From: Desulfurellales bacterium
GTDB taxonomy: Bacteria > Campylobacterota_A > Desulfurellia > Desulfurellales > Hippeaceae
Length of the DNA: 44,844 nucleotides
Direction of reading: 5' to 3'
NCBI GenBank assembly: GCA_027014115.1
Contig: JALWEJ010000036.1
Location: 1 to 44,844 of the forward strand
A program made the translations under genes and the position numbers. The notes under the pieces were generated by a model. The model did not search any database, was not told the origin of the DNA, and was given only the letters and a program-made list of their open reading frames with translations. Within the stretch, counting starts at the first letter, position 1. Each line of letters starts with the position of its first letter. Shown one piece after another: positions 1 through 44,844 of the stretch.

Positions 1-1
1 G

Positions 2-217
2 TTTATTGCCCTACAAGGAGATGTATCGACTCCAAAAAGTCAGCCTATAGTTACCAATCTTTTTGTACTTTTTAAATATATAGGAATGGTTTTGGGTGTT
101 ATACTTGGCGATGTGTTTGGTGTAGAATGGGCTTATTTGATTAGTATTGTTATTATGGTGGTGGTTTTGATTTTATCTATGAGAGAACTCTTTGATGATG
201 AGAGGTTGAAAAAGAAA
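2..217 (+). CDS. C-terminal end of a probable MFS transporter, partial, in frame with nadA
   Basis: The frame is open from the first full codon of the window and encodes about 72 residues with two hydrophobic stretches (roughly codons 18-35 and 40-56), separated by a short acidic turn, and ending in a charged tail. The pattern of a loop beginning ALQGD, then a glycine-rich helix, then a final helix, resembles helices 11-12 of major facilitator transporters, and is similar in shape to the end of the MFS gene at 39763-40974. The unusual point is that there is no stop codon before nadA: the same frame runs straight into the quinolinate synthase. Either the two are a real fusion, or nadA is started internally at 218. 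The transported substrate cannot be told. The MFS assignment is from pattern only. Confidence 0.5.
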
Positions 218-1120
218 ATGAAATCTAAAATTAAAGCTTTGAAAAAAAAGCAGAATGCAGTTATTCTTGCGCACTTCTATCAGCGTGACGAAATCCAGGA
301 GACAGCCGATTTTATAGGTGATTCTTTGGCTTTGGCTCAGATTGCCTCAGAGACTGATGCCGATACAATTGTATTTTGCGGTGTTAAATTTATGGCAGAG
401 ACGGCAAAGATACTATCTCCAAACAAAAGGGTTTTGCTTCCTGTTGGGGATGCCGGCTGTCCTATGGCAAATATGGCAACAAAAGAGGCTGTGCTTAAGA
501 AAAAAGCGGAATTAGATAACCCTGTTGTTGTATCCTATGTCAACACGAATGCAGATGTCAAAACAGTTTCTGATATATGCTGCACATCGGCCAACGCCGT
601 GAATGTTGTTCAAAGCTTAGAAGAAGATAGGGTATTGTTTGTGCCGGATAAAAATCTTGGAGAGTATGTTCAAGAAAATGTAAAGAATAAAGAGGTGTAT
701 CTGTGGGATGGATATTGTCCTACACATGAGCTTTTTAGTATAGAAGAGCTTAAAAAACTGAAAAAAGAACATCCGAAAGCAACAACAGCCGTTCATCCGG
801 AATCACCCAAATCTGTAAGGGATGCTGCAGATTTTATAGGCTCAACATCGGGTATCATTGATTATGTGCAAAAAACAGATGCAGAAGAATTTATAATAGG
901 CACAGAAGAGGGTGTTTTGTTTGAAATAAAAAGAACAACAAAAGATAAACAGTTTTACATAATAGGAAAATCCTCAATCTGCACAAACATGAAAAAAACC
1001 TACTTGGAGGATTTATACAACGCTTTGAAGTACGGAAGATATGAGATTGAATTGGATAAAGAAACTATGGAAAAGGCGTATGAGCCTATTAAGCGTATGA
1101 TTTCTATAAAGAGAAGTTAG
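218..1120 (+). CDS. nadA: Quinolinate synthase NadA
   Basis: NadA condenses iminoaspartate with dihydroxyacetone phosphate to quinolinate, using a [4Fe-4S] cluster, in de novo NAD synthesis. Family motifs are in order: HFYQRDE near the N-terminus, DSLALAQ, FMAETAK, AGCPMAN, a CCTSANA segment, WDGYCPTHE, a GSTSG loop and a C-terminal SICTNM. The cysteines in AGCPM, GYCPT and SICTNM match the three cluster ligands of the family. I chose the ATG at 218 (300 residues, the normal size), preceded by an AGAGG about 12 bases upstream, but the frame is open further upstream through an MFS-like segment, so a longer fusion product is possible. nadC starts directly after the stop codon, implying one transcript. 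No nadB (aspartate oxidase) is in the window. Confidence 0.95.
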   Translation: MKSKIKALKKKQNAVILAHFYQRDEIQETADFIGDSLALAQIASETDADTIVFCGVKFMAETAKILSPNKRVLLPVGDAGCPMANMATKEAVLKKKAELDNPVVVSYVNTNADVKTVSDICCTSANAVNVVQSLEEDRVLFVPDKNLGEYVQENVKNKEVYLWDGYCPTHELFSIEELKKLKKEHPKATTAVHPESPKSVRDAADFIGSTSGIIDYVQKTDAEEFIIGTEEGVLFEIKRTTKDKQFYIIGKSSICTNMKKTYLEDLYNALKYGRYEIELDKETMEKAYEPIKRMISIKRS

Positions 1121-1948
1121 ATGAACCCCGTTTTTTTGGAAGAGATATTCAAATTCTACCTGCTTGAGGATGCATATTTTTCTGATTTAACAACAGAAGC
1201 CATATCGGAGTCAAAAACAAAAATCACTATTATAAAGGCAAAAGAGGAGCTTGTTTTGGCAGGTTCTGTATTTATCGAACCGCTTTTTAAGATTCTCAAT
1301 GAGCCTTTTAGTGTTGAACTATACAAGCAAGAGGGTAATATCGTAAAAAAGGGTGAAGCAATAGCGAAAGTGACATCTAAAGATACGGTGCTTTTGTATC
1401 TTGAAAGAATTTGCTTGAATATGATGCAGAGAATGAGTGGTATAGCAACAAAAACAAGGATTATGGCAGAATTAATAAAACCCTATAAGGCAAAGATTGT
1501 AGACACAAGAAAGACCACACCCGGTTTTCGGTTTTTTGAAAAGTATGCAGTAAGAGTAGGCGGAGGCATAAATCACAGAATGGGGCTTTTTGATGCCGTT
1601 TTAATAAAAGACAATCACATAAAAGATGCAGGCGGTGTTAGAAATGCCATAGAAAAAGCAAGAGAAAAATCTGCATTTACAACAAAAATTGAGGTTGAAT
1701 GCGCAAACAGGGATATGGTAAAAGAGGCTTTGGGCAGCAAAGCGGATATTATTATGCTTGATAATATGACACCTGAAGATATGAAAGCCGTGATAGATGA
1801 ATTTGGAGGCTTGGCTGTATTTGAGGCAAGTGGCAATGTGGATGAAGATACCATTGTGGATGTTGCAAGAACAGGTGTTGATTTTATATCAAGCGGAGCA
1901 GTTACCCACCATGCTGTGTGGGTTGATATAAATATGAAAATGGAGTAG
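1121..1948 (+). CDS. nadC: Quinolinate phosphoribosyltransferase NadC
   Basis: NadC converts quinolinate and PRPP to nicotinate mononucleotide with loss of CO2, the step after NadA. The 275-residue length is typical. Visible motifs are DTRKTTPG with the following FR, which bind substrate phosphate and carboxylate groups, the GGGINHR loop, KDNHI, an EVEC strand, LDNM and ISSGA near the C-terminus, all in the family order for the alpha/beta barrel. The ATG abuts the nadA stop codon with no gap, so translation is probably coupled. The glutaminase and NAD synthetase genes follow within a few bases, which places the de novo pathway in one operon. Confidence 0.96.
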   Translation: MNPVFLEEIFKFYLLEDAYFSDLTTEAISESKTKITIIKAKEELVLAGSVFIEPLFKILNEPFSVELYKQEGNIVKKGEAIAKVTSKDTVLLYLERICLNMMQRMSGIATKTRIMAELIKPYKAKIVDTRKTTPGFRFFEKYAVRVGGGINHRMGLFDAVLIKDNHIKDAGGVRNAIEKAREKSAFTTKIEVECANRDMVKEALGSKADIIMLDNMTPEDMKAVIDEFGGLAVFEASGNVDEDTIVDVARTGVDFISSGAVTHHAVWVDINMKME

Positions 1949-1952
1949 TTCT

Positions 1953-2753
1953 ATGAGAGCGGCTTTGTGTCAGATTGATACTATTTTGGGAAACAAGGAT
2001 AGAAATATCATAAAGATAAATCACCATATTGATAAAGCCATTTTTGAGCAGTGCCAGTTGGCGGTTTTTCCTGAGCTTGCAGTGACAGGATATGGTCTTA
2101 GGGATTTGGTTTATGATGTAGGCATAGATTCAAACAGCGAAATATTTAACCAATTAAAAGAAAAAAGCAGAAAAATTGATATACTTTTGGGTTATGTTGA
2201 GCATGACAGTGGATATTTTTATAACAGCGCCGTTTATATTTCGGACGGAGAAATTGTCTACAACTACAGAAAGAATTTTTTACCGGATTACGGTATGTTT
2301 GAAGAGGGGAGATACTTCACAGCCGGTGATTATGTAGAAACAATAAATACAAAATTCGGTAGGGTGAGCGTTTTGATATGTGAGGATATGTTTCATATAT
2401 CGGCTCAGAATGTTGCTCTTAAAAATAATACCGATATTTTGATAATTTTATCTGCAAGCCCGTTTTGGATGGATTCAAGTAGCATAAAACCGACACTATG
2501 GCACTCTGTTGCCTCTAATTTTGCCAGATTGTCGGGCAGTTATGTTCTTTTTGCAAACAGGGTTGGCTTTGAAGACGGCGTTGGGTTTTTCGGCGGTTCA
2601 TTCGTAATGAATCCGAGCGGTATTATTATTAAAGAGGCTGAGCTCTTCAAAGAGGAGCTTATCATATCCGAATTTGATACAAATGATATAAAAAGAGCAA
2701 AATGGGCTATGCCCGGCTTAAAAAACGAGGTTTTGGATTATGATTATCGATAA
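1953..2753 (+). CDS. Nitrilase-superfamily amidohydrolase, probable glutaminase subunit for NAD synthetase
   Basis: This is a 266-residue carbon-nitrogen hydrolase. The catalytic triad of the superfamily can be placed: Glu41 in FPELAVTGYG, Lys107 in NYRKNFLP and Cys143 in LICEDMF. In many bacteria this domain forms the N-terminal half of glutamine-dependent NAD synthetase, releasing ammonia from glutamine. Here it is a separate gene, and its end overlaps the start of the synthetase gene by 14 bases. I infer that the two proteins act together as a split glutamine-dependent enzyme. An independent omega-amidase or other nitrilase role cannot be excluded, but the overlap with nadE and the placement after nadC argue for the NAD role. 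The start follows the nadC stop by four bases. Confidence 0.8.
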   Translation: MRAALCQIDTILGNKDRNIIKINHHIDKAIFEQCQLAVFPELAVTGYGLRDLVYDVGIDSNSEIFNQLKEKSRKIDILLGYVEHDSGYFYNSAVYISDGEIVYNYRKNFLPDYGMFEEGRYFTAGDYVETINTKFGRVSVLICEDMFHISAQNVALKNNTDILIILSASPFWMDSSSIKPTLWHSVASNFARLSGSYVLFANRVGFEDGVGFFGGSFVMNPSGIIIKEAELFKEELIISEFDTNDIKRAKWAMPGLKNEVLDYDYR

Positions 2754-3567
2754 GCTGAAACTTGACTGCAGTATTGTCTCAAAATATTTGATAGAATTTG
2801 TAAAGCAGGAGATTGTAAAAACAGGCTTAAAAAAGGCTGTTTTGGGATTATCTGGTGGAATTGATTCATCCCTTGCTGCATATATTGCCAAAGAGGCTTT
2901 GGGCAAAGAAAATGTTTACGGCATCATGATGCCCTATCGTTCATCAAGCAAAGACAGCTTGAATGATGCAATGAAGGTTGTTGAAGATACAGGAATAAAC
3001 TACAAGATTTTTGAGATAACAAAGCCGGCTGATGCATATATCAACAGTTTTGATAAGATGAGCAATTTGAGAAAGGGCAATGTTTTTGCAAGGCTGAGGA
3101 TGATAACCCTTTTTGATCACTCATCTGAATATTCTGCTTTGGTTGTAGGAACAAGCAACAAAACAGAGCTTCTGCTTGGCTATGGTACGTGGTACGGTGA
3201 TATGGCATCGTGCTTGAATCCCATAGGTGATTTGTATAAAAATCAAATTTATCAGCTCTCAAGGTATTTTAATCTGCCAAAAAGCATTTTAGAGAAAAAG
3301 CCGTCAGCAGATTTATGGGTTGGTCAAAGTGATGAAGATGAGCTTGGATTTTCATACGATGATGCGGATGTTATACTTTATCATCTGTTTGATTTACGAT
3401 TTTCTGTAGATGAGGTAGCTGCTTTGGGATTTGATAAAGAGCTTGTTGAAGCCATTGCAAACAGGGTAAGAAAAAACCAATTTAAACGCCTTCCGCCTAT
3501 TATTGCTAAAATCAGCAAAAGAACCATCAATATAGATTTCAGATATCTACGAGACTGGGGACTGTAG
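2740..3567 (+). CDS. nadE: NAD synthetase (ATP-pyrophosphatase domain only)
   Basis: NadE amidates nicotinate adenine dinucleotide to NAD through an adenylate. The P-loop of the N-type ATP pyrophosphatases, SGGIDSS, lies at residues 38-44. Further family segments are GTSNKTELLLGY with GTWYGD, PIGDLYK, a KKPSADLW segment and RIS-like KISKRTIN near the end. At 275 residues it is the short, synthetase-only form, matching the NH3-dependent size class, but the preceding overlapping gene supplies a glutaminase-type protein. The ATG at 2740 lies inside the end of that gene. After the TAG stop the same frame stays open for 59 further codons, described separately. Confidence 0.93.
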   Translation: MIIDKLKLDCSIVSKYLIEFVKQEIVKTGLKKAVLGLSGGIDSSLAAYIAKEALGKENVYGIMMPYRSSSKDSLNDAMKVVEDTGINYKIFEITKPADAYINSFDKMSNLRKGNVFARLRMITLFDHSSEYSALVVGTSNKTELLLGYGTWYGDMASCLNPIGDLYKNQIYQLSRYFNLPKSILEKKPSADLWVGQSDEDELGFSYDDADVILYHLFDLRFSVDEVAALGFDKELVEAIANRVRKNQFKRLPPIIAKISKRTINIDFRYLRDWGL

Positions 3568-3747
3568 TACCCTACCCCAAGTCAATCTCAACAAGATGTT
3601 TATATGTGCGGCAATAGAATATACAAAACAAACTTTAATCAGATGTATATGCTTGGCAAATATGATAAGCGGTATTTTAAAGAAGTTTACAGCAATTTCC
3701 CTTATATGAGAATGTTTAAAGTGAATGAAAAGAAAATAAGCAATTAA
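3568..3747 (+). other. Open in-frame continuation after nadE: possible remnant of a small ORF
   Basis: Directly after the nadE TAG the reading frame continues for 59 codons before TAA at 3745-3747. An ATG at 3604 would give a 47-residue tyrosine- and lysine-rich product. I do not recognise it. NadE proteins normally end near the point where this one stops, so this is more likely a gene remnant or chance frame than a readthrough extension. The remainder of the gap, 3748-3914, shows only a weak hairpin and no gene I can support. Confidence 0.25.
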
Positions 3748-3792
3748 TAAATTTTATATAATGTCAAATTAATTTACGTTACCCATTTCTTG

Positions 3793-3814
3793 CACCTCGC
3801 AGGTGAAAATTTTT
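3793..3814 (+). terminator. Weak candidate terminator after the NAD operon
   Basis: CACCT and AGGTG (3793-3797 and 3801-3805) form a 5-bp stem with a three-base loop, followed after four A by a run of five T. The stem is short, so function is uncertain. Confidence 0.3.
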
Positions 3815-3914
3815 GGAAAATAAATATTGAAATAGTCAGTGGTGTAGTATAACATTTTATAATCTCAATTGCCGAAATTGTTAAAAGTATTTTAAATGAA
3901 TATTAAAAAAAAGA

Positions 3915-4001
3915 TGGTGCCGGGGGCGGGACTCGAACCCGCACAGGGTCACCCCTACTGGATTTTGAGTCCAGCGCGTCTACCAATTTCACCACCCCGG
4001 C
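3915..4001 (-). tRNA. tRNA-Leu, anticodon CAA
   Basis: Read on the - strand, the 87 bases begin GCCGGGG and end with the pairing CCCCGGC followed by an A discriminator and an encoded CCA. The D arm carries a GGTAGACGC-type sequence, the anticodon stem CTGGA/TCCAG encloses the loop CTCAAAA giving anticodon CAA, a long variable arm follows, and the T arm contains GGTTCGAGTCC. The long variable arm and anticodon identify a class II leucine tRNA reading UUG. A run of eight T lies just past CCA and may help end transcription. Confidence 0.97.
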
Positions 4002-4016
4002 AAAAAAGACAACGAA

Positions 4017-4044
4017 ATTATATATTTTATTTTCTTTCTGTCAA
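4017..4044 (-). promoter_or_regulatory. Consensus promoter of tRNA-Leu
   Basis: On the - strand TTGACA (4039-4044) and TATAAT (4017-4022) are separated by 16 bases, both exact sigma-70 consensus. The expected start is about nine bases before the mature tRNA 5' end. Confidence 0.85.
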
Positions 4045-4061
4045 TATGTTTGGATTTTTTG

Positions 4062-4871
4062 CTATAATTCATCCTTTGCTATCTGTCTTCCTATTTCTAT
4101 TATTTCTTTGTGTTTATGGAAATCAAAAACGCTGCATATACTTCTTGGAACATTTATTAATATATCAACCGGATACTCTGCTTTTTTGTATTCCGAAATA
4201 TGATTCATCATTAAATTTATTGCAAGACTTTTTGGGTTGTCTCTAAAATCAAAGGTTTTGCGCCAAAATTTCTCAAATCTGTTTTCGTCAAATTTTATGG
4301 TATAATTATTTTTTATGGGGCTGTTTACATCCACTGCAATCGTCAAATCTGTATCATCACTCATTGTTGGAGCTATGGGAATATTATTTAATATACCACC
4401 GTCAACTATCATTTCATCATTTTTGTAAACAGGCACAAAAACACCTGGTATTGCCGTTGATGCCCTTAATGCTTCAAGAAGGCTGCCTTTTTGAAACCAT
4501 ATTTCTCTGCGTTTTGTAAGGTTTGCGGCAACAGCTGTAAATTTTATGTCCAAGTTTTCAATCATTACATCACCAAACATCTCCTTCATATTTCCAAACA
4601 GCACATCGCCTTTTAGCAGTCCTTCCGATAAGCCCGATGAAAAATTAAAATCCATAAGTTTTGCTATGTCGACAAGCGATTTGTTTGTAATCCATTCTTT
4701 ATATTCCTTTAATTTTTTGCAGGCATACAATCCGCCAACAAGTGCACCCATGGATGTTCCCGATATTGATTCTATTTTATAGCCGTATTCTTCCAAAATT
4801 TCGATTATTCCGATATGGGCAAAGCCTCTTGCTCCCCCGCCTGATAAAACCAAAGATACAGTTTTTTTCAT
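4062..4871 (-). CDS. Patatin-like phospholipase family protein
   Basis: This is a 269-residue patatin-family serine esterase of the RssA/NTE-like bacterial type, expected to hydrolyse acyl esters of phospholipids or lysophospholipids. The glycine-rich oxyanion loop GGGARG is at residues 11-16, the nucleophile elbow GTSMG has Ser40, and the dyad aspartate is Asp157 in VDGG. The frame is open upstream for another 71 codons, but the start at 4871 has a GGGGGT ribosome site six bases upstream and puts the family's usual N-terminal strand directly at the start. There is no signal peptide, so the protein is probably cytoplasmic or membrane-peripheral. It is divergent from the nicotinate phosphoribosyltransferase gene and has its own promoter. 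Confidence 0.9.
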   Translation of the reverse strand: MKKTVSLVLSGGGARGFAHIGIIEILEEYGYKIESISGTSMGALVGGLYACKKLKEYKEWITNKSLVDIAKLMDFNFSSGLSEGLLKGDVLFGNMKEMFGDVMIENLDIKFTAVAANLTKRREIWFQKGSLLEALRASTAIPGVFVPVYKNDEMIVDGGILNNIPIAPTMSDDTDLTIAVDVNSPIKNNYTIKFDENRFEKFWRKTFDFRDNPKSLAINLMMNHISEYKKAEYPVDILINVPRSICSVFDFHKHKEIIEIGRQIAKDEL

Positions 4872-4889
4872 GAAACCCCCATTTTTGCT

Positions 4890-4918
4890 ATTATCAATCA
4901 AATATATGCTAAATGCAA
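4890..4918 (-). promoter_or_regulatory. Probable promoter of the patatin-like gene
   Basis: On the - strand TTGCAT (4913-4918) and GATAAT (4890-4895) are 17 bases apart and lie just upstream of the ribosome site and start at 4871. Confidence 0.55.
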
Positions 4919-5058
4919 GGTTTTGTTTTGTCTTTTTGACTTTTTCTACAGAATGTATAATATTCTCAAGCTGAAGATTGAAGGAATTGGCATTGTGTGG
5001 TTTGAAATGTTTCTTGATTATGTATAAGTATAAAAATTGAAACCGTAGGAGATGATTT

Positions 5059-6210
5059 ATGTATATTGTCCAAGAAGACGACATAAAAAAAGGCAGAGTT
5101 ACGGATATCTATTTTAAAAGAGCGCTGGAGGTTATAGAGGCAAAAGGGCTTGATAAAAAGGTTAAAGCCGAAATAAGCGTAAAGGGTCTGCCAAAAGATT
5201 ACAGCTGGGCTGTTTTGTGCGGACTTGAAGAGGTTTTTGAGCTGCTTGAATCAAAAGATGTTGATGTGAGGTCTATACCTGAGGGTTCTGTCTTTTTTGA
5301 AAACGAACCTGTTGTGGAAATAGAGGGTATGTATTCAGAATTTGCTGTTCTGGAAACAGCGATTTTGGGAATTTTATCTCAAGAGTCTGGTGTTTCTACA
5401 AAAGCTGCAAGAATAAAAAAGATTGCTGGGAATAAGTCTGTTTTATCTTTTGGTGCAAGGAGAATGCATCCGGCTGTTTCTGTTGCTATTGAAAGGGCTG
5501 CTTATATCGGAGGCTGTGATGGATTCTCAACGGTTCTGGCCGGTGATGTTTTAAATATAACACCTTCTGGGACGATGCCACATTCGCTTATGCTGCTTAC
5601 AAAAGATACGCTTAATGCTGCAAAATATTTTGACGAAATAGTCGAGAGTGATGTGCCGAGGGTTGTTTTGATAGACACATTCGGTGATGAAAAGTTTGAA
5701 ACCTTAAGAATAGCTGAGGCTTTGGGTAATAGATTGGACGGTATCAGACTTGATACACCCTCTTCAAGAAGGGGTAATATGAAAAATATACTCAAGGAAC
5801 TCAGGTGGGAGCTGAATCTAAGGGGCTTTGAAGATGTTCAACTATTTGTAAGCGGCGGTCTTGATGAGGAGAGTGTTTTTGATATTGTCGATGAGGCTGA
5901 CGGTTTTGGTGTTGGAACAAGCCTAAGCAGTGCAAAGACAATAGATTTTTCACTCGATATTGTAGAGATTGAAGGAAAACCTGTATCTAAAAAAGGAAAG
6001 ATATCGGGTTCAAAAAGCTTGTTTGTGTGCAGGAATTGTTTTAATAGAAAAATAGTGCCTTTCGGCAGCTGTGATATAAAATGTTCATGCGGTGCATCTA
6101 TGGAAGATGCTCTTGTTACGGCTGTTGAAAAGGGCAGTGTGGTTTATAAAAAAGAGGATATAGAGACAATAAGAATAAGGTGTTTAAAGGAAGTTAGATA
6201 TGTCGATTAA
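5059..6210 (+). CDS. pncB: Nicotinate phosphoribosyltransferase
   Basis: This 383-residue enzyme converts nicotinate and PRPP to nicotinate mononucleotide in NAD salvage. The core motifs of the type II phosphoribosyltransferase fold are present: GARRMHPAVS, an IGGCDG loop, PSGTMPHS with the family histidine, and VSGGLDEES followed by a GVGTSLS phosphate-binding loop. The C-terminus has a cysteine cluster, CRNC followed by CDIKCSCG, which looks like the zinc-knuckle-like tail known in some archaeal and thermophile members of the family. The start has an AGGAG about eight bases upstream. Together with nadA, nadC and nadE it gives the cell both de novo and salvage entry to nicotinate mononucleotide. 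A nicotinamide-specific relative is possible but less likely. Confidence 0.88.
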   Translation: MYIVQEDDIKKGRVTDIYFKRALEVIEAKGLDKKVKAEISVKGLPKDYSWAVLCGLEEVFELLESKDVDVRSIPEGSVFFENEPVVEIEGMYSEFAVLETAILGILSQESGVSTKAARIKKIAGNKSVLSFGARRMHPAVSVAIERAAYIGGCDGFSTVLAGDVLNITPSGTMPHSLMLLTKDTLNAAKYFDEIVESDVPRVVLIDTFGDEKFETLRIAEALGNRLDGIRLDTPSSRRGNMKNILKELRWELNLRGFEDVQLFVSGGLDEESVFDIVDEADGFGVGTSLSSAKTIDFSLDIVEIEGKPVSKKGKISGSKSLFVCRNCFNRKIVPFGSCDIKCSCGASMEDALVTAVEKGSVVYKKEDIETIRIRCLKEVRYVD

Positions 6211-6973
6211 AATTATAGATACCCATTGTCATCTCAATATGGAAGAGTTTGACGAAGATAGAAATAGTGTAATAGAAAATTCAAGAAAAAACAGTGTAGC
6301 GGCAGTTATTATGCCATCGACCGTTGAAAAGGATTTTGACAGGGAGTATGAGCTTTGCAGTGGACATAAAGGTTTTTTGTATTATCTTGTCGGTATACAT
6401 CCGCACGATGCAAAAACATATACAAACTCAACATATGACAGGGTGTTTGAACATATAAATAATAAACAGTGTGTTGGTATTGGTGAGATAGGGTTGGACT
6501 ATTATTATGAACATTCGCCAAAAGATATACAAAAAGAGGTGTTTAATAATTTTCTTGATATTGCGATTGAAAAACATCTGCCTGTCTCTATCCACTCAAG
6601 AGAATCAACCAATGATATGGTGGATATTTTGAAAACAAAAAAAGGCTTATGCGGTGTTATTCACTGCTTTTCAGGTGAGGATAAACTGCTTGAGGTTGGT
6701 CTTGAGCTTGGTTTGTATTTTGGAATAGGCGGTGTTGTAACGTTTAAAAAATCGCTTCTTAGACAGAACATAACAAATGTGCCGATTGATAGGATTGTTC
6801 TTGAAACAGATGCGCCATACCTTGCACCTGTGCCTAAAAGAGGAAAAAGAAACGAGCCTTTGTATATAAAATATGTCATTGGAGAATTAGCATCTTTATT
6901 GTGTAAAGATGAAGAGGTTATTGCAAAGACGGCTTTTGCTAATTCGATAGGGGTTTTTGGTTTGAATTTGTAA
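6200..6973 (+). CDS. TatD-family metal-dependent deoxyribonuclease
   Basis: This 257-residue member of the TatD family has an amidohydrolase-type barrel with two metals acting on nucleic acids. Metal ligand motifs in order are DTHCHL (His9, His11), GIHPHDA, GEIGLDYYY, SIHSRE, HCFSG and ETDAPYLAP. The family has been linked to DNA 3' processing, RNA quality control and D-Tyr-tRNA hydrolysis, and the exact role of this copy cannot be decided. The start overlaps the end of the phosphoribosyltransferase gene by 11 bases, so the two are co-transcribed. Its stop is one base from the stop of the convergent DUF445 gene. Confidence 0.93.
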   Translation: MSIKIIDTHCHLNMEEFDEDRNSVIENSRKNSVAAVIMPSTVEKDFDREYELCSGHKGFLYYLVGIHPHDAKTYTNSTYDRVFEHINNKQCVGIGEIGLDYYYEHSPKDIQKEVFNNFLDIAIEKHLPVSIHSRESTNDMVDILKTKKGLCGVIHCFSGEDKLLEVGLELGLYFGIGGVVTFKKSLLRQNITNVPIDRIVLETDAPYLAPVPKRGKRNEPLYIKYVIGELASLLCKDEEVIAKTAFANSIGVFGLNL

Positions 6974-6974
6974 G

Positions 6975-8249
6975 TTATCTTAAGAAGATTTCAATCAATC
7001 CTATCATGAATCCGAGCATACCGCCGAAGAAGTTTATATATGTAAACTGATCTTTGCTTATATTCAATACAACATCCTCTATATCCGATATGTCGAGCTT
7101 TTCTAATTTTTCTTTTGCTATTTTTGATATGTCAAAATTAAAAATCATCTCACTTTCTTTTTTTAAAACAAAAAGCAAATTATTGACAGCCATTGAGGGA
7201 AGCTTTTTTATAATGTTTGGTATAAGGGTATTTGCAATATCGAAAAATGTAACCCTACCTGCAAATTCCGTTATTGCCTTTGTTGTATTTTGGGCAAGTT
7301 TATGCATATCAATGCTCTCCACTGCTGAGTTTATGATTTTTTCCTTTATAGAGAGTTTTTTAAAGAGTTCGTCAATTTTTGAGGAAACGGTTTTTTGAAC
7401 ATCATCAAGCCTACCAAAACCAAGCCTGACAAGTGCATTTTCTATGTCTTTATTCAAAATTTCCTGCTCTACTGCTTTAAAAACACTCTCTGAGACCCTT
7501 TTTGTGACTATCTCATCTGTGAGTATTGCCTGAAGCTCTTTTGTTATTATTTTCGGTATGGTTTCGCTGTCTTCGATAAGCGGGGAAATCATATTGATTA
7601 TCGATGCCATAATGATGTTGGAATCGTCGCTGTATTTTTCCACTGCATCTTTTATTTTGCTTTTTATAAGATTTTGTATTTCTTCGGATTCCATTGTGTC
7701 TGACAACTTCAGAAGGGCTTTTTTTGTTAGTTCTCCGCTTAATGATTCTATTTTTTCTATCTGTTGTTTTGTAAGATAATCTTTGATGCTTTTGTCTGCA
7801 TCCAGCGATAAGAATGCATTATATACAAAATATTCAATATCTATGTTTACCGCTTCAAGATACTGTTTTACCTTATCCTTATTGCTGTTTAAAAATTTTT
7901 CTATGTACGGCAGAAGATTGTCGTAGTTTATATTCAAAATGGATATTTTGTTTGACAGCAGACTGTTGATGAGGTTTTCTGAAAAAGTGTACAAAAATGC
8001 TCTATTTTGTTTTTTGTATATATATTTTATTATATCTTTTTTGTTTACAATTTTTGAAGAGACAACATTGGAAATTTTCTCTATCAAATCGTTTCTTTTT
8101 TTTGGTATAAGTCCGGGTGTAAACGGGATGCGCATGCCGAATAAATAATAAGGCTTTTTGGGTAAAAAAAGCATCTTTATAGCAACATAGTTTGTAAAAT
8201 ATCCAATAAAAGCGCCTATAAGAGGCAGACTTAAAAGTTCTACGTTCAT
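6975..8249 (-). CDS. DUF445 family membrane protein
   Basis: This 424-residue protein has hydrophobic segments only at the ends: an N-terminal helix with the family sequence GAFIGYFTNYVAIKMLF, then FTPGLIPKKR, and a C-terminal glycine-rich helix. The long middle part is charged and helical. This arrangement is typical of the DUF445 (YheB-like) family, whose biochemical function I do not know. The start codon follows the dnaJ stop codon with no gap, so it is likely the distal gene of the heat-shock transcript, suggesting an envelope or stress role by association. Its 3' end meets tatD with one base between, leaving no room for a conventional terminator. Confidence 0.85.
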   Translation of the reverse strand: MNVELLSLPLIGAFIGYFTNYVAIKMLFLPKKPYYLFGMRIPFTPGLIPKKRNDLIEKISNVVSSKIVNKKDIIKYIYKKQNRAFLYTFSENLINSLLSNKISILNINYDNLLPYIEKFLNSNKDKVKQYLEAVNIDIEYFVYNAFLSLDADKSIKDYLTKQQIEKIESLSGELTKKALLKLSDTMESEEIQNLIKSKIKDAVEKYSDDSNIIMASIINMISPLIEDSETIPKIITKELQAILTDEIVTKRVSESVFKAVEQEILNKDIENALVRLGFGRLDDVQKTVSSKIDELFKKLSIKEKIINSAVESIDMHKLAQNTTKAITEFAGRVTFFDIANTLIPNIIKKLPSMAVNNLLFVLKKESEMIFNFDISKIAKEKLEKLDISDIEDVVLNISKDQFTYINFFGGMLGFMIGLIEIFLR

Positions 8250-9350
8250 TTATTTAAACAGGTTTTTAAATTTATCCAAAACGGAATTTTTATAGTTTAG
8301 CTCTTCTCCCAATTCTTTTGCAAATTCCATAAGTATATCTTTCTGTTTCTGTGTCAGTTTTTTGGGGATTTCTACCTCAAGATCAACTATGTGATTGCCC
8401 CTTGAGCCCGAAAGCTCAACACCCTTATGTTTTATTATAAATCGTTCTCCGTTTTGCGTGCCTGGTGGTATCTCAATCTCATGCTCTCCCCATATAGTTG
8501 GTATTTTAATTGCGGCACCAAGTGCAGCCTGTGTAATCGATATGGGTATTTTTGTGTATATATCTTTGCCGTTTCTTTTGAAAAATTCGTGTTCCTTAAC
8601 GGTTATGTATATGTATAAATCACCGTTTGGACCGCCGTTTATCCCCGGATTTCCGTATCCTGCTACTCTTATGATGTTGCCGTCGTCTATGCCTTGAGTG
8701 ATTTTTATGTTTATGGTTTCTTCTTCATAAACATAGCCCGTTCCACCGCAGTTTTTGCATTTTTTTGTAATTATTTTACCAAGGCCTTGACATTTCGGAC
8801 AGGTCTGTCTAATAGACATAAATCCTTGAGAGTATGCAACCTGACCCATTCCATTACAGTATGAACAAACCTCTATACCGTCCTCTTCGGCGCCTGTTCC
8901 ATTACATACATCGCATATCTTTTTTCTTTTTATCCTGATTTGTTTTTTTGCACCAAATACAGCTTCTTTAAAATCAATTGTTAGGGATATTCTTATATCA
9001 TCGCCACTTTGCGGTCTGTTTTCCTGTTCTTTGTGAGATGTGTAATCACCGAATATATCACCAAACATACTTGAAAGGTTTGAAAATATATCGTCAAAAG
9101 CCGATGAGTAGCCAAATCCACCCTCAAATCCTGTATCATCAACCGTTCCGAACTGGTCATACTGAGCTCTTTTTGTAGCATCTGACAAAACCGAATAGGC
9201 TTCGTTTATCTCTTTGAATTTTTCTTCTGCTTCTTTGTTTCCCTGATTTCTGTCGGGATGGTACTGTATTGCAAGTTTTCTGTATGCTTTTTTCAGCTCT
9301 TCGTCGGTTGCATCCCTTGAAACACCCAAAATTTCATAATAATCCTTCAT
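8250..9350 (-). CDS. dnaJ: Chaperone protein DnaJ
   Basis: DnaJ is the co-chaperone that delivers substrates to DnaK and stimulates its ATPase. The 366-residue protein has the J domain at residues 1-70 with HPD at 31-33, a Gly/Phe-rich linker, and a zinc-binding domain with four CxxCxGxG repeats ([32 protein letters not shown]), followed by the two C-terminal beta domains. It is a complete type I DnaJ. It follows dnaK in the same direction but is separated from it by 97 bases holding a strong terminator. No good promoter or Shine-Dalgarno sequence is evident in that gap, so expression probably depends on readthrough. Confidence 0.97.
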
Positions 9351-9383
9351 CTATCCAACTACCGCCTTCTGCTTTTTTAAACT

Positions 9384-9414
9384 AAAAAGGGGATTCAGAA
9401 AACCGAACCCCCTT
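9384..9414 (-). terminator. Rho-independent terminator or attenuator between dnaK and dnaJ
   Basis: On the - strand transcript positions 9414-9403 and 9398-9387 form a 12-bp stem with six outer Watson-Crick pairs rich in G-C, two G-U pairs, and a UUUU loop, followed by U residues. On the + strand the two wobble positions become mismatches, so it is oriented to stop dnaK transcripts. Confidence 0.8.
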
Positions 9415-9447
9415 CATTTAATTTACTGCGAAAATATGTATCATATT

Positions 9448-11370
9448 CTATTTATTTTTGCCATCGTCTTCTTCAACTTCAGCCTCTACAACCTCTTCTT
9501 CATCCTGCTTTGCCTGGCCTGCGTTTTCTGTATTCTGTTGTTCACCTTCGGTTTTTCCTTCTGCTTGAGCTTTTTTGTATGCCTCCTCAGCCAGCTTGTG
9601 TGATTTTCTTGCAAGCTCTTCCATTGCTTTTTCTATTTCTTCTTTGGAATCACCATCCAAAGCCTTCTTTGTTTTTTCTATAGCTTCTTCAATATCCTTT
9701 TTCTCATCTTCGCTGATTTTATCTTTAAAATCATCAAGGCTTTTTTGTGTTGCATAGACAAGTGAGTCGGCTTTGTTTTTCGTTTCTATAAGTTCTTTCT
9801 TTTTCTTATCCTCTTCGGCATGAGCTTCTGCTTCTTTAACCATTTTATCGATTTCTTCCTCTGTTAAGCCTGAGGATGATGTTATTCTTATGTTTTGTTC
9901 TTTGCCGGTTGCTTTATCTTTTGCGCTGACATTGAGTATTCCGTTTGCGTCTATGTCGAATGTAACCTCAATCTGAGGAACGCCTCTTGGTGCCGGTGGT
10001 ATACCCACAAGCTCAAATTTTCCGAGTGTTTTGTTGTCGTTTGCCATTTCACGCTCACCCTGCAGAACATGTATTGTAACAGCTGATTGGTTGTCGTCTG
10101 CTGTTGTGAATATCTGTGATTTTCTTGTCGGTATGGTTGTGTTTCTCGGGATTATTTTTGTCATAACACCGCCAAGTGTCTCTATTCCCAAAGAAAGCGG
10201 CGTAACATCAAGCAAAAGCACATCTTTTACATCACCCTGAAGAACACCGCCCTGGATTGCTGCACCGAGAGCAACTGCCTCATCGGGGTTTACATCTTTT
10301 CTCGGTTCTTTATTAAAGAATTCTTTTACCACCTCTCTGATTTTTGGCATCCTTGTCATACCACCTACAAGTATAACATGGTCAATATCTGATGATGAGA
10401 GGTTTGCATCTTTTAATGCCTTTTTGCAGGGTTCAAGTGTTCTTTGAATGAGAGGCTCAACAAGCTGTTCGAATTTTGCTCTTGTTATATTCATTACAAG
10501 ATGTTTAGGACCTGATGCATCGGCTGTAATAAACGGCAGGTTGATTTCTGTTTCCATCGCACTTGACAGCTCAATCTTTGCTTTTTCTGCAGCCTCTTTG
10601 AGCCTTTGAAGAGCCATTGCATCATCCCTTAAATCTATGCCGTTTTCTTTTTTAAACTCGTCTGCAATATAGTTAATCAATGCTCTGTCAAAATCGTCAC
10701 CGCCCAAGAATGTATCTCCGTTTGTTGACTTAACCTCAAAAACACCGTCGCCTATTTCAAGGATAGAGATATCGAATGTTCCACCGCCCAAGTCGTAGAC
10801 AGCAATTTTACCCTCTTTTTCTCTGTCAAGTCCAAAAGCCAAAGCCGAAGCCGTAGGTTCGTTTATAATTCTTAATACATTCAAACCTGCAATTTTTCCT
10901 GCATCCTTTGTTGCCTTCCTCTGGGAATCATCAAAATATGCAGGAACGGTAATAACAGCATCCGTTATTTTTTCTCCAAGATATGCCTCAGCATCTGCTT
11001 TTAATTTTTGAAGTATTTTTGCAGAAATCTCCTGAGGTGTATACTCCTTTGAGTCTATATTTACCCTACAGTCGTCATTTGGACCTTTTGTTATCTCATA
11101 AGGCAGCCTGTTTTTTGCTTCGCTTACCTCTTTGGATTCAAATCTTCTTCCAATCAGCCTTTTAACGGAAAAAACGGTTCTTCTGGGGTTTGTGACAGCC
11201 TGTCTTTTTGCAGCCTGCCCAACAAGTATTTCGCCTTTATCCGTAAAAGCAACAACGCTTGGTGTTGTGTTTGCACCTTCTGCATTTGGTATAACCTTGG
11301 GTTTTGTACCCTCTATGATTGCCATACAAGAGTTTGTTGTTCCCAAATCAATTCCTAAAACCTTTCCCAT
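9448..11370 (-). CDS. dnaK: Chaperone protein DnaK (Hsp70)
   Basis: DnaK is the ATP-driven Hsp70 that binds exposed hydrophobic peptides. The 640-residue product has the N-terminal [10 protein letters not shown] phosphate loop, AVITVPAYF, the NEPTAAA-like [21 protein letters not shown] and VGGMTRMP of the nucleotide-binding domain, then the substrate domain and an acidic, glutamine-containing C-terminal tail ending in an [12 protein letters not shown]-type motif. I chose the start at 11370: it has an AAGGAGG ribosome site lying within the last codons of grpE, and yields the conserved MGKVLGID beginning. The frame is open 18 codons further upstream, but that would add a non-homologous lysine-rich leader. 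It is part of hrcA-grpE-dnaK under CIRCE control. Confidence 0.98.
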
Positions 11371-11374
11371 ATTT

Positions 11375-11965
11375 TTAGTCCTCCTTAGAATTATTTGTTT
11401 GTGTTTCTTTTTTGGCTGTTTCATTTTCTTCTTTTTTACTTATACCCGCACTTACCACTACTTTTGCTGGTCTAATCAGCTTATCCTTGTATGTATAGCC
11501 TTTTTCAAGTGTCTGCATGACAATATTTTTTGGTAAATCTTCAGAATTTTTCATCATGAGTGCATCATGCAAATCGGGGTTAAACTGTTCATTATCCGGA
11601 TTGATTTCTTCAACACCGTGTTTTTTCAAGATATCTTTGAACGATTTCATTGTAAGCTCGATGCCTTCGATGATTGAATCTTTATGGTCTTGACTTATTC
11701 TTAAAGCCTTTTCCATGTTATCAAGTATTACGAGAAATTCATTGATGAGCGATCTTTTTGTTGCCTCTTTTACATCCTCTATTTCTTTTTGGACTCTCTT
11801 TCTGTAGTTGTCGAAATCGGCATAGAGCCTTAAATACTGGTCGTTCATTTTTCCCAATTCCTGTTTTAGCGTGTCTATATCCAACTCCTTATCGTTTTTT
11901 TCTTTTTGTTCTTGGTTTTGTTCCTGCTGCTCTTTTTGTTCGTTGTTTAAGTCTTTGTTTTTCAT
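11375..11965 (-). CDS. grpE: Nucleotide exchange factor GrpE
   Basis: GrpE releases ADP from DnaK. The 196-residue protein starts with a Glu/Gln/Lys-rich disordered region, then a long coiled coil including [14 protein letters not shown], then the beta domain with the family sequence FNPDLHDAL and a [21 protein letters not shown] segment. This is the standard domain order and length. The start has a GGGAGGG ribosome site. Its last codons (SKED) carry the Shine-Dalgarno sequence of dnaK, so the genes are tightly coupled. Confidence 0.97.
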
Positions 11966-11977
11966 AAACCCTCCCGA

Positions 11978-12982
11978 TTACTTGTTTATTATTTCGTCTA
12001 TTTTTTTCTTTGCCGATTCGACAATGTTTAAAATTTCTTTGTAGTCCATGTTAATTGGACCCATTATGCCTATTGCGCCGAGCCTTTCATCTCCGTGTTT
12101 ATAAGATGATGAAACAAGTCCAAGCTCTTGAAGTTCGTTGATTGGTAAATCGCTTCCTATGAGTATGGTTCTGTCGCTTTCTGTGACATTTTTTAGAAGT
12201 TCATAGATGCTGCGTTTTTCCTCAAGGAGTGAAATTATTTTTTTAAGTTTCTCCATATCATTGTTAAACGCAAGATAGTTAAAGATATTTTTTACGCCCG
12301 ATACAAGAACCTTTGAGTTTTTGGAGTTGTCAATGAGTTTTTTAATCATTGTTTCACAAACCTGTTTGTGTGAGTTTATGTACTCTTTTAGCTCCTCAAA
12401 AATTTCCTCCAATGACCAGCCGGCATAATTGTTTGTGATGTGTTCTGAAAATTCTTTTAACTCTTTTTCGCTGAACGATTTATCGAGTGTTATCATTTTT
12501 GTATCTATGATGTTGGTTTCAGACACCACCACACACATCGCTTTATCTTCTGATATTTTGATAAATTCAAGGTTTTTAATCCTTGTTTTTGTAAAATCGG
12601 GAAGCGACAAAAGAGAAACAAGACCGCTTAGAGAACTTGCCACATCGAGGATGTGTCTCATTTTTTCATCAAGGCTTGAGAATGTGTTGTTAATGTTTAT
12701 GTTTTCGAACTCTTTTTTCAGTTTTGGATTGAAATTGGATACAATCATGTTGAGATAGAATTTATAACCCTTCTGTGTCGGTATTTTCCCGCCGGAGGTG
12801 TGTGTGTGGGTTAAAAAACCAAACTCCTCCAAATCAAGCATCGTGTTTCTCATTGTTGCAGGAGAAAACTCAAGCCCGTATCTTTTTGTCAAAACCCTCG
12901 AGCCTGCCGGCTGTTTGTATTTTATGTAGTTATCTACTATAACACTCAAAACCAGAACCATTCTGCTGTTTAACTCTTCCAT
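11978..12982 (-). CDS. hrcA: Heat-inducible transcription repressor HrcA
   Basis: HrcA binds CIRCE operators and represses the class I heat-shock genes; its activity is kept up by chaperonin. The N-terminal winged helix is recognisable (YKQPAGSRVLTKRYGLEFSP, then ATMRNTMLDLEEFGFL and HTSGGKIPTQKGY), and the rest matches the inserted dimerisation and GAF-like domain layout, with an SYKHGDERLGAIGIMGPINMDY segment near the end. I prefer the ATG at 12982 (334 residues). A GTG four codons upstream at 12994 is also possible and lies inside the operator. It is the first gene of the heat-shock operon and so autoregulated. Confidence 0.95.
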   Translation of the reverse strand: MEELNSRMVLVLSVIVDNYIKYKQPAGSRVLTKRYGLEFSPATMRNTMLDLEEFGFLTHTHTSGGKIPTQKGYKFYLNMIVSNFNPKLKKEFENININNTFSSLDEKMRHILDVASSLSGLVSLLSLPDFTKTRIKNLEFIKISEDKAMCVVVSETNIIDTKMITLDKSFSEKELKEFSEHITNNYAGWSLEEIFEELKEYINSHKQVCETMIKKLIDNSKNSKVLVSGVKNIFNYLAFNNDMEKLKKIISLLEEKRSIYELLKNVTESDRTILIGSDLPINELQELGLVSSSYKHGDERLGAIGIMGPINMDYKEILNIVESAKKKIDEIINK

Positions 12983-12983
12983 T

Positions 12984-13010
12984 TTAGCACTCACTCTTTT
13001 TGTCTGCTAA
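12984..13010. promoter_or_regulatory. CIRCE operator (HrcA binding site)
   Basis: The left half TTAGCACTC is a perfect consensus match, then nine bases, then GTCTGCTAA, matching seven of nine bases of the consensus GAGTGCTAA. It ends one base before the hrcA ATG and begins just after the promoter -10 box, the classical arrangement for HrcA autoregulation. Confidence 0.92.
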
Positions 13011-13011
13011 C

Positions 13012-13039
13012 AAAATAATCAAAAAATTATATTTGTCAA
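13012..13039 (-). promoter_or_regulatory. Promoter of hrcA-grpE-dnaK
   Basis: On the - strand TTGACA (13034-13039) is followed after 16 bases by TATTTT (13012-13017). The expected transcription start falls within the CIRCE element, so HrcA binding would block initiation. Confidence 0.75.
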
Positions 13040-13057
13040 GATTTATAAGATGATTTT

Positions 13058-13524
13058 TTATGTAAACTTCATAATAATAGACATAAGTATATAGAAAATA
13101 GGTATGATAATAATTACAGGTTTAAGTTTTGTTAGGATTTTTTGGTCTTTTATCAGCATAATGGCTATAAGAGATATAAAAATACTAACACCTTTTATAT
13201 TCATTGACATGTAGCTCCAGCTTAGTATAGTAGAATCAAATTCTTATTTAAGTAGACTATGCAAAAAATAGTCCGAGAATCAAACAGATAACACAGCTAA
13301 AAAAGTGTAAATATCCATACTGCAATAACATATGAATAGGCAAGCTGAACAGTGCCTACAGTTGATGCTCCGCCAACGAGTGTTCCGATTATTACAAATG
13401 CAACACCTGAGTATGACAAGCCTCTGTTTGCTGTTGTAAATCCATGCTCGTCTTTCACTTTTTTTGAATCTTTGATAAGAAAAAAGATTATGATTATGAC
13501 TATCATTGAAAAGATTGTTTTCAA
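13058..13524 (-). pseudogene. Remnant of a sodium:solute symporter family gene
   Basis: Two separated pieces read on the - strand. The first (13524-13297) begins at a TTG with a perfect AGGAGG nine bases upstream and encodes an N-terminal helix, a polar stretch and a GTLVGGASTVGT segment typical of the second helix region of SSS transporters, then stops. The second (about 13243-13058) encodes an LSWSYMSMNIKGV motif plus two hydrophobic helices, resembling the C-terminal part of the same family. The roughly 300-400 residues expected between them are missing. I read this as a transporter gene reduced by internal deletion. The ribosome site is still intact, so the 75-residue first piece could still be translated. 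Confidence 0.65.
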
Positions 13525-13577
13525 TTCACTAAACCTCCTGCATTAAAATATCAAGTTTGCGTGGGAACAACAGTTAG

Positions 13578-13605
13578 TTGACAAACTAAAATAAAAATTT
13601 CTAAA
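13578..13605 (+). promoter_or_regulatory. Candidate promoter of the diguanylate cyclase gene
   Basis: TTGACA (13578-13583) and TCTAAA (13600-13605) are 16 bases apart. The -35 is exact, the -10 is weak (four of six). Confidence 0.4.
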
Positions 13606-13664
13606 TAACAATTTGGAATACATACTTTTTTTAGTTGATAATCAAGGTATTATTTAGTATACAA

Positions 13665-15713
13665 ATGTATATGAATGATATTGAGAAAAAATTCAAAAGA
13701 AAATTTATATGGATTTTGATTGTAATAAGTTTGACAATGCTTGTTGTCGTATCTTTTATGTTTTATGCAAGCTTAAAAAGGCTTCATAATAATGTTGTTG
13801 AGCAGTATGAACATATCTACGAAAGAAATGAAAATATTTTTGTAAAAGAAACCGTTAAGAAAATAATAAGAGATATAGAACTCGCAAGAGGCAAAATGTA
13901 TACGGATGTAGAACTTGCTTTAGAGGATAGTGTTATCAGAGGTTGTAATGTTGCAGATTTGTTATATAAAAGACTGAAAAATAAAGTAAGCAAAAAAGAG
14001 CTTCAGTTGATTATACTTTCAACACTAAAGCGTGAACACAAAGATTTTATTGTTGTTGATGAAAACGGTATTGTAAAAATGCATCCTTCCATTAAGACGG
14101 GTGTAAGTATATACAACTTTCAAGACGCATTCGGTAATAAAATTTTTCAGATTGTTAAAAAGAATTTAAAAACGAGCAAAGAACACGGTACGTTTCTTTG
14201 TTATTATTTGCGCTTTCCGGGTTTGTATAATACCGTGAAGCAAACCAGACAGGTTTACGGAAGGCTGTTGTATGTTAAATATTTTTCTCCTTATAAATGG
14301 GGTATAGCGAGAATTGTATTCTATAAAGACATAGAAGAAAAGCTGAAAAAAAATATTGTTCAAAAATTGAACAAATTCAGATACGGTAGCAATAGAAAAG
14401 GGTATGTATTTGTATTGAAAATAGATGCAACGAGCGATAATGTGAAGGTATTTAGAGTTGTTAATCCTAATATGCCTAAAAAACTAATGGGAACAGAGAT
14501 TCCTTTGGATAGAAAAGATATTGACGGTAAACTGTTTATGAAAGAAATGTTGAATAAGGCTTTAAGTGTTGGAGAAGGTTTTGTTAGGTATAAATTTAGG
14601 ATTCTGGGAACAGATACTGTATCGACCAAAATAACCTATATTAAATATTATCCTCAGTGGCATTGGATTATAGGCACGGGATATTATCCGGAGATATTTA
14701 AGAAGGAGTTGGAAAAAAGAGATACTGTTTTGAATTCTTTTATCCTAACAAATGTTATTGGGCTGTTTGTTGGGCTTTTAGTGTTGGAATCTTTTCTTTT
14801 TATAATTGTTATTATTTTTATGAATAAGATGATGAAGAGTGCAAGTGACTATAGACACAAAATTGAATTTGAAGAAAAATTTCAAAAGCATCTTATAGAA
14901 TCCATCCCAAACCCTTTAATTATTGTATCCAAAGACGGTGAGGTTGTGAATATTAACAGAGCATTTGAGGAGTTTTTCGGCATAAAAAAGGAAAATTTGA
15001 CAGATTGTGAAAATGATTTACAGATCAAGATGTTAAAGGATGATATATTGAGGCATATGAATAAACATAAAGAGTGTATAAATTTAATGAATTTGGTTGA
15101 TGCAGGGGGAAAGCTGAAAAATATCGAGTTACATAAATCTCTTTATTATGACAAAGATGAAACACCAGAAGGTGTTATCTGTGTTATGTTTGATGTAACA
15201 AAACAAAAGGAATATGAGGAGGAACTAAAGATTGCAAGTATAAGAGATGAACTTACCGGTTTGTATAATAGGAGATATTTTAAAAAAGTTTTTGCAGCGG
15301 AGATTGTCAGATCAAAAAGATATAACAATCCACTTTCAGTTATTATGTATGATATTGACCATTTTAAACAAGTTAACGATACATATGGGCATCAGGTCGG
15401 TGATTATGTATTGAAGACTCTATCCGATATTGTAAAAAAACATATACGCTCTTTGGATTTTCTGTTTAGGATAGGCGGAGAGGAGTTTGTTATTCTTCTT
15501 ATAAAAGCTGACGAAAATGTTGCTTTTAATGTAGCCGAAAAGATTAGAAGGCGTGTGGAAAATAATAAATTTTCAGATGTCGGAAAAATCACAATCAGTC
15601 TCGGTGTTGCACAACTAAAAGAAAACGATACGCCTGATAGTTTGTTAAAAAGAGCAGATGATGCTCTCTATGATGCAAAAAATTCAGGCAGAAACAACAC
15701 AAAAATTCATTAA
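13665..15713 (+). CDS. Cache-PAS-GGDEF diguanylate cyclase
   Basis: This 682-residue membrane sensor probably makes cyclic di-GMP. It has an N-terminal transmembrane helix (about residues 14-36), a roughly 300-residue extracytoplasmic double-Cache-like domain with two WxxGxG-type ends (YSPYKWGIAR-like and QWHWIIGTGYYPE), a second transmembrane helix, a PAS domain beginning IPNPLIIVSKDG, and a C-terminal GGDEF domain with DELTGLYNRR, YDIDHFKQVND and an intact GGEEF active site. An RxxD inhibitory site (RSLD) stands five residues before GGEEF, so product inhibition is likely. The frame is open from a TTG at 13635; I chose the ATG at 13665 though no strong ribosome site is visible. The ligand cannot be predicted. 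Confidence 0.9.
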   Translation: MYMNDIEKKFKRKFIWILIVISLTMLVVVSFMFYASLKRLHNNVVEQYEHIYERNENIFVKETVKKIIRDIELARGKMYTDVELALEDSVIRGCNVADLLYKRLKNKVSKKELQLIILSTLKREHKDFIVVDENGIVKMHPSIKTGVSIYNFQDAFGNKIFQIVKKNLKTSKEHGTFLCYYLRFPGLYNTVKQTRQVYGRLLYVKYFSPYKWGIARIVFYKDIEEKLKKNIVQKLNKFRYGSNRKGYVFVLKIDATSDNVKVFRVVNPNMPKKLMGTEIPLDRKDIDGKLFMKEMLNKALSVGEGFVRYKFRILGTDTVSTKITYIKYYPQWHWIIGTGYYPEIFKKELEKRDTVLNSFILTNVIGLFVGLLVLESFLFIIVIIFMNKMMKSASDYRHKIEFEEKFQKHLIESIPNPLIIVSKDGEVVNINRAFEEFFGIKKENLTDCENDLQIKMLKDDILRHMNKHKECINLMNLVDAGGKLKNIELHKSLYYDKDETPEGVICVMFDVTKQKEYEEELKIASIRDELTGLYNRRYFKKVFAAEIVRSKRYNNPLSVIMYDIDHFKQVNDTYGHQVGDYVLKTLSDIVKKHIRSLDFLFRIGGEEFVILLIKADENVAFNVAEKIRRRVENNKFSDVGKITISLGVAQLKENDTPDSLLKRADDALYDAKNSGRNNTKIH

Positions 15714-15813
15714 TTTCCTATTTCCATAAACTCTGTATTATATTTTTGAAATAAAAACCAAAATAGTATCCACGCATAATATCTAAAAAAGTAGACGAAT
15801 TTAACTTTTTTCC

Positions 15814-15842
15814 TTGACATCCGATTAAGTAATAGGTTAAAA
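15814..15842 (+). promoter_or_regulatory. Probable promoter of the mraZ operon
   Basis: An exact TTGACA (15814-15819) is followed after 17 bases by TTAAAA (15837-15842). The -10 is weak, but it runs directly into the MraZ-box array. Confidence 0.5.
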
Positions 15843-15866
15843 GTGGTACAAAGTGGGTGTTAGTGG
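15842..15866 (+). promoter_or_regulatory. MraZ-box operator: three direct repeats of AGTGG
   Basis: AGTGG occurs at 15842, 15852 and 15862, an exact 10-base period, each followed by a variable base and a spacer. MraZ is known to bind such GTGG-type direct repeats one helical turn apart upstream of its own operon. Here the third repeat touches the mraZ ATG at 15867, so the array overlaps the ribosome binding region. Confidence 0.85.
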
Positions 15867-16310
15867 ATGTTTCGAGGAAGATTTGAGTACTCCATAGATG
15901 ACAAGGGGAGAGTGAAAATTCCCCCGAGGTTTAAAGAGATATTGAAAAGCAGGGATATAAACACCCTTGTTATGACCATTTTCGATGACTGTATCTATGT
16001 GTATCCACACGATGTTTGGGAGAAGTTGGAGGAAAAAGCTGTCAATCTGCCTCTTACAAATAAAGCGGCAAGAAGATTTAAGAGGATGTTTTTTTCTTCT
16101 GCTCAGGATGTGAATATAGACAGACAGGGCAGGGTGCTGGTTCCTGCTGTTTTGAGAGATGATGCTGCAGTAGAAAAGGATGTGGTTATTTTGGGCAACT
16201 TAGACCACATAGAGATTTGGTCTAAGGAAAAATGGGAAGAAGAGTTTAATGCTCTGCGTTCCTCAGAAGAGGAGCTTGCAAGTCAAATTGAGGAGTTGGG
16301 TATATTCTGA
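15867..16310 (+). CDS. mraZ: Transcriptional regulator MraZ
   Basis: MraZ is the DNA-binding repressor heading division and cell-wall (dcw) clusters. At 147 residues it has the usual length, with two SpoVT/AbrB-like beta domains: the first begins FRGRFEYSIDDKGRVKIPPRF, and the second contains the DxxGRVLVP motif in DRQGRVLVPAVLRD. The start ATG follows three MraZ-box repeats, consistent with autoregulation. The stop overlaps the rsmH start by one base (TGATG), so the genes are translationally coupled. Confidence 0.96.
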   Translation: MFRGRFEYSIDDKGRVKIPPRFKEILKSRDINTLVMTIFDDCIYVYPHDVWEKLEEKAVNLPLTNKAARRFKRMFFSSAQDVNIDRQGRVLVPAVLRDDAAVEKDVVILGNLDHIEIWSKEKWEEEFNALRSSEEELASQIEELGIF

Positions 16311-17203
16311 TGAAACATGTTAGTGTTCTGCTTGATGAATCCATATTTGCCATAAGCCCAAAAGAAAACGGTATATATGTGGATTTTACACTTGGTGCCG
16401 GCGGACACGCAAGAATGCTTTTGGAAAAGTCAGCCCCAGAAGGTATTGTTATTGCTTTTGATAGGGACAAATCGGCAATAGAATATGCCCAAAACACGAT
16501 AAAAAGAGAATTTCAAGACAGATTAATTCTTGTAAATGACAATTTTTCCAATGCTTTGGCTGTTGTTAAAAGTCTCGGATTTAACGCTGTTGATGGTGTA
16601 ATGATGGATTTGGGTGTTTCTTTGGATCAACTCACATCAAAAGACAGAGGGTTCTCATTTGCCGAAGATGCTGCTTTGGATATGCGTATGGACAAAACAA
16701 AGCCTTTGACTGCTGCAAAAATAGTTAATGAGTGGTCTGAGAAGGACATAGAAAACATCTTAAGGGTTTACTCAGAGGAGCGGTTTGCAGGCCGTATAGC
16801 AAGAAATATAGTTAAAGCCAGACCTATTATGTCAACAAAACAGCTTGCCGAAATTGTTGAGATGTGTGTTCCGAGGAATTTGTATAAGAGGATACATCCG
16901 GCAACAAGGACATTTCAGGCTTTGAGGATTGTTGTAAATGATGAACTTGAAAGCCTAAAAAAGGGGCTTGATGCTGCTGTTGCACTTCTTAAGCCAAGCG
17001 GTGTTGTATGCGTTATATCTTTTCATTCACTTGAGGATAGAATTGTTAAAAACGCATTTCGAGACTACAAGCAGAAAGGTGTCATAAGGTTGATAAATAA
17101 AAAACCAATCATACCTACAAAAGGCGAGATAGCAAAAAATAGAAGGGCAAGAAGTGCAAAGATGAGATGTGTCGTAAAAAATAAAACGGAGGATGCAAAA
17201 TGA
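16310..17203 (+). CDS. rsmH: 16S rRNA N4-methyltransferase RsmH
   Basis: RsmH (MraW) methylates N4 of C1402 in 16S rRNA using S-adenosylmethionine. The 297-residue protein contains the SAM motif DFTLGAGGHAR, the DGVMMDLGVSLDQL strand, RGFSF, DMRMD, and HPATRTFQALRI with VVNDEL, followed by CVISFHSLEDR. All are family signatures in order. It overlaps mraZ by one base and ftsL by four bases, as is usual in dcw clusters. Confidence 0.97.
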   Translation: MKHVSVLLDESIFAISPKENGIYVDFTLGAGGHARMLLEKSAPEGIVIAFDRDKSAIEYAQNTIKREFQDRLILVNDNFSNALAVVKSLGFNAVDGVMMDLGVSLDQLTSKDRGFSFAEDAALDMRMDKTKPLTAAKIVNEWSEKDIENILRVYSEERFAGRIARNIVKARPIMSTKQLAEIVEMCVPRNLYKRIHPATRTFQALRIVVNDELESLKKGLDAAVALLKPSGVVCVISFHSLEDRIVKNAFRDYKQKGVIRLINKKPIIPTKGEIAKNRRARSAKMRCVVKNKTEDAK

Positions 17204-17526
17204 TTGATTATGCAGAAAGTATTACAGCCAAAGAATACACAAAAGAAAAAAGTAGAGTGTTTTTTTTGTCAATACCTATGCCGAGGGTGTTTTTTGCTTT
17301 GTTTTTTGCTTTTTTAATATATACTCTCGGATATCAAAACAGTACAATAGCTCAAGTTGGGCATGATATAAATATGAAAAAAAACAGATTGGCAGAACTG
17401 CAGGTGGTTGTTGATAACCTCAAACTTCAGAAAGCCAGAATGTTTAGCTCAAAAGAGATTATAAAAAACGGCAGTCTTGATGGTCTGTGTATAGCCGATT
17501 CAAACAAAATCCAAATAGTTCATTGA
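17200..17526 (+). CDS. ftsL: FtsL-like cell division protein
   Basis: FtsL is a small bitopic division protein that joins FtsB and FtsQ and helps activate septal wall synthesis. The sequence conserves poorly, so the call rests on architecture: 108 residues, a cytoplasmic N-terminus, one transmembrane helix at about residues 29-47, then a periplasmic heptad-like coiled coil (about 55-85). Its position between rsmH and the FtsI gene is exactly that of ftsL. It overlaps rsmH by four bases (ATGA). Confidence 0.75.
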   Translation: MIDYAESITAKEYTKEKSRVFFLSIPMPRVFFALFFAFLIYTLGYQNSTIAQVGHDINMKKNRLAELQVVVDNLKLQKARMFSSKEIIKNGSLDGLCIADSNKIQIVH

Positions 17527-19214
17527 ATAAGGTTAGGTATAATTTTTTTCTTTTTGTTATATCGTTAGCTCTTTTAAGCGTTTTAATCAAAGCCTACAAT
17601 GTCGCAGTAATCAAACACACTTACTATTCAAAACTCTATATAAACAATATTACAAAAACAATCTACAAAAAAGGAAAACGGGGATGTATATATTCTGAAA
17701 AAAACAAAAATCTTGCAATAGATTACCCTTCATACGATTTGTTTGTCGATCCGAAATATTACCTTGAAAACAAAAAGAATAACGGAGAGGACTACACAAA
17801 ATCCGTTGAACGTTTTATTGACAAAATATCAACAGCAGTTAACATAAAACCAGAATACATAAAAAAGGTTATAGAAGATAACAAATCCTCTCGATTTGTT
17901 TTAATTAAGCGTGATATACCGCCCAATGTATTTCAAAATATATCCGAATCGTTTATGCCTCGAAGTTTCGGTTTTATAAAAAAATATAAAAGATATTATC
18001 CCGATGGCGAATATTCTGCCCATAATATAGGATTTTGTTTCAAAAATGGTGTTGGTGCCGAAGGGTTAGAAAGATACTATGAGCAATATCTAAAACCCGA
18101 GATCATAAAGGGTGATGTTCCTCTTGATTTATACAGATACAGATTTGCGCCTATCCCAAAAAACGGTGATGATTTGTACATTTCAATAAATAAAGACATA
18201 CAAGATTATGTTCATATAAAGCTAAAAGAAGCGGTTGAAAAACATGATGCAGATGGAGGCATGGTTGTTGTTTTGAATCCCTACGACGGCTCTGTTGTGG
18301 CTATGGATTCATACCCCTTCTATGACAACAATCAATATAGAAAATATGACTATACAAGCATAAAAAACAGGGCTGTTGCAAATGTTTTTGAGCCGGGAAG
18401 TGTTTTTAAACTTATAACGCTGTCTGCTGCTTTGGACTCTTCAGCTTTTAAAGAGAACGAGATTATATATTGCGAGGGCGGCTCCTGGAAACTTAAGAAT
18501 AAGACAATACACGATGTTCATAAATTTGGATGGTTGGGTTTTAGGGATGTATTTATAAATTCAAGCAACATCGGAAGTGCAAAAATTGCTTTGAGTATGG
18601 GTAAAAAATTATTTTATCAATATCTGTCAAAATTTGGATTTGGCAAAAAAACCGGTATTGATACAATATCCGAATCAAAGGGTATAGTGAAGGATATATT
18701 TTCAATAGGCGATGTTGATTTGGCTACAATGGCTTTCGGTCAAGGAATTAGTGTAACAGCTATTCAACTTGCTAAAAGTTATGCTGTAATTGCAAACGGT
18801 GGTTATGCCGTAAGACCGCATTTTTTAGAATACATAAAAGACAAAAACGGTGTTGTGTATAAATATAAAATTGACAAGAAAAGGATTCTAAAAAAAGAAA
18901 GTGTTGCAGAGATTAAGGGCATTTTGGAAGATGTTATAACAAAAGGAACTGGAAAGAGGGCTTATATTGAGGGTTATACCACTGCAGGTAAAACAGGAAC
19001 AGCTCAAATTCCCAAAAAGGGCACATACGATACAAAAGAGTATATAGCTTCTTTTGCTGGTTTTGCTCCTGTTGAACACCCATCCCTTGTTGTTGTTGTC
19101 TCCATAATAAACCCTAAAAAAGGCGGCTTCTACGGTGGTGTTGTGGCAGCACCCGTTTTTGCCGATATAATGAAATTTTCTCTCCATTATTATGCAGTCA
19201 AAAAAGATAAATAG
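17487..19214 (+). CDS. ftsI: Peptidoglycan D,D-transpeptidase FtsI (PBP3 type)
   Basis: FtsI is the monofunctional class B penicillin-binding protein that cross-links septal peptidoglycan. The product has an N-terminal transmembrane helix, a dimerisation domain and the transpeptidase domain. Active-site motifs are SVFK (in EPGSVFKLIT), SSN (NSSNIGSA) and KTGT (AGKTGTAQ), all intact. There is no PASTA domain. A GTG at 17487 gives 575 residues and a 40-base overlap with ftsL; a TTG at 17523, overlapping the ftsL stop, gives 563. Neither has a clear ribosome site, so coupling to ftsL is likely. The dcw run stops after this gene: no murE or murF follows. Confidence 0.93.
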   Translation: MYSRFKQNPNSSLNKVRYNFFLFVISLALLSVLIKAYNVAVIKHTYYSKLYINNITKTIYKKGKRGCIYSEKNKNLAIDYPSYDLFVDPKYYLENKKNNGEDYTKSVERFIDKISTAVNIKPEYIKKVIEDNKSSRFVLIKRDIPPNVFQNISESFMPRSFGFIKKYKRYYPDGEYSAHNIGFCFKNGVGAEGLERYYEQYLKPEIIKGDVPLDLYRYRFAPIPKNGDDLYISINKDIQDYVHIKLKEAVEKHDADGGMVVVLNPYDGSVVAMDSYPFYDNNQYRKYDYTSIKNRAVANVFEPGSVFKLITLSAALDSSAFKENEIIYCEGGSWKLKNKTIHDVHKFGWLGFRDVFINSSNIGSAKIALSMGKKLFYQYLSKFGFGKKTGIDTISESKGIVKDIFSIGDVDLATMAFGQGISVTAIQLAKSYAVIANGGYAVRPHFLEYIKDKNGVVYKYKIDKKRILKKESVAEIKGILEDVITKGTGKRAYIEGYTTAGKTGTAQIPKKGTYDTKEYIASFAGFAPVEHPSLVVVVSIINPKKGGFYGGVVAAPVFADIMKFSLHYYAVKKDK

Positions 19215-19215
19215 T

Positions 19216-19243
19216 TTGTAAAATAACTTACTAATGCTATAAT
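19216..19243 (+). promoter_or_regulatory. Promoter for the U32-family gene, near-leaderless
   Basis: TTGTAA (19216-19221) and an exact TATAAT (19238-19243) are 16 bases apart. The predicted start near 19250 is only a few bases from the ATG at 19254 (or 19257), and no Shine-Dalgarno sequence is seen. Confidence 0.6.
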
Positions 19244-19253
19244 TCCAATCCTG

Positions 19254-20453
19254 ATGATGGATTTTGTTGAGCTTCTGTCGCCAGGCGGCAATTTTGAAAA
19301 GATAAAAACAGCCATAAATTACGGAGCCGATGCCATATATGCGGGATATGACAAATTCGGTCTGCGCTCAAGAGCAGGAAATCTAAACAAAGAGCAGCTT
19401 ATAGAGGCTGTGGATTTTGTCCATAAAGCAAAAAGAAAAATATATCTTACAATTAACTCATATCTGTTTGATGGAGAACTTGAAGAGCTTGTTGAGTTTT
19501 TAAAATTTTTAAACAATTATCCGCCGGATGCTTTTATTGTTTCTGATTTGGGCATTTTAAGTTTGGTTTGTGAATATACCAATATTCCTGTTCATATAAG
19601 CACTCAAGCAAATATAACAAATGCTCATGCTGCAAATCTTTTAAAGCCGTTTAATGTTGAGAGGGTTGTTTTGGCACGTGAGCTGACACTTGAAGATATA
19701 AAGCTGTTTTCTAAATTGTCAAAAGTGGAAACTGAAGCATTCGTGCATGGTGCTATGTGTATGTCTTATTCCGGTAGATGTTTTTTGAGTGCCTATCTGA
19801 CAAATAGAAGTGCAAACAGGGGTGATTGTGCACAAAGCTGCAGATGGAAATATACGGTTGTGGAAGAAAAAAGACGGGATATGCCTATGCATGTAGAAGA
19901 GCACAAAGAGGGAACATTTATTTTCAATTCATACGATATGTGCGCTTTGCCCATACTGGATAAGATTGTTCAATCAGGTGTAAAATCACTCAAAATAGAA
20001 GGAAGAATGAAGAGTGTTTACTATGTTGCTGTCTCAACAGCAGTCTACAGAAAGGCGTTGGATGATGTTTTGTGCGGCAGAAACTTTGAAGATAACATTG
20101 ATTTTTATATGAAGGAGCTTAACAAGATAAGCCATAGACCCTACTCGTTTGGTTTTTATCTGAATGAGCCCAAGCAGTATCTTAAATCCTCAGGGTATGA
20201 AAGGGATTGTGATTTTGTAGGTGTGATTGAGTATTCAAAAGACGGTAAGATATTTATAAGGGTAAGAAACAGAATAAAACCGGGACGGTATGAAATTTTT
20301 ACAAAAAATTTCGATGTTTTGCCTATTGATATAAATAACCTATATACTTTGGACGGACTTGAAAAAAGTGTTGGAAATCCGAATGAATTTTTGTATATTA
20401 AAAGCCATCTTAAGGTAGAGGAATTTAGTATTTTAAGGCAATGCGTATCTTAG
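19254..20453 (+). CDS. Peptidase U32 family protein, probable tRNA/rRNA hydroxylation factor
   Basis: This 399-residue U32-family protein belongs with RlhA and TrhP, which are needed for prephenate-dependent hydroxylation of RNA (C2501 of 23S rRNA or U34 of tRNA) despite the peptidase name. Visible family segments are ELLSPGGNFEK, GADAIYAGYDKFGLR, HISTQANI, FVHGAMCMSYSGRCFLS, RGDCAQSCRW and SLKIEGRMKS. The cysteines in MCMSYSGRC and CAQSC probably bind an iron-sulfur cluster. Which RNA it modifies cannot be decided; the length and gene order do not discriminate. It has its own promoter after ftsI and overlaps rsmD by 13 bases. Confidence 0.85.
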   Translation: MMDFVELLSPGGNFEKIKTAINYGADAIYAGYDKFGLRSRAGNLNKEQLIEAVDFVHKAKRKIYLTINSYLFDGELEELVEFLKFLNNYPPDAFIVSDLGILSLVCEYTNIPVHISTQANITNAHAANLLKPFNVERVVLARELTLEDIKLFSKLSKVETEAFVHGAMCMSYSGRCFLSAYLTNRSANRGDCAQSCRWKYTVVEEKRRDMPMHVEEHKEGTFIFNSYDMCALPILDKIVQSGVKSLKIEGRMKSVYYVAVSTAVYRKALDDVLCGRNFEDNIDFYMKELNKISHRPYSFGFYLNEPKQYLKSSGYERDCDFVGVIEYSKDGKIFIRVRNRIKPGRYEIFTKNFDVLPIDINNLYTLDGLEKSVGNPNEFLYIKSHLKVEEFSILRQCVS

Positions 20454-20983
20454 CAGGTGAATTTAAATATAAAAAAGTAAATTATATAAAAGATAAGAAC
20501 TTAAGACCTACAAGAAGCATAGTGAGAAAATCCTTTTTTGACACCATTCAGAGCATAGTTAAAGGGTCTGTTTTTTTGGATTTGTTTGCAGGGGTGGGTT
20601 CTGTTGGATTGGAGGCTGCATCAAGGGGTGCAGAAGAGGTGATTTTTGTAGACAAATCTTATAGAAGTATTGATATTATAAAACGAAATATTGAGTCTAT
20701 GGGAAATGTTTCCAAATTTAGACTAATCCATACCAATGCTTTTAAATTTTTGGATAATTCCCTTGTGCGTTCTGTGGATTTGGTTTATGTGGACGCTCCA
20801 TATGATTTTGAGATAAACATATTTTTGAAAGATTTTTTTAGTAAAATAAATAAAAATGCTGTAGTATGCGTTGAGCATGCAAAAGACAGCAGGTTAGATG
20901 ATAGATTTCTTGATTTTTCAAAAATAAAAAACAGAAATTTTGGGAAAAATTCTTTGGATTATTTTGAGGTAGAAAATGAGTAG
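20441..20983 (+). CDS. rsmD: 16S rRNA guanine-N2 methyltransferase RsmD
   Basis: RsmD methylates G966 of 16S rRNA. The 180-residue protein starts MRILAGEFKYKK and contains LRPTRSIVRKSFFD, the SAM-binding LDLFAGVGSVGLEAASRGA and a catalytic motif DAPY in place of the more common DPPY. It overlaps the U32 gene at the start and coaD at the end (eight bases). The rsmD-coaD pairing is very common in bacteria and supports both calls. Confidence 0.94.
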   Translation: MRILAGEFKYKKVNYIKDKNLRPTRSIVRKSFFDTIQSIVKGSVFLDLFAGVGSVGLEAASRGAEEVIFVDKSYRSIDIIKRNIESMGNVSKFRLIHTNAFKFLDNSLVRSVDLVYVDAPYDFEINIFLKDFFSKINKNAVVCVEHAKDSRLDDRFLDFSKIKNRNFGKNSLDYFEVENE

Positions 20984-21485
20984 CATAGCAATAGTGCCCG
21001 GAACATTTGATCCTATTACAAATGGACATGTTGATATTATAAAAAGGGCAAACAGAATTTTTGATGAGGTTATTGTGGCTGTAGCTGTTAATAGTGGCAA
21101 GAGCCCTATGTTTGATTTTAAAGAAAGAATCGAATTAACAAGGGATGTAGTTAATTCAGAAAGTGAGCTTGTCGGTGTTGAGGTTGAAGGCGTTAAGGGG
21201 TTGTTGGTTGATTTTGCAAAAAGTAGAGGGGCAAAAGTAATAGTAAGGGGTTTAAGAGCCGTTTCTGATTTTGAATATGAACTTCAGATGGCTTTCATGA
21301 ATAGGAGACTGAACAGTGATGTTGAGATGATATATATGATGCCATACATAAAATATTCATTTTTAAGCTCATCTATTGTGAAAGATGTTTTTATAAACGG
21401 TGGAGATATAAACCAGTTTGTTTCCAATATAGTAATAAATCGTATGAAAAATAAATTTTTTAATAAAGGAGTGGCGGTAAAATGA
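20976..21485 (+). CDS. coaD: Phosphopantetheine adenylyltransferase CoaD
   Basis: CoaD transfers AMP from ATP to 4'-phosphopantetheine, the fourth step of coenzyme A synthesis. The 169-residue protein has the nucleotidyltransferase motif PGTFDPITNGH at its N-terminus, the RGLRAVSDFEYELQMA segment and the ATP-binding SFLSSSIVKD motif. Length and motif order are standard. The start lies within the end of rsmD with a GAGGT ribosome site, and its stop overlaps the start of the aminotransferase gene (ATGA). Confidence 0.97.
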   Translation: MSSIAIVPGTFDPITNGHVDIIKRANRIFDEVIVAVAVNSGKSPMFDFKERIELTRDVVNSESELVGVEVEGVKGLLVDFAKSRGAKVIVRGLRAVSDFEYELQMAFMNRRLNSDVEMIYMMPYIKYSFLSSSIVKDVFINGGDINQFVSNIVINRMKNKFFNKGVAVK

Positions 21486-22684
21486 GTAAAGCCAAGTTGA
21501 ATAAGAGAATAGATATGATTGAACCCTCCATGACCATTGGTATCAGTGCCAAAGCAAAAGATATGTGTGAAACAGGCATCAGTGTTTTGACCTTTTCTGC
21601 GGGAGAGCCTGATTTTGATACACCTGAGAATGTAAAAAGGGCAGGAATTGAGGCTATTAAGAACGGATTTACAAAATATACAGCTGCAGGTGGAATCAAT
21701 GAACTAAAGGATGCGGTTGTAAAAAAAGAAAAAGAGAGAAACGGTCTTGATTATACAAGAGAAAATGTATGCATATCTGTTGGGGCAAAACACTCTTTAT
21801 ACAACATAGGAGCTGTTATGCTTGAAGAGGGTGATGAGGTTATTATACCCGCACCTTATTGGGTAACCTATGAAGCTATAGTAAAATTTACGGGAGCAAC
21901 TCCTGTTATTGTAAGAACGAAGGAAGAAAACGGTTTTGTTTTGGATAAAAATGAGTTGGAGAAAGCCATAACTGGCAATACGAAGATAATACTGATAAAC
22001 AACCCCTCAAATCCGACAGGTGCAACATACGAAAAAGAGGATTTGCAGTTTATAGCTGAATTGGCAGAAAAGTATGATTTATGGATAATTTCTGACGAAA
22101 TTTACGAGGATATAGTTTTTGACGGATATAAACCTGTAAGTATTGCAACGCTATCGGATTATGCAAAGCAAAGAACTCTTGTTGTAAACGGAACAAGTAA
22201 ATCTTATTCCATGACAGGTTGGAGAATAGGATATACATGTGGAGATAAAGAAATTATATCCGCCATGACTAAACTCCAGTCACAGAGCACATCAAACCCG
22301 ACTTCTATTTCTCAAATGGCAGCGGTTGAAGCGATAATCGGTCCTCAGGATAGTGTTACAATGATGAGAGAAAAATTCGAAGAAAGAAGAGACTATATTG
22401 TTAAAGCTTTGAATGAGATAGAGGGTTTAACCTGTGTAACACCTAAGGGTGCATTCTATGTATTCCCAAATGTTTCAAGTTGTTACGGCAAGGAGTATGA
22501 GGGCAGCAAAATAAACAATTCCATGGATTTTGCAATGGTACTGCTTGAGAAGGCAAGGGTTGCGGTTGTTCCCGGTATTGCCTTTGGAGAGGACGATTTT
22601 GTAAGGATTTCTTTTGCTACTGATTTAGACACAATAAAGAAGGGTATGGAAGCTCTGAAACAGTTTGTAAATGCTCTAAAGTAG
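21482..22684 (+). CDS. aspC: Aspartate aminotransferase (class I, PLP dependent)
   Basis: This 400-residue fold-type I aminotransferase belongs to subfamily I-gamma, which includes thermophilic aspartate aminotransferases with some prephenate activity. Visible motifs are FSAGEPDFDTPENV, APYWVTYEAI, NNPSNPTGATY, the DEIYED segment and the PLP lysine in SKSYSMTGWRIGY. An arginine for the substrate carboxylate is present near the end in VRISFATD. It overlaps coaD by four bases and has a GGAG-type ribosome site. Substrate is expected to be aspartate/2-oxoglutarate, but closely related enzymes act on other amino acids. Confidence 0.88.
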   Translation: MSKAKLNKRIDMIEPSMTIGISAKAKDMCETGISVLTFSAGEPDFDTPENVKRAGIEAIKNGFTKYTAAGGINELKDAVVKKEKERNGLDYTRENVCISVGAKHSLYNIGAVMLEEGDEVIIPAPYWVTYEAIVKFTGATPVIVRTKEENGFVLDKNELEKAITGNTKIILINNPSNPTGATYEKEDLQFIAELAEKYDLWIISDEIYEDIVFDGYKPVSIATLSDYAKQRTLVVNGTSKSYSMTGWRIGYTCGDKEIISAMTKLQSQSTSNPTSISQMAAVEAIIGPQDSVTMMREKFEERRDYIVKALNEIEGLTCVTPKGAFYVFPNVSSCYGKEYEGSKINNSMDFAMVLLEKARVAVVPGIAFGEDDFVRISFATDLDTIKKGMEALKQFVNALK

Positions 22685-22687
22685 TCT

Positions 22688-24934
22688 ATGGTAGAAGAAG
22701 AAAAAGACGAACAAGTTATAGTTATTGAGGATTTAGACGAAGAGTCGGATGAATCGGAAGAAGGGGAAGAGCAGCAAACAGAAGAAGAGCCTGCAAAAGA
22801 AGAGTCAACCGATGAAGAAATAGAAGAAGAGGCGAAAAGCATTGTACTTTCCGCCTCTTCCTTGAAAGATAAAAAAAAGCTTATCATTATCGGTTTATCC
22901 GCTGTTTTATTGATTATTGTTTCAGTTTTTACTTTTTATGTTTTTTTTGGAAAAAAAGAGAAGCCCAAGAATGTTGAAAAAAAACCCGTTGTTCACAAGC
23001 AGGTAAAAGAAAAGCTAAAAAAAGAAAAGAAAGAGCAAATATTAAAATCAAAAAAATATAATCCGGCAGTGGATGCACACTTTATAAATGCTCTAAGACT
23101 TCAAGAAAAGGGTGAATATAGGGCAGCAATAAAAGAGCTAAAACAAGCAAGCGTTGATTTATATCTGTCTTATTATAGCATAGGGTATATGTATTTGAAG
23201 CTTGGCGAACTGGATAAGGCAAAAGAGTATATAATAGACAAAACAAAACGATATCTTCTTTTAAGTATAGAGAATAATCCGAATTATGTGTTGGGATATA
23301 TAAATCTGTTTAGAATTTATATGGCAAACAAAGAATATAAAAAGGCAAATCAGGTTTTAGAGATATTAAAAACAAAACATATCTCAAAAAGAGAAATTTC
23401 ATTGATGAGAGCATACTATGATTTTTTGGTAAACAACCGTGATTCCGATGTATATAAACTTGCCGATTTATATCCCAAAGCACCTATTATTAACGGACTG
23501 CTCGGCACTATGTATTTAAAAGAGGATAACTTAAACGAAGCTGAGTACTACTTGGATAAAGCTATAAAACCTTATGTTATCGGTAGTCTATGCTATGATA
23601 AATCTCTTATTTATATAGCAAAAGGCAATTATAAAAGCGCTATGAAGTGTTTGCCAAAATCCTACTATATGGATTTTGGCAAGATTAAGTGCAAAAATTA
23701 TCTTGCCTTTTTTGTTTATCTTCATGAAAAAAAACTCAAAGCTGCATATGATTATTTTATAATGAACAAACAATATTATCCTGATTGTTATAAACATTTC
23801 AATATCAAACCTACACTTTATTATTCTATATCTAAAAAGGACTATGTTGAAAGAAAAGGCATAAATCGTATGCTTGCCGCAGAGATATTGAACATGTATT
23901 TAAAACCCATAAAGTTTAATCTCGGCAGTGCATCTTTTGGTATTAAGCTTGGAGATTTATACGAAAGTCTCGGTTTGCCTAAGAAAGCAAAGGAAAGTTA
24001 TGAGGATACCGCTCTTTTGGCCGAGGCTGTTTTGATTACACAAAAAGCCCTATCTTTGTATGCAGAAGGAAAGTTAGGCAGTGCTCTTTTATACTACAAA
24101 AAGGCTCTAAAAAGAGCCAATACAAACCCCATACTTTTATATAATGTGGCAATTATGTATCTAAAAAATCACGATGTTGAAAAGTCTATGAATATTTTCA
24201 AACAACTTGAAAGCTCCTATCCGGATTTTCCTCTTCCATATGTGGGCAATTTTATTGTCAAGCAAATTGATGGAAAACAAAAAAATGCTCAACAGAATTT
24301 AAAAAAATTTTTAGTAAAATTAAAATCAATTTCAATAGACAAGGTCAACAAAAGCATGGCTGATATGGGTGTTTTTGCCTACTTTATTTTGGATAATCGT
24401 ATTGATAAAAAGGGTTATAAGAGACTTACTCCTCAAGAAAAACACCTATTTCTCTTGATAAAAGCAGCAATAAATAATGATTTGGAATTTTTGTCTGTTG
24501 AAAAAGAGTTTGAGGATATAATAAACCTGAATATAGATGTAACAAATTACACAACAATAATGGAGTACTTTAATAAAAAATACAAAAACAGCGTGTTCAT
24601 AAAAAGAACATTGGCTGATTGCTATCTGTTTGACAAACAGTATGAAAAAGCATACAGAGCAATGTTCGGTATTCCCCAATACAACGCCGAAGATTATTAT
24701 AAAATGGGTATTGCATATTATCTGGACGGATACCCTGAGGCTGCCGATAACTTTTTTACAAAATCTATTCTAAAAGGTGTGGATTTAACTAATGCATATA
24801 TGGCAAAGGCTATAATGCAGGCTCAGAAGGGCGATTTGAAAGGTGTTGTCTACTATCTTAAAATAATGTTAAAAAAGGATTTAGCTTGGTATAATACATA
24901 CATATTTCTTTCTTTTGATTTGGAGTTAAGATGA
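22688..24934 (+). CDS. Single-pass membrane TPR protein with acidic cytoplasmic tail
   Basis: This 748-residue protein has three parts. Residues 1-60 are extremely acidic (long Glu/Asp/Ser stretch). A single transmembrane helix follows at about 65-87. The rest is a basic linker and then tetratricopeptide-like helices (for example around LQEKGEYRAAIKELKQA, YMYLKLGELDKAKEYI, LYAEGKLGSALLYYKKAL and YYKMGIAYYLDGYPEAADNFF). The orientation suggested is tail inside, TPR array in the periplasm. I do not recognise a named family. The stop overlaps the pbp1A start by four bases (ATGA), so it is probably co-translated with this peptidoglycan synthase and may be a scaffold or regulator for it; that link is inference from position only. 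Confidence 0.8.
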   Translation: MVEEEKDEQVIVIEDLDEESDESEEGEEQQTEEEPAKEESTDEEIEEEAKSIVLSASSLKDKKKLIIIGLSAVLLIIVSVFTFYVFFGKKEKPKNVEKKPVVHKQVKEKLKKEKKEQILKSKKYNPAVDAHFINALRLQEKGEYRAAIKELKQASVDLYLSYYSIGYMYLKLGELDKAKEYIIDKTKRYLLLSIENNPNYVLGYINLFRIYMANKEYKKANQVLEILKTKHISKREISLMRAYYDFLVNNRDSDVYKLADLYPKAPIINGLLGTMYLKEDNLNEAEYYLDKAIKPYVIGSLCYDKSLIYIAKGNYKSAMKCLPKSYYMDFGKIKCKNYLAFFVYLHEKKLKAAYDYFIMNKQYYPDCYKHFNIKPTLYYSISKKDYVERKGINRMLAAEILNMYLKPIKFNLGSASFGIKLGDLYESLGLPKKAKESYEDTALLAEAVLITQKALSLYAEGKLGSALLYYKKALKRANTNPILLYNVAIMYLKNHDVEKSMNIFKQLESSYPDFPLPYVGNFIVKQIDGKQKNAQQNLKKFLVKLKSISIDKVNKSMADMGVFAYFILDNRIDKKGYKRLTPQEKHLFLLIKAAINNDLEFLSVEKEFEDIINLNIDVTNYTTIMEYFNKKYKNSVFIKRTLADCYLFDKQYEKAYRAMFGIPQYNAEDYYKMGIAYYLDGYPEAADNFFTKSILKGVDLTNAYMAKAIMQAQKGDLKGVVYYLKIMLKKDLAWYNTYIFLSFDLELR

Positions 24935-26883
24935 AAAAAGCTGTAAAAAATTTTTTGAAATTGATAAGTGTAATGGTTACAACATTTATTGTTATGGTTG
25001 TTTTGCTTGTTGTTTTATATCTTGTTTCAATATATTTTAGTGTAAGGGGAGATTTTGACAGAATTGTTTCTGTGAATATTTTGCCTGTTCCTACAAAGGT
25101 ATATTCTTCAGATGGTAAAATTATTGCAAAATTCGGACTGCAGAATAGGGTTCCCGTCAAGCTGGACAATATTTCCCCAAATATGAAATATGCTATTTTG
25201 GCAAGCGAGGATGCCAGGTTCTATGACCACGGTGCTATTGATTTAATAGGAATAACCAGAGCGCTGCTTAAGGATATAGCGCACAAAAAAATACTTCAAG
25301 GCGGAAGCACCATTACGCAGCAGCTTGTTAAAAACATATATCTAACGCCGTCAAGAACACTTACAAGAAAACTTAAAGAGGTTATTTTGGCATACAGGCT
25401 TGAAAGGCAACTTTCAAAGGATCAAATACTTGAGCTTTATTTGAATACGGTATATTTTGGTTCCGGTGCATGGGGAATAGAGGCTGCTGCAAGAAGATAT
25501 TTTGATACCCATGCAGACAAGTTGACAATTGCCCAAAGTTCTCTTTTGGCCGGATTGGTAAAAGCCCCCACTGCTTACAACCCATATAAACATCCATCAT
25601 CGGCAAAAAGAAGGATGATGTATGTGTTAAAAAGAATGTATGAAAATCATTTTATCAACTTAAATCAATACAGAGAAGCCATGAATACAAAAATAGTTTT
25701 AAAGAAACATCCGCCCAACTTTTTCGGGTTGATTGTAGCTCCGTATTTTGCGGATTATGTGAGAAATTGGCTTATAGATAAATTCGGTGAGGATATTGTT
25801 TATAGAAATGGATTAAAGGTCTACACAACCCTTGACACTCAACTGCAGAGATATGCATTTATTGCTGTTAAAACAGGTATACTAAAACTTAAGAAAAAAT
25901 ATGACGGTCTTCAGGGCGCTCTTTTAAGTATGGATCCAAAGACTGGATACATAAAGGCTATGGTAGGTGGTTTCAGCTATGAGGAAAGTCAGTTTAATAG
26001 AGCGTTGCAGGCAAAAAGACAGCCCGGCAGCTCTTTTAAGCCGTTTATTTATTTATCTGCGATACAGCAAGGTTATATGCCAACAGACACAGTAAAGGAT
26101 GAGCCTGTTGTGTTCAGATTCGAAGGGCAGGAGTGGCGACCTCAAAACTACGAGGGAACATTTCACGGAACTGTAACACTTATGTATGCTTTGACCCACT
26201 CTGTTAATATTGCAACAATCAATCTACTTAACTCAATAGGTGTCAAGAATGTTATAAAACTTGCTAAAAAGCTCGGTATAGCAGAGCCGATACCACCGGA
26301 TTTGTCAATTGCTTTGGGCTCTTTGTCTTTAAGACTTATTGAACTTGTAAGAGCCTATGCCTCTTTTGATAATTATGGACTTCTACCAAAACCTATTTTT
26401 GTAACAAAGGTTGTAAACAGAGACGGTGATGTTATATACGAAGATAAACCGAAACTAAAAAGAGTGTTTGACACGGTTGACGGTTTTATATTGACAGGAA
26501 TGTTAAAGAATGTTGTTAACTACGGAACAGGAAGAAGGGCAAGGGTTATTGGAAGACCTCTTGCCGGAAAGACAGGTACAACCAATGATTATAGAGATGC
26601 CTGGTTTATAGGTTATTCTCCGAGTCTTGTGTGCGGTGTCTGGGTGGGTTACGACAGCAATAAGACCATTTTTAAAGGTGCAACTGGTGCAAGGGCTGCG
26701 CTACCTATTTGGATAATGTATATGAAAAATGCTCTCAAAAACAAAAAAATAGAGACTTTTCCTATTCCAAAAGGCATTACATCCGATGTGCTAAACAGTT
26801 TGAGACCGCCTGAGACGGTATCGTCATATAAATCCAATACAAAACCGACAATTCAGAACATATACGAGAAGTATTTTCAGTAG
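24931..26883 (+). CDS. mrcA: Penicillin-binding protein 1A, bifunctional
   Basis: This class A PBP polymerises glycan strands and cross-links them. The 650-residue protein has an N-terminal transmembrane helix, a GT51 glycosyltransferase domain with EDARFYDHGAID (catalytic Glu), GGSTITQQLVKN and RKLKEVILAYRLE, and a transpeptidase domain with SSFK (RQPGSSFKPF), SVN (HSVNIATIN) and KTGT (AGKTGTTNDYRDAWF). All catalytic motifs are intact. It overlaps the TPR membrane gene by four bases, and the RluD-type gene follows two bases after its stop. Confidence 0.95.
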   Translation: MKKAVKNFLKLISVMVTTFIVMVVLLVVLYLVSIYFSVRGDFDRIVSVNILPVPTKVYSSDGKIIAKFGLQNRVPVKLDNISPNMKYAILASEDARFYDHGAIDLIGITRALLKDIAHKKILQGGSTITQQLVKNIYLTPSRTLTRKLKEVILAYRLERQLSKDQILELYLNTVYFGSGAWGIEAAARRYFDTHADKLTIAQSSLLAGLVKAPTAYNPYKHPSSAKRRMMYVLKRMYENHFINLNQYREAMNTKIVLKKHPPNFFGLIVAPYFADYVRNWLIDKFGEDIVYRNGLKVYTTLDTQLQRYAFIAVKTGILKLKKKYDGLQGALLSMDPKTGYIKAMVGGFSYEESQFNRALQAKRQPGSSFKPFIYLSAIQQGYMPTDTVKDEPVVFRFEGQEWRPQNYEGTFHGTVTLMYALTHSVNIATINLLNSIGVKNVIKLAKKLGIAEPIPPDLSIALGSLSLRLIELVRAYASFDNYGLLPKPIFVTKVVNRDGDVIYEDKPKLKRVFDTVDGFILTGMLKNVVNYGTGRRARVIGRPLAGKTGTTNDYRDAWFIGYSPSLVCGVWVGYDSNKTIFKGATGARAALPIWIMYMKNALKNKKIETFPIPKGITSDVLNSLRPPETVSSYKSNTKPTIQNIYEKYFQ

Positions 26884-26885
26884 AA

Positions 26886-27782
26886 ATGGATAGCATAAAG
26901 ATAGAAGATATTGAATACTGTGATTTGAGAGTTGATTCTGTTTTGTCCGATATGCTTGAAATACCGAGAAATAGAATTCAAAATTACATCCAAAACGGCT
27001 ACATTACAATAAACAATGATCACACAAAGAAAAACCGTAAACTCAAGCTTAACGATGTAATTTTTATTGATATACCGAAAGAGCCTGAACTAACTGTTTT
27101 GCCTGAGAATGCAGATATAAATATTGTTTATGAGGATGAATCGATTGTTGTTGTAGATAAACCCGCGAATTTGGTTGTACATCCGGGTGCCGCCAAAGAA
27201 ACACAAAGCGTTGTTTCTGCTTTGTTGTTTAGGGGTGTAAAATTATCCGGCATAGGTGCACCTTTGCGTCCTGGCGTTGTGCACAGAATAGATAAAGATA
27301 CAAGCGGTGTTATAGTGTTGGCGAAAACCGATAGGGCTCATTTTGTGCTTGCAAAACAATTTTTTTCACATACTATAGATAGAAAATATATAGGTTTGGT
27401 TTTAGGACATCTAAAGAAACAAAAGGGTATTGTAGATGCCCCGATTGCAAGGCATCCGACAAAAAGGAAAGAATTTTGTGTGAAAGAAAACGGCAAAAGC
27501 TCAAAAACGGCATATAAGGTAATAAAACGCTTAAAAGATATAGATGTTGTTTTGTTTAAGTTGTTTAGCGGAAGGACACACCAGATAAGGGTTCATATGA
27601 AGTATTTAAATCATCCACTTGTTGGAGATGGCGTGTATGGCACAAAAAAGACAAAAACCATAAAAAGACAGGCTCTGCATGCTTTCTTTTTGTCGTTTAC
27701 ACATCCAGAAACGCTTAAAAGAATAAGTTTTTATTCAAAACTGCCAGAAGATATATTAATGTTAATAAAAAACGGAGGTTAA
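26886..27782 (+). CDS. rluD: RluD-family pseudouridine synthase
   Basis: This 298-residue protein has an N-terminal S4 RNA-binding domain (about residues 15-75) and an RluA/RluD catalytic domain. The active-site motif HRIDKDTSGVIVLAK carries the catalytic aspartate, and further family segments are DKPANLVVHPG, GRTHQIRVHM and HPLVGDGVYG. RluD itself makes three pseudouridines in helix 69 of 23S rRNA; the architecture fits but other RluA/RluC members are similar. It starts two bases after the pbp1A stop codon, so it belongs to the same transcript. Confidence 0.9.
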   Translation: MDSIKIEDIEYCDLRVDSVLSDMLEIPRNRIQNYIQNGYITINNDHTKKNRKLKLNDVIFIDIPKEPELTVLPENADINIVYEDESIVVVDKPANLVVHPGAAKETQSVVSALLFRGVKLSGIGAPLRPGVVHRIDKDTSGVIVLAKTDRAHFVLAKQFFSHTIDRKYIGLVLGHLKKQKGIVDAPIARHPTKRKEFCVKENGKSSKTAYKVIKRLKDIDVVLFKLFSGRTHQIRVHMKYLNHPLVGDGVYGTKKTKTIKRQALHAFFLSFTHPETLKRISFYSKLPEDILMLIKNGG

Positions 27783-27783
27783 A

Positions 27784-29016
27784 ATGAGAAAGGTATTGCT
27801 GTTGATTTCTTTGTTGATTTTGACATCCTGTGCAACGATTACATCGCCATTTAAATCGCACAAACAGTTGGTTGTTAATCTGCCGGTAGTCCAAAAAATT
27901 GAGGCAAACGGCGGTATAAGGAGTGTTAGTCTATCTTGGATGCCTGTAACAGATCCGAGAGTTGAAGGATATATTATTTACAGATCATCCGACAACAGAG
28001 GAAAGTTTAAAGAGCTTGCAACCTTGAGCGGAAGATTCAAATCATCTTATGTGGATAACGGAGGATTCTTGCGCCATCTGGAAGATAATGCCGATTATTT
28101 CTATAAAATTGTAACATACTCAAAAGATGGTGTTGGCAAAGCAAGCAACATTGTCATTGGCCATACAGCACCGCCTCCGCAGTCTCCTACAGTGATTACC
28201 TCACAAAGCGGACTGCCGAGAATGGTTGTGATAAAATGGAATCCGGTTGATGATAACAGTGTTGTTGCATACGACATATACAGAAGTTTATCGGCAAAGG
28301 GTCCGTTTAGGAAGGTTGGACATGTAAACGGTCACAACAATACATTTTATGTAGATAAGAATTTGCAGGATGAGACAACATATTACTACTCAGTTGTGTC
28401 TATAAATTACAAAGGTGTTGACGGCAAGATACTTGCATACACAGTTGCAAAAACCAAAGCAAGACCCATGCCGCCTACAAAAATAGCAGGAAAAATTGCC
28501 GGAGCGGGAAAGCTTGAAATAAGCTGGTTTCCAAGCCCGACAGCCGATGTTGTAAAATATAAAATTTACAGAGGCATATCACCAGATTATTTAAGTTATG
28601 TAGGTTCTGTTGATTCTTCAAAACTTACATACACAGATAAGAATTTGCAGCCTGGTTTTACCTACTACTACAAGGTCAATGCAGTTGATAAGGATGATAT
28701 AGAAAGCAAAACCAACGAAGTGGCATCTGTAAAAACAAAACCGCTTCCCGAACCGCCAAAGGGTATAAGGGTTCAGCAGTTAGATGATAACTCGGTTCTT
28801 GTTGAATGGGACAACGGCTCAAGCGATACTGTAGGATATGAGGTTTTTAGGAGATACTACATAGTAATTGCAAAGAAGATAGCAGATACACCCGAAACAA
28901 GGTATGTTGACAAAGATGTATCTGCAAATACAACATATTACTATTGGGTTAAATCTGTAGACCAGTACGGACAAGAGAGTAAACCCTCACCTGTTGCAAG
29001 TATAAAGACACGCTAA
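27784..29016 (+). CDS. Lipoprotein with four fibronectin type III domains
   Basis: The 410-residue product begins with a short lipoprotein signal, with lipobox LTSC at residues 13-16, so it should be lipidated and exposed to the periplasm or cell surface. Four consecutive FN3-like domains of about 90-95 residues follow (about 34-123, 124-222, 223-315, 316-410). Each repeats the pattern of a W in the SLSW/IKW/ISW/VEW strand, a Y-x-IYRS/VFRR strand, a YVD/YTDK turn and a TYYYxV strand. It has a strong GGAGG ribosome site and follows rluD by one base. FN3 arrays usually serve binding or spacing; no catalytic domain is present. The partner is unknown. Confidence 0.88.
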   Translation: MRKVLLLISLLILTSCATITSPFKSHKQLVVNLPVVQKIEANGGIRSVSLSWMPVTDPRVEGYIIYRSSDNRGKFKELATLSGRFKSSYVDNGGFLRHLEDNADYFYKIVTYSKDGVGKASNIVIGHTAPPPQSPTVITSQSGLPRMVVIKWNPVDDNSVVAYDIYRSLSAKGPFRKVGHVNGHNNTFYVDKNLQDETTYYYSVVSINYKGVDGKILAYTVAKTKARPMPPTKIAGKIAGAGKLEISWFPSPTADVVKYKIYRGISPDYLSYVGSVDSSKLTYTDKNLQPGFTYYYKVNAVDKDDIESKTNEVASVKTKPLPEPPKGIRVQQLDDNSVLVEWDNGSSDTVGYEVFRRYYIVIAKKIADTPETRYVDKDVSANTTYYYWVKSVDQYGQESKPSPVASIKTR

Positions 29017-29023
29017 TTTTCTA

Positions 29024-30544
29024 ATGTTTGTTAAGCTGAAAAGTGCTTTTCTTTTTGGCATTGATGCAAAACCGGTTGATGTTGAGGTAGACTCTGCAAG
29101 GGGTCTGCCTTCTATCAACATTATAGGATTGGCTCAAGGTGCAGCCAAAGAAAGCAAAGATAGAGCGCTTCATGCCCTTCAAAACAGCGGATTTAAGCTC
29201 CCTCCGAGAAAAATAACCATAAATTTAGCTCCTGCAGATGTAAAAAAGCAGGGGTCATATTTTGATTTGGCAATTGCTTTAGGTCTTGCGTGTATATCGG
29301 GTGTTAAGATGGATGTTGAAGGTTATGTTTTTGCATCTGAGGTCTCTTTGGATGGACAGCTCAGGGGCTTAAGCGGAATATTTCCAGTCGGTGTTTTTGC
29401 AAAACAGAATAACTTAAAGCTTATTGTAAGCAAAGCAAACGAGAGAGAGGCAGCACTGTCTGGTGCTTCAACATATGGATTTGATAGTTTGCTTGAGGTT
29501 GTGAATTTTTTAAGCGGCGTTATCAATAAAAAACCAACAGTTTTCAATATTGAGATGCTTTCAAAAACAGAAATATCTTATGGTATGGATTTTTCCGATA
29601 TCAAAGGTCAGATGAAAGCAAAACGGGCTGCTTTGATTGCTGCATGCGGTTTTCACAATATGCTTCTTGTGGGTCCTCCGGGTGTCGGAAAAACAATGAT
29701 AGCAAAAAGACTGCCCACGATTTTGCCTGATATGAGTGAAGATGAAATTTTACAGACTACGAAAATCTACAGTATTGCAGGCAAGCTTAGCGAATCCAAT
29801 CCTATAGTAACCAAAAGGCCGTTTAGGTCGCCGCACACCACATCGAGTGATGTCAGTTTGATAGGAGGTGGTGTGAATGCAAATCCCGGTGAAATTACAC
29901 TTGCCCATAACGGAATACTTTTCCTTGATGAGTTTCCGGAATTTAAGAGGAATGTTTTAGAGGTTTTGAGACAGCCGATGGAAGACGGTGTTGTAACGGT
30001 TTCAAGAGCAGCTGCCAAAATAACCTATCCTTCGAATTTTATGCTTGTAGCGTCTATGAATCCCTGCAAATGCGGATATTACGGCTCAAAAAAGCGTGAA
30101 TGCTCATGCACAATAGCTCAGATAAAACAGTATAGGTCAAAGGTTTCAGGTCCTATTATGGATAGGATTGATATTCAGGTTAATGTGGATGAGGTTGATT
30201 ATGATAAGTTGGCATCCGAAAGATTAAATGACGGATTTTCATCATCATCTATGAAAGCTGTTGTTGAAAAGGTTTATAAAATACAAAAAAATAGATTCAG
30301 TAATACAGATATTCATTACAACTCTCAAATGGGCGAAAAGGAGTTGGAAAAATACTGCAAATTAAGCAAGCAGTCGAGAGAAATAGTGAAGCTTGCAGTT
30401 GAAAGATTCGGATTAAGTGGCAGGAGTTATTCAAAAATCCTAAAACTTGCAAGGACGATATCAGACATTGAATCTTCAGAAGATATTTTACCTATCCATG
30501 TGAAAGAGGCTGTTTCCTATAGGATTATGGATTGGGATGTGTAG
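29024..30544 (+). CDS. comM: YifB/ComM family Mg-chelatase-like ATPase
   Basis: This 506-residue AAA+ protein of the ComM type is a branch-migration helicase in natural transformation in studied species. The N-terminal domain contains GLPSINIIGLAQGAAKESKDR and LAPADVKKQGSYFDL. The AAA core has Walker A GPPGVGKT at 217-224, FRSPHTTSSDVSLIGGG, Walker B LFLDEFPEF and an arginine-rich RQPMEDGVVTVSRA segment. A cysteine cluster CKCGYYG...CSC follows, then the C-terminal sensor domain. It starts seven bases after the lipoprotein stop without a clear ribosome site. Family members are not restricted to competent organisms, so competence should not be assumed. Confidence 0.92.
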   Translation: MFVKLKSAFLFGIDAKPVDVEVDSARGLPSINIIGLAQGAAKESKDRALHALQNSGFKLPPRKITINLAPADVKKQGSYFDLAIALGLACISGVKMDVEGYVFASEVSLDGQLRGLSGIFPVGVFAKQNNLKLIVSKANEREAALSGASTYGFDSLLEVVNFLSGVINKKPTVFNIEMLSKTEISYGMDFSDIKGQMKAKRAALIAACGFHNMLLVGPPGVGKTMIAKRLPTILPDMSEDEILQTTKIYSIAGKLSESNPIVTKRPFRSPHTTSSDVSLIGGGVNANPGEITLAHNGILFLDEFPEFKRNVLEVLRQPMEDGVVTVSRAAAKITYPSNFMLVASMNPCKCGYYGSKKRECSCTIAQIKQYRSKVSGPIMDRIDIQVNVDEVDYDKLASERLNDGFSSSSMKAVVEKVYKIQKNRFSNTDIHYNSQMGEKELEKYCKLSKQSREIVKLAVERFGLSGRSYSKILKLARTISDIESSEDILPIHVKEAVSYRIMDWDV

Positions 30545-31430
30545 AGTTTTGTTGTTTTATAAATTCTTTTAATTCTTCAAACGGAAGCGGCTTGCTTATG
30601 TAGTATCCCTGTATGTAATCACAGCCAAATAATTTTAAAAGTTCCAGCTGATTTTTATTTTCGACACCCTTTGCAAGTGTTTTTACCCCAAGTGAGTGGG
30701 ACATGTTTATTATGTGGCGGATAATACTTTGGGCTTTTTTGTTTTCTAAAACCAAATCTATCATGGTTTTGTCTATTTTTATGGTGTTAAAGTCTAACTG
30801 TATGATTCTATAAAACGATGAATATCCCATTCCAAAATCGTCAATCTCTAAATCTATATCAAGATTCTTAAGCTCTTTTGAGAGTTTTTTAATATTTTTC
30901 AAATTTTCAATAACATCCTTTTCTGTAATTTCTATGGCTATATTTGTGATGCCGTTTTTTATATATTTTCTTTAAGTATTTCTATGAAATTGGGATTTTT
31001 AATATCTTTTGCATTTATGTTTATTGCAACATCAATATTCAAGCTTTTTGCCTCTTTTGTAACTTTTTCAATAACGAGTTTTGTTATGTAGTTTATTAAA
31101 TTGACTCTTTCAGTAAGAGATATAAATTTTTCTGGATTTATGAAGTTTTCGTTTTTGTCTTTTAATCTTATTAGGGCTTCACATTTACTAATGTGATTGT
31201 TGTGTAAATTGAGAATAGGCTGGTAGTAAAAAAAGAAGTTGTTGTGTTTTATTGAGTGTTTTATATAATTTTCAAGTTCAAAGTTTTCTTTTGTCTCTTT
31301 TTATTTCGATATGAAAAAAAACTCTATTTTTTTTGTTTCTTTTGCTTTTGTTAAAGCCGATTCGGCAGTATGCATCAATTCTAAATAAACCATCAGTATT
31401 GCCTGCAATATATATTCCATTTTGCAACAT
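30525..31430 (-). pseudogene. Decayed GGDEF-EAL protein (C-terminal half)
   Basis: Reading the - strand from about 31430, an ESALTKAKETKK segment matches the end of a GGDEF domain. A TAA stop at 31301-31303 interrupts the linker, then the EAL domain begins with FFYYQPIL and CEALIRL. A second break comes at 30959-30961, where an A-rich run looks to have lost a base. After it the frame shifts and the rest of the EAL domain is readable as DDFGMGYSSF, IKIDKTMI, LAKGVENKNQ and QGYYISKPL. The AEGVE-type motif has K for E. The N-terminal part of the gene is absent, cut off by the insertion element. The 3' end overlaps the end of comM by 20 bases. It is almost certainly non-functional as a phosphodiesterase. 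Confidence 0.85.
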
Positions 31431-31439
31431 TTGTCCACC

Positions 31440-31466
31440 GTTGATACCCCACACTAATGTTCGCAA
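31440..31466 (+). repeat. Left terminal inverted repeat of the IS256-like element
   Basis: It begins GTTGATACC and ends TGTTCGCAA; both blocks recur inverted at 32777-32803 with the same spacing within one or two bases. The middle of the repeat is diverged. Confidence 0.6.
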
Positions 31467-31557
31467 TTTCATTTGAAGACTTTTTAAGATTTTGAGATTA
31501 GTAAAAAAGTTGGATAGACTTCCCAGTGAGAAAAAAACAAACAGAAGATGCCTATCC

Positions 31558-32741
31558 ATGAGAAATAATAGCAAAAAAGTAGATGAGAGCAAAATGTTTA
31601 AAGAGGTAATGACCCAATTTGTTCTTGAAGACGACCCTCTGCTTTCAATGATGAAATGGATGATGGAGCAGTTAATGAAGATAGAGTCTGAATTAAAGGT
31701 AGGAGCTAAAAAGGAGAGCATAGCAGTAAGCCAAAAAGCTATTTCAGTGGCTATAGAGTAAGAAGATTCGATACAAGGCTCTCATGCAGCTTATTTAATG
31801 ATTCCAAAGATAAGAAAAGGCGGGTATATTCCGTTTTCATCACCGAAAAAAGAAGAAGTGAACAGGCATTGATTGAAATGGTCAAAGAGGCATACGTCAA
31901 CGGAGTATCAACAAGAAAAATAGAGCGTTTGGTAAAAGAACTTGGAATAGAAAATATTAGTGCTTCACAAGTGTCACAAATCAACAAGGAGCTTGATGAG
32001 CAAATACAAGAGTTTAGGACTAAAGCACTGCAAAAAGAGTATCCCTTTGTATGGGTTGACGCTTTGTATGAAAAGATGCGAGAGTATGACGGCAAAGTTG
32101 TATCTACCGCAATTATGATAGCCTATGGAGTAAATTTGGAAGGCAAAAGGGAAGTGCTATCCGTAGGCCGTTTGTGAATGAATCGTATGAAACCTGGAAA
32201 AATTTCTTTGATAAGCTTAAAGATAGAGGATTGCAGAAAATAGCTCTGCTTATCAGTGATGCTCATCAAGGAATCCAATTGGCAGCGCTGCAAAGTGCAT
32301 TTTATGAGAAATATCTTGGCTCACATTCCCCATAGAGCAAAAGAAGCATTTGGAGCCAAACTAAAACAGATATGGCTGCAAAACAGTAAAAAAGAGGTAT
32401 ATAAAATAGCATAAACTATCATTGATGAGTATGGCAAAAAGTTCCCTGAAGCTATTGAAGTGTTGAAAAACGGATTGGAGGATTCACTACAGTTTTATTA
32501 CTTTCCACAAATAGATAAAAGGAGGATAAGTTCGACCAATGTGTTAGAAAGAGTCAATAGGGAAATTAGGAGGAGATCAAAGGTGGTATCTGTTTTTCCA
32601 TCAAGAGAATCCTATCTTAGGCTTATTACCACATACTTGATGGAGTACACCGAAGACTGGGAAATTGAGAAAAGCTACATTCAACCGGATAAACTACAGC
32701 AGGTTATGGAAATTTATGAGGCGCAGTTTAAAGCTGCTTAA
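31558..32741 (+). pseudogene. IS256-family transposase, frameshifted
   Basis: Conserved pieces of an IS256-type transposase lie in at least three different frames. They are an N-terminal piece (31558-31761), a central piece with EAYVNGVSTRKIERLV and a WVDALYEK aspartate (Asp codon 32058), an ISDAHQGIQ aspartate (codon 32258), and a C-terminal piece (about 32456-32741) with NVLERVNREIRRR carrying the third acidic residue (Glu codon 32547). All three DDE residues survive but in separate frames, with stop codons around 32333 and 32411. The transposase cannot be made as one protein. Confidence 0.9.
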
Positions 32742-32776
32742 TGTTTAATGAAAAGACAGCTCACTGGGAAGAAAAG

Positions 32777-32803
32777 TTGCGAACAGAGGTTGACGGTATC
32801 AGC
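32777..32803 (-). repeat. Right terminal inverted repeat of the IS256-like element
   Basis: Its reverse complement starts GCTGATACC and ends TGTTCGCAA, mirroring the left end at 31440-31466. Confidence 0.6.
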
Positions 32804-32806
32804 AGG

Positions 32807-32863
32807 CTACCCTTATGAATGGTTGAGTAAGTTTGTGAGCCTGTATATATTTAGTAAGGGTAG
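32807..32863. repeat. Inverted repeat beside the insertion sequence
   Basis: CTACCCTTA (32807-32815) is the perfect reverse complement of TAAGGGTAG (32855-32863), 39 bases apart. It lies between the right IS end and the DUF808 stop codon. It might be part of another element end or a weak transcription barrier; the sequence alone does not decide. Confidence 0.4.
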
Positions 32864-32881
32864 TAAGTATGTGTGGACCAG

Positions 32882-33757
32882 TTAACTATATGCCAACTTC
32901 CATATTTTAACAAGAAAAAAAGCACATATCCCCAAAACCAATCCGATGAAAAATTCAACAAACAAAGCAGGCAAAACATTCAAAACATCATGAAAAACAG
33001 TGAATAAAAAACCGACATTGTGCAGATATATACCGCCGGCAACAAGCACCATTGCCAAAGTTCCGACAACAGACAGAGTCTTTATCACTAAAGGCATGGC
33101 TTTTATAAGCAGCATACCTATTTTTTCTAATATTACATTTTCTCCATTACTCAGCTCAACAAGCTTCAAACCAGTATCATCCATCCTTACAATTAAAGCA
33201 ACAATGCCGTAGACACCGATTGTTGCAGCAAATGCAACAAAACTGACAACGGGTATTTGCATATAAATCGGATAATTTTTCACCGTGCTTATTGCTACAA
33301 CAACAATCTCAATAGAGAGAATAAAATCCGTTCTTACTGCCGATTTTATTTTTTTCTCTTCATTTGAAAGTATAGATTTTTTATCAGCAGACTCTGTGCT
33401 TGGAGTGTGTTTTTTATGCTTTTTGCGGAAGATATATTCATACATCTTTTCAACGCCCTCAAAAGAAATATACAGACCGCCAAGCAGAAGAATAGGAACA
33501 ACAGCCCAAGATAAAAAAGCTGAAAGTAGAAAAACAACAGGCAAAAGTATCAGTTTGTTTACAAAAGAGCCCTTAGTTATCGCCCAAATCACAGGAAGCT
33601 CCCTTGAGGATACAAAACCGGAGCTCTTCTTTGCACCGACAGCCAAATCATCACCAAGCAGTCCAACTGTCTTTTTTGTCGCAATCTTGCTTATTGCGGC
33701 AATATCGTCCATCAGTGTAGAAATATCGTCAAAAAGAGCAAAAAATCCGGAAGCCAT
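32882..33757 (-). CDS. DUF808 (YedI-like) membrane protein
   Basis: This 291-residue integral membrane protein starts MASGFFALFDDISTLMDDI, which is the characteristic beginning of the DUF808 family, followed by VGLLGDDLAVGA and a WAITKGSFVNKLILLP segment, a charged cytoplasmic loop (about 118-145) and several more hydrophobic helices. The frame is open five codons upstream, but the ATG at 33757 overlaps the addB stop codon (TAATG) and gives the family start. The function of the family is not known to me. Its stop lies next to the remains of the IS256 element. Confidence 0.88.
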   Translation of the reverse strand: MASGFFALFDDISTLMDDIAAISKIATKKTVGLLGDDLAVGAKKSSGFVSSRELPVIWAITKGSFVNKLILLPVVFLLSAFLSWAVVPILLLGGLYISFEGVEKMYEYIFRKKHKKHTPSTESADKKSILSNEEKKIKSAVRTDFILSIEIVVVAISTVKNYPIYMQIPVVSFVAFAATIGVYGIVALIVRMDDTGLKLVELSNGENVILEKIGMLLIKAMPLVIKTLSVVGTLAMVLVAGGIYLHNVGFLFTVFHDVLNVLPALFVEFFIGLVLGICAFFLVKIWKLAYS

Positions 33758-36594
33758 TAAACAAACCTGCAAAAATGTCTAAATTCACAAAACTTACAAA
33801 CATCACCTTTTAGCGCATAGATTTTACTACATTTATTCATATGGTTAATAATATACCTAACCACTTTTTTATACGATTCAACATCATCACCCTTCACCAT
33901 TTTAATCATATTATACCTTTTTGCACTAATTCTATAAACAACAGCATCAACACCCTTTTGTTTTTTAAATTTTTCCATACCCATCAATATATAGACAGGC
34001 ATCTGAACAGAACCCACAGCATCCCTTACTTTTTCAAGCTTATCCTTATTAAATTCACACCAATCAAACCCATCATTCTCAATCAGATTTTTCAACTTTT
34101 TGGGTTTTGGAAAATGGGTATAAAGTCCTGTTTTGTAATCAATAATTCTTATATTGTCTTTGAGTTTATCTATCCTATCGGCAAATCCGTAAATCCCAAA
34201 TTCCCTTAGGTACAGCTTCTCTTCAACACCCAAAAGCTCAAATTCCTCAAAATCCTTTAAAGTCACCGAAAAAAAGTTTTCAATCCTGTGGGCAGCAATC
34301 AATTTCAAAGCATCAAATTGAAAATCGCTCAACCTGTTTAAATATACAGCAACATCATCCTTCAAACCTTTAATAGATGAATTTTTTGCTATACTGCCAA
34401 TTTGCTTTATAACAGCGTTTTTTATCTTTAAATAGATATTTCTGTCTACAGCGCTGTTCAAAAAAGGCCCAAAACCCTTTTCAAGGAAAAAATGTATAAG
34501 CGTTCCAACCTTATCTGCCTCAAAATCCTTATCAAACAAAACCCGCTTTTTAATATTCTTCACCTTTTCAAGATAATATTTATACGGACAACTCATATAC
34601 AAATCCAAAGACGAAGGTGATAATTTATTGCTTTCTATAACAGACTCAATGTGTCTACAAAATTCATCGTTTTTATCAATGCCGACCAATTTCTTTTCAA
34701 AAACAGGAAATCCTATATGTTCAACAGTGGGAGCAATCTTTTTTTTCTTTTTGATTTCCTGCATAAGCATAAGCTGTTCAACAAACCGACTTTTTTTCTC
34801 ACTATCTGTTCCGCTTGAGCTTTTGTATAAAACAAACACATTCTTTGAAGAATACACTAGTCTGAAAAAGTAATATTTTTCAAGCATTTCTCTTTCCCTA
34901 TATGAGGCAAGACCAATTTGATTTTTTATATCCTCAGGCAGAAGCGGATCAAGCTTATCAACAGACGGCAAAACACCCTCATTAACATCGGCAATAATCA
35001 GATTTTCAAAACCGAGCATTCTTGCCTCAAGAGCACCCATTATTTGAGCTCCCCTTAAAGGATATCCCTCAAAAGGCACACTCAAGCCATCTGCAATATC
35101 TTTGATAAAATGATAAACAAACAAAGCACTCAAATCTATACTGCCTTTTATTGTTTTTATTTTTCCGACCACCCTTGCATAAAACATCTGTATCATTTGA
35201 GCAGTAAATCGATACTGCGTGCTGTTTATTAAATCCTTATCAAAGCAGTCAAACAAATTCAAAAAAGCCCTATGCAGCATATCAAAATTTTTAGCATCCA
35301 AAAAAGGCTTAATAATTTTTTCAAAAAGAGCATCTTTATCTTCAAACTCATAAATCAAACACCCGCATTCACATTCAAATAAAGAACTATTCAACTCATC
35401 CATTCCAAATTCACTCTTCAATAAACCAGAAACTGTTGTATTTAAAAATTGAAGCAGTATTGTTGAGTCGGCAGCATACCGTTTGGATACTGCATACTTT
35501 CTTTCAATATCCACAATAAGCTTAAGCAAAGAATCGTAAAACAAACCCACATCGGTATGACCAAACGGATAACCCATAGTTATATTCAACGGCAAATCAT
35601 CCTTTTTATCCAAAAATCCCAAAAGAGGAAACAAAGAAGAGCTGTTGGGCAAAACAACAGCAAGATATTCGGGGTTATCTTTCTTGTTCGAATTCTCTAT
35701 AACCCCACGCATTTTACCTGCAATAAATGAAGCCTCGATATGCGTATTGGAAAATTCATAAAAATCCGCATTAAATTCTCTACTTTTTCCGCAAATTTCC
35801 ACAATCTCTGTTTTTTCCAAACTGTTTAAATCATTGACTATCTTATCTACTGCCTCAAAATTGCCAAACTCATAAGATTGACCATCAACAACAATCACAT
35901 CCCTCTTTTTAAGGTCGCTTGGAACAGCAAAATAAATATCTGTAAACTGCGATATGTTTTTTATTATCTTTTTTTCCGAATTTGATAAAAATACCAAACC
36001 GCCAAAAACAAACGGAGTGTTTTTGTATTTATGTTGAAACGGCTTATGTTCTGTTATGCTAACGGCATTTTTAAAAAATTTGCCTCCGAATAAAAAATTA
36101 TACTCCCTATCATATACGGCATAAAGAGTTTTTAGATTTTCCAAAATTTCAGATACAGGCTCAACTGCATCCACATACTGAAAATTGCTCACTTTCTCAC
36201 AGAGCAGCTGCCTGTCGATATCATCAAACAATTTGGAAAGTCTTTTTGCCCACACAAAGACATTTGCATCGGAATTTCCCAATTTTTTATAAAAATCAGG
36301 CAGATTATCCTTAATCATTTCCAAAAAAAATATATTTCTTTCAATATCAGAGTGTATCTTTCGTACATCATCCAGAAAATCTATATTGAGATTTTGGGCA
36401 AACTCCTCAATCGTAAACATCTCGGTTTCTAAAAGCTCATCAATACCAAGCCCCTTTTCAACAAAACGCATCAATCGTCTATTTGGTGAAATAAAAACAA
36501 CTTTTTCATATTTTTTTGTATTTTCTTTTATAAGCTCTACTATCTTGTTTGAAAAATCAACACTCAAATCAATTTTTAAAATCTTAATTGACAT
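33757..36594 (-). CDS. addB: AddB-like PD-(D/E)XK nuclease / helicase-fold protein
   Basis: This 945-residue protein is the second subunit of an AddAB-type enzyme that resects double-strand breaks for RecA-dependent repair. The N-terminal helicase-like part carries a degenerate nucleotide loop (FISPNRRLMRFVEK), as expected for AddB. The C-terminal nuclease domain shows GTLIHFFLE, GFADRID and IIDYKTG, supplying the H, D and D-x-K residues. Cysteines in SCPYKYYLE and the C-terminal CKFCEFRHFC are arranged as for the AddB iron-sulfur cluster. It overlaps the AddA-like gene by 11 bases and ends in a one-base overlap with DUF808. The start has a GGGAGAG ribosome site. Confidence 0.88.
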   Translation of the reverse strand: MSIKILKIDLSVDFSNKIVELIKENTKKYEKVVFISPNRRLMRFVEKGLGIDELLETEMFTIEEFAQNLNIDFLDDVRKIHSDIERNIFFLEMIKDNLPDFYKKLGNSDANVFVWAKRLSKLFDDIDRQLLCEKVSNFQYVDAVEPVSEILENLKTLYAVYDREYNFLFGGKFFKNAVSITEHKPFQHKYKNTPFVFGGLVFLSNSEKKIIKNISQFTDIYFAVPSDLKKRDVIVVDGQSYEFGNFEAVDKIVNDLNSLEKTEIVEICGKSREFNADFYEFSNTHIEASFIAGKMRGVIENSNKKDNPEYLAVVLPNSSSLFPLLGFLDKKDDLPLNITMGYPFGHTDVGLFYDSLLKLIVDIERKYAVSKRYAADSTILLQFLNTTVSGLLKSEFGMDELNSSLFECECGCLIYEFEDKDALFEKIIKPFLDAKNFDMLHRAFLNLFDCFDKDLINSTQYRFTAQMIQMFYARVVGKIKTIKGSIDLSALFVYHFIKDIADGLSVPFEGYPLRGAQIMGALEARMLGFENLIIADVNEGVLPSVDKLDPLLPEDIKNQIGLASYREREMLEKYYFFRLVYSSKNVFVLYKSSSGTDSEKKSRFVEQLMLMQEIKKKKKIAPTVEHIGFPVFEKKLVGIDKNDEFCRHIESVIESNKLSPSSLDLYMSCPYKYYLEKVKNIKKRVLFDKDFEADKVGTLIHFFLEKGFGPFLNSAVDRNIYLKIKNAVIKQIGSIAKNSSIKGLKDDVAVYLNRLSDFQFDALKLIAAHRIENFFSVTLKDFEEFELLGVEEKLYLREFGIYGFADRIDKLKDNIRIIDYKTGLYTHFPKPKKLKNLIENDGFDWCEFNKDKLEKVRDAVGSVQMPVYILMGMEKFKKQKGVDAVVYRISAKRYNMIKMVKGDDVESYKKVVRYIINHMNKCSKIYALKGDVCKFCEFRHFCRFV

Positions 36595-39500
36595 ATTTCA
36601 CTCTCCCGCTTGAAGCATAGTAGATTATACCGCTTGCCGAACCAAAAAGCTCTATATAGGTTTTTACCTGCTCTTTGTGTTTGTTGTCAGGTTTTCCTGT
36701 TTTGTAGTCTATAACAAACAACTTGTCGTTTTTCTTAACCAACCTATCTATCCTTAAAATCCTTCCGTCACTATCAACAAGCTCTTTTTCATTCCAAAAT
36801 TCATCAATATCGACAAAATACTCTCTTAAGTTTTCAAGGGTGTTTTTTATATATTTTAAAGCCATATCGTCTTTATATCCCACAACGCTTACAGCTTTTT
36901 TATAAGCATTTTGCGCCATTTTAAAGACATCATCTCTTTTTTCAATTTTTCCTACAAACGACATTGCAAGGTGATATAAATCGCCAAGTTCTCTGTTTTT
37001 TGGATTTATGCTCACATCATAAATCTGCGGATATATTTTTAGGTAATCCCTTGCAAGCGAAACAAACTTTATCTGTTTTTTATCATTCATATCCTCTTTT
37101 TCGACTATGTTAGGTTTAGGTACAACAACACTGCCGTTTTTATAACAATACAAACCGTCCTCTGCCTGCATATCATCTTTTAATGATTCATATAAAACAA
37201 CAGAGGCGTTTAAACCCGAAAGCTTATATTCACCATCTCTGTTTTTTTCAAATCCGCCTATTATAAACAGATTATCTTGAGCCCTTGTGTTTGCAACATA
37301 CATAAGATTATAAGCCTCAACAAAATCAATTTTAATCTTTTCTATATATTTAGATTCAGCATCATCCAAAACGCTTCTCAACTCTTTATCGGCTTGTGCA
37401 AAAATATACTCGTTTTTTCCTGTTATTTTTTGGATGTTAAAATAATCATAAATTTCGGCTTTTGAATCGTATATCTTCCAATCATAAAAAGGCATAATCA
37501 CGGTTTGGCTTTGCAGACCCTTTGATTTGTGTATAGTCATAACCCTAACAGCATTTATATTCTTCGGCGGATTTATCGATATATTTTCATTTTCTAAAAA
37601 GTAGTTTATAATATCCTCAATAGAGTTTTTTTCACTGCTTAGTTTAAGAATCTCATCAAAAAAAGTCACAAAATATAGCCTGTTGTTTTCTATGTCTAAC
37701 TTGCAGACATCAGCAAGATACAAAAAAAATTCATACGGCGAAAGATACCTCATCTGTTTTTCAATCTTGCCGCAATCCACATCAAGCCCAATTTCTTCCA
37801 CAGCCTTTTTGTAGCTTAAATCATCTCTATAGGCAGCGCAGGATGCAGCAAGCAGAAGTTTTTTTATCTCAAAACTGTTTATAAGATTCAAAGAATCCTC
37901 AGCAATTATGTCCAAATCTTCAAACTCTTCCCTTATCCATTCAACAACCGTCTCTATCTGTTTTTTTGTCCTTAAAAGTATCATGATATCCGATAATGCA
38001 ATCTTTTTTTCATAAATCAATTTTCTCAATATGCCAAGCATTCTTTCTTTGTAAAATTCATGAAGCTCATCTTTGTCCTCAAACTCTTTGATAATCACAT
38101 CAACATAACCGTTTTTGGTGCTTTTACTTTCTTGTTTGGCATTTCTATAAATTTTTTCCAAATCCTCTTTTATGTATTGTGCGAATTTTTCTTTTTTTCC
38201 GAACAGTTTTTTTATACTTTCGCTATCAAAAAACTCTCCGGTATTACAAAACACCTTATTATTAAATTCAACAACTGTTTTCCTTGAGCGAAAATTTGTA
38301 TTAATTGTTTCTGGCATAACATGCAGATAATCATCTTTTAAAACCCTATCAAAAATCCTATAATCGCCCTCCCGCCAAGCATATATTGCCTGCTTCCTAT
38401 CACCGACAACAAAAAGAGAGCCGCCCTCGGATACGGCATTTTCAAGAAGAGGGTACATGGCGTTGAACTGTTTGTGGGATGTATCTTGAAACTCGTCTAT
38501 CATGTAGTGAGAAATCTTTTCACCCAATTTGCAAAATGCATAACTTGCCCCACTATCATTCAAAACAGAACTTATGCTGTTTGCAATTTCACCTATATCA
38601 ACAACATTTAGGTATTTTTTTATACCCTTTTCTATCTGTTTATATTTTTCAAACACCCAAGAAACAGATTCGTATTCGTAGGTTTTTTTTAGAATTACAT
38701 AATATTTATAGACATCAACTATTTTATTTATCTCATCAAAAAAAGCCGAAGCATCCCCAATGTCTATATATTTATTTTTCTTAAGCAGACTATCTATCGA
38801 GTCTTCGCTAATAAGGGATAAATAATTTTCTATTTTTTTTGGAATACTTTCCAAAGTTATACCCTTATAGCTCTTTATTTTACTGCCGTGAAAATTATTT
38901 TCGTTTTTCTGTATAATTAAATCAATATTTTTAGACGAGGTTTTAATCAAACCATCAACAAAACTCCTTAAATCGCTAAATGATTCTATATGTGTATCGA
39001 AAAGATTACCGAAATCATAAAGCAGTGTATAAAAATCGGCAGCATTTGTTTTATTGTAATGTGCAATATTCATTATTTTTTTTATACCTTTTTCTACTAT
39101 CTTTTCACCGTTTATGCCGTCTGTATCCAAAAGAAGCTGACTATTTAGAAAATCCAGCAAAAAATTCCTGTTTGATGCGTCGTTTAAAAGTTCATCCACA
39201 GCAAACCTAAAGATATCATCATTTTTAAATGTTATGTCATAATTGGGATTTATACCCAAATCAACAGCAAATGCCCTCATAATTCTATTCATAAAAGAGT
39301 CAATTGTTGCAACATTAAAATCACTGTGATTTTTTATAGTATAAACAAGCAAATCCAACGCCTCTTTTTTTTCTATTCCAAACTCTTTGTTGTTAATTCC
39401 GCTGTTTTTATACACACTGCCAAGCTGTTTAAGAAATAAAACAATCCTGTCTTTCATCTCAACAGCCGCTTTATTTGTAAAGGTTATCGCAACAATAGAG

Positions 39501-39688
39501 CTCAAACCGTTAGGTGCAGCAAACTCCTTTGCTGTTTGGCTTTTCTTTGTTATTCTGCATATGCCGTTTTGCTTATTAAAATTTGACATTGACAGCAAAA
39601 TTAAAAATCGTTTTGCAAGATTATAGGTCTTTCCGCTTCCTGCTGACGCTTCTATACATAATCTCGGTTCAAAGTTCTTTTTATTCAT
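36584..39688 (-). CDS. addA: AddA-like UvrD/Rep-family helicase-nuclease
   Basis: This 1034-residue superfamily 1A helicase has a C-terminal nuclease domain. Walker A ASAGSGKT is at residues 14-21, motif Ia in ITFTNKAAVEMKDR, Walker B in MIDEFQDTSHKQF, motif III GDRKQAIYAWREGD, motif IV NTNFRSR, motif V TIHKSKGLQ and motif VI YVANTRAQDNLF. The nuclease end shows GDLYHLAM, LRIDRL and VIDYKTG with its Q-containing QVKTYIEL helix. It starts 74 bases after the MFS gene with a GGCGGGTG ribosome region and leads into the AddB-like gene. Together they should form the break-processing enzyme that replaces RecBCD. Confidence 0.92.
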   Translation of the reverse strand: MNKKNFEPRLCIEASAGSGKTYNLAKRFLILLSMSNFNKQNGICRITKKSQTAKEFAAPNGLSSIVAITFTNKAAVEMKDRIVLFLKQLGSVYKNSGINNKEFGIEKKEALDLLVYTIKNHSDFNVATIDSFMNRIMRAFAVDLGINPNYDITFKNDDIFRFAVDELLNDASNRNFLLDFLNSQLLLDTDGINGEKIVEKGIKKIMNIAHYNKTNAADFYTLLYDFGNLFDTHIESFSDLRSFVDGLIKTSSKNIDLIIQKNENNFHGSKIKSYKGITLESIPKKIENYLSLISEDSIDSLLKKNKYIDIGDASAFFDEINKIVDVYKYYVILKKTYEYESVSWVFEKYKQIEKGIKKYLNVVDIGEIANSISSVLNDSGASYAFCKLGEKISHYMIDEFQDTSHKQFNAMYPLLENAVSEGGSLFVVGDRKQAIYAWREGDYRIFDRVLKDDYLHVMPETINTNFRSRKTVVEFNNKVFCNTGEFFDSESIKKLFGKKEKFAQYIKEDLEKIYRNAKQESKSTKNGYVDVIIKEFEDKDELHEFYKERMLGILRKLIYEKKIALSDIMILLRTKKQIETVVEWIREEFEDLDIIAEDSLNLINSFEIKKLLLAASCAAYRDDLSYKKAVEEIGLDVDCGKIEKQMRYLSPYEFFLYLADVCKLDIENNRLYFVTFFDEILKLSSEKNSIEDIINYFLENENISINPPKNINAVRVMTIHKSKGLQSQTVIMPFYDWKIYDSKAEIYDYFNIQKITGKNEYIFAQADKELRSVLDDAESKYIEKIKIDFVEAYNLMYVANTRAQDNLFIIGGFEKNRDGEYKLSGLNASVVLYESLKDDMQAEDGLYCYKNGSVVVPKPNIVEKEDMNDKKQIKFVSLARDYLKIYPQIYDVSINPKNRELGDLYHLAMSFVGKIEKRDDVFKMAQNAYKKAVSVVGYKDDMALKYIKNTLENLREYFVDIDEFWNEKELVDSDGRILRIDRLVKKNDKLFVIDYKTGKPDNKHKEQVKTYIELFGSASGIIYYASSGRVKYVN

Positions 39689-39762
39689 ATTTCACCCGCC
39701 TGTTTAAACTTAGACATACTATACACCCGCCAAGCGACAATAAACTTCGCACCACACTCTAT

Positions 39763-40974
39763 TTAACTTAAAAAAACAACTTTTTGTTTTTCTATCAGCA
39801 TCAACTTGAAAAATACAAACAAATTAAAAAGAAAGATAAAACCCGTTGCAAGATACATAAACCCAAAACCAACACTAACACCAAGCTGTATACCGAAAAC
39901 TGGACCTATCGTCCCTCCGACATCGCCAAGCAGCTGATAAACAGCAACCGCTTTACCCCTGTTTTTTTGGTCGGTTATGTCGCCGAGAATACTCAAAAGT
40001 GTTATGTTATTCACACCTATTGCAACCCCAAGCATAATCAAAGCCAAAATAACGGCGGCTGATGTATGGGCAGTTGATAGAACAACAAAGCCTAAAAATA
40101 CAATTACAGCAGAAGGAAAACCAAGATTTGACCTAATTTTTAATTTATCCACAACTCTGCCTGCCAAAACACCACTAATACCGGATGAAACCATCATAAA
40201 AGCCATAATGACACCCCCTGAAAATCTGGCATCGGGGTATAAAAAGTGTATGGAGTTTTTTCTTACAAAAAGAACAAGTGTTGCCATGACAACACCCTGA
40301 AGTGCAAAAAATGTCAGCATATTGCCAATGCCAATTGTTGCAATATTACGGTTTTTAAATATATAGAAAAACGATTCTTTCAAACCTATAGACACCTTGC
40401 TTGAGATTTTACCGGATTCTTTATAAAAACGCCAAACCAGTAAAGCAGAAAATAAAGAGGCAAAAGCACTTGACAAAAATGCAGCAATATTACCAAACAA
40501 ACTTGACAAAATACCGCCAGCAACCAATCCTGCAGGTACTCCAAGTGACAAAGCTATTCTAACTTTTGCTGTTGATTTTCCGCGATTTGAGCGAACAGAC
40601 ATATTCAAAGCTATTGTGTTTGCCGAAATAAATAAAAAAGCAGAACCTACACCCCATATAATTCTGCCCAAAAGCATCAAAAACCCATGTGCATAAAAAA
40701 GTGATGCAACATACAATACACTACCCACGCTCTCTATAAAAAGTCCAAGTATCAAAGGATTTTTTGCCCCGAATCTGTCTATTGAAAAACCAACAAGCTG
40801 ATTGCAGAACAGTCTTGCAAATTTATTTGCAGAAAGAATAACACCTATAAAAAAAGCCGAAACGCCGAACTGTATACCAATAATAGGTAAAATAGGAAAA
40901 ACAATCCCTCCACCTATGCCGCCCAGAAAGACAGAAAAAGGGATTAACAAACCAACATCTTTTTTGTGTTCCAT
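39763..40974 (-). CDS. MFS transporter
   Basis: This 403-residue protein has about 12 hydrophobic helices and a drug/sugar-porter-like layout. The loop after helix 2 reads GFSIDRFGAKNPLILG, close to the family GxLaDRxGrk motif, and the mid-loop and the RVVDKLKIRSNLG loop repeat it in the second half. The LGRIIWGVGSAFLF helix resembles efflux-type members. Substrate and direction cannot be inferred. A consensus promoter lies just upstream. It heads the unit that continues into addA and addB, though no function links them. Confidence 0.88.
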   Translation of the reverse strand: MEHKKDVGLLIPFSVFLGGIGGGIVFPILPIIGIQFGVSAFFIGVILSANKFARLFCNQLVGFSIDRFGAKNPLILGLFIESVGSVLYVASLFYAHGFLMLLGRIIWGVGSAFLFISANTIALNMSVRSNRGKSTAKVRIALSLGVPAGLVAGGILSSLFGNIAAFLSSAFASLFSALLVWRFYKESGKISSKVSIGLKESFFYIFKNRNIATIGIGNMLTFFALQGVVMATLVLFVRKNSIHFLYPDARFSGGVIMAFMMVSSGISGVLAGRVVDKLKIRSNLGFPSAVIVFLGFVVLSTAHTSAAVILALIMLGVAIGVNNITLLSILGDITDQKNRGKAVAVYQLLGDVGGTIGPVFGIQLGVSVGFGFMYLATGFIFLFNLFVFFKLMLIEKQKVVFLS

Positions 40975-41007
40975 AAAATTAGCTTACTATATTTTTTTAC
41001 TATTTCA

Positions 41008-41035
41008 ATTATAAAGATACTGCTACAGATGTCAA
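41008..41035 (-). promoter_or_regulatory. Consensus promoter of the MFS-addAB unit
   Basis: On the - strand TTGACA (41030-41035) and TATAAT (41008-41013) are both exact and 16 bases apart, about 34 bases before the MFS ATG. It is divergent from the mscS promoter. Confidence 0.8.
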
Positions 41036-41069
41036 AAAAAGATTAAGTCAAGTTGAATAAATAATTTAT

Positions 41070-41098
41070 TTTACAAAAAAAAGTTTTTGCTATATAAT
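41070..41098 (+). promoter_or_regulatory. Promoter of mscS
   Basis: TTTACA (41070-41075) and an exact TATAAT (41093-41098) are 17 bases apart and precede a strong GGAGG ribosome site and the ATG at 41126. Confidence 0.75.
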
Positions 41099-41125
41099 AC
41101 TTGTAATTAAGAACGGAGGTACGCT

Positions 41126-41926
41126 ATGAATATAAATTTAGAATATCTATCAGGTTTATCTGTGTTGTACGGTATTAAGCTAATTTATGCGGTAGCTATC
41201 ATAATCATCGGCAAATGGATTGCAAAATGGCTTTCGTCTTTGAGTAAAAAACTCATGATAAAATCGAACGTAGACCAAACTTTAAGCTCTTTTATCAGTA
41301 ATTTTATCTATGCACTTATAATGGTTTTTGTCATTTTAGCAGCTTTGAGCAAGCTGGGTATCAATACGACATCATTAGTGGCTATTTTAGGTGCTGCAGG
41401 TTTGGCTGTCGGACTTGCTCTTCAGGGCACTTTGGCAAATATCGGAGCTGCGGTTTTGATTATTATATTCAAACCGTTCAAGGTTGGTGATTTTGTTGAG
41501 GCAGGCGGAGCAATAGGCAGTGTTGAAGATATAAATATGTTCTCAACAATCTTTAAGACCGGTGATAACAAGGTTATTATTGTACCAAATGCAGCAGTAA
41601 TTGGTGGAAAGATAACAAACTACTCGACAAAAGACACAAGAAGAGTTGATTGGACATTTGGTATTGGATATGAAGATGATCTGAAAAAAGCAAAAAATAT
41701 CATACAAGAAATAATAAACAGTCACGAAAAAATTTTAAAAGAGCCTAAACCCCTTGTTGCAGTATCGGAACTTGCAGATAGCAGCGTGAATTTTACGGTT
41801 AGAGGTTGGGTAAAATCTTCTGATTATTGGAGTGTCTATTTTGATGTGATTGAAAATGTAAAATTGGCATTTGATAAAGAAGGTATATCAATACCTTATC
41901 CTCAGTTGGACATTCATCAGAAATAA
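41126..41926 (+). CDS. mscS: Small-conductance mechanosensitive channel (MscS)
   Basis: This 266-residue MscS-family channel opens under membrane tension to release solutes on osmotic down-shock. Three transmembrane helices lie at about residues 12-32, 55-78 and 83-108; the last, glycine/alanine-rich LGAAGLAVGLALQGTLANI, lines the pore. The cytoplasmic beta domain contains PFKVGDFVEAGG and VIIVPNAAVIGGKITNYS. Size is that of the standard channel without extra domains. A GGAGG ribosome site and its own promoter suggest single-gene expression. Confidence 0.95.
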   Translation: MNINLEYLSGLSVLYGIKLIYAVAIIIIGKWIAKWLSSLSKKLMIKSNVDQTLSSFISNFIYALIMVFVILAALSKLGINTTSLVAILGAAGLAVGLALQGTLANIGAAVLIIIFKPFKVGDFVEAGGAIGSVEDINMFSTIFKTGDNKVIIVPNAAVIGGKITNYSTKDTRRVDWTFGIGYEDDLKKAKNIIQEIINSHEKILKEPKPLVAVSELADSSVNFTVRGWVKSSDYWSVYFDVIENVKLAFDKEGISIPYPQLDIHQK

Positions 41927-42002
41927 ATATATGTATGGATTTATTTTATTTTTATTTTATAGACATATTTTTAGTACAATAAACAAGATATGAGTATTTT
42001 AT

Positions 42003-42031
42003 TTGAAAACCTATTACAAATAATGTACATT
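42003..42031 (+). promoter_or_regulatory. Possible promoter of the receptor-like triad
   Basis: TTGAAA (42003-42008) and TACATT (42026-42031) are 17 bases apart, upstream of the outer-membrane protein start at 42103. Matches are moderate only. Confidence 0.35.
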
Positions 42032-42102
42032 CTTTGGTGAAAAGGGATATTTCGTATGGAAAGTTCTTGAGAAACAAAATATATGAAATCAAGGCAAGAA
42101 AC

Positions 42103-44079
42103 ATGAAAGTTAAAGTTGGTATTTTTATAATTGTCTCTATTTTTCTCTCATTCTTTTCAAGTACTGTTTCATATTCTAACAATATTTCCAGTTTATTGGG
42201 GGAATATGCCCAAAAAGCAGATTTATCACAAAAGACAAAACAGGAAGCATCTGGGCATCTAATTATTTTTACAAGGACTGATCTTGACAAAATGAAAATA
42301 AAATCCTTGACTGAATTAATCAACTATATACCTTTTATTAGATATAGCGAAAACGGAACTAATCTAAGCGATATAACTTATGTACCATATCAGTATGGTA
42401 CATTTAATCCAATTGTAGTCTATCTAAACAACAAAGAAATCACATCACCGTTTTTTGGTGGAGGATTTCAGATTATATCTAAGATGGATATGGATTTTAT
42501 AGACCACATTGAAGTTTATCTGGTTGTTCCCTCATACAATATAGGCTTACATTCAGCTTTATATGTTATAAAGCTCTATACAAAAAGAGGCTATAGAGAA
42601 AACTCTACTGTGCTTGGCTCGTATTTCGGATCATACGGAACAAATAGTCAATACATATACAATGGTAAAGGTAATGAGGATTTTTCTTATTTACTTTATA
42701 TAAATCATAAACAGCTTAAAAGAAAAAAGATATACCACAAAGTAAAAAAAACAACATATGACCTTTCAAGAAACTCGTATAATTATGATATTTACGGAGA
42801 AATTGAAAAAAACAATATCAGAATACAAGGATTGGCTTCATTTATAAATTTGGATAATTTTATAGGCAGAAGCTGGGATATAACAACTAAAAAAGCAAAT
42901 TCAAAATTTAACTATCTATCAGGATTATTAGAATATGCGTCGGATGATAAATCTCTAAAAGCCGCCATTGATTATTCATATTTTTTAACAAAAAGCACTC
43001 AGTTATCAGACGGACCATTGGGTTTTCTGCCAATTCCACCCAAATACCCAACCTATAACAATTTTGATTTAAAGTTAAAAGAAAAATTGTTAAATGCAAA
43101 TATCAAGAAAAACTTCAATTCAAAATACAACAGTCTGCTTTTTGGTATTATGGGTCGCTATAAAAAATTCAACTTTGATAAATATAAAACAAACATGCCG
43201 GGAATGGGTTATATAACATTACAGATTCCGGGCTACAACAGAGAATATATATATAATTTATATCTTGAAAATCAATATATGCCAAACCCAAAAAGCATCT
43301 TTATGATTTCTTTAAAATACGAAAAGCATATACCTAATGGCGGCATAAGAGGTTATTCGCTGTTTGGAGCAAAACTTGGATACATACATAATAATAATAA
43401 CCTAACCTTCAAAACCTTTTTGGCATACAAAAACAATCCGATTTCATCTTACGTTCTCTTTAAGCAAAAAGCTCTGGGTTACAAAAGAGTTGCAAAATCA
43501 ACTACAATAGCAGCATCTTCTGAAGTTGAATACAGAAAAAATTCCTCTATGTACTCTGTATTGTTAATCCAAGCATGCACGAAAAATTACATCTATTTCA
43601 TAGGCAACTACAACAATTTTGATAAAATTTTCATGGTAAGCGGCATATCTTTAAAATACAAATATTATTTTGATGTCTTCAATAAAATAGAGATAAACGG
43701 ATGGTACGTAAGGGCACACAACGCTCCATCACCATCAACTGTATTGCTCTCAAAAAATGCAAAATTAGGAAAAATGAATGTAAATCTTTTCGGTGGTTAT
43801 ATATCGATATTTAACAGAATAGGCAAATTCGACTTTTTTAACAATTTATCATACAAAGGACTATACAATGACAATAGGCCGGCTTTTAATCTAAGCTCTA
43901 CAATAACATATAACCCTACAAATAATTTGAGCATATATCTAAAAGGCATAAATTTATTTAACAGAAGCGTAACAACAGATTACATCGCCATAAATCCTCT
44001 AACAAATCAAATTTCAACACTAAAAAATATTCAGTCAATTGATAGGAGTATATGGTTTGGGGTGGAGTATACATTTTGA
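42103..44079 (+). CDS. Plug-domain outer-membrane beta-barrel, TonB-dependent-receptor-like
   Basis: The 658-residue protein starts with a signal peptide (about residues 1-24), then a plug-like domain with LIIFTRTDLDKM, SLTELINYIPF, IVVYLNNKEI and DFIDHIEVYL, followed by a long barrel region with alternating aromatic strands and a C-terminal WFGVEYTF ending in Phe, the outer-membrane insertion signature. No clear TonB box is visible after the signal; instead there is an ADLSQKTKQEASGH segment. I started it at the ATG at 42103 (AAGG eight bases upstream) because it gives the signal peptide; the frame is open 23 codons further. The next gene starts within its stop codon. Import of a ligand or ligand sensing at the outer membrane are both possible. 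Confidence 0.8.
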   Translation: MKVKVGIFIIVSIFLSFFSSTVSYSNNISSLLGEYAQKADLSQKTKQEASGHLIIFTRTDLDKMKIKSLTELINYIPFIRYSENGTNLSDITYVPYQYGTFNPIVVYLNNKEITSPFFGGGFQIISKMDMDFIDHIEVYLVVPSYNIGLHSALYVIKLYTKRGYRENSTVLGSYFGSYGTNSQYIYNGKGNEDFSYLLYINHKQLKRKKIYHKVKKTTYDLSRNSYNYDIYGEIEKNNIRIQGLASFINLDNFIGRSWDITTKKANSKFNYLSGLLEYASDDKSLKAAIDYSYFLTKSTQLSDGPLGFLPIPPKYPTYNNFDLKLKEKLLNANIKKNFNSKYNSLLFGIMGRYKKFNFDKYKTNMPGMGYITLQIPGYNREYIYNLYLENQYMPNPKSIFMISLKYEKHIPNGGIRGYSLFGAKLGYIHNNNNLTFKTFLAYKNNPISSYVLFKQKALGYKRVAKSTTIAASSEVEYRKNSSMYSVLLIQACTKNYIYFIGNYNNFDKIFMVSGISLKYKYYFDVFNKIEINGWYVRAHNAPSPSTVLLSKNAKLGKMNVNLFGGYISIFNRIGKFDFFNNLSYKGLYNDNRPAFNLSSTITYNPTNNLSIYLKGINLFNRSVTTDYIAINPLTNQISTLKNIQSIDRSIWFGVEYTF

Positions 44080-44507
44080 AAAAAATCGCATTGTCTACTA
44101 TTGCCTTTATATTTATTAGCATTATAGCACATGCCACAAGCTTATATGATATAAAACTGGAAATCTTATCATCGGTAGCTCACGGTTTATTAGGCAATAA
44201 AAATATTGCCATATATCTGACCGATAATTCGTTTATACAAAAAGCTCCTAAGAAGAAAGTATTTGGTTTGGAGTTTGTGAATGACTGCAATAAAGCCGAT
44301 TTGATAGTTGGAAAAAGTTTTAAAGGATTAAGCAAATCATGCTTAGAAAAATGCATTTTTGCAACAAATTATAATTGTTATCAACAGCCCAACGTCTTGG
44401 GTGCCCTGTTCTGGCAAAAAGGAAGACCTGTGTTAATTTTAAAAAAGAGTGTTGTAGAAAAAAAACACATTAATATTGGACATTCACTTGAGAGGTATTT
44501 ACAGTAA
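44076..44507 (+). CDS. Small secreted protein, YfiR-like periplasmic candidate
   Basis: The predicted 143-residue product starts at a TTG overlapping the stop of the barrel gene, with a GGAG about 11 bases upstream. It opens with a signal peptide (MKKIALSTIAFIFISIIAHA). The rest contains ILSSVAHGLLGNKNIAIYLTD, a CNKADLIVGKSF segment, ATNYNCY and ALFWQKGRPVLILKK, a pattern that reminds me of small periplasmic proteins of the YfiR kind or an analogous family encoded beside plug-domain barrels and sensor proteins. Four cysteines are present. The role is not established; my best reading is a periplasmic ligand or signal carrier between the barrel and the downstream membrane protein. Confidence 0.6.
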   Translation: MKKIALSTIAFIFISIIAHATSLYDIKLEILSSVAHGLLGNKNIAIYLTDNSFIQKAPKKKVFGLEFVNDCNKADLIVGKSFKGLSKSCLEKCIFATNYNCYQQPNVLGALFWQKGRPVLILKKSVVEKKHINIGHSLERYLQ

Positions 44508-44844
44508 AATCTATTATCTTTATTCTAAAATAAAAGGCACTCTATGTCTGCAAAAAATCCTTATTTTTATTTTATTCCTTCTGTTTTTATCACTTACGTG
44601 GATTTACTACAGTTTCATAAAAGCAACCACATTAACTTTCAAGAAGGTGGAGTCCGCAGAAATACAAAATGTTAAAAATCTCTCCTTTTTGGTGGAAAAA
44701 AACCTAAATTTTAATTTAAAAGAAAAAAAAATATTAAATAAACATTTTTCTATTAAGAAAGCCGTATATTTATTTGAAAAAAACAAAAACATGCTCGATA
44801 GATTTAATAATTTTCTATCCTTGTATATTAATAAGGGAGTAAGA
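44488..44844 (+). CDS. N-terminal part of a membrane sensor protein, cut by the window end
   Basis: A frame with no stop runs 119 codons to the last base. It likely starts at a TTG at 44488 or 44476, overlapping the preceding gene by 20-32 bases. A transmembrane helix lies at about residues 26-47 (QKILIFILFLLFLSLTW), followed by a charged helical extracytoplasmic region with many Lys and Asn residues. The layout is that of the start of a sensor kinase or diguanylate cyclase, but no output domain is within the window. There is no ATG start, so a simple ORF search for ATG starts would miss it. Confidence 0.55.
   Translation, partial: MRGIYSKIYYLYSKIKGTLCLQKILIFILFLLFLSLTWIYYSFIKATTLTFKKVESAEIQNVKNLSFLVEKNLNFNLKEKKILNKHFSIKKAVYLFEKNKNMLDRFNNFLSLYINKGVR

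Follow-up and report, generated by a model that had tools for sequence, protein, structure and literature searches.

The YfiBNR system of Pseudomonas aeruginosa combines an outer-membrane component, a small periplasmic protein and an inner-membrane GGDEF enzyme (PMC3375315, PMC4655355). In the crystal structure of the YfiB–YfiR complex, the C-terminal region of YfiR, including strand β7, binds YfiB, and this surface overlaps the residues implicated in the binding of YfiN (PMC4655355). Divergent Yfi systems exchange the GGDEF domain for GGDEF-EAL or for a histidine kinase, their operons mostly lack YfiB and their outer-membrane input has been reported as missing; R. marinus is one of the species listed as having distant homologues of YfiNR (PMC3375315, the main text of which contains no occurrence of 'TonB'). 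HmsCDE of Y. pestis is another tripartite c-di-GMP system (PMC5550408). The Pfam title of the family of YfiR is 'YfiR/HmsC-like'. In surface signalling of the FecA–FecR–FecI type, a TonB-receptor-fold protein serves as the outer-membrane sensor.

We describe here a three-gene locus at the end of the window (the whole stretch of DNA analysed, 44,844 nucleotides), which has partners of the same three kinds as YfiBNR: an outer-membrane component, a small periplasmic protein with a predicted YfiR fold and an inner-membrane GGDEF enzyme, here with a GGEEF motif. The outputs of related loci also vary like those of the divergent Yfi systems (GGDEF, GGDEF-EAL or histidine kinase). However, YfiB is an OmpA-like lipoprotein, whereas the outer-membrane protein of the triad is a TonB-receptor-like barrel; the small protein is shorter than YfiR and lies outside its family, DUF4154; and the sensor is Cache-like (from weak Pfam matches) and has no HAMP, in contrast to the PAS/CHASE8–HAMP sensors of the YfiN type. 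The same differences, including that of sequence membership, separate the triad from HmsCDE, which it resembles as a tripartite c-di-GMP system. It shares a TonB-receptor-fold protein at the outer membrane with the FecA–FecR–FecI type, but its barrels have no STN domain (no Pfam match among 55) and its output is c-di-GMP or a phosphorelay; no FecR or ECF sigma gene belongs to the conserved unit, in which only the small protein and the output enzyme stand beside the barrel (61 loci). Its sequence, its sensor domain and its outer-membrane partner all place the triad outside YfiBNR; by analogy, it probably works like it.

The three genes and their products

The three genes overlap (Table 1). Gene 1 starts with an ATG, giving 658 residues (681 if an in-frame TTG at 42034 were used instead), and its product has a signal-type N-terminus and a terminal Phe. 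Gene 2 starts with a TTG that overlaps the TGA stop of gene 1, and its product has a single N-terminal hydrophobic stretch. Gene 3 starts with a TTG within gene 2 and stays open for 123 residues to the contig end; it is cut because the window is a complete contig (C36). This layout agrees with a first-pass annotation of the locus, which had read a plug-bearing barrel with a terminal Phe, a secreted protein of 143 residues starting in the stop codon of the barrel gene and, inside the second gene, a membrane protein with one transmembrane helix and a periplasmic region. The last point holds for the window, but not for the joined protein described below, which has two such helices.

Table 1. Positions in the window of the three genes and of features within them
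Feature	Position	Strand	Description	Evidence
Gene 1	42103..44079	+	Predicted TonB-receptor-like plug/barrel outer-membrane protein, 658 aa	ORF, Pfam, AlphaFold, Foldseek
Gene 1 codons 28–51	42184..42255	+	Conserved mature N-terminal segment, usual place of the TonB box	Alignment of 55 barrels
Gene 1 codons 46–139	42238..42519	+	Predicted plug domain	PF07715, AlphaFold
Gene 2	44076..44507	+	Small secreted protein, 143 aa, predicted YfiR-like fold	ORF, homologues, AlphaFold, Foldseek
Gene 2 codons 109–118	44400..44429	+	Near-invariant motif GA(L/F)FWQKGRP, C-terminal β-hairpin	Alignment (n = 62), model
Gene 3 (cut at contig end)	44476..44844	+	Predicted Cache-like/GGDEF diguanylate cyclase: N-terminus, TM helix, start of periplasmic domain	
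Gene 3, first transmembrane helix region	44527..44625	+		Sequence of joined protein

The gene 1 product is predicted to have the plug and large barrel of TonB-dependent receptors. Its AlphaFold model (pLDDT 89.8, pTM 0.88) has only TonB-dependent transporters as top Foldseek matches (PhuR, PqqU, PfeA, FoxA and BtuB; E-values down to 2e-20). The match of its own plug to PF07715 (Plug) is below the cut-off (E = 6e-4), but 49 of 55 homologues match this family at E ≤ 0.01 (best 2e-10) and 11 of the 55 match the TonB barrel model. A PDB sequence search with the barrel gave no match. After the signal peptide, the 55 barrels have a mature N-terminal segment with the consensus LDxLLxxYxxxxDLSxxTKxExAG, and Thr45, Gly51 and Met64 are invariant. 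The absence of an obvious TonB box, remarked on at first reading, extends to the whole barrel family: the pattern occurs in the mature N-terminus of none of the 55 (one loose match sits in a signal peptide). As a positive control, six different TonB receptors of the ordinary kind, each with its start intact, were taken from the same family of genomes, and five of them do have a box (NTIVVTA/NVIVVTA). For want of a box, a plain TonB-dependent transporter was set aside as an identity for gene 1, but the window's genome itself encodes TonB and another TonB receptor, so that the barrel may still transport. A TonB-receptor mutation in PMC8919034, which looked promising, is unrelated.

The sequence of gene 2 has no consistent match in Pfam, NCBIfam or the PDB sequences, and scattered single matches look like chance. 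Its AlphaFold model (pLDDT 94.8) was matched by Foldseek to single-domain substrate-binding proteins of Rhodothermus, to type I binding proteins and to YfiR structures (4zhu, 4xjy and 4yn7). The YfiR entries have probabilities of 0.92–0.99, mostly 0.99, TM-scores of 0.50–0.60 (0.55–0.60 for the three named) and E-values of 0.03–0.14; since these E-values are modest, the predicted likeness is at the level of the fold only. In a profile–profile comparison (hhalign), gene 2 and YfiR align collinearly over the full length, but the score is marginal (E = 0.009, probability 4%). The families listed for 62 gene 2 homologues do not include PF13689 (DUF4154/YfiR), and a family scan of the window's genome found no member of it. 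Membership of DUF4154 was ruled out by sequence, and only the analogy of fold was retained. Type I substrate-binding proteins score like the YfiR entries, so gene 2 could instead be a ligand binder.

In the near-invariant motif of gene 2, GAFFWQKGRP, Gly109, Lys115 and Arg117 are invariant, Trp113 is conserved at 95% and Pro118 at 98% (n = 62). In the model and the hhalign alignment, the motif falls on the hairpin that matches the YfiB-binding C-terminal strand of YfiR. A cysteine pair (codons 71–89, 44286–44342) is common to 43 of the 62 small proteins; it resembles the redox-sensitive Cys71–Cys110 pair of YfiR and may provide a redox input.

The remainder of gene 3 lies at the start of another contig of the same genome (G000:C37:1-914). 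The last bases of C36 overlap the first of C37 by 8 bases (GAGTAAGA), and the frame is kept on merging (...INKGVR/YVYIIYKDRKG...). With a gene 3 homologue of the same family as query, residues 2–118 match in the window and residues 117–419 at C37:3-908. This join, made from overlap, frame and homology and not from reads, is very likely, as frame and homology agree. The joined protein would have 424 residues, two transmembrane helices (about 18–50 and 223–251) and a periplasmic domain of about 170 residues. Its continuation on C37 holds a GGEEF motif (RYGGEEF), the catalytic motif of diguanylate cyclases, which predicts cyclase activity, and its homologues match PF00990 with E-values down to 3e-44. 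Gene 3 is thus best read as an inner-membrane diguanylate cyclase with the order TM, Cache-like domain, TM and GGDEF, one of the outputs that the first reading had proposed to look for beyond the contig end. Among its homologues (set A6), two have a weak dCache_1 match and none has CHASE8 or HAMP at E ≤ 0.01. An Arc_PepC match on the cut gene was below the cut-off and was dropped, because the continuation is GGDEF. Elsewhere in the window (13635–15713) is a further membrane GGDEF protein of 692 residues, unrelated to the triad.

Conservation and output exchange in Campylobacterota

The complete order barrel, small protein, GGDEF protein occurs in six further loci of the window's family. The barrel is present in several genomes of this family and in two Campylobacteraceae MAGs (L013 and L014), and L014 has the same triad with a GGDEF-EAL output. 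Of 397 sampled genomes of Campylobacterota, the phylum of L014, 87 match the small-protein profile; in the window's family, 6 of 16 genomes carry the small protein. The triad is therefore an accessory module.

We inspected 61 Campylobacterota small-protein loci, namely L014 and 60 fetched with strong and weak profile matches. A barrel adjoins the small protein in 59 of them (the exceptions are L086 and L094), and an output protein adjoins in 59, downstream in 58 and upstream in one (L117), with none in L080 and L086. The outputs comprise 52 GGDEF proteins, mostly with EAL, and seven histidine kinases (L095, L101, L107, L110, L121, L129 and L131). Except in L107, these kinases match the cyclase profile, and most keep a related sensor domain. 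The spacing is mostly −28, −13, −4 or 0 bases between barrel and small protein, and −7, −4 or −1 between small protein and output. The overlapping order of the three genes is conserved far beyond chance. This agrees with the similar triads that the first-pass annotation placed in Campylobacterota genomes, and the conserved adjacency that it had asked about is present; both of its suggested outputs, GGDEF and HisKA/HATPase, occur. The recurrence of the trio across Campylobacterota most likely reflects an envelope-spanning sensing system.

In the two kinase loci checked, a REC–PAS–EAL response regulator comes next after the kinase (L095:5587-7557 and L121:5392-7389), so that the path may end in c-di-GMP there too. 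Some loci depart from the simple layout. In L089 (137-3879), two tandem barrels of the family precede one small protein and one cyclase; in L130, the barrel gene is split, its two parts being separated by about 3 kb that contain other genes, while small protein and cyclase are intact; and in one genome (G011; L040 and L043), two near-identical small-protein copies lie at contig ends, with a cyclase after one only.

True YfiR beside similar barrels

The short gene 2 family was found nowhere outside the window's family in a diverse set of 386 genomes. True YfiR (DUF4154) occurs in 30 of these 386 genomes and in 33 of the 397 Campylobacterota genomes. In most of 20 DUF4154 loci of the diverse set, YfiR directly follows a barrel with an N-terminus of the SLEELMNIxVTSVSK type and is followed by a kinase (14 of the barrels were identified by profile match), and true YfiR triads are also found in Campylobacterota (e.g. 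L211, L212 and L216). The DUF4154 operons of Campylobacterota and of other phyla thus have the same order, or the same three partners, as our triad. Nearly all of their barrels lack a TonB box, and the barrels are homologous to the gene 1 type along their length (hhalign E = 8e-27, expected anyway of TonB-receptor folds). They differ from the triad in that the periplasmic gene is a true DUF4154 member and the sensor, where tested, is CHASE8 (five of five kinases). A literature search for the barrel–YfiR (DUF4154)–CHASE8 kinase/cyclase architecture found no description of it.

In several loci YfiR is fused to the output enzyme. A YfiR–GGDEF fusion directly follows a TonB-receptor-like barrel in L220 (3770-5293), L222 (3565-5064) and L223 (2248-3789), making a two-gene form; L225 (2325-4235) has a barrel followed by a protein that combines YfiR with a SpoIIE-type phosphatase, and in L224 (1860-4409) the fusion partner of YfiR is a hybrid histidine kinase, with a divergent barrel alongside. 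Such fusions link YfiR with the enzyme that gives the output. Given the shared slot and the predicted fold, gene 2 likely acts with its output enzyme, by analogy, as fused YfiR does.

A proposed relay across the envelope

The reading that we consider probable is a YfiBNR-like c-di-GMP relay, in which the triad is a translationally coupled, trans-envelope module and a receptor barrel lacking the TonB box takes the slot of YfiB. The barrel would be a receptor and docking site rather than an energised importer, its conserved periplasmic N-terminal segment replacing the TonB box. Gene 2, a periplasmic protein with a predicted YfiR-like fold, would move to and fro between this barrel and the sensor domain that gene 3 exposes to the periplasm. 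As in YfiBNR, its position would be set by the binding of a ligand or by an altered plug, and would in turn switch c-di-GMP synthesis by gene 3. The sequences show which genes are present, their order and coupling, the GGDEF motif, conservation and the exchange of output domains, and models predict the folds; we infer that the barrel senses a ligand, that the contacts are direct and that gene 2 represses rather than activates. The trans-envelope sensing chain of the first-pass annotation thus gains support from the GGDEF output and the ordered co-occurrence of the genes, which run counter to both outcomes that it had named as refuting (a third gene with no output domain, and no conserved co-occurrence), and the relay role it gave to the periplasmic protein from the YfiR-like fold, from true YfiR in the same slot elsewhere and from the fusions.

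The main rival to this relay is substrate carriage by gene 2, in an uptake system with signalling attached: the barrel would transport, and gene 2, as a single-domain substrate-binding protein, would deliver what has been imported to the Cache-like domain in gene 3, so that a ligand is relayed and there is no protein–protein switch. Cache domains usually bind small ligands, the best Foldseek matches of gene 2 include single-domain and type I substrate-binding proteins besides YfiR, gene 1 has the predicted fold of a TonB receptor and the genome encodes TonB. Yet the TonB box is missing from all 55 barrels, the conserved unit holds no transporter genes, the C-terminal hairpin with the near-invariant residues of gene 2 corresponds to a surface through which YfiR binds proteins, and beside similar barrels true YfiR can form a single protein with its output, which makes carriage rather unlikely.

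It is less probable still that gene 2 is a chaperone-like periplasmic factor for the assembly or stability of the barrel and that the cyclase is merely co-expressed. A small periplasmic protein gene that directly follows and overlaps an outer-membrane protein gene would suit such a role, as would L080, where barrel and small protein have no adjoining output gene. But the output gene is kept in 59 of 61 loci, its domain type being swapped while most keep a related sensor, L094 retains small protein and cyclase without a barrel, and the predicted fold of gene 2 is YfiR-like. A chance or passive gene neighbourhood, for which we found no support although the module is accessory, is hardly credible given ordered adjacency with short overlaps in 59 of 61 loci of divergent genomes.

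Returning to the relay, we tentatively extend it to a wider reading, in which TonB-box-less TonB-receptor-like barrels could be sensors in the outer membrane, and not transporters, and could amount to a large class that is apparently undescribed; they would occupy the slot of YfiB in Pseudomonas and signal via YfiR-fold periplasmic relays to c-di-GMP enzymes and kinases. The relays would be true YfiR in many phyla, and in Campylobacterota and the window's lineage an unclassified short family, which is present in about one fifth of the sampled Campylobacterota genomes and has no Pfam or NCBIfam model. The two-gene forms, a barrel with a YfiR–enzyme fusion, let this idea be tested directly. If the barrel is the missing input of the divergent Yfi systems, many c-di-GMP enzymes and kinases of unknown signal would gain a candidate receptor at the outer surface, and some plug-bearing barrels at present taken for importers would turn out to be receptors.
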